Below the pieces are notes generated by a model. It searched no databases and was not told the DNA's origin. It was given only the letters and a program-made list of their open reading frames with translations. A DNA stretch of 64,000 bases, taken from Sphingomonas sp. EC-HK361 (GTDB lineage: Bacteria > Pseudomonadota > Alphaproteobacteria > Sphingomonadales > Sphingomonadaceae). The stretch lies in contig NZ_LR701493.1 in the NCBI RefSeq assembly GCF_902498785.1, positions 930,724 to 994,723 of the forward strand, written 5' to 3'. The position numbers and the translations under genes are program-made. How positions within the stretch are numbered: position 1 is the stretch's first letter; each line of letters begins with the position of its first letter. Positions 1 to 64,000 of this stretch are shown piece after piece.

Positions 1-321
1 CCAGCTCCGCGCGATGCGATCCTCGACGAGCGGCCAATCGACATCGCCGGCAAGATTGACCCCGACCCATCCTGACGGGCCGAGATACGCAGGGCGGCTA
101 TAGGTCTCCGGCGCGGCCTCGATGAGCATCGCCTGCTCGTCGACGCCGCTCGTCTTCACGCACACGACGTGAAGGCCATCGCCGTGATGATCGTCGCGGA
201 CCTGCGCGAACTGCTTGCCGGCGACGAAGAAAGTCGGCTGGCCGTGGCTGACGCGCTCTTCCGTTTCGGGCAGCGCGAGTGCCGCCGCGCGGACGGTCTC
301 AAGCGGGGTTGGGTCGCTCAT
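1..321 (-). CDS. MmcQ/YjbR family DNA-binding-like protein, C-terminus cut by the window edge
   Basis: Reading leftward from an ATG at 321, 107 codons are open to the window edge and begin MSDPTPLETVRAAALALPE. The pattern of a short N-terminal helix, then a substrate-like strand (HGQPTFFVAGKQFAQV) and a later GPSGWVGVNL segment is typical of the MmcQ/YjbR fold, a small CyaY-like domain of about 115-120 residues whose true role is poorly known; DNA binding is a database label rather than something visible here. The start lies inside the end of purN (23-base overlap, same strand), so it is probably co-transcribed with purM-purN. The last few residues are missing off the left edge. Confidence 0.8.
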   Translation of the reverse strand, partial: MSDPTPLETVRAAALALPETEERVSHGQPTFFVAGKQFAQVRDDHHGDGLHVVCVKTSGVDEQAMLIEAAPETYSRPAYLGPSGWVGVNLAGDVDWPLVEDRIARSW

Positions 322-871
322 TGGCAACGAACTCCTTCAAAACGCGCGGATATAACGCATGTTCGGCCGCGAGGACTCGCGCCGCGAGTATCTCGGGTGT
401 GTCGCCGGGCTCGATCGGTACCTCGGCCTGACCGAGCACCGCGCCCCCATCGAGCTCTTCGGTCACGACATGCACCGAGCATCCGGCAACCGCATCGCCG
501 GCCGCGATCGCACGGGCATGGGTGTCGAGGCCCTTGTATCGGGGCAACAGCGACGGGTGGATATTGACGATCCGGCCGCGCCACCGTGCGACGAAATCGT
601 CGGACAGCAGCCGCATATAGCCGGCGAGCGCGATGATTTCGACGCCCGCTTCGCGCAGCGCCGCATCGATCTGCGCTTCATACCCGGCCTTGCCGATGCC
701 TTTTGGCGACAGCGCGAAGGTGGCGATCCCTCGCGACTTCGCCCATGCGAGCCCGGGCGCGTCGGGCTTGTCGGACGCGACGAGCGCGACGTCGTAGCCG
801 TCCGCCCGCTCGACAAGCGCCATCATGTTCGATCCGCGGCCGGAAATGAGGATGCCGATCCTTCTATTCAT
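299..871 (-). CDS. purN: phosphoribosylglycinamide formyltransferase (PurN)
   Basis: Cytosolic enzyme of de novo purine synthesis that transfers the formyl group of 10-formyltetrahydrofolate to GAR. The 190-residue length is normal. The N-terminus has the phosphate-binding loop GRGSNM (11-16). The catalytic triad is recognisable as N103 and H105 in IVNIHPSLLP and D141 in VTEELDGG. It lies 69 bases downstream of purM on the same strand, the usual purM-purN order, but a palindromic repeat fills that gap. The start at 871 is the first ATG and gives a standard N-terminus. The downstream YjbR-like gene overlaps its 3' end. Confidence 0.97.
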   Translation of the reverse strand: MNRRIGILISGRGSNMMALVERADGYDVALVASDKPDAPGLAWAKSRGIATFALSPKGIGKAGYEAQIDAALREAGVEIIALAGYMRLLSDDFVARWRGRIVNIHPSLLPRYKGLDTHARAIAAGDAVAGCSVHVVTEELDGGAVLGQAEVPIEPGDTPEILAARVLAAEHALYPRVLKEFVANERPNPA

Positions 872-887
872 GCGGTGCCCGATGTGC

Positions 888-932
888 CCCCGCGAAGGCG
901 GGGACCCAGACTGGGTTCCCGCCTACGCGGGA
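888..932. repeat. palindromic intergenic repeat, copy 1 (purM-purN)
   Basis: Two GC-rich mini-hairpins, CCCCGCGAAGGCGGGG and TTCCCGCCTACGCGGGAA, flank a small CCCAG/CTGGG core, so the whole element is also one long imperfect palindrome. Related elements occur at 9190-9260 and 11075-11122. As RNA it would form a strong hairpin between purM and purN and could attenuate transcription or protect the mRNA 3' end. Confidence 0.8.
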
Positions 933-940
933 ACACATTG

Positions 941-2047
941 CTAAGCATGATGCGTCGCGCTCCAATCATCCCGCGCGCTCCAGGTTTCAGCCGAACCCTT
1001 CACGGTGCACCCGCGCGGCCCCGCCTCGATCGCGCCCATCCGGAACACCATCTCACCCGCGGCTTCAAGTTCCGTCGCGACCGAATCCGCCGCGCCCGCT
1101 GCAACGACGATAGCCATCCCGATCCCGCAATTGAACGTGCGCGCCATTTCCTCCGGCTCGATCGTCCCTTGCGCCTGCAGGAACGCCATCAGTCGCGGCT
1201 GCGGCCAGGCATCGGCGTCTACGACCGCGTGCGTATCGATCGGCAGGACGCGCGGGATATTCTCGAGCAATCCGCCGCCAGTGATATGCGCCATGCCCTT
1301 GATCCGCTTGGCGCGGATGAGCGGCAGCAAGCTTTTCACATAGATGCGCGTCGGCGCCATCAAATGGTCGATCAGCAGCCGGTCAGCATCGAACAGCGCC
1401 GGCCGGTCGAGCTTCCAGCCCTTGTCTGCGGCCAGCCGCCGGACGAGCGAGAAGCCGTTGGAATGCACCCCCGACGATGCGAGCCCGAGGATCACGTCGC
1501 CCGCCGCTATCTCTGCCCCGGTCAGCACCTGATCGCGTTCGACCGCTCCGACGCAGAAGCCGGCAAGGTCGTAGTCGCCGTCCGCGTACATCCCCGGCAT
1601 CTCCGCGGTCTCGCCGCCGATCAGCGCGCAGCCGGCGTCGCGGCAGCCTTCGGCGATCGAGGCGACGACGCTTTCGGCCACGGCGGTATCGAGCTTGCCG
1701 GTCGCGTAATAGTCCAGGAAAAACAGCGGCTCCGCGCCCTGCACGATCAGGTCGTTGGCGCACATCGCGACGAGATCGATGCCGACGCCCGCATGACGAT
1801 CCCATTCGATGGCGAGCTTCAGCTTCGTGCCGACGCCGTCATTCGCCGCGACCAGGAGCGGATCGGTGAAACCCGCTGCCTTCAGATCGAAGAACCCGCC
1901 GAACCCGCCGAGATCGGCATCGGTGCCGGCGCGCCGCGTCGATTTGGCGAGCGGACCGATCGCGCGGACGAGCGCATTGCCAGCGGCGATGGAAACCCCC
2001 GCCTTGGCATAGGTGTAAGAGGCGGGATGGGGCTGTTCGTCGCTCAT
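941..2047 (-). CDS. purM: phosphoribosylformylglycinamidine cyclo-ligase (AIR synthetase, PurM)
   Basis: ATP-dependent ring closure of FGAM to AIR, the fifth step of purine synthesis, in the cytosol. The 368-residue product is typical. The N-terminus carries [15 protein letters not shown], the family signature with the conserved Asp normally after the YxxAGV element replaced here by SI; the core has [11 protein letters not shown] and the nucleotide region [19 protein letters not shown], and the C-terminal half has the [15 protein letters not shown] motif. The reading frame is open far upstream, but the protein homology begins at the ATG at 2047. It is divergent from the gene at 2111, so the 63-base gap must hold both promoters. 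Confidence 0.97.
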
Positions 2048-2110
2048 GCGCAGATCGCCTAGCCATATCGCGCTTGGATTTCCACGCCTGCTTCGCCAAA
2101 AGGCTTGCCG

Positions 2111-3349
2111 ATGCGTCTTCGTACTCCCGTCCTCGCCCTTGCCACCGCCGCACTCGCGTTCGGCGGGGCCGCCGTCATGGCGCAGATCGAAGGTGGTAGC
2201 CGCGGCGTCGCGCCGATCGATTCCTCCGGCAATTTCGAGGTTTCGGGCGTGACGGTCGATACCTCCGGCAAGAGCGCGGACGCCGCCCGCTATGCCGGCT
2301 GGCGGCTGGCGCAACGCAAGGCGTGGGTGCAGCTTTCGAACCGGCTTGGCGCGGGCGGCGGGCTGGTATCCGACGGCACGCTCGATTCGCTCGTCTCCGC
2401 GGTCGTCGTCGAGAACGAGCAGATCGGCCCCAACCGCTATATCGCCAAGCTCGGCGTGCTGTTCGACCGCGACCGCGCCGGCAGCATCCTGGGCGTCGTC
2501 GGCACCGTGAACCGGTCGGCCGCGATGGTCGTCATCCCCGTGCAATGGTCCGGCGGCGTCGGCCAGGTGTTCGAACAGCGCAGCGACTGGCAGGAGGCCT
2601 GGGCACGCTATCGCACGGGCAACAGCACGATCGACTATGTCCGCCCTGTGGGCACCGGCCCCGATCCGCTCCTGCTGAACGTCGGCCAGACCGAACGGCC
2701 GGGTCGCGGCTGGTGGCGCACCGTCCTCGATCAATATGGCGCGTCGGACGTGCTGATCCCGGTTGTCACGCTCTATCGCCAGTGGCCGGGCGGTCCGATC
2801 GTCGGCGTGTTCCAGGCGCGACAAGGTCCGGACAACCGCAAGCTCGCGCAGTTCGTGCTGAAAGTGAATAGCGCCGCGGGTTTGCCCGCGCTGCTCGATG
2901 CGGGGGTGAAGCGGATCGACGAGACCTATCAGGCGGCGCTGTCGCGGGGCCTCATCCGTGCCGATCCGGGGCTGATGTATCGCACACCCGAACCGACCCC
3001 CACGCCGACCGCCTTGCCGACCGATCTGCCGGCAGCCGTCACGACGACGGCCGCGACCGCGACGACGGCGTTCACGGTGCAGTTCGATACGCCCGACGTC
3101 GGTGCGGTCACCGCGACGGAAGGCGCGTTGCTGGGCATTCCGGGCGTATCCTCGGCATCGACGAGCAGCCTCGCGCTTGGCGGCATATCGCTGATGCGGG
3201 TCGGTTATGCGGGAGCGCCCGAAGCGCTGCGCGCGGCGCTGGAGGCGCGGGGCTGGCAGGTGCTCGGTTCCGGCACGACGCTACGCATCCGGCGCGGCCC
3301 GGCACCGCAGCCGCGGCCCACGCCAACGGGCACGCCGACCGCCGGATGA
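2111..3349 (+). CDS. secreted protein with degenerate C-terminal HMA-like fold (purM-hda linker gene)
   Basis: 412 residues. An N-terminal signal peptide ([18 protein letters not shown], likely cleaved near AVMA-Q) predicts a periplasmic or membrane-attached product. Residues roughly 35-280 form an unnamed domain. A Pro/Thr linker (repeated PT) follows, then a C-terminal unit of about 75 residues with the beta-alpha-beta spacing of heavy-metal-associated domains but no CxxC, so metal binding is not expected. The tail is again Pro/Thr-rich. In gammaproteobacteria a DUF2066 protein occupies the same slot between purM and hda; I infer a positional equivalent. An AAAAGG precedes the ATG at 2111 by 7 bases; the TTG 6 bases earlier is unlikely. 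It overlaps hda by 4 bases. Confidence 0.85.
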
Positions 3350-3963
3350 CGCAGATCGGCCTCCCGTTCGCGTGGCCCGCGAGCCCGAGCGACGACGAAT
3401 TCCTGGTGACCCCTTCCAACGCGCGCGCGGCACACACGCTGGAGCATTGGGGTGCATGGCCGGTGATGACCGCCATCCTCACCGGTCCGCGCAAATCGGG
3501 GCGCAGCCTGCTTGCGCGCATTTTCGCAGGGAAAAGTGGCGGCAGCATCGTCGATGACGCGCAGGCGCGTGATGAGGAACAGCTGTTCCACGCGTGGAAC
3601 CGCGCACAAGCCGATCGCAAGCCGCTGGTGATGGTCGCTGATGTAGCGCCGCCAGAGTGGGCTGTGCGGCTCCCCGATCTGCGCTCCCGCCTCGCCGCGT
3701 GTCCGATCGCGACGATCGGTGCGCCCGACGATGCGCTGATGCACGCGCTGCTCGAGCGGCAGTTCGCGCGCAGGGGACTGGATGCCCGTCCCGACCTGCT
3801 CGACTGGCTCGTCGCTCGGATAGAGCGTAATCACGTCGCACTGATGCGCACCGTCGATCTGCTCGACCAGGAAGTGCTCGAACGCCGCAAACGGCTTTCC
3901 ATTCCGTTTGCGCGGAGCGTGTTGGCGGAAGCCGCGTTGATCGAACCGAAACCGGAGACCTGA
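3346..3963 (+). CDS. hda: DnaA regulatory inactivator Hda (HdaA)
   Basis: Small AAA+ protein related to DnaA domain III that, when bound to the DNA-loaded sliding clamp, stimulates DnaA-ATP hydrolysis and so limits re-initiation. The N-terminal TQIGLPF (2-8) matches the clamp-binding motif of Hda proteins. A degenerate P-loop GPRKSGRS (about 48-55) replaces Walker A; the rest follows the DnaA fold with the lid-helix pattern RGLDARPDLLDWLVARIERN. 205 residues, as in alphaproteobacterial HdaA. It starts by ATGA overlap with the upstream gene and stops one base before the ppk1 start, so the three genes are very probably translated from one mRNA. Confidence 0.93.
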   Translation: MTQIGLPFAWPASPSDDEFLVTPSNARAAHTLEHWGAWPVMTAILTGPRKSGRSLLARIFAGKSGGSIVDDAQARDEEQLFHAWNRAQADRKPLVMVADVAPPEWAVRLPDLRSRLAACPIATIGAPDDALMHALLERQFARRGLDARPDLLDWLVARIERNHVALMRTVDLLDQEVLERRKRLSIPFARSVLAEAALIEPKPET

Positions 3964-3964
3964 A

Positions 3965-6137
<2,173 letters not shown>

Positions 6138-6145
<8 letters not shown>

Positions 6146-7649
6146 TCTTTCGCTGGCTCGGATCGTGCGATCGCGCGCGCCGGTTGCGGCCGGCCAACAG
6201 CCGCGCACGGCGATCATCGACATCGGATCGAATTCGATCCGCCTCGTCGTCTATCAGGGGCCGGCGCGGTTGCCGGCGATCCTCTTCAACGAAAAGGTGC
6301 TGGCGGGGCTCGGGCGATCGCTCGCCCAGACGGGCCGAATCGACGGACCTTCGATGCGGATGGCGGAAACCGCGCTCGTCCGGTTCGCAGCGCTCGCCCG
6401 CGAGATGGAGGCGGACGTCATCCGGACGGTGGCGACCGCGGCCGTGCGCGATGCCGCGAACGGCAAGGCGCTGATTGCTGTGGCCAACGCCGCCGGGTTG
6501 ACGGTGGAACTGTTGTCGGGCGAGGATGAAGCGATCGGCGCGGGGCGCGGGGTCATCTCCGCCATCCCGAACGCGGATGGAATCGTCGGCGACCTTGGCG
6601 GCGGCAGCCTGGAACTGGTCCGGGTGCGGAACGGAGAAGTCGGGGAACGTGCATCGTTTCCGCTTGGCGTGCTGCGAATCGCCGCCATCCGCGCGGGCAC
6701 GCAGGGCGCACTCGATCGTCGTGTGGCAAAGCTGCTGAAGGACGCGGGGTGGCTGGGGGCGGGGCGGGGACTGCCGCTCTATCTCGTCGGCGGATCGTGG
6801 CGCGCGCTTGCCCGGCTCGACATGCACGCGGTCGGCTATCCGCTGCCGATCATCCATGGCTATCCCATGCCGCCTGAAACGATCGCGCGACTGGGGCGCA
6901 CGCTTTCACACGTCGCGAAGGGCAAGCTGAAGGGAATATCGGGCCTATCCTCGGGACGGATCCCGACGCTGGGCAACGCGACCGCGCTGCTCTCGGTCCT
7001 GCTGAAGCATCTGAAGTCGAGCACGACGATCACATCTGCATACGGCTTGCGCGAGGGCCTGCTGTTCGGCGCGCTCGACGCCGCGACGCAGCGGCAAGAT
7101 CCGTTGATCGTCGCCGCGCGCGACGAGGGCGCCCGGTCGGGCCGCTTTCCGGAACATGGCGATCTGCTCGATCGCTGGATCGCGCCGCTGTTCGAGCGCG
7201 AGACGGCGGCGGACGCGCGGCTGCGCCACGCCGCGTGCCTGCTCGCCGATGTGGGCTGGCGCGCGAACCCCGAATATCGCGCGGAACGCGGCGTGGAGAT
7301 CGCGCTCCACGGCAATTGGGTAGCGATCGACGCGCGGGGTCGCGCCATGCTGGCGCAGGCGCTCCACACCAGCCTTGGCGGTGGTGCGCCATCGCCCGAG
7401 CCGATTCCTGCACTTGCGAGCGGCGACGATCTTGTGCGCGCCCATGGCTGGGGGCTGGCGATGCGTTTGGGGCAGCGCCTCAGCGGAGGGCTGGCGGGTC
7501 CGCTCCAGCGCTCGCACCTGGCCGATGACGGCACGGCATTGACGCTGCACCTGGCTGGAGACGACCTCTCATTCTACGGGGAAACCGTCGCGAAACGTCA
7601 CGCGGCACTCGCCGCGGCGCTCGGCCGGACGCCGATCGTCACCTCCTGA
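6138..7649 (+). CDS. ppx: Ppx/GppA family exopolyphosphatase
   Basis: Removes terminal phosphate from polyphosphate or hydrolyses pppGpp, by the actin/Hsp70-type phosphatase fold. Visible motifs are phosphate-1 TAIIDIGSNSIRLVVY, the conserved RTVATAAVRDAANG segment and phosphate-2 GDLGGGSLELVRV. The C-terminal half has the HD-like helical domain seen in longer Ppx proteins (ACLLADVGWRANPEYRAER). About 503 residues. The start is uncertain: GTG at 6138 (chosen, overlapping ppk1) or GTG at 6165, neither with a clear Shine-Dalgarno. It ends 3 bases from the convergent I78-like gene. Coupling to ppk1 argues for polyphosphate rather than pppGpp as main substrate, but both are possible. Confidence 0.92.
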
Positions 7650-7652
7650 CGC

Positions 7653-7940
7653 TTACCCGCAAGTGAAGCCGGTGACGACGTTCTTCAGGTCCATCTTCAC
7701 GTTGAGCCGATCGACCCGGTAATCCATCGTCATCGCGGTGTCGGGATGAAGCCAGCGGATCGTTCGCGCGCCCGATCGGCGCAACGCCTCCGTCGCAAGG
7801 GTCGCGTCCGCCGGCTTGCCGATGAGATCGCCGATCGCGCTCGCATCGCAGCGGACGCCGCCCGGCATCGGCTCGGGCGCGGGGGTCGCGGCGGCGCAGC
7901 CGATGAGCGCGAGTGGGGTGAGCGCGGCCAGAGCCTTCAT
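7653..7940 (-). CDS. I78-family peptidase inhibitor-like lipoprotein
   Basis: 95 residues. The N-terminus MKALAALTPLALIGC is a lipoprotein signal with lipobox LIGC, so C15 is the predicted lipidated residue. The remainder matches the I78 inhibitor pattern: CDASAIGDLIGKPAD, then SGARTIRWLHPDTAMTMDYR, then DRLNVKMD and a terminal GFTCG, with two Cys (31 and 94) that may form a disulfide. Family members inhibit serine proteases such as subtilisin-like enzymes; a target here is unknown. The start overlaps the rnd stop as ATGA, so it is translated from the rnd mRNA. Confidence 0.85.
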   Translation of the reverse strand: MKALAALTPLALIGCAAATPAPEPMPGGVRCDASAIGDLIGKPADATLATEALRRSGARTIRWLHPDTAMTMDYRVDRLNVKMDLKNVVTGFTCG

Positions 7941-9109
7941 GCGTCCTCCGTCCGGGTCATCTTGAGCTTGCCGCCTTTCACTGCAAAGCCAAGCCGTCCC
8001 TCGACAAGATCGAGCGCATCCCGCCCGAACTGGTCGAACCGCCAGCCATCCAGCATCGACAGCCCGTCGCGCTGGCCGGCGGCGAGAAGCTCCAGTTCGT
8101 CGCTGCGGGCGAGCAGGCGAGGCGCGACATCGATGTCGCGCGCGCGGATTTTCAGAAGCAGCTTCAGCAGATCGGCGACGAGCGCGCCTTCCTTGCCGAG
8201 ACCGGGCTTGCGATCCTCGCGCGGCGGCAACTCGTCCGCATCGAGCGGTTTCGCGGCTTCGATCGCCGCCATCAGCCTTCCGCCGATATCGTTGTGCGCC
8301 CAGGTCGCCGAAAGCCCGCGCACCTTGGCGAGATCGGCCTGCTTCTTGGGCGGATGGCCGGCGAGATCGGCGAGAGTCTCGTCCTTGACGATGCGGCCGC
8401 GCGGCAGGTCCTTGCCCCGCGCTTCCAGCTCGCGCCACCGCGCGATCGCCTTCAACCGGCCGAGCACGTCGGGCTTGCGGCCTGAAATCCGCACGCGCTT
8501 CCAGGCGAGGTCGGGGTCGTTTGCATAATTCAGCGGATCGCCGAGCCGCTCCATCTCATGGTCCAGCCACGCGCCGCGGCCGGTCTTGCGCAGCCGTTCG
8601 AGCATTCTGGGGAAAATCTTCGCCAGATGGGTTACGTCACCGATGGCATATTCGATCTGGCGCGCATCGAGCGGACGGCGGCTCCAGTCGGTGAAGCGCG
8701 CGCCCTTGTCGATCTGGATTCCCAGCCAGCTGTCGACGAGGTTCGAATAGCCGATCTGCTCGCCTTGCCCCAGCGCCATCGCCGCCACCTGCGTGTCGAA
8801 CAGCGGGTGCGGGGTCGTGCCGGTCAGGTTGTAGATGATTTCCAGATCCTGCCCGCCGGCATGGAAGACCTTCAGCACATCCTCGTTCGCGACCATCAGC
8901 TCGAGCAGCGGGGCGAGGTCGAGTCCCGGCGCCATCGGGTCGATCGCCGCTGCCTCGTTCACGTCGGCGATCTGGATGAGGCAGAGCTCGGGCCAATAGG
9001 TGCTCTCCCGCATGAACTCGGTATCGATGCAGACGAAGTCCGCCCGGGCGAGCCGGGTGCAGAGATTGGCGAGGGTCGCGCTGTCGGTAATCAAGGGGTG
9101 TACGTGCAT
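7937..9109 (-). CDS. rnd: ribonuclease D
   Basis: 3'-5' exoribonuclease that trims tRNA and other stable RNA precursors. The 390-residue protein has the three DEDDy exonuclease motifs: DTEFMRE (Exo I), FHAGGQDLEI (Exo II) and YAIGDVTHL (Exo III with the catalytic Tyr), followed by an HRDC-type helical domain (RELEARGKDLPRGRIVKDE). The chosen ATG at 9109 gives the usual start, just before LITDSATLANL; an ATG 12 bases upstream is also possible. It is divergent from aspS across a 165-base gap containing a palindromic repeat. Confidence 0.95.
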   Translation of the reverse strand: MHVHPLITDSATLANLCTRLARADFVCIDTEFMRESTYWPELCLIQIADVNEAAAIDPMAPGLDLAPLLELMVANEDVLKVFHAGGQDLEIIYNLTGTTPHPLFDTQVAAMALGQGEQIGYSNLVDSWLGIQIDKGARFTDWSRRPLDARQIEYAIGDVTHLAKIFPRMLERLRKTGRGAWLDHEMERLGDPLNYANDPDLAWKRVRISGRKPDVLGRLKAIARWRELEARGKDLPRGRIVKDETLADLAGHPPKKQADLAKVRGLSATWAHNDIGGRLMAAIEAAKPLDADELPPREDRKPGLGKEGALVADLLKLLLKIRARDIDVAPRLLARSDELELLAAGQRDGLSMLDGWRFDQFGRDALDLVEGRLGFAVKGGKLKMTRTEDA

Positions 9110-9189
9110 CGCCAAGCCCATAGACGCACCCGCGCGCCTTGACAAAGTGACGAGTGGAGAAGAAGCGCAGCGCCTTCTTTCCTCGTCAT

Positions 9190-9260
9190 CCTCGCGTAGG
9201 CGGGGATCCAGAGTCACATGCGTGGTGCTCGGAACTCTGGGTTCCCGCCTGCGCGGGAAC
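9190..9260. repeat. palindromic intergenic repeat, copy 2 (rnd-aspS)
   Basis: Same family as the element at 888-932: CTCGCGTAGGCGGGGATCC at the left and GGTTCCCGCCTGCGCGGGAA at the right. Here the core is longer (CCAGAGT ... ACTCTGG about 20 bases apart). Its right arm ends 14 bases before the aspS start codon, so any aspS transcript starting upstream carries this hairpin over its ribosome-binding region. Confidence 0.8.
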
Positions 9261-9274
9261 ACGGAATGTTAGCC

Positions 9275-11068
9275 ATGCACGCCTACCGCACCCATACCTG
9301 CGCCGCGCTGACCGCCGCCCAAGTCGGCGACACCGTCCGGCTGTCCGGCTGGGTCCACCGCAAGCGCGACCATGGCGGCGTGCTCTTTCTCGATCTGCGC
9401 GACCATTACGGCATCACCCAGATCGTCGCCGACAGCGATTCGCCCGCGCTCGCCGCGCTGGAGGCGATCCGCGCCGAATCGGTCGTGACGATCGACGGCG
9501 TCGTCAAGAAGCGCTCCGACGCGACGATCAACCCGAACCTGCCGACCGGTGAGATCGAGGTCTTCGCCCAGGGTGTCACCGTCCAGAGCGCGGCGCAGGA
9601 ACTGCCTATGCCGGTCGCGGGCGAGGCGGAATATCCCGAGGATATCCGCCTGCGCTACCGCTTCCTCGACCTGCGGCGCGAGCGGCTCCACGCCAACATC
9701 CTGCTGCGCTCCAACGTCATCACCTCGCTTCGCCGCCGCATGATCGACCAGGGTTTCACAGAGTTCCAGACCCCGATCCTGACCGCCTCCAGCCCCGAGG
9801 GCGCGCGCGACTATCTCGTTCCCAGCCGCGTCCACCCCGGCAAATTCTACGCGCTCCCCCAGGCGCCGCAGATGTTCAAGCAGCTGTTGATGGTCGCGGG
9901 CTTCGACCGCTATTTCCAGATCGCCCCCTGCTTCCGCGACGAGGACGCCCGCGCTGACCGTAGCCCAGGCGAGTTCTATCAGCTCGATTTCGAGATGAGC
10001 TATGTCACGCAGGACGACGTGTTCGCCGCGATCGAACCCGTGCTCCACGGCGTCTTCGAGGAATTTGCGAACTGGCAGGGGAAAGGGCGCACTGTCTCGG
10101 CGCTGCCCTTCAAGCGCATCCCCTATCGCGAATCGATGCTGAAATACGGCAACGACAAGCCCGATCTGCGTAACCCGATCCTGATCTCCGACGTCAGCGA
10201 TCACTTCAAGGGGTCGGGTTTCGGCCGCTTCGCATTGATCGTCGAAGCCGGCGACGTCGTCCGTGCGATTCCTGCGCCGGGTACCGCCGAGAAGAGCCGC
10301 AAGTTCTTCGACGACATGAACGCCTGGGCGCAAGGCGAAGGCTTTGCCGGCCTCGGCTACGCGACCCGCAAAGGCGGCGAGTGGGGCGGCCCGATCGCCA
10401 AGAATCACGGCGAGGACAAGATGTCGGCGATGGCCGACGCGCTCGGCCTCGGCCCCGACGACGGCCTGTTCTTCGCCGCGGGCAAGGAAGCGCAGGCGGC
10501 CAAGCTCGCCGGTCTCGCCCGCACGCGCGTCGCCGAGCAACTCAACCTCATCGACGAGAAGCGCTTCGAATTCTGCTGGATCGTCGATTTCCCGATGTTC
10601 GAATATGACGAGGACGCCAAGAAGATCGATTTCAGCCACAACCCCTTCTCGATGCCGCAGGGCGAGATGGAAGCGCTGGGAACCAAGGACCCGCTCGATA
10701 TCCTCGCCTATCAATATGACATCGTCTGCAACGGCGTGGAGCTGTCGTCGGGCGCGATCCGGAACCACCGGCCGGAGATCATGTACAAGGCGTTCGAGAT
10801 TGCGGGTTACACGCAGGCCGAGGTCGACACGAACTTTGCGGGCATGATCAATGCGTTCAAATACGGCGCGCCCCCCCACGGCGGCTCCGCACCCGGGGTC
10901 GATCGCATCGTCATGCTGCTGGCGGACGAACCCAACATCCGCGAGGTCATCGTCTTCCCGATGACGCAGAAGGCGGAGGACCTGATGATGGGCGCGCCGA
11001 ACTTCGCGACGGCGAAGCAGCTGAAGGAGCTCAACCTGCGCTCGACGGCAGAGGTGACCAAGGCTTGA
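9275..11068 (+). CDS. aspS: aspartyl-tRNA synthetase, probably non-discriminating (Asp/Asn)
   Basis: Class IIb synthetase of 597 residues with N-terminal OB-fold anticodon domain ([20 protein letters not shown], about 23-42), the bacterial GAD insertion and the class II catalytic core ([20 protein letters not shown]; terminal [14 protein letters not shown]). The anticodon-domain residue that is Leu in discriminating E. coli AspRS is His here (RDHGG), as in non-discriminating enzymes that also charge tRNA-Asn and need GatCAB. Start: MHAYRTH at 9275 matches the usual N-terminus; an in-frame ATG at 9266 is an alternative. No good Shine-Dalgarno is visible. Palindromic repeats lie on both sides of the gene. 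Confidence 0.97.
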
Positions 11069-11074
11069 ATGGAT

Positions 11075-11122
11075 CCCCGCGAAGGCGGGGATCCAGCCTG
11101 GACTCACGCCTTCGCGGGCGTG
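11075..11122. repeat. palindromic intergenic repeat, copy 3 (downstream of aspS)
   Basis: CCCCGCGAAGGCGGGGATCC followed by a CAGCCTGG core and CACGCCTTCGCGGGCGTG. It begins 6 bases after the aspS stop and ends 23 bases before ppk2, so it probably works as the aspS 3' end or as a processing hairpin between the two genes. Same family as 888-932 and 9190-9260. Confidence 0.75.
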
Positions 11123-11145
11123 CATTATTGCGCTAAGATCGCGCC

Positions 11146-11922
11146 ATGACCATCGATCTGAACGACTTCGAATCCGGCAAGAAGTACAAGGGCAAATATG
11201 CCGACGATCTTGCCGAGCTTCAGACCCGGCTCGAGCATATCCAGGTCGCCCACATCGTCCGCCACCGCGCCGCGGTCGTCATGCTCGAAGGGTGGGATGC
11301 GGCCGGGAAGGGCGGCATCATCCAGCGGATGACCGCCGAGTGGGACCAGCGCAATTACGAGGTGTATCCGATCGCGGCGCCCAGCAGGGAGGAGCTTGCG
11401 CACGATTTCCTCTGGCGTTTCCGCACGCGGCTGCCCGAACCCGGCAACATCGCCGTCTTCGACCGCAGCTGGTATGGCCGGGTCCTCGTCGAGCGGGTCG
11501 AGGGCTATGCCACCCGCCCGCAGTGGAAGCGTGCCTATGATCAGATCAACCGCTTCGAAGCCAAGCTGATCGAAAGCGGGACGACGCTGGTGAAGCTGTT
11601 CGTCCATGTGAGCCAGAAGGAGCAGGACAAGCGGCTGAAGGCGCGGCTCGACGATCCGTGGAAACGCTGGAAGACCGGCCTCGACGACTATCGCAACCGG
11701 GCGAAGCGCCCCGAATATCTCGCCGCGATGCACGGCATGTTCGAGCAGACTGACACGCCCGGGGCGCCGTGGCACGTCATCGATGGCGACAACAAGAAGG
11801 CAGCCCGCATCGCCGCGCTTTCCATCGTGGCCGACGCGCTGGAAGCGCAGGTTTCGATGGAGCCGCCCGAGATCAACCCCGAAGTGGAAACGGTCGCGCG
11901 CGCTGCGTTCAAGACGCGCTAA
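11146..11922 (+). CDS. ppk2: polyphosphate kinase 2 family protein
   Basis: 258 residues. PPK2 enzymes use polyphosphate to phosphorylate nucleoside mono- or diphosphates (or run in reverse). The single-domain form has Walker A GWDAAGKGG (about 49-57) and Walker B FDRSWYGRVLVERV, with the lid segment KARLDDPWKRWKTGLDDY. The EGWDAAGKGG and RSWYGRVLVERV motifs are diagnostic; whether it acts on GDP/ADP or AMP cannot be told from motifs alone. It lies 77 bases after aspS, with the repeat between, and faces carbonic anhydrase at its 3' end. It gives the cell a second polyphosphate route besides ppk1 at 3965. Confidence 0.93.
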   Translation: MTIDLNDFESGKKYKGKYADDLAELQTRLEHIQVAHIVRHRAAVVMLEGWDAAGKGGIIQRMTAEWDQRNYEVYPIAAPSREELAHDFLWRFRTRLPEPGNIAVFDRSWYGRVLVERVEGYATRPQWKRAYDQINRFEAKLIESGTTLVKLFVHVSQKEQDKRLKARLDDPWKRWKTGLDDYRNRAKRPEYLAAMHGMFEQTDTPGAPWHVIDGDNKKAARIAALSIVADALEAQVSMEPPEINPEVETVARAAFKTR

Positions 11923-12038
11923 CGGTTTCACGGCAGCGTCGATTTGCGTGGACTGCGGACCGAACGATCCTGGGCGCCTGGGAATGCCCCGAAAAAATGC
12001 CGCGCAAATGCAAGCTCTTCACCCCGCGTGGAGCTGGA

Positions 12039-12057
12039 GCGGGGCACAAGGCCCCGC
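12039..12057. terminator. bidirectional hairpin between convergent ppk2 and carbonic anhydrase genes
   Basis: Perfect 7-bp stem GCGGGGC / GCCCCGC with loop ACAAG in the 140-base gap between two convergent genes. The U-tract is poor in both directions (ACCCTTT on the plus strand), so it is a candidate terminator only. Nothing else recognisable occupies 11923-12062. Confidence 0.5.
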
Positions 12058-12062
12058 ACCCT

Positions 12063-12692
12063 TTACGCTGGCGAAAAGACGCCCCCGTCGTCCATTACGT
12101 GGAGATTGCCATCGGCGATCGCGAAATAGGCGCCGCGAAGCTTGAGCGCCCCTGAGTCCACCGCGCTGCGGACGAAGGGGAAGGTTTCAAGATTCTCGAT
12201 CGACGTCCGGACCGCCTCCATCTCCATTTCGCGCGACGCGTCCGGCCCGTCGCCGTGCGACGCCTTCACCTTGTCGCGCGCCTCATCGAGGATGCTGACC
12301 CAGTCGGCGATAAAGCCGCCTTCGCCGGGCGCTGCGTCCTTGAAGGCGTTGCTGAGTGCCGCCGCGCAGCCGCCGCACGCGCCGTGACCCATGACGAGGA
12401 CTTCCTCGACCTTGAGCTTCGTCACAGCAAATTCCAGCGCGGCGGAAACGCCGTGGCGGCCACCGCCGGTTTCATAGGGCGGGACGAGCGCCGCGACATT
12501 GCGCACGACGAAGATTTCGCCCGGCAGCGTGTCGAATATCTGCGCCGGATCGACCCGACTGTCCGAGCACGCGATGACCATGACCTTGGGGCTCTGGCCG
12601 TCCTTCAACTCCGCCCAGCGTTCGCGCTGCCGGCGGTAATCGGCGGAGCGGAAACGATGATAGCCGTCCACGAGGTCGGAAAAATCGGTCAT
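12063..12692 (-). CDS. beta-class carbonic anhydrase
   Basis: Cytosolic zinc enzyme interconverting CO2 and bicarbonate, which feeds carboxylations such as purine and fatty-acid synthesis. 209 residues. Zinc ligands and the catalytic dyad are visible: C42, D44 and R46 in CSDSRVDP, H103 and C106 in GHGACGGC. The aromatic/glycine segment [20 protein letters not shown] is typical. The ATG at 12692 is preceded by AGAGGA at good spacing. It is divergent from lipA. Confidence 0.95.
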
Positions 12693-12829
12693 GTCGTCCT
12701 CTTGTTGAGTTCGTCGCGGCCTTGTGGCCACGATCTTGCTCTACATCAACCGAGCCGCCTGATGGCGGTTCCACTATGACAGCGGCGCGACCATTGTTTC
12801 ATGCGCCGCGCGGGGCTATCTGCGCCGCC

Positions 12830-13750
12830 ATGAACGAGATGACACCGCTCGCGCCGCGCTCGCGCGAACGCAAGCCCGACTGGATTCGCGTCAAGGCGCC
12901 GACCAGCGTCGGTTTCGCCGAGACCAAGGCGATGATGCGCCGGCTGAACCTGAATACGGTGTGCGAAGAGGCGGCCTGTCCGAACATCGGCGAGTGCTGG
13001 ACGAAGAAGCACGCGACGGTGATGATCCTGGGGGACACCTGCACCCGCGCCTGCGCCTTTTGCAATGTGAAGACGGGCATGCCGCGCGCGGTGGATGCGC
13101 TGGAGCCGCAGCATACCGCGGATGCCGCCGCCGAGCTCGGTCTCGAACATATCGTCATTACCTCGGTCGATCGCGATGATCTCCCCGATGGCGGCGCGTC
13201 GCAGTTCGTGAAGGTGATCGAGGCGTTGCGCCGCACGACGCCGTCCACCACGATCGAGATCCTGACGCCCGATTTCCGCAACAAAAGCCAGGCCGCGGTC
13301 GAATCGATCGTCGCGGCGCGACCCGACGTCTATAATCACAACCTCGAAACCGTCCCGCGTCTCTATCCGACGATCCGGCCGGGCGCGCGCTATTATGCGT
13401 CGCTACGCCTGCTGGAGAGTGTGAAGCGCCACGATCCGTCGATCTTCACCAAGTCGGGCGTGATGCTCGGGCTGGGCGAGGAGCGGCTGGAAATCCACCA
13501 GGTCATGGACGACATGCGAAGCGCCGACATCGATTTCCTGACGATGGGGCAATATCTGCAGCCGACGCCGCGTCACGCGAAGGTCGCCGAGTTCGTGACC
13601 CCCAAGGCGTTCGATGCGTATGCCGGGATCGCACGCGCCAAGGGTTTCCTGCTGGTCGCATCCTCGCCGCTGACGCGATCGAGCTATCACGCTGGCGACG
13701 ACTTCGCGAAGCTGCGCGCGGCGCGCGAGAGGCAACTCGCCCGCGTCTGA
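12830..13750 (+). CDS. lipA: lipoyl synthase (LipA)
   Basis: Radical SAM enzyme that inserts two sulfurs into octanoyl-lipoyl domains. 306 residues. Auxiliary [4Fe-4S] ligands C45, C50 and C56 ([12 protein letters not shown]), radical SAM ligands C71, C75 and C78 (CTRACAFC) and the C-terminal RSSY motif (283-286), whose Ser ligates the auxiliary cluster, are all present. The start at 12830 ([18 protein letters not shown]) matches alphaproteobacterial LipA; an in-frame ATG at 12776 would add 18 residues not expected in the family. The stop overlaps the next start by one base (TGATG). Confidence 0.96.
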
Positions 13751-14229
13751 TGCCAAAGCACGCCGAAACGCGCCGGATGCCCTATACGGCCGAGCAGATG
13801 TTCGATCTGGTCGCCGACGTGAAGCGCTATGCCGAGTTCCTGCCCTGGGTCAGCGCGATGCGGGTGCGTGAGGATAGCGAAACCCAGACGCTCGCCGACA
13901 TGATCGTCGGTTTCAAGGGCCTGCGCGAAACCTTCACCTCGCGCGTCGAGAAGCAGCGACCGGACCATATCCGCGTCGACTATGTCGACGGGCCGATGAA
14001 ATATCTGCACAACGACTGGCATTTCCGCCCGGATGGTGACGGATGCTTCGTCGATTTCGCGGTCGATTTCCAGTTCAAGAACCGCATGTTCGAAATGCTC
14101 GCGGGTCAGGTCTTCGGGCTGGCGCTGCGCAAGATGATCGGCGCGTTCGAGCAACGCGCGGCGCAGCTTTACGGGGCGGGCGTGGCCGGAACAGGCAGCA
14201 ATAATTCGAGCGCCACCAGCGCCGCCTGA
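13750..14229 (+). CDS. COQ10/RatA-type START-domain protein
   Basis: 159 residues of the polyketide-cyclase/START fold. MPYTAEQMFDLVADVKRYA near the N-terminus and YVDGPMKYLHNDWHF in the middle are characteristic of the COQ10/RatA family. Mitochondrial COQ10 binds ubiquinone; E. coli RatA was described as a ribosome-association toxin. In alphaproteobacteria this gene next to lipA is best read as a ubiquinone-binding chaperone rather than a toxin, since no antitoxin gene adjoins it. It is translationally coupled to lipA (TGATG). The last 61 bases overlap antisense the 3' end of cinA. Confidence 0.88.
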   Translation: MPKHAETRRMPYTAEQMFDLVADVKRYAEFLPWVSAMRVREDSETQTLADMIVGFKGLRETFTSRVEKQRPDHIRVDYVDGPMKYLHNDWHFRPDGDGCFVDFAVDFQFKNRMFEMLAGQVFGLALRKMIGAFEQRAAQLYGAGVAGTGSNNSSATSAA

Positions 14230-14693
14230 AGGCGTACGCTGCCGCGCCCGATCTCGCCGAAGTGCTTCTTGTCGGCGATGACGTCCTGCGGATCGCCGCC
14301 GCGTTCTGCGCGCGCGAAGACGACCGTGCCGACCGGCTTCTTCTCCGTGCCGCCACCCGGTCCAGCGACCCCGGTGATCGCCACCGCGACGTCGGCATCG
14401 GACTGCTCGATCGCGCCCTGCGCCATCGCCCAGGCGACCGCGATCGAGACGGCGCCAAAGGTGTCGATCACGTCCGCGCTGACGTTCAGCAGCTTGCGCT
14501 TCGTCGCGTTCGAATAGGTGATGAAGCCGGCCTCAAGCACGTCGGACGATCCGGGGATCTCCGTGAGTGCGGCGCTGACGAGCCCTCCGGTGCAGCTTTC
14601 CGCGACCGCCACCCGGCGACCGGCCGCACGGTTTTCCTCCACCACGCGGCGCGCGAGCGCGACGAGTTCGGCGGGAAGAACGGAATAGGTCAT
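14169..14693 (-). CDS. CinA-family nicotinamide-nucleotide amidohydrolase (PncC domain)
   Basis: 174 residues forming only the C-terminal amidase domain of CinA; the N-terminal COG1058/MoeA-like half is absent. PncC domains deamidate NMN to NaMN, recycling NMN released by bacterial DNA ligase. Motifs: RRVAVAESCTGGLVSAAL with the catalytic-site Ser, GFITYSNATKRKLLNV, and AITGVAGPGGGTEKKPVGTV. It is the last gene of the ispDF-hypothetical-cinA operon, starting by ATGA overlap. Its 3' end overlaps the convergent COQ10-like gene by 61 bases, with both frames open in the overlap. Confidence 0.93.
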   Translation of the reverse strand: MTYSVLPAELVALARRVVEENRAAGRRVAVAESCTGGLVSAALTEIPGSSDVLEAGFITYSNATKRKLLNVSADVIDTFGAVSIAVAWAMAQGAIEQSDADVAVAITGVAGPGGGTEKKPVGTVVFARAERGGDPQDVIADKKHFGEIGRGSVRLQAALVALELLLPVPATPAP

Positions 14694-15226
14694 CGCGTGC
14701 CCCTGGTGCAGACGGGAAGATCGGGCACGTCCGCGACCGCGCCGTTCCCCTTCGCCTTTTCCGCCTTCAGATATTGCAGGGTCGTTACCACGATCCCCGC
14801 GGTGTTGCGCGGCGGTAGCGGTTCGAGCAGGGAAACGAGCCGGTCGATCGTGCCGCAGTCGTTGGTCGCGATCCGCCCGACGAGCAGCGGCACGAGGAGC
14901 GAAGTCAGCATCGGCCGCGCAAAATCGGACTGGAGCAGCATTTCCATGGCCGGATCGCTGAGTTTCACGACCGCCAGCTTGGCGGCGGGCCACGCCGCAT
15001 CGGCGGCCGCGTCGTAACGTTGCAGGAAGGCGCTTTGCGGTCTGCGGACCAGGCTCGTGGCGGGAAGCGTCGCAGCGCAGATCTGCCCGGTCTGGCGGAT
15101 GAGGTCGGGCATCGCGACGAGCGCGATCGACTCAGCTTCGGCGCTGGTCAGGCAGGCGGCGCTCGCCTGTGCAGGCACGGCGACGCTCATCAGAGCGGCG
15201 GCAAGCGCGAAAACCGCGCGCCTCAC
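14690..15226 (-). CDS. exported protein of unknown function in the ispDF-cinA operon
   Basis: 178 residues. N-terminal signal peptide ([20 protein letters not shown], cleavage likely at ASA-A) and then a helical, Ala/Leu-rich mature part with Cys in ACLTSAEAE, QICAATLP, NDCGTID and PVCTRG, i.e. four Cys that could pair in the periplasm. No enzyme motif is recognisable. The start is the GTG at 15226, forming a 4-base GTGA overlap with the ispDF stop; the stop overlaps the cinA ATG in the same way. The fixed position suggests co-translation, but gives no functional clue. I do not recognise a named family. Confidence 0.8.
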   Translation of the reverse strand: MRRAVFALAAALMSVAVPAQASAACLTSAEAESIALVAMPDLIRQTGQICAATLPATSLVRRPQSAFLQRYDAAADAAWPAAKLAVVKLSDPAMEMLLQSDFARPMLTSLLVPLLVGRIATNDCGTIDRLVSLLEPLPPRNTAGIVVTTLQYLKAEKAKGNGAVADVPDLPVCTRGTR

Positions 15227-16350
15227 GCCTGCCACCCCGGCAGACGGATCGTCGCGATCGCCTGTGCGGCAATGCCTTCGCCGCGGCCGGTAAAGCCGAG
15301 CTTCTCGGTCGTCGTCGCCTTCACGCTTACGCGCTCCTCCGCGATATTCAGGATCGCCGCGATCCGCCGCCGCATCGCCTCGCGGTGCGGCCCGATCTTC
15401 GGCGCTTCGCACATCAGCGTCAGGTCGATGAACCCGATCTGGCCGCCCCGATCCCGCACCAGCGTGGCGGCATGGGCGAGGAACTGGTCGGACGCAGCGC
15501 CTTTCCACTGCGGATCGCTGGGAGGAAAATGCTGGCCGATATCGCCGGCCGCGATCGTGCCGAGCAGCGCGTCGGTGATCGCATGCAGCGCGACGTCGGC
15601 GTCGCTGTGGCCGGACAAGCCCTGCGTGTGCGGGATCAGGACGCCGCCCAGCCACAGCTCTTCGCCATCTTCGAGCCGGTGCACATCGAGGCCGCTCGCC
15701 GAGCGGGTTTCCCAGTCGATCCGCGCTTCCGCCACCGCGAAATCCTCAGCGTAAGTGATCTTTTCGAGCATGGGATCGCCCTGCACGAGCGCGATCGATC
15801 CGCCAAGCGCGCGCACCATCTGCGCATCGTCGGTGGCGTCGCGACCGGCGGGCCAGGCCGCATGGGCGGCACGCAAGACTTCGGTGCGGAATGCCTGCGG
15901 GGTCTGGATACGGTAGAGATCGTGCCGATCAACGAGCGTGCCGTCACCACGGCTGAGCGTATCGGCGACGGGAAGCGCCGGGACCGCGCCGTCGTCGATC
16001 GCGATCGCGGCGAGCAGCCGGTCGATGACCGCGCGCGAAAGGAGCGGGCGCGCCGCATCGTGGACCAAGACGCGCGCTGCATCCCCAGCCGCGTCCAGCC
16101 CCGCCCGCACCGAATCGAGCCGCGTCGCGCCGCCCGAAACGCTCTTCCATCCATCGGGCAGGCGGGCGGTTTCCTCCTCGGCTACGATGACGATGACGTC
16201 GTCGATCAGCGGATGCGATGCGAGCGCGGCATGGCTCCAGGCGATGACCGGGCGGCCGCCCAGCGTCTGGAACTGCTTGGGAACCGATCCGCCGGTGCGT
16301 TCGCCGCGGCCGGCGGCGACGATCAGGGCGACGGTCTTCGCGGAGGTCAT
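15223..16350 (-). CDS. ispDF: bifunctional IspD/IspF (MEP cytidylyltransferase / MECDP synthase)
   Basis: Fusion of two non-consecutive MEP-pathway enzymes, common in alphaproteobacteria; IspE (31515) supplies the middle step. 375 residues. The IspD half (1-220) shows [19 protein letters not shown] for CTP binding and the conserved [12 protein letters not shown]. The IspF half (about 221-375) shows the zinc ligands in SGLDVHRL and [20 protein letters not shown], and the C-terminal [21 protein letters not shown]. It is the first gene of a three-gene operon and divergent from dusB across 73 bases that must contain both promoters. Confidence 0.97.
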
Positions 16351-16423
16351 GCGCGCGCCCTACCGCAAGGCTTCTACCTTGCCAATCGCGTGGCTTTCGC
16401 GTAGCTGCCCGTTTTTCAGGCAT

Positions 16424-17422
16424 ATGACGAAACTCGCTCCCATCCAGGTCGGTCCCGTGCGGATCGAGCAGCCCGTCGTGCTGGCGCCGATGACCGGCGT
16501 CACCGACATGCCGTTCCGCACGCTCGTCCGCCGCTATGGCTCGGGCTTGAACGTCACCGAGATGATCGCGAGCCAGGCCGCGATCCGCGAGACGCGCCAG
16601 TCGCTGCAGAAGGCGGCGTGGCATCCGCTGGAGGAACCGGTGTCGATGCAACTCGTCGGCTGCACGCCCTATGAAATGGGGGAGGCGGCGCGGCTGGCGG
16701 AGGATCGTGGTGCTGCGATCATCGACATCAACATGGGCTGTCCGGTCCGCAAGGTCACCAACGGTGATGCCGGCTCTGCATTGATGCGCGACCTGAAGCT
16801 CGCCGCCGCGATCGTCGAGGGCGTCTCGAAGGCGGTCACCGCACCTGTCACGCTGAAGATGCGGATGGGCTGGTGCCACGACAGTCTGAATGCGCCCGAA
16901 CTCGCGCGCATCGCCGAGGATCTGGGCGTGAAGCTCGTCACCGTCCATGGTCGCACCCGCAACCAGATGTATAAGGGATCGGCCGACTGGCGGTTCGTGC
17001 GCTCGGTCAAGGATGCCGTCTCGATCCCGGTCATCGTCAACGGCGATATCTGTTCGATCGAGGATGCCGAGGCGGCGCTGGAACAGTCCGGCGCCGACGG
17101 GCTGATGATCGGCCGCGGCGCCTATGGCCGGCCGTGGCTGCTCGGGCAGGTCATGGAATGGCTGGCGAGCGGGCGGCGCGTCGCCGATCCCGATCTGGAC
17201 GAGCAATACCGCGTCATTGCCGAACATTACGAGGCAATGCTGGAGCATTACGGCCCCGTCACCGGGGTGAACATGGCCCGCAAGCATATCGGCTGGTACA
17301 CCAGGGGGCTGAATGGATCGGCCGATTTCCGCAACCGCGTGAACCAGGAACCCGAGGCGAAGGTGGTGAAGGCGATGCTCGCCGAATTCTACGCCCCCTG
17401 GCGCCACGCCGCGGCGGCATGA
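16424..17422 (+). CDS. dusB: tRNA dihydrouridine synthase (DusB-type)
   Basis: FMN enzyme reducing uridine to dihydrouridine in tRNA D-loops. 332 residues: TIM-barrel start [19 protein letters not shown], catalytic Cys in [20 protein letters not shown]/phosphate motifs [21 protein letters not shown] and [18 protein letters not shown], then the C-terminal helical recognition domain. A dus gene directly upstream of ntrBC (as dusB/nifR3 in Rhodobacter and Rhizobium) is a classical alphaproteobacterial arrangement. Gap to ntrB is 10 bases. Confidence 0.96.
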
Positions 17423-17432
17423 TGCGCCTGGC

Positions 17433-18488
17433 GTGACCGTCGACGCGCCCGACTTCGCCGATCTCGTCGCGAGCCTGCCGCTCGCCGTGATGCTCGTCGA
17501 TCCCGCCGGCCGCGTGACCCTGACCAATGCCGCTTGCGAGCAGCTGCTGAACGCATCGGAACGCGCGGTCATCGGCGCGGCGGTCGATTCGCTGCTGACC
17601 CTGACGGAGGAAACCGATCCACGTGAGGGGCGGACCTTCGCCGCCTTCGATACCGAGATCGAGACACCGCGCGCCGGCCGCCTGCGGGTGGACTTTGCCG
17701 ACACGTTGCTGGCGGATCACCCCGGCTGGCGGCTCGTCACCCTGCACCATGCCGCCCATTCGCGCCGGCTCGGCGTCGCGGCCGAGCGCGCGGCTGCGGC
17801 GCGGTCTGCGGTGGGCGCCGCGGCGATGCTGGCGCATGAGATCAAGAACCCGCTCTCGGGTATCCGCGGCGCGGCGCAGCTTATCGCGGACGGCGCCGAA
17901 GCGGGTGAACTCACGCGGCTCATCATCACCGAGGTGGACCGGGTGGCGGCACTCATCGACCGGATGGAGGATTTCACTGATACACGTCCCCCATCCTTGC
18001 GTGCGACCAATATCTATCCGCTGCTCGCCCACGCCCGTGATGTCGCGCTGGCGGGCTTTGCGCGCGGCATCGCGATCGAGGAACGGTTCGATCCCTCGCT
18101 TCCCGCAGCGCTTGTCGATGGCGATGCGCTGCTGCAGGTCATCCTGAATCTCCTGAAGAATGCGGCGACCGCGCTCGGCGCGATCGGTGAGCGGCGGATC
18201 GTGCTGACGACTGCCTATCGCCACGGCATGGCGGTTGCCGCAGCGCCCGGCCGTCCGCGCCAGCCGCTGCCGATCGAGATCTGCGTCATGGATACCGGCC
18301 CGGGCGCGCCGGAGGATATCGCCGAGCATCTTTTCGACCCGTTCGTGTCGAGCCGGCCGGAAGGCAAGGGGCTCGGCCTCGCGCTCGTCGACAAGCTGGT
18401 GCGCGACATGGGGGGAATCGTCCAATATTCGCGCGAAGGACATCCGCACATGACCGTGTTTCGCCTGCTCCTGCCCCGCGCATTCTGA
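17433..18488 (+). CDS. ntrB: nitrogen-regulation sensor kinase NtrB
   Basis: Soluble histidine kinase that phosphorylates or dephosphorylates NtrC according to PII status. 351 residues: N-terminal PAS domain (about 8-110), phosphoacceptor H135 in LAHEIKNPLSGI, N-box LNLLKNAATAL, G1 box MDTGPGAPED, F/G2 boxes DPFVSSRPEGKGLGLALV. The start is a GTG, the only reasonable start after the dusB stop 10 bases away. No transmembrane segment. The ntrC gene follows after 10 bases. Confidence 0.95.
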   Translation: MTVDAPDFADLVASLPLAVMLVDPAGRVTLTNAACEQLLNASERAVIGAAVDSLLTLTEETDPREGRTFAAFDTEIETPRAGRLRVDFADTLLADHPGWRLVTLHHAAHSRRLGVAAERAAAARSAVGAAAMLAHEIKNPLSGIRGAAQLIADGAEAGELTRLIITEVDRVAALIDRMEDFTDTRPPSLRATNIYPLLAHARDVALAGFARGIAIEERFDPSLPAALVDGDALLQVILNLLKNAATALGAIGERRIVLTTAYRHGMAVAAAPGRPRQPLPIEICVMDTGPGAPEDIAEHLFDPFVSSRPEGKGLGLALVDKLVRDMGGIVQYSREGHPHMTVFRLLLPRAF

Positions 18489-18498
18489 GAGTCTACGC

Positions 18499-19917
18499 AT
18501 GAGCGCCGACATCCTCCTGTGCGACGACGATGCCGCGATCCGCACGGTCGTGGCGCAGGCGTTGCGTCGCGCTGGGCACAGCGTGCGCGCGGTGACGAAG
18601 TTGGCGGAACTCGACCGCGCGCTTTCCGAACGCGTCCCCGACGTGGTGGTGACCGATGTGGTGCTGCCCGATGGTGACGGGCTCGACCGGGCGGCGGCCT
18701 TGTCGCGGGACCTGCCCGATCTGCCGATCGTCATCCTGTCGGCGCGTAATACGCTGAGCACCGCCGTGCGCGCGGCGGAGGCGGGGGCGTATGAATATCT
18801 GCCAAAGCCCTTCGACCTCGAAACGCTCGCGCGCACCGTCAGCGCTGCACTTGCGCGCAAGGGCGGCACCCCCGCAGGCGACGATCTGGAGGAGGACCGC
18901 GCACTGCCGCTCATCGGTCGATCGCCGGCGATGCAGGAGGTCTACCGCATCATCGCCCGCGTCGTCTCGAACGACCTGACGGTGCTGATTTCGGGCGAGT
19001 CGGGAACGGGCAAGGAACTGGTCGCGCGCGCGTTCCATGAACTGGGCGCGCGCCGCGCGGCGCCGTTCGTTGCGATCAACATGGCGGCGATCCCGCGCGA
19101 TCTGATCGAGGCGGAGCTGTTCGGGCACGAACGCGGCGCCTTCACTGGCGCCGCGCAGCGCACGGCCGGACGGTTCGAGCAGGCGGCGGGCGGCACGCTG
19201 TTCCTCGATGAGATCGGCGACATGCCAATCGAGGCACAGACCCGGCTGCTGCGCGTCCTCCAGTCGGGCGAGTTCACCACTGTCGGCGGCTCGCGCACGA
19301 TCCGGGCCGATGTGCGCATCGTCGCCGCCACCAACCGCGACCTCACGCAGTCTGTTGCGGACGGGCGGTTTCGCGAGGACCTGTTCTACCGATTGAACGT
19401 CGTGCCCGTCGCGCTCCCGGCGTTGCGCGAGCGGCGGCAGGATATCGCGCTGCTCGCGCGGCACTTTCTCGATCGCGCGGCAGAACAGGGGCTGCCGCGC
19501 AAGGCGCTCGATGCGGCCGCGATCGCGACGCTGGAGGCCTATGACTGGCCCGGCAATGTCCGGGAACTCGAAAACCTCATGCGCCGCCTCGCTGCGCTCT
19601 CGCGCGACGAGACGATCGGGCAGGGCGATGTTGCGGCGATTCTCGGCGCGGCGGGTGCGGCTTCTTCAGGCGGGGACGTGTCGATCGACGCAGCCGTCCG
19701 CCTGCTGGTCGATCGCCTCGCGCGCGAGGCGCCGGCGGCGCTCGACGACGGCACCCTCTACGACCGCGTGGTGGCGGCAGCGGAACGACCGCTGATCGAA
19801 GCGATGCTGGTGCGCCACGCCGGCAACCAGCTCCGTGTCGCGCGCGCGATCGGCATCAACCGGAACACGCTTCGGAAACGCCTCGATGATCTCGGCATCG
19901 AGCCACAGCGTCGGTGA
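18499..19917 (+). CDS. ntrC: nitrogen-regulation response regulator NtrC
   Basis: Sigma-54 enhancer-binding protein, 472 residues. Receiver (1-120) with acidic pocket DDD and phosphoacceptor D53 in VVTDVVLPDGDG; AAA+ domain with Walker A GESGTGKE, the intact sigma-54 contact loop GHERGAFTGA, Walker B GGTLFLDEIGDMP and sensor segment FREDLFYRLNVVPVALP; C-terminal Fis-type HTH (AGNQLRVARAIGINRNTLRKRL). It should activate nitrogen-assimilation genes. Contrast with NtrX at 22221, which has lost the GAFTGA loop. Confidence 0.96.
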   Translation: MSADILLCDDDAAIRTVVAQALRRAGHSVRAVTKLAELDRALSERVPDVVVTDVVLPDGDGLDRAAALSRDLPDLPIVILSARNTLSTAVRAAEAGAYEYLPKPFDLETLARTVSAALARKGGTPAGDDLEEDRALPLIGRSPAMQEVYRIIARVVSNDLTVLISGESGTGKELVARAFHELGARRAAPFVAINMAAIPRDLIEAELFGHERGAFTGAAQRTAGRFEQAAGGTLFLDEIGDMPIEAQTRLLRVLQSGEFTTVGGSRTIRADVRIVAATNRDLTQSVADGRFREDLFYRLNVVPVALPALRERRQDIALLARHFLDRAAEQGLPRKALDAAAIATLEAYDWPGNVRELENLMRRLAALSRDETIGQGDVAAILGAAGAASSGGDVSIDAAVRLLVDRLAREAPAALDDGTLYDRVVAAAERPLIEAMLVRHAGNQLRVARAIGINRNTLRKRLDDLGIEPQRR

Positions 19918-19970
19918 CGCGTTAAGAATATGTGTTTTCCGGGCAACAGTGATGGTGTAGCCGGGGAGCA

Positions 19971-22217
19971 ATGACTTCGACGGTCGATAGCGTAGAGGAC
20001 CTGCCGCCCCCGGGCCGCCGCTTTCGCGTGACGCCCGCCGTTGAACTGGCGGTGGTGGCCGCCGCGATCGTCATCGCCGCATTCAGCTATGCGGCCCTGT
20101 CGCATGTCGGTCCGTCCGAGCGCCTTATCGAGCCGCCGATTATCGCGCTGGTACTTGTCGCTAATCTCGTATCGGGGGTGGCGCTTTTGATGTTGTTCGG
20201 CCGGCGGCTCGCGCTGCGCCGCGCTGCGGCGTCCGCGCTAGGCGGGCGCGGGCGTCTCCATGTGCAGCTTGTCGCGATCTTCTCGGTCGTCGCTGCAGTG
20301 CCGATGCTTCTGGTCACGATCTTCGCATCGCTGCTGTTCCAATACGGCGTGCAATTCTGGTATTCGGATCGCGCGCGCGGTGCGTTCGAAAATGCTACTG
20401 CACTCACGCAAAGTTCTTACGCGATCATTCTTCAGCGCTGGGAGGAGGCGACCGCCACGATGGCGGACGATCTTGGAGCGTATCTACAAGAACGACCGAT
20501 CGATACGCGGTTTGGCAAATATTTCGCGCAACAAGTCTATTATCGCAGCCTGTCTGAAGGCGCCTTATTTCGGGTGACGCCCTCGAACAGCATCCAGACC
20601 TTGGCGATCGTGAACCCGTACGAGGTAAATTTCCAGCAATGGCTGACACCTGCCTCGATTGCGAAGCTGCGTAGCGGCCAACGCAGCGTTGTGGTCGTGA
20701 CTGGCGGGCGCATACAGGTTTTCACTCGGCTTTCCGGCACGGAAAACACCTATCTCTATGCCGCCCGCGTTTCACAAAATCCGCGCGAGATGACTCAGCA
20801 GACGGACCGGGCCATTGCCGCACAGGCCGACTACCGCGCGCTTCTGGCACGATCGCGAAGCCTTCAGCTCCAGTTCAATGCGGCCTTGCTCATCATATCG
20901 CTGCTGATCGTCGGCCTTTCGGTGTGGATTGCTCTCGCGGTCGCCGACCGTCTCGTCAGGCCGGTGGCTGAACTTGTCGGGGCGGCAAGACGGGTCGAGC
21001 GCGGCGATCTGACGGCACGCGTGCCCGAAACCGATACGCGCGACGAGATCGGCACGCTTTCCAACGCCTTCAACCGCATGACCGAGCGGCTGGAGTCGCA
21101 GAATACCGCGCTGGTTACCGCCAATACACAACTCGACAGCCGCCGCGCGCTGATCGAGGCGGTGATGTCGGGCGTTTCCGCAGGCGTCGTCTCGATCGCG
21201 GAGGATCGGACGATCCGGCTCATCAACAGCTCGGCCGAGGCGCTCCTCGGGACCGGCAGCGGCAGTTCGGTCGGGCGTCCGCTCGCCGAGGTCGCGCCGG
21301 AGCTCGACGCGATGCTCGACCAGCCGGCGCGCGAGGCGGTGGTGCAGATGACGGTCGCGGGCGAGGCGCGCACGCTTGCCGTGCGGATCGCGCGCGACGG
21401 CACCGGGCCGATCCTGACCTTCGACGACATCACCCAGCAACTGCTCGATCAGCGCCGCGCCGCCTGGTCCGATGTCGCGCGGCGGATCGCGCACGAGATC
21501 AAGAACCCGCTCACCCCGATCCAGCTCGCCGCCGAACGCCTGCAGCGGCGCTACGGCAAGACGATCGACCCGGCCGACACGACCTTCGCGCGGCTGACCG
21601 ACACGATCGTCCGCCAGGTCGGCGATCTGCGGCGGATGGTCGACGAATTCTCGTCCTTCGCGCGGATGCCGAAACCCGTGTTCCGGCGCGAATCGCTCGT
21701 CGATATCGCGCGCCAGACGATGTTCCTCCACGAGGTCGCGCATACCGGCATCGCCTTCACCCTCGTCCATGACGATCCCGGCCCGGTGCTGGTGTGCGAT
21801 CGTCGTCAGATGGGCCAGGCGCTGACCAACATCGTCAAGAACGCGGTCGAGGCGATCGAGGCGACCGGCGAGGCGGGCGGGGCCGTTACGATGACGCTGA
21901 CCGAGGCACCCGACTCAATCACGATCGAGGTCGCCGACAGCGGCGTCGGCTTGCCGGTAGAGCGCGACCGCATCGTCGAACCCTATATGACCACGCGCGC
22001 ACGTGGCACCGGCCTGGGCCTCGCGATCGTCAAGAAGATCGTCGAGGAACATGCCGGCACGATCACCTTTGCGGACCGCGCGGAGGGCGGCACGCTGGTG
22101 TGCATGGTGTTCGACACCCGCGCGCTGGCCGCGATCGAAACCGACGGCGATGCCTCCGCCGACGACCTGTCCTCAGACGGCGGCCAGCTTGCCGCCCTCA
22201 CACGTAATCGGAACTGA
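19971..22217 (+). CDS. ntrY: nitrogen-regulation membrane sensor kinase NtrY
   Basis: 748 residues, inner membrane. Transmembrane segments: about 24-45 (VELAVVAAAIVIAAFSYAAL), 57-78, 100-122 (LVAIFSVVAAVPMLLVTIFA) and 303-325 (ALLIISLLIVGLSVWIALAV), enclosing a periplasmic sensor region of about 180 residues. Then HAMP (VADRLVRPVAELVGAARRVE), PAS (about 385-480), H-box RRIAHEIKNPLTPI with H508, N-box NIVKNAVEAIE, and G boxes. GGGGAGC lies just before the ATG. The sensor region (about 20380-20860) is visibly poorer in G+C than the rest of the gene. The partner is NtrX, three bases downstream. Confidence 0.95.
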   Translation: MTSTVDSVEDLPPPGRRFRVTPAVELAVVAAAIVIAAFSYAALSHVGPSERLIEPPIIALVLVANLVSGVALLMLFGRRLALRRAAASALGGRGRLHVQLVAIFSVVAAVPMLLVTIFASLLFQYGVQFWYSDRARGAFENATALTQSSYAIILQRWEEATATMADDLGAYLQERPIDTRFGKYFAQQVYYRSLSEGALFRVTPSNSIQTLAIVNPYEVNFQQWLTPASIAKLRSGQRSVVVVTGGRIQVFTRLSGTENTYLYAARVSQNPREMTQQTDRAIAAQADYRALLARSRSLQLQFNAALLIISLLIVGLSVWIALAVADRLVRPVAELVGAARRVERGDLTARVPETDTRDEIGTLSNAFNRMTERLESQNTALVTANTQLDSRRALIEAVMSGVSAGVVSIAEDRTIRLINSSAEALLGTGSGSSVGRPLAEVAPELDAMLDQPAREAVVQMTVAGEARTLAVRIARDGTGPILTFDDITQQLLDQRRAAWSDVARRIAHEIKNPLTPIQLAAERLQRRYGKTIDPADTTFARLTDTIVRQVGDLRRMVDEFSSFARMPKPVFRRESLVDIARQTMFLHEVAHTGIAFTLVHDDPGPVLVCDRRQMGQALTNIVKNAVEAIEATGEAGGAVTMTLTEAPDSITIEVADSGVGLPVERDRIVEPYMTTRARGTGLGLAIVKKIVEEHAGTITFADRAEGGTLVCMVFDTRALAAIETDGDASADDLSSDGGQLAALTRNRN

Positions 22218-22220
22218 TTG

Positions 22221-23591
22221 ATGGCGCTCGACATCCTTGTCGTTGACGACGAAACCGACATCCGCGAGCTGGTCGCAGGGGTCCTCGAGGACGAGGGCTA
22301 CGAGACGCGTGGCGCGGCCGACAGCGATTCCGCGCTCGATGCCATCGCGACGCGGCGACCTTCTCTCGTGCTGCTCGACGTGTGGTTGCAGGGCTCGCGG
22401 CTCGACGGGCTGGAATTGCTCGACGAGATCAAGCGCCGCGATCCGTCGATTCCGGTGCTGGTGATCTCGGGTCACGGCAATCTCGACACCGCGGTCGCCG
22501 CGATCCGCAAAGGCGCGGTGGATTTCATCGAGAAGCCCTTCCAGGCCGAGCGCCTGCTGCTGATGGTCGAGCGCGCCACCGAAACCGAGCGCCTGCGCCG
22601 CGAGATCGCGAGTCTTCGTGCTTCGGCGGGCCGGGAGGACGACCTGACCGGGAGTTCGGCCGCGATCAACACGGTGCGTGCGACCTTGAAGCGGGTCGCT
22701 TCAACCGGCAGCCGCGTGCTCGTGATGGGCGGTGCCGGCGTCGGCAAGGAAGTCGCCGCGCGCCTTCTCCACGGCTGGAGCCAGCGCGCCGAAGCCCCGT
22801 TCGTCATCGTCAGTGCGGCACGGATGACGCCGGACCGGGTCGAAGAAGAGCTGTTCGGGGTCGAGGAAGGCGGCGACCTCGTCCGCCCCGGTCTGCTCGA
22901 ACAGGCGCATGGCGGCACGCTGTTCCTCGACGAGATCGCCGACATGCCGATCGCGGCGCAGGCGCGCATCCTGCGCGTCCTGACCGATCAGAGCTTCAGC
23001 CGTGTCGGCGGGCAGCGGGTTGTGAAGGTGGATGTGCGAGTCGTCTCCGCGACCTCGCGCGACCTGACCGACGAGATCGCCGAAGGCCGCTTCCGCGAGG
23101 ACCTCTATTACCGGCTGAATGTCGTGCCCGTGGTCATCCCGCCGCTGGCCGACCGGCGCGAGGATATTCCGACGCTCGTCGATCACTTCGTCGCGCACTA
23201 TGCGTCCGAACGCCGCGTGCCGACGCCTGAGATCGCGCCCGATGCGATGGTCGCGCTGCAATCCTATGACTGGCCGGGCAACGTCCGCCAGTTGCGCAAT
23301 GTGGTGGAACGCACCGTCATCATGGCACCGGGCGACCGGATCGGGCGGATCGATGTCGATCTGCTGCCGGCGGAAGTGCTGGGCGACCGTGATGCCGGCG
23401 CAGGAACGTCCGCGATCATGGGCGCGCCGTTGCGCGAAGCCCGCGAGACGTTCGAGCGCGAGTATCTACGAGTCCAGATCCGCCGCTTCTCGGGCAACAT
23501 CAGCCGCACCGCGAGCTTCATCGGGATGGAACGGTCGGCGCTCCACCGGAAGCTGAAGTTGCTGGGAATCACCGAGACGCGCGAGGATTGA
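22221..23591 (+). CDS. ntrX: NtrC-family response regulator NtrX without GAFTGA loop
   Basis: 456 residues: receiver with D53 (SLVLLDVWLQGS), AAA+-like domain and Fis-type HTH (SGNISRTASFIGMERSALHRKL). The AAA+ part is degenerate: Walker A reads GGAGVGKE, and the sigma-54 contact loop is missing because ELFG is followed by VEEGGDLVRPGLLEQ rather than HERGAFTGA. Walker B GGTLFLDEIADMP remains. It therefore probably regulates without sigma-54, for example as a repressor or sigma-70 activator, as reported for some NtrX proteins. The ATG at 22221 is used; the TTG just before it is ignored. Confidence 0.95.
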   Translation: MALDILVVDDETDIRELVAGVLEDEGYETRGAADSDSALDAIATRRPSLVLLDVWLQGSRLDGLELLDEIKRRDPSIPVLVISGHGNLDTAVAAIRKGAVDFIEKPFQAERLLLMVERATETERLRREIASLRASAGREDDLTGSSAAINTVRATLKRVASTGSRVLVMGGAGVGKEVAARLLHGWSQRAEAPFVIVSAARMTPDRVEEELFGVEEGGDLVRPGLLEQAHGGTLFLDEIADMPIAAQARILRVLTDQSFSRVGGQRVVKVDVRVVSATSRDLTDEIAEGRFREDLYYRLNVVPVVIPPLADRREDIPTLVDHFVAHYASERRVPTPEIAPDAMVALQSYDWPGNVRQLRNVVERTVIMAPGDRIGRIDVDLLPAEVLGDRDAGAGTSAIMGAPLREARETFEREYLRVQIRRFSGNISRTASFIGMERSALHRKLKLLGITETRED

Positions 23592-23606
23592 GTCGCTGAC
23601 CTTGTC

Positions 23607-23683
23607 GTCACCTCGGCCTTGAGCCGGGGTCCCGCTACCTTAGTCTCGCGAGAAGCGGGACTCCGGATCAGGTCCGGGGTGAC
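23607..23683. repeat. imperfect palindromic repeat after ntrX
   Basis: Outer arms GTCACC and GGTGAC enclose CTTGAGCCGGGGTCCCGCT on one side and AGCGGGACTCCGGATCAGGT on the other, giving a long interrupted hairpin between the convergent ntrX and radical SAM genes. Such elements are dispersed in sphingomonad genomes (recollection, not searched). It may double as a bidirectional terminator. This is a different family from the element at 888-932. Confidence 0.65.
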
Positions 23684-23703
23684 GAAACTCGGTGTATCGC
23701 TCC

Positions 23704-24780
23704 TTAAAACAACTCCCCCTGCGCACCCGCCGGCGGGCGGAACAGTTCGCTGCGCAGGACAATCCGCGATTCGTTGAGTCCTAGCTTGCGGCAGGCAATC
23801 TGGAAGCGTGTGCGCAGCAGATCCGCCCAGGGGCCTGCGCCTTTCATGCGGGTGTGAAAGTTCGGGTCGTTGTCGCGTCCGCCGCGGATCGACTGGACGA
23901 TCGCCATGACCTTGCCAGCGCGGTCGGGGAAATGCTCGTCGAGCCACGCACGGAACAGCGGTGCGACTTCATGCGGCAGGCGCACCGGCAGAAAAAACGC
24001 GGCTTTCGCGCCGGCCTCCGCGGCGCGCGACAGGATGCGCTCGATCTCGTGATCGGTGATCGCCGGGATGACCGGCGCGATCGAGACATAGGTGGGGATG
24101 CCCGCGTCGGCGAGGCGACGGACCGCGGTCAGCCGCCGCTCGGGGCTGGGCGCGCGAGGTTCCAGCGTCATCGCGATCCGCGGATCAAGCGAGGTGATCG
24201 AGACCGCGACAGCGGCGAGTCCCTTCGCCGCCATCGGCGCCAGGATATCGATGTCGCGCACGACGCGGTCGGACTTGGTGGTGATCGTCAGCGGATGGTT
24301 CGTCTCGGCCAATATCGCGATAATGCTGCGCGTGATCTGCCACTTCGCCTCGATCGGCTGGAAGGGATCGGTGTTGGTGCCAAGCGCCATCGGTGCGGCG
24401 ACGTAACCGGGCTTCGCAAGCGCCGCCTGCAGTAGTTTTGCGGCATCGGGTTTTGCGAAGAGGCGGGTCTCGAAATCCAGACCCGGCGAGAGATCGTGAA
24501 AGGCGTGGGTTGGCCTGGCGAAGCAATAGATGCAGCCATGCTCGCAGCCGCGATAGGGGTTGATCGACCGGTCGAACGGGATGTCCGGCGAGGCGTTGCG
24601 GCTGATGATCGACTTCGGGTGCTCGACCGTCACGGTGGTGCGAAGCGGCGGCGCGGCCCCGTCGATCGCTTCGCGCGCATCCAGCCAATCCCCATCCGCC
24701 TCGGTCTGCGGCAGGTTGAAACGCGTGCTCTCCGCATTGAGCGTGGCACCGCGGATCGCGCGGGATTTGGCGTTGACCAT
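23704..24780 (-). CDS. PA0069-type radical SAM protein
   Basis: 358 residues. The radical SAM cluster motif is CEHGCIYCFARPTH (CxxxCxxC), preceded by SINPYRGC, the signature of the PA0069/SplB-like subgroup. Downstream are LGTNTDPFQPIEAKWQITR, LTITTKSDRVVRDIDIL and SITSLDPRIAMTLEPRAPSP, all typical. The reaction is not known; SplB-like relation suggests nucleic-acid chemistry, but only one member class has been characterised, so I give no substrate. The start ATG at 24780 begins MVNAKSRAIRG; the frame stays open upstream without family similarity. There is no clear Shine-Dalgarno. Confidence 0.93.
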   Translation of the reverse strand: MVNAKSRAIRGATLNAESTRFNLPQTEADGDWLDAREAIDGAAPPLRTTVTVEHPKSIISRNASPDIPFDRSINPYRGCEHGCIYCFARPTHAFHDLSPGLDFETRLFAKPDAAKLLQAALAKPGYVAAPMALGTNTDPFQPIEAKWQITRSIIAILAETNHPLTITTKSDRVVRDIDILAPMAAKGLAAVAVSITSLDPRIAMTLEPRAPSPERRLTAVRRLADAGIPTYVSIAPVIPAITDHEIERILSRAAEAGAKAAFFLPVRLPHEVAPLFRAWLDEHFPDRAGKVMAIVQSIRGGRDNDPNFHTRMKGAGPWADLLRTRFQIACRKLGLNESRIVLRSELFRPPAGAQGELF

Positions 24781-25091
24781 TGCGGAGTAATACCGGTTGC
24801 GCAGGAACGTATCAAGAACATGACGACCGGCGGGGGAGAACGCGCTGTATCGCGAACGGGCTGGTTTCCGAGGAGAATGGCTCGTCCCGATTGAATGCGC
24901 TCCATTGCCGTGCGAAATCCGCCCTAGGTTGACACGGTTGACACCTAGTCGCGGGTGCGCGCGCGCCTGCGCGTTGCATATAAGCGGGGCTGTAGGACAG
25001 CCGGTATCTACGGTTTGAAAGAGCGATGCCGGAGATGCCCGAAAAGGCGCGTGTAGGACAGGCGCGAAATCCGCGTCGCTGGCGTCTCGCT
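24781..25091. other. intergenic region with short direct repeats, no gene seen
   Basis: 311 bases between two minus-strand genes. The plus strand holds two head-to-tail copies of GGTTGACAC (24928-24936 and 24937-24945) flanked by CCTAG and CTAG, and TGTAGGACAG occurs twice (24991-25000 and 25052-25061). GCGAAATCCGC also occurs twice (about 24912 and 25063). A TATAAG at 24979 is too far from either TTGACA to be a standard promoter with it. The promoter of the radical SAM gene must be here. A short plus-strand reading frame at 25026 runs antisense into moaB and is not credible. Confidence 0.5.
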
Positions 25092-25619
25092 CTACCGTTC
25101 CATCAACCGCGGCATCAGCTCGACGAAGTTGCAGGGGCGGTGGCGGCTGTCGAGCTGGTCCTTGAGGATACCGTTCCATGCGTCCTTCACCGCACCGGTC
25201 GAACCCGGCAGCGCGAAGATGTAGGTGCCGTCGGCCACGCAGGCGCAGGCGCGTGACTGGATCGTCGAGGTCCCGATCGTCTGGAAGCTAAGCCAGCGGA
25301 ACAGCTCGCCGAAGCCGGGGATCATCTTGGTTGCCACCTGCTCGACCGCCTCTGGCGTAACGTCGCGCCCCGTTACACCGGTGCCGCCGGTGGTCAGGAC
25401 GCAGTCGATCGCAGGATCGGCGATCCAGCCGCGCAGGGTCGTCACGATCGTGTCGATATCGTCCCTTTCGATCCTGCGCTCGGCCAGCACATGGCCCGCC
25501 TCGGTCAGCCGGGCGACAAGCGTGTCGCCCGAGCGATCCTCGTCGAGGCCGCGCGTGTCGGAAACGGTCAGGACGGCAATGTGAACGGGCGTGAAGGCCC
25601 GCGTCTCGTCAATCGGCAC
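25092..25619 (-). CDS. moaB: molybdenum cofactor biosynthesis protein MoaB
   Basis: 175 residues of the MoaB/MogA molybdopterin-binding fold. Family enzymes adenylylate molybdopterin or are close homologues of unproven activity. Motifs: [20 protein letters not shown], the conserved [18 protein letters not shown] and [20 protein letters not shown]. The start at 25619 overlaps the end of the lytic transglycosylase gene by 11 bases, making it the last gene of an operon with slt and the UDG-like gene. No other Moco gene is nearby. Confidence 0.95.
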
Positions 25620-27432
25620 CGGCTACCGCAGGCGTTGCGTTGACCGCGATCGTCGGCTGCGCGGTCGTCAGGCTCGCCTGCTGCGTTGCGTTCGGTCGCG
25701 CATCGAGCCGCACTGCGCTCGCGCCCTTCAGCCCCGGAAAGCGCGGCCACATACCCTGTGCCAGCGCGGATCGGCTCGGCAGATCGGTCTTGCCGGCCTG
25801 CCGCTCATACATCCAGTAGTTGCGCAGCACCGTCGTCACATAGCCGCGCGTTTCCCAATAGGGGATGCTCTCGATGTAAAGCAGCGGGTCGCCATTGTCG
25901 TGGACGATGCTGTTCCAGTCCTGCACCGGCTTCGGCCCGGCATTATAGGCGGCGATGACCTTGGGCAGCAGCCCGCCGGTCAGCCCCATGTCGCGCAGCT
26001 TTTCGAGATGGCGCTGGCCGATATCGATGTTGGTGGACGGTCGCGAGAGCGACGACCGGTCGATCGGCAGGCCCCGTTCGCGCGAATAGTCGGTTGCCGC
26101 CGCCGGCATGATCTGCATCAGGCCATAGGCACCGGCCGGGCTGACGACGGTGTTGCGGAATCCCGATTCCTGGAGCGCATGGGCGAACACCAGCGCCTTG
26201 TCGACGCGCCAGCCGGTATCGGGCGTCCAGCGCGGCATCGGGAAGCGCGCCTCGGCGGTTGCGGTCACGCCCTGCGGGCAATTGTGAGCGAGCCATACGG
26301 CGCTCGCGGGGAGATTGAGCTGGCTGGTGAGCCGGGTCAGACTTGCGAACTCGCGCGGATCGCCGATGCGCGCCTGCTGGCGGATGACCGCGTCGGCCTC
26401 GTCGGTCTCGCCGATCTCGACGAGCGCTGCGGCGACGCGGACGTTGGGGCGACCCTGAAGGGCGGTCCAGTCCGCCGTGACCGGCGCTGCGCTTTCCTTG
26501 CCCACGTCGCGCAGGCCGAGTGCCTGGCGCGCGAGCTGGCCGTAGAAGCTCTCGCGGTACTGTGAGGCGGTCTTCAGTCGCGCCTCGACCCGGTCGGGTC
26601 GTCCGGCGGCGGTATCCGCGCGCGCCGCCCAATACAGCCCGGCCGAGCGCAGATCGACATTGTCGGTCGCGCGCGCGGCGACGCCTTCGAACGCGCTTTC
26701 CGCCGCCGGGTAATCGCCCTGTCGCCAAGCCGACAGCGCTCCCATCCAGCGTGCCTGGAGCGCCCAGTCGCCCTCGCCATTCTGCGCGAGCGCTGCCTGG
26801 AAGCGCGCATTGGTGTCGTCGCCCTGAAGGAAATACATCCACGCGACCTTCGCGCGCCATTCGGTAGCGGCCTCGTTCGACAACCCTTGCGTCGAATCGA
26901 GCAGCGCCTGCGCGGGACCGCCGAGATCGTCCTTGATATAGGGCTGCATCTTCGCCGCGAGATCGGCGGCGATGAGGTCGCTCTTGATGCTCTTCGCCCG
27001 GATGCGGGTCGGTGCGCCGTCCTGCCAGATGAGCCGCTGCGTGACCGGCAGCGGAGGGAGCGCCGTGCCGCCACGCACCTGGGCCAGCCGTGCGATCTGC
27101 TCGGCCTGGGGAAGCTCGGGCGCCTCGTTTAGCAGCTTGACGAGCGGGTCGAGCTCGACCCGCGGGCTGCCCTTGGCGGTGTAGAGCTCGGCCCGGGCGA
27201 AGGCATGAAGCGGGCCGGGCTCCATCGAATCGAGTTGCAGTTGCGCATCGGTCCAGCGCTGGTCGCGGATGGCGGCGAAAACCGCGCGGTAGGCGGTGCG
27301 CTGCGCCTCGGTCAGCTGATCGGGGATGCCGGCGGTCATCGACGATGCGGACGCAACGGGCGCTGCGGCGAGCGCAGCCGCGGGGAGGGGGGAGAGCGCC
27401 AGAAGCGATACCGCCGCCAGTAACATCCTCAC
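25609..27432 (-). CDS. slt: soluble lytic murein transglycosylase (Slt70-like)
   Basis: Periplasmic enzyme cleaving peptidoglycan to 1,6-anhydro products. About 607 residues: signal peptide ([20 protein letters not shown]), a long alpha-helical superhelix (about 40-390), then the SLT catalytic domain with E422 in [10 protein letters not shown], followed by [13 protein letters not shown] and the [10 protein letters not shown] signature. The start is taken as the GTG at 27432, which overlaps the upstream stop as GTGA and leaves an Arg in the signal n-region; the ATG at 27426 is nearly as good. Operon order: UDG-like, slt, moaB. Confidence 0.93.
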
Positions 27433-28151
27433 GAAGCCAGTCCCCCGATTGCCAATTGCAGGTCGCGCCACGCCTCGGCCTTCAGCGCCGGCCGCTCGAT
27501 CAGCAGGCGCGGGTGATAGGTCGAAACCATGTCGATCATCTGTCCGCTTCTATGGTTAAGTGGCTGTAAACGCCCGCGCGCTTCGCGGACATCCATCGCG
27601 CAGATCGCACGGCTCGCCGCATCGCCCATCACGATCAGCCGTTTCGGCCCGACGAGCGCGATATGATGACGCGCCAAGGCCGCCAGCCTGTCCTGCGTAT
27701 CGCGCGGCAAGCGCCCCGCCAGCGGGCGCGCATAGGCGACCGCGGCCAGATGCACCGTCTCGCGCGACTGGCCGATCGCGGCGAGCATCCGGTCGAACAA
27801 TCGGCCGACCGCGCCCTCCATCAGGCATTCGCGGTCGTCCTTCTCCGGACAATCGACGAGGATCATCAGCGCCGCCGAGGCGGGGCCTGCCGCGGTGATC
27901 CGGACACCCGGCCAGCCGGCCTCCGGCGCGTCGGCACCGCTGCGATAGGCGAGAAAGGAGTCGAGCGTTTCGGCCAGCACGTCGCCCGGTTGCGGAGCCG
28001 GTGCTGGAATGAACGCTGCCGGTGCCGCTGGCGGAGGCGCGAGCCAGTTGCGGGGAGGCTCGTCGACCAGCGCATCGACGCCCGCGTCACGCCACCACTC
28101 GAGCGCGCTCGCCGCCAGCCGGTTCCAGTCGAGATTCTGATCCGCCCCCAT
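27429..28151 (-). CDS. uracil-DNA glycosylase superfamily protein, divergent
   Basis: 240 residues. An N-terminal helix and Pro/Ala-rich linker (about 38-58) precede a UDG-fold domain with the C-terminal motif STYHPRLLIERPALKAEAWR, which resembles the leucine-loop/motif B of family 4-5 glycosylases (HPS...R.P..K...W.D). The four cysteines that bind [4Fe-4S] in family 4 enzymes are not present; only C100, C108 and one in SRAICAMD are seen. It may be a cluster-less or inactive paralogue. It heads the slt-moaB operon and is divergent from the ETF-QO gene. Glycosylase activity is inferred, not shown. Confidence 0.75.
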   Translation of the reverse strand: MGADQNLDWNRLAASALEWWRDAGVDALVDEPPRNWLAPPPAAPAAFIPAPAPQPGDVLAETLDSFLAYRSGADAPEAGWPGVRITAAGPASAALMILVDCPEKDDRECLMEGAVGRLFDRMLAAIGQSRETVHLAAVAYARPLAGRLPRDTQDRLAALARHHIALVGPKRLIVMGDAASRAICAMDVREARGRLQPLNHRSGQMIDMVSTYHPRLLIERPALKAEAWRDLQLAIGGLAS

Positions 28152-28172
28152 AGCGTGCCACTAGGAAGCGAG

Positions 28173-28199
28173 TTGACGTGGCGGTCAATTCGCTAGACT
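28173..28199 (+). promoter_or_regulatory. candidate promoter with inverted repeat upstream of ETF-QO
   Basis: The 120-base gap between the divergent UDG-like and ETF-QO genes has TTGACG (28173-28178) and TAGACT (28194-28199) separated by 15 bases. The -35 is also the left arm of an inverted repeat TTGAC-N6-GTCAA (28173-28188), so a dimeric regulator could compete with RNA polymerase here. Spacing is short for sigma-70, so this is tentative. Confidence 0.35.
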
Positions 28200-28271
28200 G
28201 GCTTTCACCGACAGGACGTGGCCGCGATGCGCCCGGTTGCCGGGGCGTGCCGCTGCAATGGGGAGTGAGTG

Positions 28272-29933
28272 ATGAGCGAACGCGAGTCGATGCCGTATGA
28301 CGTTGTGATCGTTGGCGCGGGGCCGGCCGGGCTTTCCGCGGCGATCCGGCTGAAACAGCGCGCCGCGGAAAAGGACGCCGACATCTCGGTGTGCGTGCTG
28401 GAAAAAGGGTCCGAGGTCGGCGCGCACATCCTGTCCGGCGCGGTCATCGATCCTCGCTCGCTCGACGAACTGCTGCCCAACTGGCGCGAAGATGGGTGCC
28501 CCCTGGCCGAGGTGCCGGTTACCGAGAACCTCCACTGGGTGCTGTCACGCACCGGCAAGTCGAGCCTGCCGCACATCCTCACCCCGCCATTCCTCCACAA
28601 CAAGGGCACCTATACCGGCAGCCTCGGCAATTTGTGCCGATGGCTCGCGGGCAAGGCGGAAGAGCTTGGCGTCGAGATATTCCCCGGCTTCGCCGCGGCG
28701 GAAGTGCTGTTCAACGACGACGGGTCGGTGAAGGGCGTCGCGACCGGCGACATGGGCGTCGCGCGCGACGGGGAGCACAAGCCGGACTATCAGCCGGGGC
28801 TAGAGCTGCATGCCAAATATACCTTCTTTTCAGAAGGCTGCCGCGGTCATCTGACAAAACAACTCATCCGAATCTTTGGTCTGGCGACGGACAGCGATCC
28901 GCAGGTCTATGGCCTGGGCGTCAAGGAATTGTGGGATATCGATCCAGCGCTTCATCATCCGGGACGCGTCATCCACACCCAGGGCTGGCCGATCAGCGAG
29001 ACCGACGGGACCAACGGCGGCGGCTGGGTGTATCATCAGGCGAACGGGCAGGTCAGCCTCGGGTTCGTCACCTGGCTCAACTACACCAACCCTTATGTGT
29101 CGCCGTTCCAGGAGATGCAGAAGTGGAAGACTCATCCCGAGATCGCGGCGCTGCTGAAGGGGGCCAAGCGCGTCAGTTATGGCGCGCGCGCGATCAGCGA
29201 TGGCGGGCTTCAGTCGATTCCGAAGCTCGTCGCGCCGGGCATGGCGCTGATCGGCGACAGCGCCGGGTTCCTCAACGTGCCGCGGATCAAGGGCACACAT
29301 ACCGCGATGAAATCGGGGATGATGGCCGCCGACGCCGCGGTGGACGCGATCCTTTCGCAGCGCAGCCACGACGAACTCGCGGCCTATCCCGAGGCTTTCG
29401 AAGAATCGTGGGTTCGCAAGGAGTTGTCGGTCGTTCGTAACGTCGTTCCTCTGGTCAAGCGGTTCGGCGATTTCATGGGTTCGGGCCTTGCCGGTATCAC
29501 CATGTGGCTCGAGCATTTCGGGCTGAAGATGCCCTTTACGCTGAAGCATCACCCGGACCACGAAACGCTATGGCGCAAGGACCTGGTGAAGCCGCCCGTC
29601 TATCCCAAGCCCGATGGCGTGCTGACGTTCGACCGGCTGTCCTCGGTGTTCCTGTCGAACACCAACCACGAGGAGGATCAGCCGGTCCATCTGACCCTCA
29701 AGGACCCGGACGTCCCGGTCGAATACGACCTCCCGCTCTACGACGAGCCGGCGCAGCGTTACTGCCCGGCCGGGGTCTATGAGATCGTCGGTGAGGATGT
29801 GGGCGAGCCGAAGTTCGTCATCAACGCGCAGAACTGCGTCCACTGCAAGACCTGCGACATCAAGGACCCGACCCAGAACATCAACTGGGTCGTGCCGGAA
29901 GGTGGCGGAGGTCCCAATTATCCCAATATGTAA
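28272..29933 (+). CDS. electron transfer flavoprotein-ubiquinone oxidoreductase
   Basis: Membrane-associated FAD/[4Fe-4S] enzyme passing electrons from ETF (fatty-acid and amino-acid dehydrogenases) to ubiquinone. 553 residues: FAD loop DVVIVGAGPAGLSAAIRL (10-27), the quinone/membrane segments around PHILTPPFLHNKGTYTGSLG and the second FAD motif ALIGDSAGFLNVPRIKGTHT, then the C-terminal ferredoxin-like domain with cluster cysteines in YCPAGVYE and NCVHCKTCDI. The start is the ATG at 28272, after GGGGAG. A TPR-protein gene overlaps its end. Confidence 0.97.
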   Translation: MSERESMPYDVVIVGAGPAGLSAAIRLKQRAAEKDADISVCVLEKGSEVGAHILSGAVIDPRSLDELLPNWREDGCPLAEVPVTENLHWVLSRTGKSSLPHILTPPFLHNKGTYTGSLGNLCRWLAGKAEELGVEIFPGFAAAEVLFNDDGSVKGVATGDMGVARDGEHKPDYQPGLELHAKYTFFSEGCRGHLTKQLIRIFGLATDSDPQVYGLGVKELWDIDPALHHPGRVIHTQGWPISETDGTNGGGWVYHQANGQVSLGFVTWLNYTNPYVSPFQEMQKWKTHPEIAALLKGAKRVSYGARAISDGGLQSIPKLVAPGMALIGDSAGFLNVPRIKGTHTAMKSGMMAADAAVDAILSQRSHDELAAYPEAFEESWVRKELSVVRNVVPLVKRFGDFMGSGLAGITMWLEHFGLKMPFTLKHHPDHETLWRKDLVKPPVYPKPDGVLTFDRLSSVFLSNTNHEEDQPVHLTLKDPDVPVEYDLPLYDEPAQRYCPAGVYEIVGEDVGEPKFVINAQNCVHCKTCDIKDPTQNINWVVPEGGGGPNYPNM

Positions 29934-31518
29934 GCGCCTGTTCTTCGCAGCCGCCCTCATCATCATTCCCGGGGCGGCGCTTGCCGATGGCGGCGGGTTA
30001 TCGGCGTATCTCCGAGCGCGCGTCGCAGACGCCGATGGGCGGACGGCGCTGGCAGCAGCCGATTATGCGCGCGCGCTCGATGCGGCGCCCGCGGACAGTT
30101 CGGTCGCGGTGCGCGCCTACCGTGAGGCGCTGGCGGCGGGCGACGACGGTCTTGCTGATCGGGCTGCCGCCATCCTGACCCGGTCCGGAAAAGCGCCGCC
30201 GGACGTCGTGCTGGGCGCCATCGCCCGCGCAGCCGCTACGAGCGATCCCGCTGCGATCGACGCCGCCATCGCGAAGATCGGCACCAGTCCGATCGCGGTG
30301 ATCGGCGCGTCGCTCCGCGCCTGGGCCGCGTTCGGGCGCGGTGCCGATCCCTTTGCGGTGTTGCGGTCCCGGCCCGGGGACGTCGTCGCCGCGCGCTTCG
30401 ATGCGGAGAACCGCGGCCTGCTGCTGCTGGCGACCGGCAAGACGGCCGAGGGCGTGAAGGTCCTGACCGCGCTGCTCGGCACCGATCAGTCGAGCCTCGA
30501 TATCCGGGTTGCCGCTGCGCAGATTCTCGCCGCGCAGGGAAAGGCTGCCGCTGCGGCCCCGTTGCTGGTCGGCGACGACCCTGCGATCGTTGCCCTGCGT
30601 CGCGACGCGGGAAAAGGGGTGATGCCCTCCTTCGCCTTCGGTGCCTCGCGGCTGTTCTCGCGTATCGCGTCCGATCTCGCCGCCGGGAAGGTGGGGCCGT
30701 TGTCGATCGCGCTCACCCGCGCGGCACTGCGTGCGGACCCCGGCAACGACCGCGCGCGGCTGCTCCTCGCCAATGCGCTCGCCGCCGATGGGGCTACGGC
30801 GCAGGCTGTCGCGGCGCTCGATGCGGTTCCCCCCGGCAGCCCCTATGCGGCGCAGGCGCGCGCGGGGCGTGTTCAAGTCCTGGCTCAGTCGGGCGACGAT
30901 CAGGGTGCGCTGGTGGCGGCTCGCGCCCAGGCCAGCGCGCCGGGTGCGACGCCAACCGATATCGAGCGCCTCGGCGATCGACTGGTGCTGGCGGGGAAGA
31001 ACGAAGACGCTGCCGTGCTTTACAAATCGTTGCTGAAAGATCGCGAGAACGACTGGGTCGCGTGGTTTCAATATGGCGGCGCGCTGGAGCAGGCGGGGCG
31101 CTGGAAGGAAGCCGAGCCGGCGCTCGCGCAGGCGGTGGCGCTCGCACCAGACGAGCCGCTGGCGCTCAATTATCTCGGCTATGCGCGGATCGATCATGGT
31201 GGGGCGGTTGCGCCGTCTCTGGCGCTGCTGGAGCGGGCGCATGCGCTCATGCCCGACGATCCCTCCATCCTCGATTCGCTCGGCTGGGGCTATTTCCGCG
31301 CCGGCCAGACCGCGCGGGCGCTTCCCCTGATCGAGCGCGCCGCGGCTGCCGCGCCCGACAATGCCGAGATCGCCGATCATCTCGGGGACCTCTATTGGTC
31401 GCAGGGTCGCCGGTATGAGGCGCGTTATGCCTGGTCCGCGGCGAAACTTTACGCCGATACCGAAGACGCCAAGCGGATCGCCGCCAAGATCGCCAACGGG
31501 CTGCCGGCTAAGCGATGA
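29902..31518 (+). CDS. exported tetratricopeptide-repeat protein
   Basis: About 538 residues. After a signal peptide (CKRLFFAAALIIIPGAALA) the protein is a long array of helix pairs; clear TPR units occur near residues 375-530, e.g. NDWVAWFQYGGALEQAGRWK, PLALNYLGYARIDHGG and SILDSLGWGYFRAGQTARAL. TPR proteins of this type are periplasmic scaffolds; the partner is unknown. No ATG exists at the start: the nearest standard start codon is the GTG at 29902, inside the ETF-QO gene (32-base overlap); rare ATA or CTG codons nearer the signal peptide are possible. The stop overlaps ispE as ATGA. Confidence 0.85.
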   Translation: MAEVPIIPICKRLFFAAALIIIPGAALADGGGLSAYLRARVADADGRTALAAADYARALDAAPADSSVAVRAYREALAAGDDGLADRAAAILTRSGKAPPDVVLGAIARAAATSDPAAIDAAIAKIGTSPIAVIGASLRAWAAFGRGADPFAVLRSRPGDVVAARFDAENRGLLLLATGKTAEGVKVLTALLGTDQSSLDIRVAAAQILAAQGKAAAAAPLLVGDDPAIVALRRDAGKGVMPSFAFGASRLFSRIASDLAAGKVGPLSIALTRAALRADPGNDRARLLLANALAADGATAQAVAALDAVPPGSPYAAQARAGRVQVLAQSGDDQGALVAARAQASAPGATPTDIERLGDRLVLAGKNEDAAVLYKSLLKDRENDWVAWFQYGGALEQAGRWKEAEPALAQAVALAPDEPLALNYLGYARIDHGGAVAPSLALLERAHALMPDDPSILDSLGWGYFRAGQTARALPLIERAAAAAPDNAEIADHLGDLYWSQGRRYEARYAWSAAKLYADTEDAKRIAAKIANGLPAKR

Positions 31519-32342
31519 TCGTCGAGACGGCGCCGGCCAAGATCAACCTTGCCCTCCATGTCCGCGGCCGTCGTCCAGACGGCTATCACGAGATCGAGAC
31601 GCTGTTCGCCTTTTGCCGTGATGGCGACAGCGTGAGTGTCGCATCCGCCGGGCAGAACAGCTTCGCGGTTACCGGGCCGTTTGCAGCCGCGCTGGATGGG
31701 GATGGGGAGAACCTCGTCATCCGCGCCGCGCTTGCCTTTGCCGCTGTGTTTGCGCCGGCTACTGCCCATGCGATCGTTCTCGACAAGCACCTGCCGGTCG
31801 CATCCGGGATCGGCGGCGGATCGGCCGACGCGGCAGCGACGCTTCGGGCGCTGGCGAGTCTTCACGGCGTGCCGCGGGCCGAGCCGAAGTTCGTCGATAT
31901 CGCCAAATCCCTCGGCGCGGACGTGCCGGCGTGCCTTGCCGGCGTGGCCGCGCTGGGGCGAGGGCGGGGTGATGATCTCGTTGCGGTGGAGGGACTTGCC
32001 GGGCTGCCCGTCCTCCTCGTCAACCCCGGCGCTGCGGTATCGACGGCGCAGGTCTTTCGCGCATGGGACGGGATCGATCGCGGCGCGCTGGACTGGTCTG
32101 GAGATCCGATCGCCGCTGCCGGACGATCGCGCAACGATCTCGAAAGAATCGCGCGGGCGATCGTCCCCACGATCGATGCGGTGATCGGGGTCCTGTCCGC
32201 CGCCTCCGGCGCACGGCTGGTGCGCATGTCGGGCTCGGGCGCGACGTGTTTCGCGATATTCGAGGATCGGGAGCAAGTCGCGGAAGCAGCCCGCGTTGCG
32301 CGGTCGCGCGGCTGGTGGTGCCTGGAAACGGCGCTTGCCTGA
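31515..32342 (+). CDS. ispE: CDP-ME kinase (IspE)
   Basis: GHMP kinase of the MEP isoprenoid pathway, phosphorylating 4-diphosphocytidyl-2-C-methyl-D-erythritol. 275 residues. N-terminal APAKINLALHV with the conserved Lys, GHMP ATP loop PVASGIGGGSADAAATLRAL, and C-terminal MSGSGATCFAIFED are present. It starts by ATGA overlap with the TPR gene and is followed by the recA promoter region. With ispDF (15223) and dxr (53647), four MEP-pathway activities are encoded in this window. Confidence 0.96.
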   Translation: MIVETAPAKINLALHVRGRRPDGYHEIETLFAFCRDGDSVSVASAGQNSFAVTGPFAAALDGDGENLVIRAALAFAAVFAPATAHAIVLDKHLPVASGIGGGSADAAATLRALASLHGVPRAEPKFVDIAKSLGADVPACLAGVAALGRGRGDDLVAVEGLAGLPVLLVNPGAAVSTAQVFRAWDGIDRGALDWSGDPIAAAGRSRNDLERIARAIVPTIDAVIGVLSAASGARLVRMSGSGATCFAIFEDREQVAEAARVARSRGWWCLETALA

Positions 32343-32349
32343 CCCAAAT

Positions 32350-32364
32350 GTTCCGCACTTGTTC
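32350..32364. promoter_or_regulatory. LexA (SOS) operator of recA
   Basis: GTTC CGCACTT GTTC, an exact alphaproteobacterial SOS box (GTTC-N7-GTTC), 80 bases upstream of the recA ATG. The second GTTC is part of TTGTTC (32359-32364), which could serve as -35 with TATACG at 32380-32385 as -10 (15-base spacing), so LexA binding would block this promoter. A further GGAAC lies 4 bases downstream as an inverted half-site. Confidence 0.88.
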
Positions 32365-32443
32365 TAACGGAACAAATGCTATACGCCTTTGCCATCAGAC
32401 GCGTTGAACGGTTCACGCGCATGGCTTAAGCGGAGGGTCCACA

Positions 32444-33517
<1,074 letters not shown>

Positions 33518-33546
33518 GCCGCTCCTTCATGGAACGCTGATATAAA

Positions 33547-33574
33547 AGGGGCTCGCCATTCCGGCGGGCCCTTT
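33547..33574 (+). terminator. rho-independent terminator of recA
   Basis: Hairpin GGGCTCGCC-ATTCC-GGCGGGCCC (one G-T pair) preceded by AAAA and followed by CTTT, 32 bases after the recA stop. The short T-tract is usual in high-G+C genomes. The remaining spacer to 33748 has no gene I can support. Confidence 0.7.
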
Positions 33575-33748
33575 CGCGGTAGGAGGGCTTGCGGTTCAGC
33601 CGGCCGCTGCTCAAGGCCGAGCATCATTCCCATCTCCCTGCGCAATCCGGGATTGAGCGCGCTATGGTGCGGCGTTCCGTGCGCGTATGGAATGGCGGGC
33701 GGCAAGGGAATCGCGGCCCGATCTCGAGTTCATCTGGAAGGCGAGAGC

Positions 33749-34591
33749 ATGACCGATCGGAGGGATTGGCAGAGCGGGGTGGGGGAGACATGGGCGGCCG
33801 AATGGCGCCGCACCGATCGCAGTTTCACGAACCTCGCCCAGGACCTCGATGCCGCGATCCTTGCGGTTGCGCCCGCCAGTGGCCAGGCGGTCGATATCGG
33901 GTCGGGAGCGGGCGCGACGGCCGCAGCGGTCGCCGCGGCGCTTCCGGGGCTCTCGGTTCTCGGCATCGATCTTTCCAGCGCCCTCGTCGATACGGCGCGG
34001 CGCGAGCGTTCGGGACTGCCGAACCTGCGGTTCGTCGTCGGCGATGTCGCAAGCGAAGTCGCGCAGGCCGCGCCGGTCGATCTGTTTTTCTCGCGCCACG
34101 GCGTGATGTTCTTCAACGACCCGGTGGCGGGCTTCACCGCGCTGCGCGGTGCAGCGCGCGGAGGCGCTGCGATCGTCTTCAGCTGCTTTGCCGCGCGCCG
34201 GGAGAACGAATGGATCACGCTGCTCGATTCGGTGGTCGGCGCGCCGCCCGAAGCGCCGGGCTTCGCACCCGGACCGTTCGGGTTTGCCGAACCCGCGATC
34301 GTCCGGGATGTGCTCTCGCGGTCGGGCTGGACGGGAGCTAGCCCGATGCGGGCCGATTATCGCTACCTTGCCGGGAAGGGCGAAAAGAACGAGGTCGCGA
34401 TCGACGATGCGACCGCGTTCTTTTCGCGGATCGGCCCCGCCGCGCCGATCATCGCGGCGGCACCCCCCGAGGAACGCGTCGCAATCACCGCGCGCCTCCG
34501 CGACGTGCTTGCGCCCCATTGCCGCGACGGCGTTGTCGTGCTCGACGCCAGTGCCTGGATATGGACCGCACACGCAGGGGAAGCATCATGA
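33749..34591 (+). CDS. class I SAM-dependent methyltransferase
   Basis: 280 residues. The N-terminal part reads WQSGVGETWAAEWRRTDRSF; SAM motif I is QAVDIGSGAGATAAAVAAAL (about 48-67), followed by the acidic motif II residue in GIDLSSALVDTARRE and motif III DLFFSRHGVMFFNDP. This is the UbiE/Methyltransf_25-like fold acting on small molecules or lipids; the substrate cannot be told. GAAGGCGAGAGC before the ATG gives a moderate Shine-Dalgarno. The stop overlaps the GST start as ATGA. Confidence 0.88.
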   Translation: MTDRRDWQSGVGETWAAEWRRTDRSFTNLAQDLDAAILAVAPASGQAVDIGSGAGATAAAVAAALPGLSVLGIDLSSALVDTARRERSGLPNLRFVVGDVASEVAQAAPVDLFFSRHGVMFFNDPVAGFTALRGAARGGAAIVFSCFAARRENEWITLLDSVVGAPPEAPGFAPGPFGFAEPAIVRDVLSRSGWTGASPMRADYRYLAGKGEKNEVAIDDATAFFSRIGPAAPIIAAAPPEERVAITARLRDVLAPHCRDGVVVLDASAWIWTAHAGEAS

Positions 34592-35220
34592 CGATCATCG
34601 TTCATCATCTCGAGAACAGCCGCTCGCAGCGCATCCTGTGGATGCTTGAAGAGCTGCAGCTGCCGTATGAGATCAGGCGTTATGAGCGCAACACGGCGAC
34701 GATGCTCGCGCCGCCGGAACTCAAGCGTGTCCATCCGCTCGGCAAATCCCCGGTCATCGAGGATACCGAGACGGGCCTGGTCATCGCCGAAACCGGCGCG
34801 ATCGTCGAATATCTCGTCGATCTCGCCGATGGCAAGCTGGGCTCGCCGGCGAAGCGCGACGACGCGCTGCGCTACCGGTTCTGGCTGCATTATGCCGAAG
34901 GATCGCTGATGCCGCCCCTGCTTGTGAAGCTGGTCCTCACGCGCGTGCCGATCTTCGGCAAGGCGGCGCAGAAGCGCATCCAGCCGATGATCGACGTCCA
35001 TCTGGATTATGTGGAGGCCGAACTGGCCAAGCGCCCATGGTTCGCCGGCGACGCGATGACCGCGGCCGATGTCATGATGAGCTTCCCGCTCGAAGCGGCG
35101 CGGTCGCGTGGCGGTCTGGACGAATCGCGCCCTGCGACGATCGCATGGCTGGACAAGGTGCACGCGCGGCCCGCCTATCAGACCGCGCTGGCGAAGGGCG
35201 GCCCCTACGCCTACGCCTGA
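34588..35220 (+). CDS. glutathione S-transferase family protein
   Basis: 210 residues with the thioredoxin-like N-domain (SRSQRILWMLEELQLPYEI, then GKSPVIEDTETGLVIAETGA with the cis-Pro and glutathione-binding Glu/Thr) and the all-helical C-domain (GDAMTAADVMMSFPLEAA, the conserved N-capping/hydrophobic-staple motif). The putative catalytic residue near position 11-13 is Ser (NSRSQR). Translationally coupled to the methyltransferase, suggesting a shared substrate or detoxification role, which is inference. It ends 6 bases from the convergent symporter gene. Confidence 0.92.
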   Translation: MTIIVHHLENSRSQRILWMLEELQLPYEIRRYERNTATMLAPPELKRVHPLGKSPVIEDTETGLVIAETGAIVEYLVDLADGKLGSPAKRDDALRYRFWLHYAEGSLMPPLLVKLVLTRVPIFGKAAQKRIQPMIDVHLDYVEAELAKRPWFAGDAMTAADVMMSFPLEAARSRGGLDESRPATIAWLDKVHARPAYQTALAKGGPYAYA

Positions 35221-35226
35221 CCGGGA

Positions 35227-36522
35227 TCAGCCCGCGCGGCTGGGCGCGTGGGTCGGCTCGATCTCGGCGGGAAGCTGCGCCTCAAGCCCGCCCTCCCACT
35301 TCGCGACCACGGTCGCGGCGATCGCGTTGCCGACGACGTTGGTCGCGGAGCGCCCCATGTCGAGGAAATGGTCGATCGCGAGCACCAGCAGCAGCCCCGC
35401 CTCGGGCAGGTTGAACTGCGACAGCGTGGCGGCGATCACGACGAGGCTCGCGCGTGGGACGCCGGCGATCCCCTTGGACGTGATCATCAGCGTCAGCAGC
35501 ATCGCGATCTGCGTGCCGAGATCGAGGTGGATGCCGTAGGCCTGCGCGATGAACAGCGACGCGAAGGTCATGTACATCATCGACCCGTCGAGGTTGAACG
35601 AATAGCCCAGCGGCAGGACGAAGCTCGACACCTTGTTCGGCACCCCGAACCGGTCGAGCGCCTCGAGCGTGCGCGGGAAGGCGGCTTCCGACGACGCGGT
35701 CGAGAAGGCGACGAGCACTGGCTCGCGAATGTAGCGCAGCAGCGACCCGATCCGCCGCCCGACGATCAGGAACGCGACCGCGATCAGCACGACCCACAGC
35801 AGCGCGAGCCCGAGATAGACGCTCCCCATGAAATAGGCGAGGCGGGCGATGACGCCGGGGCCCTGCTCGATCAGCGTCGCCGCGACGGCCGCGAAGACCG
35901 CGATGGGGGCGAAGCGCATGACGTAATCGGTGATCTGGAGCATCACCGCCACCAGCGCCTCGGCCGCGGTCACGAGCGGCTTCGCCTTTTCGCCCACCGC
36001 GGTGATCGCGACGCCGACGAAGACCGAGAAGATGACGATCTGGATGATCTCGTTCGTCGCCATCGCGTCGATGATCGAGGTCGGGAAAATGTGCGTGATG
36101 ATCTTCGCTGCGTCGAAATTGCTCTTGTCGAGCCCGCTGGTCGCGGTCGCGGGGGGCAGGGCCAGGTTGATCCCGACGCCGGGCTGCAGGATGTGGACGA
36201 GGATCAGGCCCAGCGTCAGCGAGACGAGGCTCGCGCTGATAAACCAGAACAGCGACTTCGCCCCGACCCGGCCCAGTGCACCGGTGTCGCCCATATGCGC
36301 GATGCCGACGACGAGCGTGCCGAAGACGAGCGGTGCGATAATCATCTTGATGAGATGCAGGAAGATCGTCGTGAGGATCGAGAACCAGCCGGCGATCGAC
36401 TTCAGATAGGCCGCGTTGGCCGCGCTGCCGTCATCGAACGCCGCGTTGATGCCCCAGCCGACGACGAGGCCGAGCACCAGCCCGATCAGGATGAAGGTCG
36501 TCAGCCGCTTCGCCAAAATCAT
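35227..36522 (-). CDS. dicarboxylate/amino acid:cation symporter (DAACS family)
   Basis: 431 residues, inner membrane, with the DctA/GltP fold of eight transmembrane helices and two re-entrant loops. Family motifs: FSTASSEAAFPRTLEALDRF (HP1 serine-rich loop), PLGYSFNLDGSMMYMT (TM7), and the C-terminal DMGRSATNVVGNAIAATVVA (TM8). It should import a C4-dicarboxylate or acidic amino acid with Na+ or H+; which one is not clear. The ATG at 36522 follows GGGAGTGC. Three 13-base tandem repeats lie immediately upstream in the presumed leader. Confidence 0.93.
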   Translation of the reverse strand: MILAKRLTTFILIGLVLGLVVGWGINAAFDDGSAANAAYLKSIAGWFSILTTIFLHLIKMIIAPLVFGTLVVGIAHMGDTGALGRVGAKSLFWFISASLVSLTLGLILVHILQPGVGINLALPPATATSGLDKSNFDAAKIITHIFPTSIIDAMATNEIIQIVIFSVFVGVAITAVGEKAKPLVTAAEALVAVMLQITDYVMRFAPIAVFAAVAATLIEQGPGVIARLAYFMGSVYLGLALLWVVLIAVAFLIVGRRIGSLLRYIREPVLVAFSTASSEAAFPRTLEALDRFGVPNKVSSFVLPLGYSFNLDGSMMYMTFASLFIAQAYGIHLDLGTQIAMLLTLMITSKGIAGVPRASLVVIAATLSQFNLPEAGLLLVLAIDHFLDMGRSATNVVGNAIAATVVAKWEGGLEAQLPAEIEPTHAPSRAG

Positions 36523-36528
36523 GCACTC

Positions 36529-36567
36529 CCGTTATGGCCGTCCGTCATGCCCGTCCGTTATGGGCGT
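36529..36567. repeat. three tandem 13-base repeats in the symporter leader
   Basis: CCGTTATGGCCGT (36529-36541), CCGTCATGCCCGT (36542-36554) and CCGTTATGGGCGT (36555-36567) stand head to tail, starting 7 bases upstream of the symporter start codon on the opposite strand. The first copy overlaps its Shine-Dalgarno region. They may be tandem operators or a slippage-prone leader. Confidence 0.8.
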
Positions 36568-36618
36568 CGGCACCGAAGGGGATTGCGGGCGCCGGGTCAA
36601 GAACCGTAACGCAGACCT

Positions 36619-37881
36619 ATGAAGCGCATGCCCCTGACACCCGGCCGCCGCGACGTGCTGCGCGCCGCCGCCATCCTTCCGCTCGCGACTGCCGCCGTCG
36701 TGCGTGCAGCGGAGCCGGACCTCTCCGGGCTCAATGACCTGACGGGTGCTGCGAAGCCGATCGACGCGGGCGAGCGGGCGGGGCGGCTGAAGCGCGCGCA
36801 AGGACTGATGCGCGCGAACGGGATCGGCGCGATCGTCGTCGAATCGGGATCGAGCCTCGTCTACTTCACCGGCGTGCGCTGGGGCCGCAGCGAGCGGCTG
36901 ACCGCGGCGGTCATCCCGGTCGAGGGCGAGCCGTGCATCGTCACGCCCTTCTTCGAGGCGCCGTCCATTGCCGAAACGCTGGCCGTGCCCGCGCAGGTCC
37001 GGGTGTGGCAGGAGGACGAGGACCCTATCGCGGTCATCGCCGGATTTCTGAAGGATCGCGGGCTCGCCGGCAGGTCGGTGGGCATCGAGGAGACCGTGCG
37101 CTTCTTCGCCTATGACGGCCTCGCGCGCCGGATGCCTGGAAAGATCGTTTCCGCCAATCCGGTCGTGCGCGGCTGCCGCATGGTGAAGACTGCGGCCGAA
37201 ATCGCGCTGATGCAGACCGCGACCGATGTGACGATCGCCGCCTATCGCTGGGTCCATCCGCGCGTCGAAGCCGGAATGACGGGGCACGATATCGGCGCGC
37301 TGATGGACGCCGCGACCCGCAAGCTGGGCGGCGACCCCGAATTCAGCATGGCGCTGATCGGCGAGGCCGCGGCCTATCCGCACGGCAGCAAGAAGGTGCA
37401 CAAGGTCGCGGACGGGCAGATCGTCCTGATGGACTGCGGCTGCACGGTGCAGGGCTATCAGTCCGACGTCTCGCGCACCTTCGTCTTTGGGGCAGCGTCA
37501 AAGCGCCAGCGCGCGGTGTGGGATCAGGTGGCACGCGGCCAGCAGATCGCGTTTGCCGCCGCGAAGATCGGTACGCCGGCCGGCAGCGTCGACGATGCGG
37601 TGCGCGGCTTCTACGCGTCGCTCGGCTACGGCCCCGGCTACAAGCTCCCCGGCCTGTCGCACCGCACCGGCCACGGCATCGGCATGGACGGCCATGAGCC
37701 GGTCAACCTGGTCCACGGAGAGACGACGAAGCTCGCCGCCGGCATGTGCTTCTCGGACGAACCGGGGCTTTACATCCCGGGCGAGTTCGGCGTGCGGCTG
37801 GAGGACTGCTTCCACATGACCCCGTCCGGCCCGAAATGGTTCAGTGTGCCACCACCGTCGATAGATCAACCAGTGGGCTGA
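36619..37881 (+). CDS. exported M24 (Xaa-Pro type) metallopeptidase
   Basis: 420 residues. The N-terminus has a twin-arginine signal (PGRRDVLRAAAILPLATAA), so the folded enzyme is probably exported by Tat, unusual for an otherwise cytosolic family. After the creatinase/prolidase N-domain, the pita-bread domain holds all five metal ligands: Asp in VLMDCGC, Asp in SDVSRTF, His in GHGIGMDGHE, Glu in SDEPGLY and Glu in VRLEDCF. It likely removes N-terminal residues before proline from peptides in the periplasm. The first ATG (36619) is used; one at 36628 would also keep the RR motif. Divergent from the symporter. Confidence 0.9.
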   Translation: MKRMPLTPGRRDVLRAAAILPLATAAVVRAAEPDLSGLNDLTGAAKPIDAGERAGRLKRAQGLMRANGIGAIVVESGSSLVYFTGVRWGRSERLTAAVIPVEGEPCIVTPFFEAPSIAETLAVPAQVRVWQEDEDPIAVIAGFLKDRGLAGRSVGIEETVRFFAYDGLARRMPGKIVSANPVVRGCRMVKTAAEIALMQTATDVTIAAYRWVHPRVEAGMTGHDIGALMDAATRKLGGDPEFSMALIGEAAAYPHGSKKVHKVADGQIVLMDCGCTVQGYQSDVSRTFVFGAASKRQRAVWDQVARGQQIAFAAAKIGTPAGSVDDAVRGFYASLGYGPGYKLPGLSHRTGHGIGMDGHEPVNLVHGETTKLAAGMCFSDEPGLYIPGEFGVRLEDCFHMTPSGPKWFSVPPPSIDQPVG

Positions 37882-37893
37882 AGGAGCGCGTCC

Positions 37894-38289
37894 ATGAAGT
37901 CATCGATAATCCTTGCAATCACCGGCACCGTTATCGCGACAACGACCGCTCCTGCTACGGCCGATCCTGTTCGCGGACTGAGCCGAGTCGGCCAATGCGC
38001 CGTAACCAAAGTCAAATGGGTTGGGCAGCGTCTGGAGGATCGCGGTAAACCGGTGCCAGATTCGGGATCGTCGATCATTTTGGCAAACGGTGTCTACGGG
38101 GTCGACTACAGCCAAGTATCGGCAGTCAATCGGTCGCGGGTCGGTGATCCGGTTCGGGTATGCCTCATCAGCATACCCCGCGGTTGCCCGCGCGGCGATA
38201 TGCGAGGGCGCATGTATAGGGGCACCAACCTGCGAACCGGACAATCATGGAACTTGCCCGATGCGGAGCATCAATGCGGCGGAGCATAG
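37894..38289 (+). CDS. small exported four-cysteine protein of unknown function
   Basis: 131 residues. Signal peptide (KSSIILAITGTVIATTTAPA, cleavage near ATA-D), then a compact mature domain with four Cys (VGQCAV, VRVCLI, RGCPRGD, EHQCGGA) that can form two disulfides. It also shows SGSSIILANGVYGVDYSQV and the ending MYRGTNLRTGQSWNLPDAEH. I have seen similar hypothetical proteins in sphingomonads (memory, no search). AAGGAG 8 bases before the ATG is a very good Shine-Dalgarno. It starts 12 bases after the peptidase stop, so it is probably co-transcribed. Base composition is less G+C-rich than its neighbours. Confidence 0.8.
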   Translation: MKSSIILAITGTVIATTTAPATADPVRGLSRVGQCAVTKVKWVGQRLEDRGKPVPDSGSSIILANGVYGVDYSQVSAVNRSRVGDPVRVCLISIPRGCPRGDMRGRMYRGTNLRTGQSWNLPDAEHQCGGA

Positions 38290-38370
38290 CGCGCCAGAGT
38301 TCATGTCGGCTCCAACCGCGAGTGTCGGCCACGCTTGAGCAACGCCGACGTGTCGCCTAAGTCGCGCTCC

Positions 38371-41028
38371 ATGACCTCGACCAACGACATCCGCCGCGGC
38401 TTTCTCGACTATTTTGCAGGGACCGGCCACACCGTCGTGCCCTCGGCGCCGCTGGTGCCGCAGAACGATCCGACGCTGATGTTCGTGAATGCGGGCATGG
38501 TGCCGTTCAAGAACGTGTTCACCGGGCTGGAATCGCGGCCCTATTCGACCGCGACGTCCTCGCAGAAGTGTGTGCGGGCGGGCGGCAAGCACAATGATCT
38601 CGACAATGTCGGCTATACCGCGCGGCATCATACCTTCTTCGAGATGCTCGGCAATTTCAGCTTCGGGGACTATTTCAAGGAGCAGGCGATCACCCATGCG
38701 TGGACGCTGCTGACCGGTGAATGGGGCATCCCCGCGGAAAAGCTGACCGCGACCGTCTATCACACGGACGACCAGGCGTTCGACCTGTGGCGCAAGATCG
38801 CGGGATTGCCCGAAGAGCGCATCATCCGCATCGCGACCAAGGACAATTTCTGGGCGATGGGCGCCGATGGTCCGTGCGGGCCGTGCTCCGAAATCTTCTA
38901 CGATCACGGCGATCACATCCCCGGCGGCCCTCCGGGCAGCCCGGACGAGGATGGCGACCGCTTCGTCGAAATCTGGAACCTCGTCTTCATGCAATATGTG
39001 CAGGAGGCCGACGAAATCACCGGCGATCTGCCGCGGCCGTCGATCGACACCGGCATGGGGCTGGAGCGCGTCGCCGCGGTGATGCAGGGCGTCCATGACA
39101 ATTACGATACCGACACGTTCAAGGCGCTGATCGCGGCCTCGGGCGAACTCACGCACACCGCGACGACGGGCGCCAATCAGGCGAGCCACCGCGTCATCGC
39201 CGATCACCTGCGCTGTGCCGGCTTCCTGGTCGCGGACGGGGTGCTGCCGGCCAATGAAGGCCGCGGCTATGTGCTGCGCCGGATCATGCGCCGCGCGATG
39301 CGCCACGCGCATCTGCTGGGCGCGAAGGAGCCGTTGATGCACCGGCTCGTCCCTGCGCTCGTCGCCGAGATGGGCGGGGCGTATCAGGAGCTGGTCCGCG
39401 CGCAGCCGCTGATCGAGGCGACGCTGCGGCAGGAGGAGACACGCTTTCGCCAGACGCTCGATAAAGGGCTGAAACTTCTCGACGAGGCGACCGAGGGCAT
39501 GAAGCCGGGCGAGACGCTGGCGGGCGAGACGGCGTTCAGGCTCTACGACACCTTCGGCTTCCCTTACGATCTGACCGAGGACGCGCTTCGCGCGCAGAAC
39601 CTGCATGTCGATCGCGCCGGCTTCGACGCGGCGATGGCCGAGCAGAAGCGAGCGGCGCGCGCCGCGTGGAAGGGATCGGGCGCAAAGGCTTCGGACGAAT
39701 TGTGGTTCGACCTGGCCGAGGAGATCGGATCGACCGAGTTCGTCGGCTATGCGAGCGATACCGGCGAAGGGCAGGTCCTCGCCCTCGTCAAGGACGGGGA
39801 GCGGGTCGATCGCGCCGGTTCTGGCGAGAAGGTCGACGTGATCGTCAACCAGACACCCTTTTATGGCGAGAGCGGTGGGCAGGTCGGCGATGCCGGCACG
39901 CTGTCGAGTGATGGCGGGCTAAAAGCCGACATTTCGGACACGTCGAAGCAATTGGGACGCCTCTTCGTTCACCACGCGACCGTCAAGGCGGGCGAGGTGA
40001 AGATCGGCGATGCGGTTCGCCTTTCGATCGACGTGGATCGCCGCGCGCGAATCCGCGCCAACCATTCCGCGACTCATCTGCTGCATGAGGCGCTGCGCCA
40101 GCGGCTGGGCTCCCATGTCGCGCAGAAGGGTTCGCTCGTCGCACCCGACCGGCTGCGCTTCGACGTGTCGCATCCGGTTGCGATGGCGGCGGACGAGATC
40201 GCCGATGCGGAAGCCGCGGTGAATGCAAAAATCCGGCAGAACGGGGCGGTGACGACGCGGCTAATGACTCCCGACGATGCGATCGCGATGGGGGCGATGG
40301 CGTTGTTCGGCGAGAAATATGGCGACGAAGTCCGGGTCGTATCGATGGGCAGCGACGACGACGGCGAAACCTATTCGATCGAGCTGTGCGGCGGCACGCA
40401 TGTGAGTGCGCTCGGCGATATCGGGCTTTTCAAGGTCGTGGGCGAGGGGGCGGTGTCGTCCGGCGTCCGGCGTGTCGAGGCGCTGACCGGCGAGGCGGCG
40501 CGCGCCTGGCTGACCGCTCGCGACGAGAAGCTGCGCGAGGCGGCATCGGCGCTTCGCGTTACCCCGGACGAGGTGCCGGCGCGGGTAGCGGTGCTGATCG
40601 AGGATCGCCGGCGGCTCGAGCGCGAGCTTGCCGACGCCAGGAAGGCGCTGGCGATGGGCGGCTCCGGCGGTGAGGCAGCGGCGGCGGCGGAGAGCATTGC
40701 CGGCACCAACTTCGTTGGACAGTTGTTCGACGGGTTCGACGCAAAGGGTCTGCGCGGCGCGGTCGACGAAGCCAAGCAGCGGATCGGATCGGGCGTCGCC
40801 GCCATCGTGGCGACCAATGACGGGAGGGCATCGGTTGCGGTTGGCGTGACTGACGATCTCGTCGGCCGGTTCAGCGCGGTCGATCTGGTGAAGGCCGCGG
40901 TCGCGGCGCTTGGCGGACAGGGCGGCGGCGGACGACCGGACATGGCGCAGGGCGGCGGGCCGGATGCCGACAAAGGCTCGGCTGCACTGGATGCGATCCG
41001 CGCTGCGATGGATCAGGCACGCGGTTAA
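38371..41028 (+). CDS. alaS: alanyl-tRNA synthetase
   Basis: Class IIc synthetase with editing, 885 residues. Catalytic core begins [20 protein letters not shown] and includes [15 protein letters not shown] and [20 protein letters not shown]; the editing domain zinc/active-site motifs are [12 protein letters not shown] and [13 protein letters not shown]; the C-Ala domain ends with [13 protein letters not shown]. The start at 38371 gives the usual MTSTNDIRR; the frame extends 36 bases upstream to a TTG that I reject. No strong Shine-Dalgarno is visible. Confidence 0.97.
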
Positions 41029-41093
41029 CCGCGCTTGCAGCGGGATTTTCAACCGATCGCCTTTAAGTTGGCGGCGATCTCGCGAGAAAATCG

Positions 41094-41579
41094 ATGCTGT
41101 TGGGAATCATGCTGCAAGTCACGCCGATCGTCGCGCCGCCGGCGCCGGTGCTGGTGACAAGCGCGCGCCGGACTGCGTTTGCAGACGAGGGCGCAGCTTC
41201 CACGGGCTATCCGGTTTCGGTGGAGGTGCGTGGGGGTGGGGCCGTGCTCTATCGCGGGACTGTGCGCGTCGCTCTCAATTCCCAAAGCATGGTGCGTCAG
41301 ACGCAATCGGAACCTGCTGTCAGGACGTGCGGCGCGGCGCAGGGTTATCGTCCATCGATGGAAACCGGGCTGACCCTGACGTTTCAGTCCGCGAACTACG
41401 GCGCGGGCGAAGGTCGGGTTCGAGTGACGGTTCGCTGGGTTCGCGCGGGCGCAGACGCATGTCCCACAACGGACGTGACGCGCGCGGTGGAATTGAACGC
41501 GGTGGTCGATCTGTCCGGGGGGGCGGTGGGCCTCGACGGAGACGGCGGGCTGTCGATCCGCTTGAAACGCGAAGGGTGA
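41094..41579 (+). CDS. hypothetical protein, beta-rich with one Cys pair
   Basis: 161 residues. The N-terminus (LLGIMLQVTPIVAPPAPVLV) is hydrophobic but not a classical signal peptide. The remainder has alternating strand patterns (VSVEVRGGGAVLYRGTVRVA; RVRVTVRWVRAGADAC) with C79 and C123 as a possible disulfide. No family recognised. GAGAAAA lies before the ATG at 41094. It is followed by a hairpin and the convergent 41617 gene, and is 65 bases from alaS. Coding is supported by the start context and by codon pattern only. Confidence 0.65.
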   Translation: MLLGIMLQVTPIVAPPAPVLVTSARRTAFADEGAASTGYPVSVEVRGGGAVLYRGTVRVALNSQSMVRQTQSEPAVRTCGAAQGYRPSMETGLTLTFQSANYGAGEGRVRVTVRWVRAGADACPTTDVTRAVELNAVVDLSGGAVGLDGDGGLSIRLKREG

Positions 41580-41583
41580 CGCA

Positions 41584-41603
41584 GCGGGACGGTCAAGTCC
41601 CGC
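41584..41603. terminator. bidirectional terminator hairpin
   Basis: Perfect 7-bp stem GCGGGAC / GTCCCGC with loop GGTCAA, in the 37-base gap between two convergent genes, starting 5 bases after the stop of the left gene. There is no strong T-tract on either side. Confidence 0.55.
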
Positions 41604-41616
41604 CGCATCCGATGAA

Positions 41617-42189
41617 TTATTTGCTCGGCGGCGTGGACGTCACCGGCGCAGCGGCTGCACCCGACACCGCCGCGTCAAACTGTTGCGCGGTGAGGCCGAC
41701 GATCAGACCATTCGGCCCCATCGAGAATCCGTTTGCCGGCAGCTTAACCTCGCCCTTGGCAGTCGTCAGCGTCACGAACTGCGCATCGGCCGACTTGATC
41801 GTGCCGACCACGGCGGTGCCGTTAAGGCTCTTTACCTGCGCGCCGGCCACGAGCGACTGCTGAAGCTGCGCCTGAGCCTGCTGTTGCTGCTGGGCAGCCG
41901 CTGTATCGAGCTGTGCCTTGGTCATCGCCATGGTCGGGCCCTTGGCGCCCTTGCCGATGGAGGTCATGGGCACGCCAGCCTTGTGCGTGCCGGTATCGAT
42001 GACGACAACATCGCCATTGACGCTGGCGACGGTGCCGACGGTGCCGCCTGCGGTGTCAAAGACGGTCGCGCCAGCGGCGACGCTCGCCGTGGCAGGTGCA
42101 GCCGGCGTTGCGGCGGGGGCCGGTGCCGTCTGCGCGAAAGCGGGTGCAGCCGCGAGCATGCCGATGGCGAGCAGGGGCATACGGATCAT
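41617..42189 (-). CDS. exported PRC-barrel-like protein with glutamine-rich segment
   Basis: 190 residues. Signal peptide (RMPLLAIGMLAAAPAFAQ) and an Ala/Pro-rich stretch, then two related beta units (GATVFDTAGGTVGTVASVNG and GAQVKSLNGTAVVGTIKSAD), each followed by VVVIDTG or FVTLTT, resembling PRC-barrel half-repeats. Between them lies a Gln/Ala run (about 97-113). The role is unknown; similar proteins are annotated only as hypothetical or PRC-barrel. GGGAGAT 8 bases before the ATG at 42189 is a good Shine-Dalgarno. Same strand as, and 89 bases downstream of, the antiporter gene. Confidence 0.8.
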   Translation of the reverse strand: MIRMPLLAIGMLAAAPAFAQTAPAPAATPAAPATASVAAGATVFDTAGGTVGTVASVNGDVVVIDTGTHKAGVPMTSIGKGAKGPTMAMTKAQLDTAAAQQQQQAQAQLQQSLVAGAQVKSLNGTAVVGTIKSADAQFVTLTTAKGEVKLPANGFSMGPNGLIVGLTAQQFDAAVSGAAAAPVTSTPPSK

Positions 42190-42278
42190 CTGGTTATCTC
42201 CCAATTGTAAACCTACCGAAACGAACGCGCATCGGCGCGACAGGGTTCCTGTCATTTCGCCTGCGTATCCGTCTCGGC

Positions 42279-44045
42279 TCAACTGCGCTGGCGGATACGC
42301 CGGATGCGCGGTTCGCGGCCGAGATTGGCCGCGCGCCTGATGGTCTGGCGCAGTTCGTCACGCTTTTCATGGATCGATGCGATGACCGGACCCATCGCCA
42401 CGCCCAAGTCCACCAACACCGCCTCGGACAGTTGGAGCGAGCTTTCGAGGGTTTCGGGGACGGCATCGGTGACGCCGGCGCGGTAGAGCTCCGCCGCATG
42501 CCCCGCGTCTCGCGCGCGGGCGATGATCGGCAGGTTGGGGGCGAGCGTGCGCATCCGGCGAACGAAGCGCGCGGTCAGCACCGGATCGTCCATCGTCATG
42601 ATGAGCGCGCGCGCATTGGCCAGATCTAGCCGCTCGATCCATTCGCCGCGCGCAATGTCGCCGAACATCACCGAATAGCCGGCGCGCTGCGCGGCCTTTA
42701 CCGAATCGATATCCGCCTCGATCGCGAGATAGGGCTGGTCGTGACAGGCGAGCATATCGGCGACGAGGCGGCCGACGCGGCCGAAGCCGACGATGACGCT
42801 GCGCCCTTCGGGACCCGCCAGTTCGCGTTCGGGTTCGCGCGCGGGCGCCGGTTCGACGCGGCGCGCGATGACTCGCCCCGCCTTCGCGAGCAGCGGCGTG
42901 ATGGTCAGGCCGATCGCGGTGACGGTCTGCCAGAAGGCGGCGGTCGACCCCTGGATCAGCTGTGCCTGCGCCGCCGTTGCCAGCACGATCAGCGTCGTCT
43001 CGGACGGGCTGCCCATCAGCACGCCGGTTTCGATCGCCACCCCGCGCCGGGCGTTCGCGACGCGGAGCAGGAGATAGACGACGATCGCCTTCACCGCGAC
43101 CACGCCGGCAACCGCCAATGTCAGCTCCACCCAGTTCGCCATGATGAGCCGCAAATCGAGGCTCATCCCCACGGTGATGAGGAAGACGCCGAGCGCGAGG
43201 CCCTTGAAGGGCGCGGTGATGACCTCGACCTCGCCGTGATATTCGGTTTCCGCAATCAGCAATCCCGCGAGCAGTGCCCCGACGATCGGGGAAAGGCCCG
43301 CCGCGGTGGTCGCGACACTGGCGACGATGACCACCAGCAGCGACGCCGCCAGGAAAAGTTCCGGGCTCTTCGTCCGTGCTGCCTGCGCGAAGAGGCGGGG
43401 AAGGAGAATTCGGCCAGCGAGATACATGGCGACGACGGTGACGCCGCCAGCCATCGCGACGCCGGCGAGCCCGCGCCAGCCATCATCGCTCGCGGTCGGG
43501 GCGAGCGCGCCGAGGATGAAGATGATCGGGACGAGCGCGAGATCCTCGAACAGCAGCATCGCAAAGGCGCCGCGCCCGACCGGGCTTCTGGTCCCGGCAA
43601 GCGGGATGACGAGCGCGGTCGAGGACAGCGCGAGCGCGAAGCCAAGGCCGAGCGCCCCGGCCCACTCCTGCCCGAGCATGTGCAGCGCGGTTCCGATCAT
43701 CGCGCCCGACAGCAGCAGTTCCGCCGCCCCCGTCCCGAAAACCAGCCGCCGCATCGTCCACAGGCGTTTGAGCGAAAGCTCAAGTCCGATCGAAAAGAGG
43801 AGCAGGATGATGCCGAACTCGGCGAACGGCTCGATCGAATGCGGATCGGATATGGTCACATAATAGAGCCACGGATGCTGCGCGGTGAGCGCGCCGAGGC
43901 CGGCCGGGCCGACCAGCGCCCCCACCAGAATGAAACCGATGACCGGACTGATCTTGAACCGGGCGAACGCCGGGATCACCATCCCGGCTGCGCCGAGAAT
44001 GACCAGTGCGTCGCTGAAACCCTTGTTGTCGAGACCGATTGCCAT
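42279..44045 (-). CDS. CPA2-family monovalent cation:proton antiporter with RCK domain (KefB-like)
   Basis: 588 residues. The N-terminal ~390 residues are the Na+/H+ exchanger domain of about 12 transmembrane helices (e.g. GFILVGALVGPAGLGAL, FGIILLLFSIGLELSLKRLW, LALSSTALVIPL, GALLAGLLIAETEY). A linker follows, then an RCK/TrkA-N Rossmann domain with VIVGFGRVGRLVADML (about 420-435). KefB/C proteins are glutathione-gated K+ efflux systems; whether this one is so gated is not visible. Its ATG overlaps the start codon of the divergent monooxygenase (CATG at 44043-44046), so there is no spacer at all. Confidence 0.93.
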   Translation of the reverse strand: MAIGLDNKGFSDALVILGAAGMVIPAFARFKISPVIGFILVGALVGPAGLGALTAQHPWLYYVTISDPHSIEPFAEFGIILLLFSIGLELSLKRLWTMRRLVFGTGAAELLLSGAMIGTALHMLGQEWAGALGLGFALALSSTALVIPLAGTRSPVGRGAFAMLLFEDLALVPIIFILGALAPTASDDGWRGLAGVAMAGGVTVVAMYLAGRILLPRLFAQAARTKSPELFLAASLLVVIVASVATTAAGLSPIVGALLAGLLIAETEYHGEVEVITAPFKGLALGVFLITVGMSLDLRLIMANWVELTLAVAGVVAVKAIVVYLLLRVANARRGVAIETGVLMGSPSETTLIVLATAAQAQLIQGSTAAFWQTVTAIGLTITPLLAKAGRVIARRVEPAPAREPERELAGPEGRSVIVGFGRVGRLVADMLACHDQPYLAIEADIDSVKAAQRAGYSVMFGDIARGEWIERLDLANARALIMTMDDPVLTARFVRRMRTLAPNLPIIARARDAGHAAELYRAGVTDAVPETLESSLQLSEAVLVDLGVAMGPVIASIHEKRDELRQTIRRAANLGREPRIRRIRQRS

Positions 44046-45291
44046 GCCCGCTTCTAGAACGACGATTGCCGATTCGTCTTGGACGACGGGCGAAAAGTCT
44101 TGCGACGTCCTGATCCTGGGGGGTGGCCCTGCCGGGATGATGGCCGGGCTGCTCTTTGCGCGCGCGGGACTGGATACCGTGGTTGTCGAGAAGCATCGTG
44201 ATTTCCTGAGGGATTTCAGGGGCGATACCGTTCACCCCTCGACGCTCCAGCTCATCCACGAACTCGGCCTGCTGGATGCGCTGCTCGCCCGTCCGCACAA
44301 CAAGGTGGAGACGATCGGTGCGAGGATCGGCGGTCAGCCGGTCGAGATCGTCGACTTTCGCCATCTGCCCGTCGCGGCACCCTTCATCGCGCTGATGCCG
44401 CAATGGGATTTCCTCGATTTCGTCGCGGACGCGGCGCGGCGCTATCCGACGTTCCGGCTTGTGCAGGGATGCGAGGCCGAGACGCTTGTCGAGGCAGACG
44501 GCCGTGTCGCCGGCGCGCGGATGCAGGGTGGCGAAACCATTGCCGCACGACTGACGATCGCGAGTGACGGACGGGATTCACGGTTTTGCTCGGGCTTGCC
44601 CGCGACGACGATCGGGGCGCCGATGGATGTGTTCTGGTTCCGCATTCCCAAGGCCCCGGCGCGCGAAAATGACAGCATGGGGGTGTTCGATGCGGGGCGC
44701 ATCTTCGTGCTCATCGATCGCGGCGATTACTGGCAGTGCGCGTTCGTCTTCGCCAAGGGCACCGCCGAAACCGTGCACTCAGAGGGTTTCGACGCGTTCG
44801 TCGCGCGGGTGCTGGCGGTGGGGCCGGAGACGGCGCGCGCTACGGAAGGGCTGCGGTCGTGGGACGATGTGAAGCTGCTGACCGTCACGGTCGATCGGCT
44901 CGAACGATGGCATCGTCCGGGGCTGCTCGTCATCGGCGATGCGGCGCACGCAATGTCGCCGATCGGCGGGGTCGGAATCAACCTGGCGATTCAGGATGCG
45001 GTCGCGGCCGCCAATCTGCTCGCCGCGCCGATGCGGGCCGGGGAGGACATCGACCCGCTGCTGCACCGCGTGCGCGATCGCCGGCACCGCGCGGTCCAGC
45101 TGACCCAGCGCATGCAGCGGCTGGTTCAGGACAGGGTGATCGCGCCGATGCTGTCTCGGGAAGACGCGGTCAGCGGTGCCCCCGCCTTCGCGCGACTGCT
45201 CGACCGGATTCCGATGCTGCGGCGGATTCCCGCGCGCATTATCGGACTGGGCTTCCGGCCGGAACATATCCAGTCGCCGGAAGCCCGCTAG
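44044..45291 (+). CDS. FAD-dependent monooxygenase
   Basis: 415 residues of the PHBH/UbiH-like class. FAD-binding VLILGGGPAGMMAGLLFARA (about 23-42), the DG motif ASDGRDS, and the second FAD motif VIGDAAHAMSPIGGVGINLA are all present. It probably hydroxylates or epoxidises an aromatic or other hydrophobic substrate with NAD(P)H; the substrate is unknown. The ATG at 44044 is the only standard start before the FAD loop, and it overlaps the antiporter start codon on the other strand. The gene ends 3 bases from the convergent icd stop. Confidence 0.9.
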   Translation: MPASRTTIADSSWTTGEKSCDVLILGGGPAGMMAGLLFARAGLDTVVVEKHRDFLRDFRGDTVHPSTLQLIHELGLLDALLARPHNKVETIGARIGGQPVEIVDFRHLPVAAPFIALMPQWDFLDFVADAARRYPTFRLVQGCEAETLVEADGRVAGARMQGGETIAARLTIASDGRDSRFCSGLPATTIGAPMDVFWFRIPKAPARENDSMGVFDAGRIFVLIDRGDYWQCAFVFAKGTAETVHSEGFDAFVARVLAVGPETARATEGLRSWDDVKLLTVTVDRLERWHRPGLLVIGDAAHAMSPIGGVGINLAIQDAVAAANLLAAPMRAGEDIDPLLHRVRDRRHRAVQLTQRMQRLVQDRVIAPMLSREDAVSGAPAFARLLDRIPMLRRIPARIIGLGFRPEHIQSPEAR

Positions 45292-45294
45292 TCG

Positions 45295-46515
45295 TCAGGC
45301 CCAGTTGGCCATCTTCGTCTCGAGGTTGCCGCGAACCGCCTCGAAGAACTGCTCGGTCGTCATCCAGCGCTGGTCCGGGCCGATGAGGATCGCGAGATCC
45401 TTGGTCATGTCGCCATTCTCGACCGTCTCGATGCAGACCTGCTCCAGCGTTTCGGCGAAGCGGGTGACGTCGGGCGTGCCGTCGAACTTGCCGCGATATT
45501 TCAGGCCGCCGGTCCATGCGAAGATCGACGCGATCGGGTTGGTCGAGGTCGCCTTGCCCTGCTGATGCTGGCGGTAGTGGCGGGTGACGGTGCCGTGGGC
45601 AGCCTCCGCCTCGATGGTCTTGCCGTCGGGAGTCATCAGCACCGAGGTCATCAGCCCCAGCGAGCCGAAGCCCTGCGCGACCTGATCCGACTGGACGTCA
45701 CCGTCGTAATTCTTGCAGGCCCAGACGAACTCGCCGTTCCACTTGAGTGCGCTGGCGACCATGTCGTCGATGAGGCGGTGTTCGTAGACGATGCCGGCAT
45801 CCTTGAACTGACCCTTGAACTCGGCCTCGAAAATCTCCGCGAACAGGTCCTTGAAGCGGCCGTCATAGGCCTTGAGAATCGTGTTCTTGGTCGAGAGGTA
45901 GAGCGGCCATTTGCGGCCCAGCGAATAGTTCATGCTCGCCCGCGCGAAATCGCGGATCGATTCGTCGAGATTGTACATGCCCATCGCAACGCCGCCGGCG
46001 GGGAAATCGAATACTTCGTGCTCGATGACCTGGCCGTCGGTGCCCTCGAACTTCATCGTCAGCTTGCCGGCGCCCGGCACCACGAAGTCGGTCGCCTTGT
46101 ACTGATCGCCGAACGCGTGGCGGCCGACGACGATCGGGTGGGTCCAGCCGGGGATCAGGCGGGGCACGTTCCTGATGACGATCGGCTCGCGGAAGATCAC
46201 GCCGCCCAGGATGTTGCGGATGGTGCCGTTGGGCGACTTCCACATCTTCTTCAGGCCGAATTCCTCGACCCGCGCTTCGTCGGGGGTGATCGTCGCGCAC
46301 TTCACCGCGACGCCGTATTTCTGCGTCGCCTTCGCGCTGTCGACGGTCACCTTGTCGTCGGTCGCGTCGCGGTGCTCGATGCCCAGGTCGTAATAATCGA
46401 GGTCGATGTCGAGATACGGCTTGATAAGGCGCTCGCGAATCCATTCCCAGATGATCCGCGTCATTTCGTCGCCGTCGATCTCCACGACGGGCGTCTTCAC
46501 CTTGATCTTGGCCAT
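45295..46515 (-). CDS. icd: NADP-dependent isocitrate dehydrogenase
   Basis: TCA-cycle oxidative decarboxylation of isocitrate with NADP+. 406 residues of the homodimeric eukaryote-like subtype typical of alphaproteobacteria: [20 protein letters not shown] near the start, the substrate loop [20 protein letters not shown], metal ligands in [20 protein letters not shown], and the cofactor segment [20 protein letters not shown] with [18 protein letters not shown] precedes the ATG at 46515. It is divergent from psd with 139 bases between. Confidence 0.97.
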
Positions 46516-46654
46516 GCTCACTTCCTTGGGAGAGATTGGGGAGGTTTTGCGGGTCCGCTTAGGGGAGGGTGGCGCGGCGATCAACCGCCCGGCGCCACAC
46601 GGGCGCGCACCCAATAGCGTTGTGTCGCCCCGCACGCGCGGTTAGACGAGGGCG

Positions 46655-47395
46655 ATGCCATCACTTGAAAAGTCGCCCACGGGCGCCGTTCCCGTCACCA
46701 CGACCGTCAAATGGCGGTTCCCGACGGTCCATCCCGAAGGGCGTAAATACGTCTTCATCGCCGCCGGCCTGACGCTGCTCGCCACGTGGCTTACGGCCGT
46801 GCTGTTCTGGCCGATGGTCGGGCTGACGATCTGGGTCGCCGCGTTCTTCCGCGATCCGGTGCGCACCACGCCGCAGGGCGACGACCTGATCGTCAGCCCG
46901 GCGGACGGCCTCATCACCATGATCCAGAGCGTGCCGATCCCGCGGGAACTCGCCGGGCCCAATGGCCTCGGCGAAGGATCGCTGACCCGCGTCTCGGTGT
47001 TCATGTCGGTGTTCGACGTGCACATCAACCGTACTCCGATCGCGGGGACGATCACCCAGGTCGTCTATATTGCGGGCAAGTTCCTCAACGCCGATCTCGA
47101 CAAGGCGAGCGAGGAGAATGAACGCCAGCATATCGTCGTCGAGGGGCATGACGGGCGCCGTGTCGGCTTTACCCAGATCGCCGGTCTCGTCGCGCGCCGG
47201 ATCGTCGGGTTCGTGAAGCCGGGCGACATGGTCGCCAGCGGCCAGCGGATCGGCCTCATCCGCTTCGGCAGCCGCGTCGATGTCTACCTGCCCGAAGAGT
47301 TCGAGCCGCAAGTCGCACTCGGCCAGCGCGCGATCGCGGGTGAAACCGTGCTCGGCCGCATGGGCGGCAAGCCGGTTGCCGGCATCGCGCAATGA
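46655..47395 (+). CDS. psd: phosphatidylserine decarboxylase
   Basis: Makes phosphatidylethanolamine by self-processing to a pyruvoyl enzyme. 246 residues, the short (PSD-A) class: N-terminal hydrophobic anchor ([19 protein letters not shown], about 34-52), [22 protein letters not shown] with conserved Asp and His-region [16 protein letters not shown], and the cleavage dipeptide G205-S206 in [12 protein letters not shown]. It is coupled to pssA by ATGA overlap, so the two sequential PE-synthesis enzymes are co-translated. Confidence 0.97.
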
Positions 47396-48207
47396 TCCTG
47401 CCGGACGATCGCCGCGCTTTCCAGGTCTCGCGGCGAAATCCGCGCGGGCTTCCCCTGCGGGCGGTCGCGCCGAATGCGGTGACCGCGCTTGCCTTATGCT
47501 CGGGCCTGAGCGGCGTGCGCTTCGCGATCGGCGGCAAATGGGAGCTTGCGGTCACGATGGTGCTGGTAGCCGGCGTGCTCGACGGGCTGGACGGGCGAAT
47601 CGCGCGAATGCTCCACGGCGAGAGTCGCTTCGGCGCGGAACTCGACTCGCTGTCCGACGCGATCTCCTTCGGCGTCGCGCCGGCGCTGATCCTCTATCTC
47701 TGGTCGCTCTCGACCCTGCCGCGTTTCGGCTGGATGGCGGCGCTGATGCTCGCGGTCTTCTGTGCGCTGCGCCTCGCCCGCTTCAACGCGCAGATCGATC
47801 GGACGGAACAGCCGCACAAATCGGCCGGCTTCCTGACCGGCGTTCCGGCACCGGCGGGCGCGGGGCTTGCGATGCTGCCGATGTTTCTGTCGTTCTGGAC
47901 CGAAGAGCCGCTGCTGCGCAATCCGCTGATCGTGGCCCCCTGGACTGCAATCGTTGCGTGTCTCATGGTATCGAGCATCGCGACCTTTTCGTGGACCTCG
48001 ATGCGGCTGCGCCAGAACATCCGCTTCGAGGCGATCGCGGTAATCGTGATCGTGGGCGCGGCACTGGTGTCGGCGCCCTGGCACACCTTTTCCCTGCTCA
48101 GTGTGCTCTACCTCATCACGATGCCGTTCAGCATCGCGAGTTATGCGCGGATCAGGCGGCCTCGCGCAGGACCGTCGCCGGCCGCGACACCGCCGCCCAG
48201 CGCCTGA
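47392..48207 (+). CDS. pssA: CDP-diacylglycerol-serine O-phosphatidyltransferase
   Basis: 271-residue inner-membrane enzyme forming phosphatidylserine from CDP-DAG (made by CdsA at 52847). The CDP-alcohol phosphotransferase motif DG-x2-AR-x8-G-x3-D-x3-D appears as [20 protein letters not shown] followed by SLSD. About six to eight hydrophobic helices. The C-terminal Pro-rich tail ([14 protein letters not shown]) overlaps antisense the end of the 75-residue gene at 48152 by 56 bases. Confidence 0.96.
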
Positions 48208-48379
48208 CAGCGATCCGGCGCTCGGCCAGCACCAGCCCCGAAAGCGGCTGGAAGGTCTGCGGCGCGCGCCCGAACAACGCATCGGTAATACGATCGAGTT
48301 TGGGCGCAACCGTGGACCAGATCGCATAGGCCGAAAGACCAAATGCCCCACCGAATGCAACGAAAGCCAGGATTGCCAT
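48152..48379 (-). CDS. small single-span membrane protein, candidate SOS-induced factor
   Basis: 75 residues. Residues 2-24 (AILAFVAFGGAFGLSAYAI...) are a transmembrane helix; the rest is a basic soluble tail ([29 protein letters not shown]). GGGAGG 8 bases before the ATG is an excellent Shine-Dalgarno. About 150 bases upstream, on its own strand, a TTGACA promoter is interleaved with two GTTC-N7-GTTC LexA operators (48508-48546), which strongly suggests DNA-damage induction. By analogy with Caulobacter SidA and DidA or E. coli SulA it could inhibit division, but this is inference: there is no sequence similarity I can claim. The 3' end overlaps pssA antisense. Confidence 0.8.
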   Translation of the reverse strand: MAILAFVAFGGAFGLSAYAIWSTVAPKLDRITDALFGRAPQTFQPLSGLVLAERRIAVRRWAAVSRPATVLREAA

Positions 48380-48507
48380 TACGTTCGCCTCCCAAGGTCA
48401 ATTCGCGACCCGAGTGAGCCGCAAACACTTCATCGCAGGACAGGTTCCCGATTCGATCCGCGGAGCGGCACGGATTTCCGCGCCATTCCCGAGAAGCCAG
48501 TCACCGC

Positions 48508-48546
48508 GTTCCCGCTGTGTTCCCGCTATATGTTCCATCTATGTTC
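48508..48546. promoter_or_regulatory. tandem LexA (SOS) operators
   Basis: Two exact GTTC-N7-GTTC boxes: GTTC CCGCTGT GTTC (48508-48522) and GTTC CATCTAT GTTC (48532-48546), separated by 9 bases, so four GTTCC half-sites lie at 48508, 48519, 48532 and 48543. Read on the minus strand, box 48532-48546 lies just after the TTGACA -35, in the spacer, and box 48508-48522 lies at or just after the expected transcription start. Double operators of this arrangement give tight LexA repression. Confidence 0.85.
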
Positions 48547-48556
48547 CATCTGTCAA
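48525..48556 (-). promoter_or_regulatory. LexA-overlapped sigma-70 promoter for the 75-residue membrane protein
   Basis: On the minus strand a perfect TTGACA (complement of 48551-48556) is followed by CATATA after 18 bases or TATAGC after 20. A LexA box fills the spacer. Transcription would start near 48515-48520 and run through a leader of about 140 bases to the gene at 48379. Confidence 0.65.
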
Positions 48557-48560
48557 GCGC

Positions 48561-48589
48561 TTGCGGAATGCCTCGTCTTGCGCTAATGG
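48561..48589 (+). promoter_or_regulatory. candidate rpsB promoter
   Basis: TTGCGG (48561-48566), 17 bases, TAATGG (48584-48589), about 100 bases upstream of the rpsB start. It diverges from the LexA-controlled promoter; the LexA boxes lie upstream of this -35, so rpsB itself need not be SOS-repressed. The remaining part of 48380-48693 holds only this and the two tiny leader frames noted in the findings. Confidence 0.5.
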
Positions 48590-48693
48590 CGCGCCCCTCA
48601 ACCCCGCATGGGAAGCATCATAGCCCGGTGCGTCGGCGCGCAAGCGTCAGCGTCATCCGCTTCCCAGAGGCTCAACCGGAAGGATCTATCCCT

Positions 48694-49518
48694 ATGGCGG
48701 CACCTGTCGTCTCCATGCAGCAGCTCATCGAAACGGGCGCGCACTTCGGCCATCAGACGCATCGCTGGAACCCGAAGATGAAGCCGTATCTGTTCGGCGA
48801 CCGCAACGGTATCCACATCATCGACCTGTCGCAGACCGTGCCGCTCTTCGCGCGCGCGCTCGAATTCGTCAGCTCGACGGTCGCGTCCGGCGGGAAGGTC
48901 CTGTTCGTCGGGACGAAGCGCCAGGCGCAGGAACCGGTCGCCGACGCCGCGCGCCGCTCGGGCCAGCACTTTGTGAACCACCGCTGGCTGGGCGGCATGC
49001 TGACCAACTGGAAGACGATCTCGAACTCGATCAAGCGCCTCAAGACGCTCGAGGAGCAGCTTTCGGGCGACACGCACGGCCTGACCAAGAAGGAAGTGCT
49101 GAACCTGACGCGCGAGAAGGACAAGCTCGAGCTGTCGCTCGGCGGCATCCGCGATATGGGCGGCGTGCCCGACGTGATGTTCGTCATTGACGCGAACAAG
49201 GAAGAGCTGGCGATCAAGGAAGCCAACACGCTGGGTATCCCGGTCGTCGCGATCCTCGATTCGAACGTTTCGCCCGACGGCATCGCCTTCCCGGTTCCGG
49301 CGAACGACGACGCCGCGCGCGCCATCCGCCTGTATTGCGAGGCGATCGCGATCGCCGCGACCCGCGGTGGCCAGGAGCAGCAGCAGCGCCGCGGCGCCGA
49401 TCTGGGTGCGGCGGTCGAGCCGGTCGCCGAGGAAGCGCTGAGCGTCGAGACGCCGGTGGCCGACGCCCCCCAGCAGGCCGAGATGGCCGCCGAGGCCGAG
49501 CGCCAGATCGACGCGTAA
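48694..49518 (+). CDS. rpsB: 30S ribosomal protein uS2
   Basis: 274 residues. [20 protein letters not shown] at the N-terminus and [17 protein letters not shown] are hallmark S2 sequences; the C-terminal extension after about residue 225 is Gln/Glu/Ala-rich and variable, as in related species. GGAAGGAT lies 9 bases before the ATG at 48694; the frame is open upstream but without S2 similarity. rpsB-tsf-pyrH-frr is the classical order, here interrupted by a repeat element between rpsB and tsf. Confidence 0.98.
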
Positions 49519-49548
49519 GACAAGAAGGGCTTCGACAAGCCATTTTCC

Positions 49549-49674
49549 GTTCGTGCTGAGCTTGTCGAAGGCTACCCTGAGCGTCTGCCTTGCAGGCAGT
49601 CGAAGGGCACTGTCTTTCTACTGCAACGTGCAGCGGAGAAAGGCGGCACTTCGACAGGCTCAGTGCGAACGGGC
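49549..49674. repeat. inverted repeat element between rpsB and tsf
   Basis: CCGTTCGTGCTGAGCTTGTC (from 49549) is inverted at the other end as CTTCGACAGGCTCAGTGCGA ending near 49674; between them are further smaller inverted parts (TGCCTTGCAGGCA; CTGCAACGTGCAG). This looks like a dispersed non-coding repeat of a type common in sphingomonad intergenic regions (recollection). It would put a large stem-loop into the rpsB-tsf transcript. Confidence 0.75.
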
Positions 49675-49699
49675 CATTTTGATACCAAAGGATTAGGAC

Positions 49700-50638
49700 A
49701 TGGCCGACATCACGGCAGCGATGGTCAAGGACCTGCGCGAGAAGAGCGGCGCGGGCATGATGGATTGCAAGAAGGCGCTGAACGAAACCGCCGGCGACAT
49801 GGAAGCGGCGATGGACTGGCTTCGCACCAAGGGCCTCGCGGCTGCTGCCAAGAAGTCGAGCCGCACCGCGGCCGAGGGCCTGGTCGGCGTCGCCGTTTCG
49901 GGCACGAAGGGCGCGGCGGTCGAGGTCAATTCGGAAACCGACTTCGTCGCGAAGAACGACCAGTTCCAGCAGTTCGTCCGCGAAGTGACTCAGGTCGCGC
50001 TGGATGGCGCCGGCGATGTCGACGCGATCAAGGCTGCGACGCTGCCGAACGGCAAGACCGCCGAGGAGACGCTGACCGGTAACATCGCGACGATCGGCGA
50101 GAACCAGTCGATCCGGCGCGTGAAGCGCCTCGAAGTGTCGCAGGGCGCCGTCGTCGCCTATGTGCACAACAAGGCGGCGCCCGGCATGGGCAAGATCGGC
50201 GTGCTCGTCGCGCTCGAATCCGCCGCACCGGCCGACGCGCTCCAGGCGCTGGGCAACCAGCTGGCCATGCATATCGCGGCGGCGTTCCCGAAGGCACTGA
50301 ACGAAGACGACCTCGACGAGACGGAGATCGAGCGCGAGCGCGCGATCGCGACCGAAAAGGCGTCGGAGAGCGGCAAGCCCGCCGACATCATCGCGAAGAT
50401 GGTTGAGGGCGGCATCGCCAAGTTCCGAAAGGAGCACGCGCTGGTCAGCCAGCTGTTCGTCATGGACGGCAAGACCAAGATCAGCGACGTCGTCGCCAAG
50501 GCCGGCAAGGATGCCGGCGCCGAGATCAAGCTGGTCGATTATGTCCGCTTTCAGCTCGGCGAAGGCATCGAGAAGGAAGAGTCGGACTTCGCGGCCGAGG
50601 TCGCCGCCGCATCGGGCGTGCCGCAGCCGGTCGCCTGA
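49700..50638 (+). CDS. tsf: translation elongation factor Ts
   Basis: GDP/GTP exchange factor for EF-Tu. 312 residues. N-terminal UBA-like domain ends in [20 protein letters not shown], followed by the core motif [16 protein letters not shown] (TDFVAKN inserts into EF-Tu). The C-terminal core subdomain includes [12 protein letters not shown] and [18 protein letters not shown] lies 5 bases before the ATG. Followed by a terminator-like hairpin before pyrH. Confidence 0.98.
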
Positions 50639-50656
50639 TCTCGCGGATCGACAAAG

Positions 50657-50688
50657 CGCCGCCGTCTGCCCTTGTGCAGGCGGCGGCG
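50657..50688 (+). terminator. hairpin between tsf and pyrH
   Basis: A 13-bp stem, CGCCGCCGTCTGC / GCAGGCGGCGGCG (one G-T pair), loop CTTGT plus flanking C, followed by TTGTCGT. It lies 18 bases after tsf and probably terminates or partly terminates rpsB-tsf transcription ahead of pyrH. Confidence 0.7.
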
Positions 50689-50793
50689 TTGTCGTGTCCG
50701 GCGACTATCTTTCCGGCATCCCCATCGCCGGGTTGCGACCGCTTGCCGTGCCGCCTAATGTCCGCGCCGCCCACCTCCCATACTCGGAATCGC

Positions 50794-51540
50794 ATGACCT
50801 CCCCGCGCTACAAACGTATCCTGTTGAAATTGTCGGGCGAGGTGCTGATGGGCGCCGGCCAGTTCGGAATCGATCCCGCCACCTGCGACCGCGTCGCGCG
50901 TGAGATCAAGGCGGCGCGCGATGCGGGACATGAGCTGTGTATCGTCGTCGGCGGCGGCAACATCTTCCGCGGGCTGGCTGGTGCCGCGAAGGGCTTCGAG
51001 CGCGCGTCGGCCGACTATATGGGTATGCTGGCGACGATTATGAACGCGCTTGCGCTGCAGAATGCGCTCGAGCGTGCCGGCGTCGATACCCGGGTCCAGT
51101 CGGCGATCCCCATGGCGAGTGTGTGCGAGCCCTATATCCGCAGGCGCGCGCAGCGGCATCTGGAGAAGGGCCGCGTCGTGATCTTCGCGGCCGGCGTCGG
51201 CAGCCCCTTTTTCACGACCGATACGGGCGCCGCGCTTCGGGCAGCCGAAATGAATTGCGACGCGCTGTTCAAGGGCACGTCTGTCGACGGCGTCTATGAT
51301 GCCGATCCCAAGAAGGTGCCCACCGCCAAGCGCTACGAGCGGCTGACCTTCGGCCGCGTCCTTGCCGACGATCTGAAGGTGATGGACGCCTCCGCCGTCG
51401 CGCTGTGCCGCGACAACAACGTGCCAATCGTCGTCTTCAACATCCGCGACGAGGGCAATCTTGCCGCCGTGCTCGACGGGCGCGGCGTTTCGACCATCGT
51501 CGAGAATACAACCGAGGAAGCTGCCAATGCCGGCCTATGA
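50794..51540 (+). CDS. pyrH: UMP kinase
   Basis: Phosphorylates UMP to UDP; hexameric amino-acid-kinase fold. 248 residues. [20 protein letters not shown] (start loop), [34 protein letters not shown] and [19 protein letters not shown] are all conserved. The ATG at 50794 (MTSPRYKR) gives the standard N-terminus; an ATG at 50758 in the same frame would add 12 residues and is less likely. The 3' end overlaps frr by 14 bases. Confidence 0.97.
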
Positions 51541-52084
51541 CAAGTCCGATCTCGAACGCCGCATGGCCGGCGCGATCGAAGCGCTGAAGCACGATCTCGG
51601 CGGCCTGCGCACCGGCCGCGCCTCGACCGCGCTGCTCGATCCGGTGACGGTGGAGGTTTACGGCAGCCACATGCCGCTGACCCAGGTCGCGACCGTGTCT
51701 GCGCCCGAACCACGCATGCTGAGCGTGCAGGTGTGGGACAAGAGCAATATCGGCCCCGTCGAGAAGGCGATCCGGTCGGCGGGTCTCGGCCTGAATCCGA
51801 TCAATGACGGCAATTCGCTGCGCCTGCCGATTCCCGACCTGACCGAGGAACGTCGAAAGGAACTCGCCAAGCTCGCGGGACAGTATGCGGAAAAGGCCAA
51901 GATCGCGGTGCGCAACGTCCGCCGCGACGGCATGGATGCGCTCAAGACCGACGAGAAGAAGGGCGTCTTCAGCGAGGACGAGCGCAAGCGCCACGAAACC
52001 GAGGTGCAGAAGCTGACCGACACCACGACCGCCGATATCGACACGGTCGCGGCGTCGAAGGAAAAGGAAATTCTGGGCAAGTGA
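51527..52084 (+). CDS. frr: ribosome recycling factor
   Basis: 185 residues. With EF-G it splits post-termination ribosomes. Typical motifs: [40 protein letters not shown] and [20 protein letters not shown]; the family ends in the three-helix bundle ([20 protein letters not shown]). GAGGAAG 8 bases before the ATG at 51527, inside pyrH, supports this start and coupling. Confidence 0.98.
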
Positions 52085-52112
52085 TCCACGCCTGGTGCCC
52101 CGCGGTGTCGCA

Positions 52113-52850
52113 ATGAGCAGCGCGCCGGCCTTCGCGGCGGGGCAGGGCGGGGTGGCGTTGCCCCGCCACGTCGCGATCATCATGGACGGCAATGGCCGCT
52201 GGGCGAAGCGCCGGCATCTGCCGCGCGTCGCCGGCCACCGTGCCGGCGTGGAGGCGGTACGCAAGGTGTCGCGCGCGGCGCGCGCGCTCGGGATCGAGGC
52301 GCTGACGCTTTATGCATTCTCGTCGGAGAACTGGCGCCGCCCGGAAGAGGAAGTCGGCGATCTCATGGGATTGCTGCGGCTCTTCATCCGCAGCGATCTG
52401 GCCGAACTGGTGCGCGAGAATGTCCGCCTGCGCGTGATCGGCGACTATCGCCGGTTTCCGCACGATGTGGTGGCGCTGATCGACGACGCGATCGCGCGGA
52501 CATCGGGCAATAGCGGTCCCATCCTCGCCATCGCGCTGAATTACGGCGCGCAGGCTGAACTGGTCGAGGCGACACGCCGGATCGCGGCGCGGGTGGCCGC
52601 GGGCGAAACCGACGCCACCGTCATCGATGCGGCGATGATCGAGGCCGAGCTGGAGACGCGTGCGCTTCCGCCGCTCGACCTGCTGATCCGCACGTCGGGA
52701 GAGCACAGGCTATCGAATTTCCTGCTGTGGCAGGCGGCTTATGCCGAATTGCTGTTCGTCGACACGCTCTGGCCCGATTTCGATGCCGAGGCGTTCGGCG
52801 TGGCGATCGAGGATTTCGGACGACGCCAGCGCCGGTTCGGTGGCCTGTGA
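52113..52850 (+). CDS. uppS: isoprenyl transferase (undecaprenyl diphosphate synthase)
   Basis: cis-Prenyltransferase making the C55 lipid carrier for peptidoglycan. 245 residues. Catalytic D25 in IIMDGNGRWAKRRHLPR, the conserved FSSENWRRP and RTSGEHRLSNFLLWQAAYAE. The ATG at 52113 is preferred; a GTG at 52095 would add six residues. It ends in a 4-base GTGA overlap with cdsA, beginning a chain of coupled lipid genes. Confidence 0.96.
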   Translation: MSSAPAFAAGQGGVALPRHVAIIMDGNGRWAKRRHLPRVAGHRAGVEAVRKVSRAARALGIEALTLYAFSSENWRRPEEEVGDLMGLLRLFIRSDLAELVRENVRLRVIGDYRRFPHDVVALIDDAIARTSGNSGPILAIALNYGAQAELVEATRRIAARVAAGETDATVIDAAMIEAELETRALPPLDLLIRTSGEHRLSNFLLWQAAYAELLFVDTLWPDFDAEAFGVAIEDFGRRQRRFGGL

Positions 52851-53650
52851 GCGAAGCCGATCAGGCGAAACTGCGTACGCCGTCGAACCTGCGCCTGCGG
52901 ATGATCGCGAGCGTCGGGATGATCGCGGTCGCCACGGCCGCGGTGGTGTTCGGCGGCATCGCGTTCTGGCTGCTCGCGGTCGTCGTCGCGATCCTGATGA
53001 TGGCGGAATGGGCCGATCTCGTCGGCGCGAGCGCGGGGCACAAGCGCTTGGCGCAATATGCGCTGTCGGTGCCGCTGGCGATCATGGCACCGATCGCGGC
53101 CGGCCCCGATCCTTTCGCGCTAGGGCTGCTGGCGGGGGCTGCGTTCTTCGTCGTCATCGTGACGCGGCTGCCATGGCTGGCCGCCGGCGTCCTCTATTGC
53201 GGACTGCCGGTGCTCGCGCTGGTCCTCATCAACCGCCAGCATGAGGGACTCGCCTGGACGTTCTGGGCGATGGCGCTCGTCTGGGGTTGCGACATCGGTG
53301 CGTTCTTTGTCGGTCGCACCTTCGGCGGGCCAAAGCTGGCACCCCGGCTGAGCCCCAACAAGACATGGTCGGGGCTGATCGGCGGCGTCCTGCTCGCCTC
53401 GGTCGTCGGGGCGCTGATGCACTGGCGGTTCGGTCTGCCGCTGCGCATGACGCTGGCGACGCCGGGCCTTGCGGTGGTGGCGCAGGGCGGCGACCTGTTC
53501 GAAAGCTGGCTGAAACGGCGCGCGGGGGTGAAGGACAGCGGCACGATCCTGCCCGGTCATGGCGGCGTTCTTGACCGGCTCGACGGGCTCGTGCCGGTCG
53601 CACCGCTCGCCGCGCTCCTTGTCGTCCTGCCGCATTTCTATCCGTCATGA
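52847..53650 (+). CDS. cdsA: phosphatidate cytidylyltransferase
   Basis: Inner-membrane enzyme making CDP-diacylglycerol, the precursor used by pssA at 47392. 267 residues with about seven to eight hydrophobic helices (e.g. VGMIAVATAAVVFGGIAFWL). The family signature is near the C-terminus: ESWLKRRAGVKDSGTILPGH followed by GGVLDRLDG. The start is the GTG overlapping the uppS stop; the stop overlaps the dxr ATG (ATGA). Confidence 0.96.
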   Translation: MSEADQAKLRTPSNLRLRMIASVGMIAVATAAVVFGGIAFWLLAVVVAILMMAEWADLVGASAGHKRLAQYALSVPLAIMAPIAAGPDPFALGLLAGAAFFVVIVTRLPWLAAGVLYCGLPVLALVLINRQHEGLAWTFWAMALVWGCDIGAFFVGRTFGGPKLAPRLSPNKTWSGLIGGVLLASVVGALMHWRFGLPLRMTLATPGLAVVAQGGDLFESWLKRRAGVKDSGTILPGHGGVLDRLDGLVPVAPLAALLVVLPHFYPS

Positions 53651-54804
53651 AGACGATCACGATCCTCGGTGCGACCGGTTCGGTCGGCACTTCGACGCTG
53701 GACCTGATCGAGCGGGCGCCGGACGATTTTCGGGTTCTCGCGCTGACCGCGAATTGCGATGTCGCGCGGCTTGCAGCGGCGGCGATCCGCACGCGGGCGC
53801 GGCGCGCGGTGGTTGCCGACGAAGCGTGCCTCGGGGATCTGCGCGCTGCACTGGCCGGAAGCGGGATCGAAGCGGCCGGCGGCGAGCAGGCGGTGATCGA
53901 CGCCGCCGCCTTGGGCGCGGACGTTACGCTGGCGGCGATCGTAGGGTGCGCCGGGCTACGCCCGGTCATGGCGGCGATCGAGGGCGGCGGCACGATCGCA
54001 CTCGCCAACAAGGAATCCCTGGTTTCGGCCGGCGAGGTGATGAACCACGCGCTCGCGAAATCCGGTGCGATCCTGCTGCCGGTCGATTCCGAGCACAGCG
54101 CGGTTTTTCAATGTCTCGACCGCACGATCCCGGCGCGTGTCGCGCGGATCATCCTGACCGCAAGCGGCGGGCCGTTTCGCGATCGATCGCTTGCCGAGAT
54201 GGACGGCATCACGCCGGAACAGGCGGTGGCGCACCCCAATTGGTCGATGGGCGCCAAGATCTCGGTCGATTCTGCGACGATGATGAACAAGGGTCTCGAA
54301 CTCATCGAGGCGTTTCACCTGTTTCCGGTCGAGGCGGCGCAGCTCGACGTCGTCGTTCACCGCCAGTCGGTGATCCATTCGATGGTCGAATATATCGATG
54401 GGTCCGTCATCGCGCAGCTTGGCACGCCGGACATGCGCACGCCGATTGCCTGCGCACTCGCCTGGCCCGACCGGATGGCGACGCCGGGCGAGCGGCTCGA
54501 TCTGGTCAACGTCGGCCGGCTGGACTTCGAGGCGCCCGATCCGGTGCGCTTCCCTGCGCTCGCCCTGGCACGCGCCGCGATGGAGGCGGGCGGCGCGCGT
54601 CCCGCGATCCTGAACGCCGCGAACGAGGTCGCGGTCGCTGCGTTCCTCAAGGGGCGCGCGGGGTTCCTCGAAATTGCCGCAATCGTCAGCGATGTGCTGA
54701 ACCGCTACGATCCGCCGGCGCCGGGCGATCTGGATTCGGTCCTTGCGATCGATGCCGAAGCCCGCGCCATCGCGGAAGAGCGTGTGAAGGATTGCGTCGC
54801 TTGA
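53647..54804 (+). CDS. dxr: 1-deoxy-D-xylulose 5-phosphate reductoisomerase
   Basis: First committed MEP-pathway step, NADPH and divalent-metal dependent. 385 residues. NADPH loop ILGATGSVGTSTLDLIERAP, metal/substrate residues in LLPVDSEHSAVFQCL, TASGGPFRDRSL and the flexible-loop/active-site NWSMGAKISVDSATMMNKGL with ELIEAFHLF. Coupled to cdsA (ATGA) and to rseP (TTGA overlap). Confidence 0.97.
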   Translation: MKTITILGATGSVGTSTLDLIERAPDDFRVLALTANCDVARLAAAAIRTRARRAVVADEACLGDLRAALAGSGIEAAGGEQAVIDAAALGADVTLAAIVGCAGLRPVMAAIEGGGTIALANKESLVSAGEVMNHALAKSGAILLPVDSEHSAVFQCLDRTIPARVARIILTASGGPFRDRSLAEMDGITPEQAVAHPNWSMGAKISVDSATMMNKGLELIEAFHLFPVEAAQLDVVVHRQSVIHSMVEYIDGSVIAQLGTPDMRTPIACALAWPDRMATPGERLDLVNVGRLDFEAPDPVRFPALALARAAMEAGGARPAILNAANEVAVAAFLKGRAGFLEIAAIVSDVLNRYDPPAPGDLDSVLAIDAEARAIAEERVKDCVA

Positions 54805-55934
54805 TCCAGACCCCGGGCCTGTTGCTCACTCTGTTGGCTTTCATGCTCGTCGTCGGGCCGCTCGTGTTCGTTCACGAGCTCGGCCATTATTTCGCCGGCC
54901 GCTGGTTCGGGGTGAAAGCCGAAGCCTTTTCGATCGGTTTCGGCCGAGAGATCGCCGGGTGGACCGACAAACGCGGGACGCGGTGGAAGCTCGGCTGGAT
55001 GCCGCTTGGTGGCTATGTCCGCTTCGCCGGCGACATGAACCCCGCGTCGCAGCCTTCGGCGGAGTGGCTGTCGCTGCCGGCCGAGGAGCGCCAGGCGACG
55101 TTCCAGGCAAAGCCGGTGTGGCAGCGCGCGATCATCGTCGCCGCCGGGCCGATCGTGAATTTTTTCGTCGCGGTGCTGATCCTTGCCGGCTTCGCGCTGG
55201 CGCTCGGCGATGCGCGCACCCCTACGCGTGTCGCGACGGTCGAGGCCGGCAGCGCCGCCGCGGCGGCCGGGCTGCGCCCCGGCGATACGATCACCGCGCT
55301 CGGTGGACGCAGCGTTGCGACCTTCGACGACATGGTGCGCTACATCCGCATCCGTCCTGCGGAGCGGATCCGCATCGATTACGTCCGCGCGGGCCAGCCG
55401 GCATCGACGCAGGCAGTGATCGGCGTCGACGAACAGGCCGACCGCTTCGGCAATCATTTCCGCGTCGGGCTGCTCGGCGTCGCGCGTCCGGATCAGGTCG
55501 TCGTGCCGGTGAGCCTGATCGAGGCACCGGTCGTCGCGGTGCGGCAGACGGGCGAGCTCGTCCGCTTCATGACCGATACGCTCGGCCAGATCATCAGCGG
55601 GCGCAGGTCGGTCAAGGAACTCAGCGGCCCGATCGGCATGGCGAAGGCGGCCGGGCAGCAGATGAGCATCAGCCCCGCGGCGTTCGTCTTCCTGATCGCG
55701 CTGGTGTCCATCAATCTGGGGTTCATCAATCTCCTGCCAGTCCCGATGCTCGATGGCGGTCATCTGCTGTTCTACGCGATCGAGGCGGTCCGGCGTCGTC
55801 CTGTCGGGCCGGAGGTGCAGGCGTGGGCGTTTCGGGGCGGGCTTGCGGCATTGCTCGCGCTGATGGTGTTCGTGACGTTCAACGATCTGGGGTCGCTGGG
55901 CTTGTGGAAAAACCTCGCCGGCTTGATCGGTTGA
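54801..55934 (+). CDS. rseP: site-2 protease RseP (M50 metallopeptidase)
   Basis: Intramembrane zinc protease cleaving transmembrane anti-sigma factors and remnant signal peptides. 377 residues. Zinc motif HELGH (25-29) in the first transmembrane helix, WMPLGGYVRFAGDMNP, a PDZ domain (about 135-205; AGLRPGDTITALGGRSV), and the C-terminal LLPVPMLDGGHLLFYAIEA providing the third zinc ligand Asp. Start: TTG at 54801, forming a 4-base overlap with the dxr stop; this gives the usual short lumenal N-terminus. dxr-rseP-bamA-ompH is the standard order. Confidence 0.95.
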   Translation: MIQTPGLLLTLLAFMLVVGPLVFVHELGHYFAGRWFGVKAEAFSIGFGREIAGWTDKRGTRWKLGWMPLGGYVRFAGDMNPASQPSAEWLSLPAEERQATFQAKPVWQRAIIVAAGPIVNFFVAVLILAGFALALGDARTPTRVATVEAGSAAAAAGLRPGDTITALGGRSVATFDDMVRYIRIRPAERIRIDYVRAGQPASTQAVIGVDEQADRFGNHFRVGLLGVARPDQVVVPVSLIEAPVVAVRQTGELVRFMTDTLGQIISGRRSVKELSGPIGMAKAAGQQMSISPAAFVFLIALVSINLGFINLLPVPMLDGGHLLFYAIEAVRRRPVGPEVQAWAFRGGLAALLALMVFVTFNDLGSLGLWKNLAGLIG

Positions 55935-55956
55935 GGATAGTCGGGCAGGGCAAGCG

Positions 55957-55982
55957 CCCGCGACACCTTTCCGGTGCGCGGG
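55957..55982 (+). terminator. hairpin between rseP and bamA
   Basis: CCCGCG-A-CACC stem pairing with GGTG-CGCGGG (one bulged A), loop TTTCC, followed by TTCGGTTTTC. It ends 13 bases before the bamA ATG, so besides partial termination it could limit ribosome access to bamA. No other promoter-like sequence is evident in this 61-base gap. Confidence 0.5.
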
Positions 55983-55995
55983 TTCGGTTTTCGGG

Positions 55996-58758
55996 ATGGT
56001 TCGGGTGACGGCTTTGAACGCTAAGACTTACGGCACGCGCGCAGCGGCGGCGCTACTGGGCTGCACGATGCTGGCCGGGCTGCCGCTATCGGCCGCCGCG
56101 CAAACCGCTTCACCTGCCACACCCAACGCGCCGGCCGCGGCGCAGGTTCCGGCCGCTGCGGTGCCGACGCAGCGCGTGATCAAGACGCTGCGCGTCGAAG
56201 GCTCGCAGCGGATCGAGCCCGAGACGGTGCTGTCCTATACGAAGCTGCGTGTCGGGCAGGCCTATACCAACGAGACGCTCGACCAGGCGGTCAAGGATCT
56301 CTACGCGAGCGAGCTGTTCGCCGACGTCCAGATCGCTGGTGTCGAAAGCGGCGACATCGTCCTGCGGGTGCGCGAGAACCCGATCATCAACCGCGTGATC
56401 TTCGAGGGCAACAAGCGCCTGAAAGAAGACAAGATCACCAAGGAAATCAAGCTCAAGCCGCGCCAGATCTTCACCCGCACCGCGGTGCGCGAGGACGTCG
56501 CGCGGATCATCGAGCTGTATCGCCGTCAGGGCCGCTTCGCAGCCTCGGTCGATCCCAAGATGGTCGCGCTCGACCAGAACCGCGTCGATGTGGTGTTCGA
56601 GATCGCGGAAGGGCCGAAATCCAAGGTCCAGCAGATCAACATCATCGGCAACGAGGTGTTCTCCGACGACAAGCTGCGCGGGCAGATGGCGACGAAGCAG
56701 GCGCGCTTCTTCCGCCTGCTTTCATCGAACACGTCCTACGATCAGGACCGCCTGGCCTACGATCAGCAGAAGCTGCGGCAATTCTACCTGACCGAAGGCT
56801 ATGCCGATTTCCGCGTCACTTCAGCCGTCGCCGAGCTGACCCCGGACAAGAAGGACTTCATCATCACCTATGTGGTGGAAGAAGGCCCGCGCTACAAATT
56901 CGGCGACGTGACCGTGGACAGCGATATCCGCGATTTCGACAACAAGAAGCTCGCCGCCTCGCTCGGCATCAAGAAGGGCGACTGGTATAACGCAAAGCTC
57001 GTCGAGGACACCATCGACAGCCTGAGCCAGACCGCGGGCCTGTTCGGATACGCCTTCACCGAGGTGAACCCCGAATACCAGCGCGACCGCGAAACGCTGA
57101 CGATGGGGATCAACTTCCACATCGCGCAGGCGCAGCGCAGCTATATCGAGCGGATCGACGTCGCCGGTAATACCCAGACGCAGGACAAGGTGATCCGCCG
57201 CGAGATCCGTCTGGCGGAGGGTGATGCGTTCAACAGCTTCCAGGTGAAGCGCTCGCAGGACCGCATCAACAGCCTCGGCTATTTCCAGGACAAGTTCGAG
57301 ATCAAGCAGACGCCGGGTTCGTCGCCCGACCGCGTCATCCTTGATGCGACTGTCGAGGAAAAGCCGAGCGGCCAGCTTCAGCTTTCGGCCGGCTATTCGA
57401 GCCTCGAGCGGCTGATCCTGCAGGCGAGCATCACCCAGAGCAACTTCCGCGGCAAGGGCCAGGAAGCGCGCTTCTCGGTCAACTATTCCAGTTATTCGAA
57501 GTCGGTCGAACTCGGCTTTACGGAGCCGTATCTGTTCGATCGCAACGTCGCGGTCGGTGTCGATGTGTTCCGCCGCGACTACAACGCGTTCAACTATATC
57601 GGCAACGAACGCCAGACCAACTACAGCCAGGTTTCCACGGGCTTCCAGGTGCGTGCAGGCGTGCCGCTGACCGAATACTGGTCGCTGTCGGCGCGGTATG
57701 GCCTGTCCTATGACGAGGTCAGCCTTGCCGACTATCTGCTGACCAACGGCACGTGCGATCCCTTGAGCGTCGGGCGCTATCTCTGCGAGGCGCTGGGCAA
57801 CCGCCTGACGTCGTCGGTCGGCTATTCGCTGATCTACGACAGCCTCAATTCGCGCCTGCGCCCGACGGCGGGGCAGCGGCTGTCGTTCAGCCAGGACTTT
57901 GCCGGGCTGGGCGGCGATGTGCGCTACATCCGCACCCGCTTCGAAGGCGCAAAATATTGGGGCGTCGGCGGCGGCTTCGTCCTGTCGGCCAAGGGTGAAG
58001 GCGGTTACATCAAGTCGCTCGAGGGCAGCCGCGGCCCGGGCATCGACAAGGTCCGCATCACCGATCGCTTCTACCTGGGCGAGCCGCAATTCGCGGGCTT
58101 CGACATTCGCGGCGTCGGCCCGCGCGTGCAGCGCCTGTTCTACACGACGGACGCGAACGGCAGGCAGGTGCTGAACACCGACCGCGACCAGATCGTCGAC
58201 GATGCACTGGGCGGCAACGCCTATTATCTCGGCCGTCTGGAACTCGAAATCCCGCTCGGCTCCGGCGCGCGAGAGCTCGGTCTGCGGCCATCGGTCTACA
58301 TCCAGGCGGGCAGCCTGTTCAGCATCACGCGGCCGCTACCGACGGTCGAAACCTGCTCGGCGACGGTCACGACGCGCTGCTTCCCGACCTCGACCGATGC
58401 GAACGGCAATGTCACCGTGCTGCCGCTGTTCACGCCTACGGTCAACAGTGCGGGCCAGGCGCTCTATAGCTACGCGCTGGCGGACGGGACGATCAACACC
58501 ACGACCTGCGCGGCGGGTTTGCCGGACCCGAGCGGCGCGTGTAATGGCACGACCGCCAACACCGCGCTCGGCACCACGACGCAGCCGTTCCAGGAACGCT
58601 TCCTCGGCAACTCGGCGCGTCCGCGCCTGTCGATCGGCTTCGGCGTGAACTGGAACTCGCCGTTCGGGCCGCTGCGTATCGATATCGCCAAGGCGCTGCT
58701 CAGCCAGCCCGGAGATGACACCAAACTCGTGACTTTCAACGTAGGGACTCAATTCTGA
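55996..58758 (+). CDS. bamA: outer membrane protein assembly factor BamA
   Basis: 920 residues. Signal peptide ([20 protein letters not shown]), an Ala/Pro-rich linker, five POTRA domains (about 58-470; first one begins [20 protein letters not shown]) and a 16-strand barrel (about 475-920) ending in the outer-membrane signal [12 protein letters not shown] with terminal Phe. The L6 motif is seen as [10 protein letters not shown]. An insertion of about 85 residues (780-865), Thr-rich with four Cys, enlarges a late surface loop. Start uncertain: ATG 55996, GTG 56005 or TTG 56014. Confidence 0.95.
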
Positions 58759-59411
58759 TGAAGAGCTTCAAGACCCTCGCGCTCGCCTTCGCGGTCGCGT
58801 CGCCCATCGCGCTTGTCGCCGGCACCGCCGTCGCGCAGGTTTCGGGTATCGCGATCGCCGATCCGGACGCCGCGATCGCCAACTCCAAGGCCTGGACCAC
58901 CGCCCGCGGCCAGATCCAGACGACCTACAAGACGCAGATCGATCAGGCGGAAGCCCGCCGCAACGCGATCGCGGCGGAGCTGAACCCGCTCGTTCAGGCG
59001 TATCAGACGGCGGCCAGCCAGCCGAACGCCAACCAGGCGACGCTGCGCACCCAGGCGCAGACGATCCAGACCAGGGAGCAGGCCGGGCAGGCCGAGCTGC
59101 AGCGTCTGACAGCGCCCGCGAGCCGTGCGCAGGCCTATGCGATCGAGCAGATCCGCGCGAAGCTTCCCGACGCGGTCAGCGCGGCGGTGCGGGCCAAGAA
59201 CGTCCAGCTGCTGCTGAGCCCGCAGGCCGCGCTCTTCGCCCAGCCAACGGCCGACATCACCGCGGCCGTCACGGCCGAGCTCGACCGCACGGTGCCGTCG
59301 GTCAGCACCGCGGTGCCCGCCAACTGGCAGCCCGGCCAGCAGGGCCAGGCGGCGGCCGCTCCGGCCGCGACCGCGCCGGCGACTCCGTCGAAGAAGCAGT
59401 CGGGCCGTTGA
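58758..59411 (+). CDS. OmpH/Skp-family periplasmic chaperone
   Basis: 217 residues. Signal peptide ([20 protein letters not shown], cleavage at AVA-Q), then a long helical, Gln/Ala-rich segment forming the Skp coiled-coil tentacles (about 60-150), ending with the strand-like [12 protein letters not shown]. The C-terminal Ala/Pro tail is low-complexity. It holds outer-membrane proteins before BamA insertion, matching its position: the start overlaps the bamA stop by one base (TGATG) and the stop overlaps the fabZ TTG. Confidence 0.92.
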
Positions 59412-59887
59412 CCGAAGCGGCGGAGGGAAGGGGCGCGATCGGCCCGCTCGATATCGGGCGGGTGATGGCGGCGCTTCCCCACCGCTACCCGATGCTGCTG
59501 GTCGATCGTGTCGAGGAGTTGATCCCCGACACGTCGATCGCGGCGATCAAGGCGGTGACGATCAACGAAGGTTTCTTCCAGGGACATTTCCCCGGTCGTC
59601 CGATCATGCCGGGCGTGCTGATCGTCGAGGCGATGGCGCAGGCGGCAGGGATCCTTGCGGTCGAAAGCCTCGGCCTCGCCGGGTCCGGCAAGCTCGTCTA
59701 TTTCATGGCGATCGACGGGGCGAAGTTCCGCAAGCCGGTCGAGCCGGGTGTGCTGCTCCGGCTCGAGGTCGCATTCGTCCAGAAGCGGGCGAGCGTCTGC
59801 AAGTTTGCGGGCCGCGCGCTGATCGACGGGCAGCTGGCCGCAGAGGCGAACTTCACCGCGATGATCGCAGACCCGCCAACGGCGTGA
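59408..59887 (+). CDS. fabZ: 3-hydroxyacyl-ACP dehydratase FabZ
   Basis: Hot-dog fold dehydratase of fatty-acid elongation. 159 residues; catalytic H60 in [12 protein letters not shown] and E74 in [11 protein letters not shown], preceded by the typical [14 protein letters not shown]. The start is a TTG overlapping the ompH stop (TTGA); no ATG or GTG exists before the conserved N-terminal helix except a GTG at 59461 that would trim the protein. Last gene of the long rpsB-to-fabZ block. Confidence 0.95.
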
Positions 59888-59981
59888 TCTAAGCCGAATA
59901 TTGCCAATCGGGACGCGTCCGTGTAGGGGCGCGCCTTCCTTTCAGGCTGGTCGGAACCAGCCACACCCAGGAGCAATTCCC

Positions 59982-60212
59982 GTGAAGACCGATATCCACC
60001 CCGACTATCACATGATCAAGGTGCAGATGACCGACGGCACCGTGTACGAAACCCGCTCCACCTGGGGCAAGGAAGGCGACACGATGACGCTCGAAATCGA
60101 CCCGCTGGCGCATCCGGCATGGACCGGCGGCCGCGGCACGATGCTCGACACCGGTGGTCAGGTCGCGCGCTTCAACAAGCGCTTCGGTGGCGGTCTCACG
60201 CTGCGCAAGTAA
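59982..60212 (+). CDS. rpmE: 50S ribosomal protein bL31 (zinc-free type)
   Basis: 76 residues beginning [19 protein letters not shown]. None of the four zinc cysteines of the C+ type is present, so this is the C- (zinc-independent) form. The start is the GTG at 59982, with AGGAG 9 bases upstream; the frame is open upstream without similarity. A weak promoter TTGCCA-N17-TAGGGG lies at 59901-59929. A strong terminator follows 28 bases after the stop. Confidence 0.95.
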
Positions 60213-60240
60213 CGCGGGCGTCGGGGTTTCCCGATCGGAA

Positions 60241-60282
60241 CACAAATGGGCGTCGCACCGAACGGGTGCGGCGCCCTTTGTG
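60241..60282 (+). terminator. rho-independent terminator of rpmE
   Basis: Long hairpin: CACAAATGGGCGTCGCACC against GGTGCGGCGCCCTTTGTG, loop GAACG, with one bulge and one mismatch, followed by TTTGG. The stem also encodes T-runs on both sides, so it could work in both directions. Confidence 0.8.
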
Positions 60283-60345
60283 TTTGGGGCGCTACATCAT
60301 CGCCGTTAGGACCTCGGTTGCCGACAGAGGGAAAAGCTGTTCCTT

Positions 60346-60421
60346 CCGTTCGTGTCGAGCGAGGTAGAGACACCTGCCGCAGCGGCGGGCTGGTCCCTCG
60401 ACTTCGCTCGGGATGGAACGG
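60346..60421. repeat. dispersed-type inverted repeat downstream of rpmE
   Basis: CCGTTCGTGTCGAGCGAGG at the left and CCTCGACTTCGCTCGGGATG with GAACGG at the right form an imperfect inverted repeat around a GCCGCAGCGGC palindrome. It is similar in style to the element between rpsB and tsf, but not the same sequence. No open reading frame is credible here. Confidence 0.65.
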
Positions 60422-60452
60422 CTTGTCGTGAACGGGCTGAGCCTTGCAGCCT

Positions 60453-60600
60453 AAAAACACAAACGCCCGGGCCGTTTCCGACCCGGGCGCCTGCGTGACG
60501 ATCGCTCGTCAGCCCCCTTGATGTGCTTCCGCCCGCACGCTCTTTTCGAGCGGGGCTGGAAGCTCCCCGAACCACGGCCGTTGCCTGTGTCTCAGCAAAG
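60453..60600 (-). ncRNA. candidate structured small RNA with intrinsic terminator
   Basis: Read on the minus strand this spacer has four hairpins in order: GGGGAGCTTCCAGCCCC (60552-60568), CGCTCGAAAAGAGCG (60538-60552), TGACGA-GCGA-TCGTCA with a GNRA loop (60496-60511), and CGCCCGGG ... CCCGGGCG (60464-60489), the last followed by TTTGTGTTTTT, a good terminator. No minus-strand gene lies downstream, so it would be a free RNA of about 140 bases. A weak promoter, TCGACT-N17-TAGCAC, lies upstream of about 60600. It shows no 4.5S RNA or RNase P hallmark; a 6S-like RNA is possible but unproven. The rest of 60601-60735 shows nothing clear. Confidence 0.55.
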
Positions 60601-60735
60601 TCGTGCTAGGAAGTGTGACCCCAAAAGTCGATGGAAATGACGGCGGCGTCATGCGATTGCGGCAACCCTGTGGCGATTGCGCAACATGGGTGCGGCACGT
60701 TGCAAGCGGCGGCGGGCTTCCCTAGAGGCTGAGCC

Positions 60736-61986
60736 ATGATTCTGTCGCGCTATGAACGGATGATCGCGCGGCGCTATCTCCTGCCGGGCAAGGGTGAACG
60801 CTTCATCGTGCTGGTGGCCGGGTTCAGCCTGGGCGCGGTGATGCTGGGCGTCGCGGCGCTCGTCATTGTCATGAGCGTCATGAACGGCTTTCGCGCCGAG
60901 CTGTTCGACAAGATCGTCGGGCTGAACGGGCATGCCGTGGTGCAGGGCGTCGGCGGACAGATTCCGGATTGGCGCCGCGTGGTAGCACAGGCGAAGGCGA
61001 CGCCGGGGATCACGAGTGCGATCCCGCTCGTCGAGCAGCCGCTGATGTCGTCCTATAACGGCCGGGTCGAGGCGGTGATGGTGCGCGGCATGCGCGTGGA
61101 GGACATCCGTTCGAACAGCGCGATCAAGTCGAAGATTCTCGCCGGGTCGCTCGCCAGCCTGACCCCCGGCAGCAGCCGGATCGCGATCGGTGCGCGGCTG
61201 GCCGAGGCGCTGGGCGCAAGCGTCGGTTCCGAAATCTCGCTCATCAGCCCACAAGGGCAGACGACGCCCTTCGGCACCGTCCCGCGGATCGTGACCTATA
61301 CGGTCGGCGCGATCTTCGAGATTGGTGTCTACGATTATGACAAGGCGTTCGTCATCATGCCGATGCAGGATGCGCAGACGCTGATGCTGATGGGCGACAA
61401 TGTCGGGATGGTGGAGATCAACACGACCGATCCCGACCGTGTCGGCGAAATCCTGGCGCCGCTGGTGCGCGCGGTCGGGCCCGGCGCGATCCTGTCCGAC
61501 TGGCGCCAGCAGAACGCCCAGCTCTTCGAGGCGCTGGCGGTCGAGCGCGTCGCGATGTTCACCGTGCTGTGCATCATCATTCTCGTCGCGGCATTCAACA
61601 TCGCGTCGTCGCTCATCATGCTGGTGCGCGCCAAGACGCGCGACATCGCAATCCTTCGCACGATGGGTGCGACCCGCGGGGCGATGCTGCGTATCTTCAT
61701 GACGGTCGGCACGACGATCGGTGTGCTCGGGATCATTTCCGGGCTGATCCTCGGGTTCGTCTTCCTGTTTTTCCGTCAGGCCGTGGTGAATTTCGTCCAG
61801 TTCGTGACGGGGCAGAATCTGTGGGACCCCTCGATCCGTTACCTGACTGAACTGCCGTCGAAGGCGAACCCGGTAGAGATCATTGCGATCGTCCTTATAA
61901 CGCTGCTGATGACCTTCCTCGCGACGGTCTATCCGGCGTTCAAGGCGGCGAGCACCGATCCGGTTCAGGTGTTGCGCTATGAGTGA
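60736..61986 (+). CDS. lipoprotein-releasing ABC transporter permease (LolC/LolE family)
   Basis: 416 residues, inner membrane. Transmembrane helix near 24-50 ([20 protein letters not shown]), a large periplasmic domain (about 51-270), and three C-terminal helices ([60 protein letters not shown]), ending in the MacB/FtsX-like [13 protein letters not shown]. It extracts outer-membrane lipoproteins for LolA. Only one permease gene is present, implying a homodimer (LolF-like) as in many alphaproteobacteria. The lolD gene overlaps by 8 bases. Confidence 0.93.
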
Positions 61987-62704
61987 TGCTCGCGTGGTGA
62001 CGCATGGCCGTTCCGGCTTTGCCGAACCCACCGGCGCCGCAGTTCTGGAAACCCGCGGGCTGGCGCGCAGCTTCACCCAGGGTGGCGAGACGATCCACGT
62101 CCTGCGCGGGGTGGACCTATCGGTCGCGCCGGGCGAGATCGTCGCGCTGCTCGGGCCTTCGGGGTCGGGCAAATCGACGCTGTTGCAGGCGGTCGGGCTG
62201 CTCGAAGGCGGGTTCGAGGGATCGATCCGGATCGCGGGCGAGGAGGCGGCCCAGCTCGACGCGCACGGCCGCACTCGCGTGCGCCGCGATCAGCTCGGTT
62301 TCGTCTATCAGTTCCACCACCTGCTGCCCGATTTCAACGCGCTGGAGAATGTCGTGCTGCCCCAGCTCATCCGCGATGTGTCGCGCGAGGATTCGGAAGG
62401 ACGCGCGGCCGACCTGTTGCGCACGCTGGGGCTGGGCCACCGGCTCACCCACCGTCCCGCGCAGCTTTCGGGCGGCGAGCAGCAGCGTGTTGCCGTGGCG
62501 CGCGCGCTCGCCAACCGGCCCGCGCTCGTGCTGGCCGACGAACCGACGGGCAACCTTGATGAGGCGACCGCAGACGTCGTGCTGGCTGAGTTCCTGCGGC
62601 TCGTCCGCGAGCAGGGATCGGCGACGCTGATCGCCACGCACAACGAGCGGCTGGCGGCGAAGATGGACCGCGTGGTGCGGCTCCACGAGGGTCATCTGCA
62701 ATGA
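61979..62704 (+). CDS. lolD: lipoprotein-releasing ABC transporter ATPase LolD
   Basis: 241 residues. Walker [22 protein letters not shown]-loop [18 protein letters not shown] (the LLPxFxALENV signature is typical of LolD/MacB-type ATPases), ABC signature [15 protein letters not shown], Walker [13 protein letters not shown] and H-loop [10 protein letters not shown]. Energises the adjacent permease. It starts within the permease end and overlaps the GNAT start by 4 bases. Confidence 0.96.
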
Positions 62705-63294
62705 GCCTGTGGGACGCGGCGCCGACGCTTGCCGGCCGTCACGTCACGCTGCGCCCGCTGGAACGATCGGACCGCACAGCCCTTCTGGCGGCGTTCGACG
62801 CGGGGCTGGACGATGTGTTCGCGACCTTCATCCCGCGCGAAGCCACGATCGACGGCTGGTATGACCGGCTCGATAGCGAGGCGGCGGCAGGACGGGTTCG
62901 CGCGTTCACCGTCCTCGATGCGGACGGCAATGTCGCGGGAACCACGCGCTTCCTGCGGATGAACGCAGCGCACCGGCGGGTCGAGATCGGCGGGACCGTC
63001 TATGACAGACGCGTCCAGCGAACGGGGCTGAACACCGAGGCGAAACGCCTGCTTCTCGCCTACGCGTTCGACATGCTTGGTGCGGTCTGTGTGCAACTGC
63101 GCACCGATTTCCTCAATCACCGCTCGCGCGCCGCGATCGAACGGCTCGGCGCACGGATGGACGGAATCCTGCGCGGGCATATGCTGATGGACGGACATCG
63201 GCGCGACACGGTCGTCTACAGTATCCTTGATACGGAATGGCCGGGGGTGCGTCGCAACCTGGATTCGATGCTGGCGAGAGGGGCGGAGCGATGA
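62701..63294 (+). CDS. GNAT-family N-acetyltransferase (RimJ/RimL-like)
   Basis: 197 residues. GNAT fold: [20 protein letters not shown] at the N-terminus, the strand/acceptor region [20 protein letters not shown] and C-terminal [20 protein letters not shown] with [11 protein letters not shown], typical of the RimJ/RimL-like branch that acetylates protein N-termini, amino acids or small molecules. The usual acetyl-CoA loop (Q/RxxGxG/A) is [13 protein letters not shown] here. Substrate unknown. Coupled to lolD and gpx by 4-base overlaps. Confidence 0.88.
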
Positions 63295-63770
63295 ACGCGA
63301 TCACCGATTTCGAAGTCAAGGCGGCGGACGGCGGGCCAGCCTCGCTCGATACCTGGCGCGGCAAGGTGCTGCTGATCGTCAACACTGCCTCCAAATGCGG
63401 CTTCACTCCGCAATATGAGGGGCTGGAAGACCTTCACCGGGACCTAGGCCCGCGCGGGTTCGAGGTGCTGGCCTTTCCCTGCAACCAGTTCGGCGGGCAG
63501 GAACCGGGCGACGCGGCGGAAATCGCGAACTTCTGTTCGCTGACCTATGACGTGACCTTTCCGGTCTTTGCGAAGATCGACGTCAACGGCCCCGCCGCCG
63601 ACCCGCTGTTCGAGCGGTTGAAGGCCGACGCGCCGGGGCTGCTCGGGTCGAAAGCGATCAAATGGAACTTCACCAAGTTCCTGATCGATCGCGAGGGGCA
63701 GGTGGTACGGCGCTACGCCCCGACGACGAAGCCCGAGGATATCGTCAAGGATATCGAGGCGTTGCTGTAG
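63291..63770 (+). CDS. glutathione peroxidase family protein
   Basis: 159 residues; Cys-type (non-seleno) peroxidase reducing hydroperoxides, likely with thioredoxin or glutathione. Catalytic tetrad visible: C36 (NTASKCGFTP), Q70 (FPCNQFGGQEPG), W125 and N126 (IKWNFTKFL). The second Cys in FPCNQFG (C64) is conserved in family members; a resolving Cys is probably C82 (ANFCSLTYDV). ATGA overlap with the GNAT gene. Ends 22 bases from convergent bacterioferritin. Confidence 0.95.
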   Translation: MNAITDFEVKAADGGPASLDTWRGKVLLIVNTASKCGFTPQYEGLEDLHRDLGPRGFEVLAFPCNQFGGQEPGDAAEIANFCSLTYDVTFPVFAKIDVNGPAADPLFERLKADAPGLLGSKAIKWNFTKFLIDREGQVVRRYAPTTKPEDIVKDIEALL

Positions 63771-63792
63771 ACGACCGAGCGGCCAAGCGCCG

Positions 63793-64000
63793 TCAGTCGC
63801 CCGCGTCCTTTTCCGAGGCAGAGTTGAGCTGGACGTAATTCTGGATGCCCATCCGGTCGATCATCTCGAACTGACGCTCCAGCGTATCGACATGCTCCTC
63901 CTCGCTGGCGAGGATCTTTGCGAACAGATCGCGGCTGACATAGTCGCGCACCGACTCGCAGTGGGCGACCGCGCCCTTTAGCTGCGCGACCGCCTCGACC
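63793..64000 (-). CDS. bfr: bacterioferritin, C-terminal part only
   Basis: 69 codons are visible before the right window edge; the N-terminal half lies outside. The translation includes VRDYVSRDLFAKILASEEEH followed by VDTLERQFEMIDRMGIQNYV, the fourth helix of bacterioferritin with ferroxidase-site Glu and His residues (SEEEHVD), and ends SASEKDAGD. It stores iron as ferric mineral; the haem-binding Met would be in the missing part. Convergent with the gpx-like gene. Confidence 0.92.
   Translation of the reverse strand, partial: VEAVAQLKGAVAHCESVRDYVSRDLFAKILASEEEHVDTLERQFEMIDRMGIQNYVQLNSASEKDAGD

Follow-up and report, generated by a model that had tools for sequence, protein, structure and literature searches.

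Two exact GTTC-N7-GTTC boxes lie between pssA and rpsB in Sphingomonas sp. EC-HK361, which raises the question of which gene they control and what its product might do after DNA damage. The locus was followed up in a window of 64,000 nucleotides (the whole stretch of DNA that was analysed). In window coordinates, its features are the following.

47392..48207, plus strand: pssA, CDP-alcohol phosphatidyltransferase (Pfam PF01066), convergent, its 3' end overlapping the small gene by 56 nt
48152..48379, minus strand: gene of a predicted 75-residue single-span membrane protein with a basic tail (open reading frame, homologous frames behind boxes, dN/dS)
48388..48393, minus strand: Shine-Dalgarno GGGAGG, read from the sequence, 8 nt before the ATG
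48508..48522, no strand assigned: LexA operator 1, GTTC-N7-GTTC on the plus strand, near the putative transcription start
48529..48534, minus strand: putative -10 element AACATA, taken from conserved columns and missed by the sigma-70 scan
48532..48546, no strand assigned: LexA operator 2, exact GTTC-N7-GTTC, in the promoter spacer
48551..48556, minus strand: -35 element TTGACA, read from the sequence; the consensus built from 115 regions has a TTGACA-like element at equal offset
48694..49518, plus strand: rpsB, ribosomal protein S2 (Pfam PF00318), the divergent neighbour

Operators and promoter between pssA and rpsB

The sequence-only reading described tandem operators on a minus-strand promoter with a perfect -35 element. 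Both boxes are indeed exact, and the TTGACA (48556 to 48551) is perfect. It also placed one box in the promoter spacer and the other around the start site, an arrangement that stands only if AACATA is the -10 element, a weak candidate. The sigma-70 scan found no full promoter, so the -10 element and the transcription start were inferred; AACATA (48534 to 48529) is the best candidate, being found at a constant place in 115 aligned regions. On the minus strand, the order would thus be TTGACA, the spacer with box 2, the weak AACATA and box 1 near the putative start, with a leader of roughly 130-140 nt ahead of the 75-residue frame. The window as a whole holds six exact GTTC-N7-GTTC sites compared to 1.69 expected, and at least six were found in none of 100 shuffles. 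The four other sites are at 16270, 19004, 24805 and 32350.

The identity of the motif was addressed in the genus of Sphingomonas jeddahensis, with 30 genomes in which LexA and RecA both score above the cut-offs. The motif lies at most 350 nt before the lexA profile match in 30 of the 30 genomes and before the recA profile match in 29 of them (counts made without a shuffled control). Its presence in front of both genes identifies GTTC-N7-GTTC, at the level of sequence, as the sphingomonad LexA operator.

Conservation was followed in the family of S. jeddahensis, which we take to be the Sphingomonadaceae. The rpsB gene was located in all 119 family genomes and its upstream region was analysed in 110 of them, leaving out nine (G101, G120, G022, G029, G074, G082, G060, G044 and G011). 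In 87 of these 110 regions, pssA is recognised upstream of rpsB, and 83 of the 87 gaps contain the exact operator, in a single orientation throughout, for 1.85 expected from shuffles. One more gap (L153) also has an exact box, missed by the script because the end of pssA was miscalled, and in the remaining three (L052, L103 and L138) the box departs from the motif at one position, which taken by itself is weak evidence. Within the genus, 29 new loci (L065-L093, taken from the 107 genus genomes that gave a match) had an exact operator in 29 of 29 gaps, for 0.55 expected. Across the 115 aligned regions, the place of the box is fixed relative to the TTGACA-like and ATA elements. The boxes are thus conserved across pssA-rpsB intervals, and the motif shared with lexA and recA, together with its recurrence in family and genus, argues for the proposed operator-controlled gene. 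This gene is almost certainly under LexA control.

The literature searched contained no sphingomonad damage transcriptome. For Sphingopyxis granuli under anoxia, the SOS genes named include lexA, recA, radA, dinG, two imuAB-dnaE2 operons and SRAP genes (PMC6472365).

The small membrane protein gene

The 75-residue frame running from 48379 to 48152, with GGGAGG 8 nt ahead of its ATG, is present as claimed. Homologous frames were sought behind the boxes of 121 regions, a set that includes two duplicates (L035 of L002 and L067 of L003), the window itself and four named loci. A membrane ORF was found in 116 of the 121 regions, in comparison to 11 of 605 shuffles; when an ATG and a good Shine-Dalgarno sequence were also required, the numbers were 96 of 121 and 4 of 605. 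Three of the five missed regions (L037, L075 and L076) still have the ORF, with a hydropathy just below the cut-off. In L089, the wrong box was used as the anchor, and L153 (G059) keeps the exact box with an ORF of only 52 residues, in which the helix is intact and the tail mostly lost. The reading frame is therefore kept in relatives, as is the build of a single membrane span followed by a basic tail.

The 116 members are 69-111 residues long and share an N-terminal membrane segment. Ahead of the helix, 110 of them have an uncharged flank, and 114 carry a positive tail. From these charges, the basic Arg/Pro-rich tail is most likely cytoplasmic. AlphaFold2, run with 30 sequences, predicts a confident helix at residues 2-35 and a poor one at 46-63 (mean pLDDT 75.8, pTM 0.42). 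Taken together, the product is very probably a membrane protein.

Selection was estimated on the codons outside the pssA overlap, for 45 pairs passing the pS and pN filters. Among the 15 closest pairs listed, dN/dS is 0.00-0.14 in 14 and 0.29 in the remaining one, and it rises up to 0.69 in more distant pairs; the pooled pN/pS of 11 hand-picked pairs is 0.35. The ratios indicate purifying selection on the small gene in close pairs. In the alignment of 108 of 114 sequences (without L061, L078, L131, L132, L134 and L136), the mean column identity is 17%. Judged by its sequence, the protein evolves fast: its build is kept while its letters change. The operator, the position of the promoter and the coding frame are all supported by sequence and conservation.

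An exact-seed search of the genome contigs with the 75-residue protein returned no relative, owing to the fast evolution of the sequence, and relatives were instead reached via a PssA search followed by rpsB synteny. No Pfam or NCBIfam family matches more than one of the 108 members; the single-member matches, to two and five families respectively, were taken as chance. The window protein itself has no Pfam match at E 1, the SulA family (PF03846) included. The fold search gave no PDB match, and the sole match of a search against solved chains (E 0.15) was judged meaningless. Five members gave no match in PHROGs. At a threshold of E 0.1, a profile built from five members hit 101 of 298 genomes, mostly noise. 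Among 30 loci taken from these hits, 15 have both pssA and an exact box, one (L024) has the box only and 14 have neither. L024 was chosen among many weak matches (E 0.0054) and is credible because an exact box, a TTGACA and a Shine-Dalgarno sequence are all present. In the literature searched (open-licence papers, top matches), neither this gene nor any sphingomonad SOS division inhibitor is described.

Distribution, relocated copies and neighbouring genes

The ORF is found in each of the 87 family regions with pssA at rpsB, L037 being just under the cut-off and L153 short. Of the 23 regions without pssA, four have the gene at rpsB (L106, L127, L131 and L147) and five have it elsewhere. No convincing copy was found in the other 14, among which L063 offers only 263 nt upstream; the gene therefore falls short of being universal. 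Its family is present in most Sphingomonadaceae examined.

Eight copies do not lie directly beside rpsB. In six of them (L010, L012, L032, L262, L264 and L266), pssA still adjoins the gene, and in L024 and L265 neither pssA nor rpsB is found within 1.5 kb. An exact box precedes each of the eight by 50-180 nt; in L010, L012 and L032, this box is flipped and lies ahead of the -35 element. The copy of G054 is about 417 kb away from rpsB, those of G093 and G091 precede it by only about 2.7 and 4.8 kb, and those of G026 and G087 are on contigs other than that of rpsB. In G189, G232 and G273, rpsB was not placed. The sequences point to an operator that goes with the gene. Just 3' of the ORF, L024 and L265 have hairpins followed by T runs or stem-like repeats, as is expected of free-standing transcription units. 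Tandem paralogues occur in L268 (G072; 888-1169 and 1486-1779), where only the one farther from rpsB is preceded by an exact LexA box.

These copies bear on the reading that the boxes serve rpsB and that the ORF is spurious. The boxes are also upstream of the divergent rpsB, as this would require. However, in the five genomes with the gene elsewhere that were sampled at both places (G026, G054, G087, G091 and G093), rpsB has no exact box within 800 nt (631 nt in G026). The wider class also argues against it. In 28 of 108 class genomes with a match, 26 rpsB loci have no site within 1.5 kb upstream, and the two exceptions (L187, with a site at 128 nt, and L174, at about 1.1 kb) have no membrane ORF behind the site. 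With coding selection acting on the small gene as well, this reading is hardly credible.

On the other side of the gene, the ORF overlaps the 3' end of pssA in 111 of the 113 pssA-linked members tested. This overlap would suit an SOS transcript acting on pssA, in a convergent or antisense manner, or a protein acting on PssA, with phospholipid synthesis as the target. Against this, gene and operator persist away from pssA in L024 and L265, and the gene stands beside rpsB without pssA in L106, L127 and L131. Such a target appears quite improbable.

The overlap also shapes the end of the protein. Ala-Ala is the C-terminus of 101 of the 111 overlapping members, and in pssA-linked genomes the last codons and the stop are antisense to the PssA motif [IV][RK]R. 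The common Ala-Ala end of most members is therefore forced by the overlap with PssA. Among seven members without overlap, four end in AA (L106, L127, L265 and L268) and the others in RVA, NLA and ITL. The conserved Ala-Ala end resembles a ClpX-type degron signal, but given its antisense relation to the PssA motif, a degron is retained as no more than a possibility.

Two further elements were seen in the leaders of this region. The 5' leader of rpsB (window about 48600-48693, plus strand; 142 sequences) folds as a stem of 8-10 pairs in which compensatory changes are numerous. It has no Rfam match. A CCGG in its loop could pair as a pseudoknot with another CCGG just ahead of the Shine-Dalgarno sequence. 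It is probably an S2 autoregulatory leader. In the small-gene leaders, a DnaA-box-like TTWTNCACA occurs in 31 of 114, with 0.53 expected (the motif was seen before the test). It is in sense orientation in 29 of the 31, mostly 43-67 nt ahead of the start codon, as in L151, L108 and L124, and is absent from the small-gene leader of the window. On the rpsB side, it was counted in 3 of 114, for 0.9 expected. Either a DnaA site or an RNA hairpin could account for this element.

Comparison with SidA and a possible role in division

Small SOS-linked membrane proteins of other bacteria are the natural candidates for comparison. TisB of E. coli, a single-helix membrane peptide, has about 29 residues. 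It had been offered as an analogue of the small protein and fits poorly in size. DinQ, also of E. coli, is described as an SOS-linked single-helix membrane peptide (PMC3567139), like the predicted product of the present gene. A toxin of this type would lower the proton motive force through its helix and lead to dormancy. The small size and the LexA-controlled hydrophobic helix would fit such a function. Nevertheless, the sphingomonad protein is far longer than TisB; TisB and DinQ are shorter and lack the long basic tail, which is found in 114 of 116 members. A toxin of the TisB/DinQ type is therefore unlikely.

Several division inhibitors resemble the protein in other respects. In Gram-positive bacteria, YneA, SosA, ChiZ and DivS lie beside lexA and have domains of their own. 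The gene described here, in contrast, belongs to another phylum, has rpsB and pssA as its neighbours and encodes no Pfam domain. The four proteins are described as SOS-induced division inhibitors unrelated to SulA in PMC4211646. The same paper presents DidA of Caulobacter crescentus as a damage-induced protein of 71 residues with a single membrane helix. DidA is SOS-independent and activated by DriD, whereas the gene here has LexA operators; this comparison is one of descriptions only.

The closest parallel is SidA of Caulobacter crescentus (CCNA_02004 in PMC11034885), which PMC4211646 describes as an SOS-induced inner-membrane protein of 29 residues acting on FtsW. By these descriptions, both are LexA-controlled small membrane proteins with one helix, SidA in the inner membrane. 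SidA relatives were sought in the family of genome G684, which has the best match to the holdfast protein HfaA in a search where, among the named controls, only Caulobacter scored; this family is most likely the Caulobacteraceae. It has rpsB in 57 of 60 genomes, and 20 regions were examined. In nine of them, a membrane ORF of 29 residues lies 3.7-5.6 kb upstream of rpsB and is accompanied by a LexA box that is exact or has one mismatch. These ORFs are called SidA-like by length, box and helix, as distinct from letter-level identity with Caulobacter SidA. All nine lie directly before dnaE, which is found upstream of rpsB in 15 of the 20 regions (the identity of DnaE was confirmed by Pfam in L296).

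SidA-like genes thus stand one gene, dnaE, from rpsB, and the SidA comparison gains weight from this. Since they precede dnaE near rpsB, the gene order places the sphingomonad gene close to a SidA-like address, on the opposite strand and directly beside rpsB. SidA-like genes run with rpsB, whereas the sphingomonad gene runs against it. The proteins differ as well. SidA is far shorter than the 69-111 residues of the sphingomonad protein and has no basic tail, and hhalign of the 108 members against seven SidA-like peptides gave no similarity, in a comparison of low power at 29 residues. The charge bias of the sphingomonad protein is opposite to that of the SidA-like peptides; its uncharged N-terminus and basic tail predict a topology opposite to the one that those peptides suggest. 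The sequence-only interpretation is supported in part, with arrest of division or depolarisation of membranes as a proposed effect.

In the preferred reading, LexA would bind the GTTC-N7-GTTC boxes within and beside the promoter and hold the gene off. DNA damage would remove LexA and allow expression. The product would enter the inner membrane by its single N-terminal helix, with the basic Arg/Pro-rich tail probably in the cytoplasm, and would delay cell division through division proteins of the membrane, in the way that SidA acts on FtsW. This last step rests on analogy and on the nearly identical gene address. With LexA control, a small size, a single helix and a SidA-like address, a role as effector of a division checkpoint is the most likely one, held at close to even chances, and the explanation as a whole, a LexA-repressed membrane protein that delays division, is an even bet. 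SulA adds indirect support, PF03846 being above the cut-off in none of the 119 family genomes, with one weak match below it.

The main competitor is a LexA-controlled membrane regulator of another damage response (protease, respiration or envelope) that would leave division untouched. The regulation and the membrane anatomy fit it equally, and no sequence feature points to the divisome. The SidA-like address and the absence of SulA favour a role in division, only indirectly, and this competitor is less likely though to be taken seriously. A bolder version of the checkpoint reading is that, near the same rpsB address, a new SOS checkpoint family holds the post of SidA in Sphingomonadaceae, being either a SidA relative diverged past recognition or a non-homologous replacement. 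Its cytoplasmic Arg/Pro tail would give it the opposite topology, its Ala-Ala end would direct proteolysis and, in part of the family, the DnaA-box-like sites of the leader would tie it to replication. This combination is rather doubtful and is put forward tentatively.

Among small membrane proteins of the SOS response, the gene would thus define a new family, by analogy most likely one of division-checkpoint effectors. If the protein is a division inhibitor, the gap left by SulA would be filled by a membrane protein under LexA control that most of the family possesses. The nearly SidA-like address turns this into a testable question: are tiny SOS membrane inhibitors related, or are they repeatedly reinvented at favourable places? 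By analogy with SidA, a small, fast-evolving protein behind a DNA-damage switch may be the sphingomonad brake on division.
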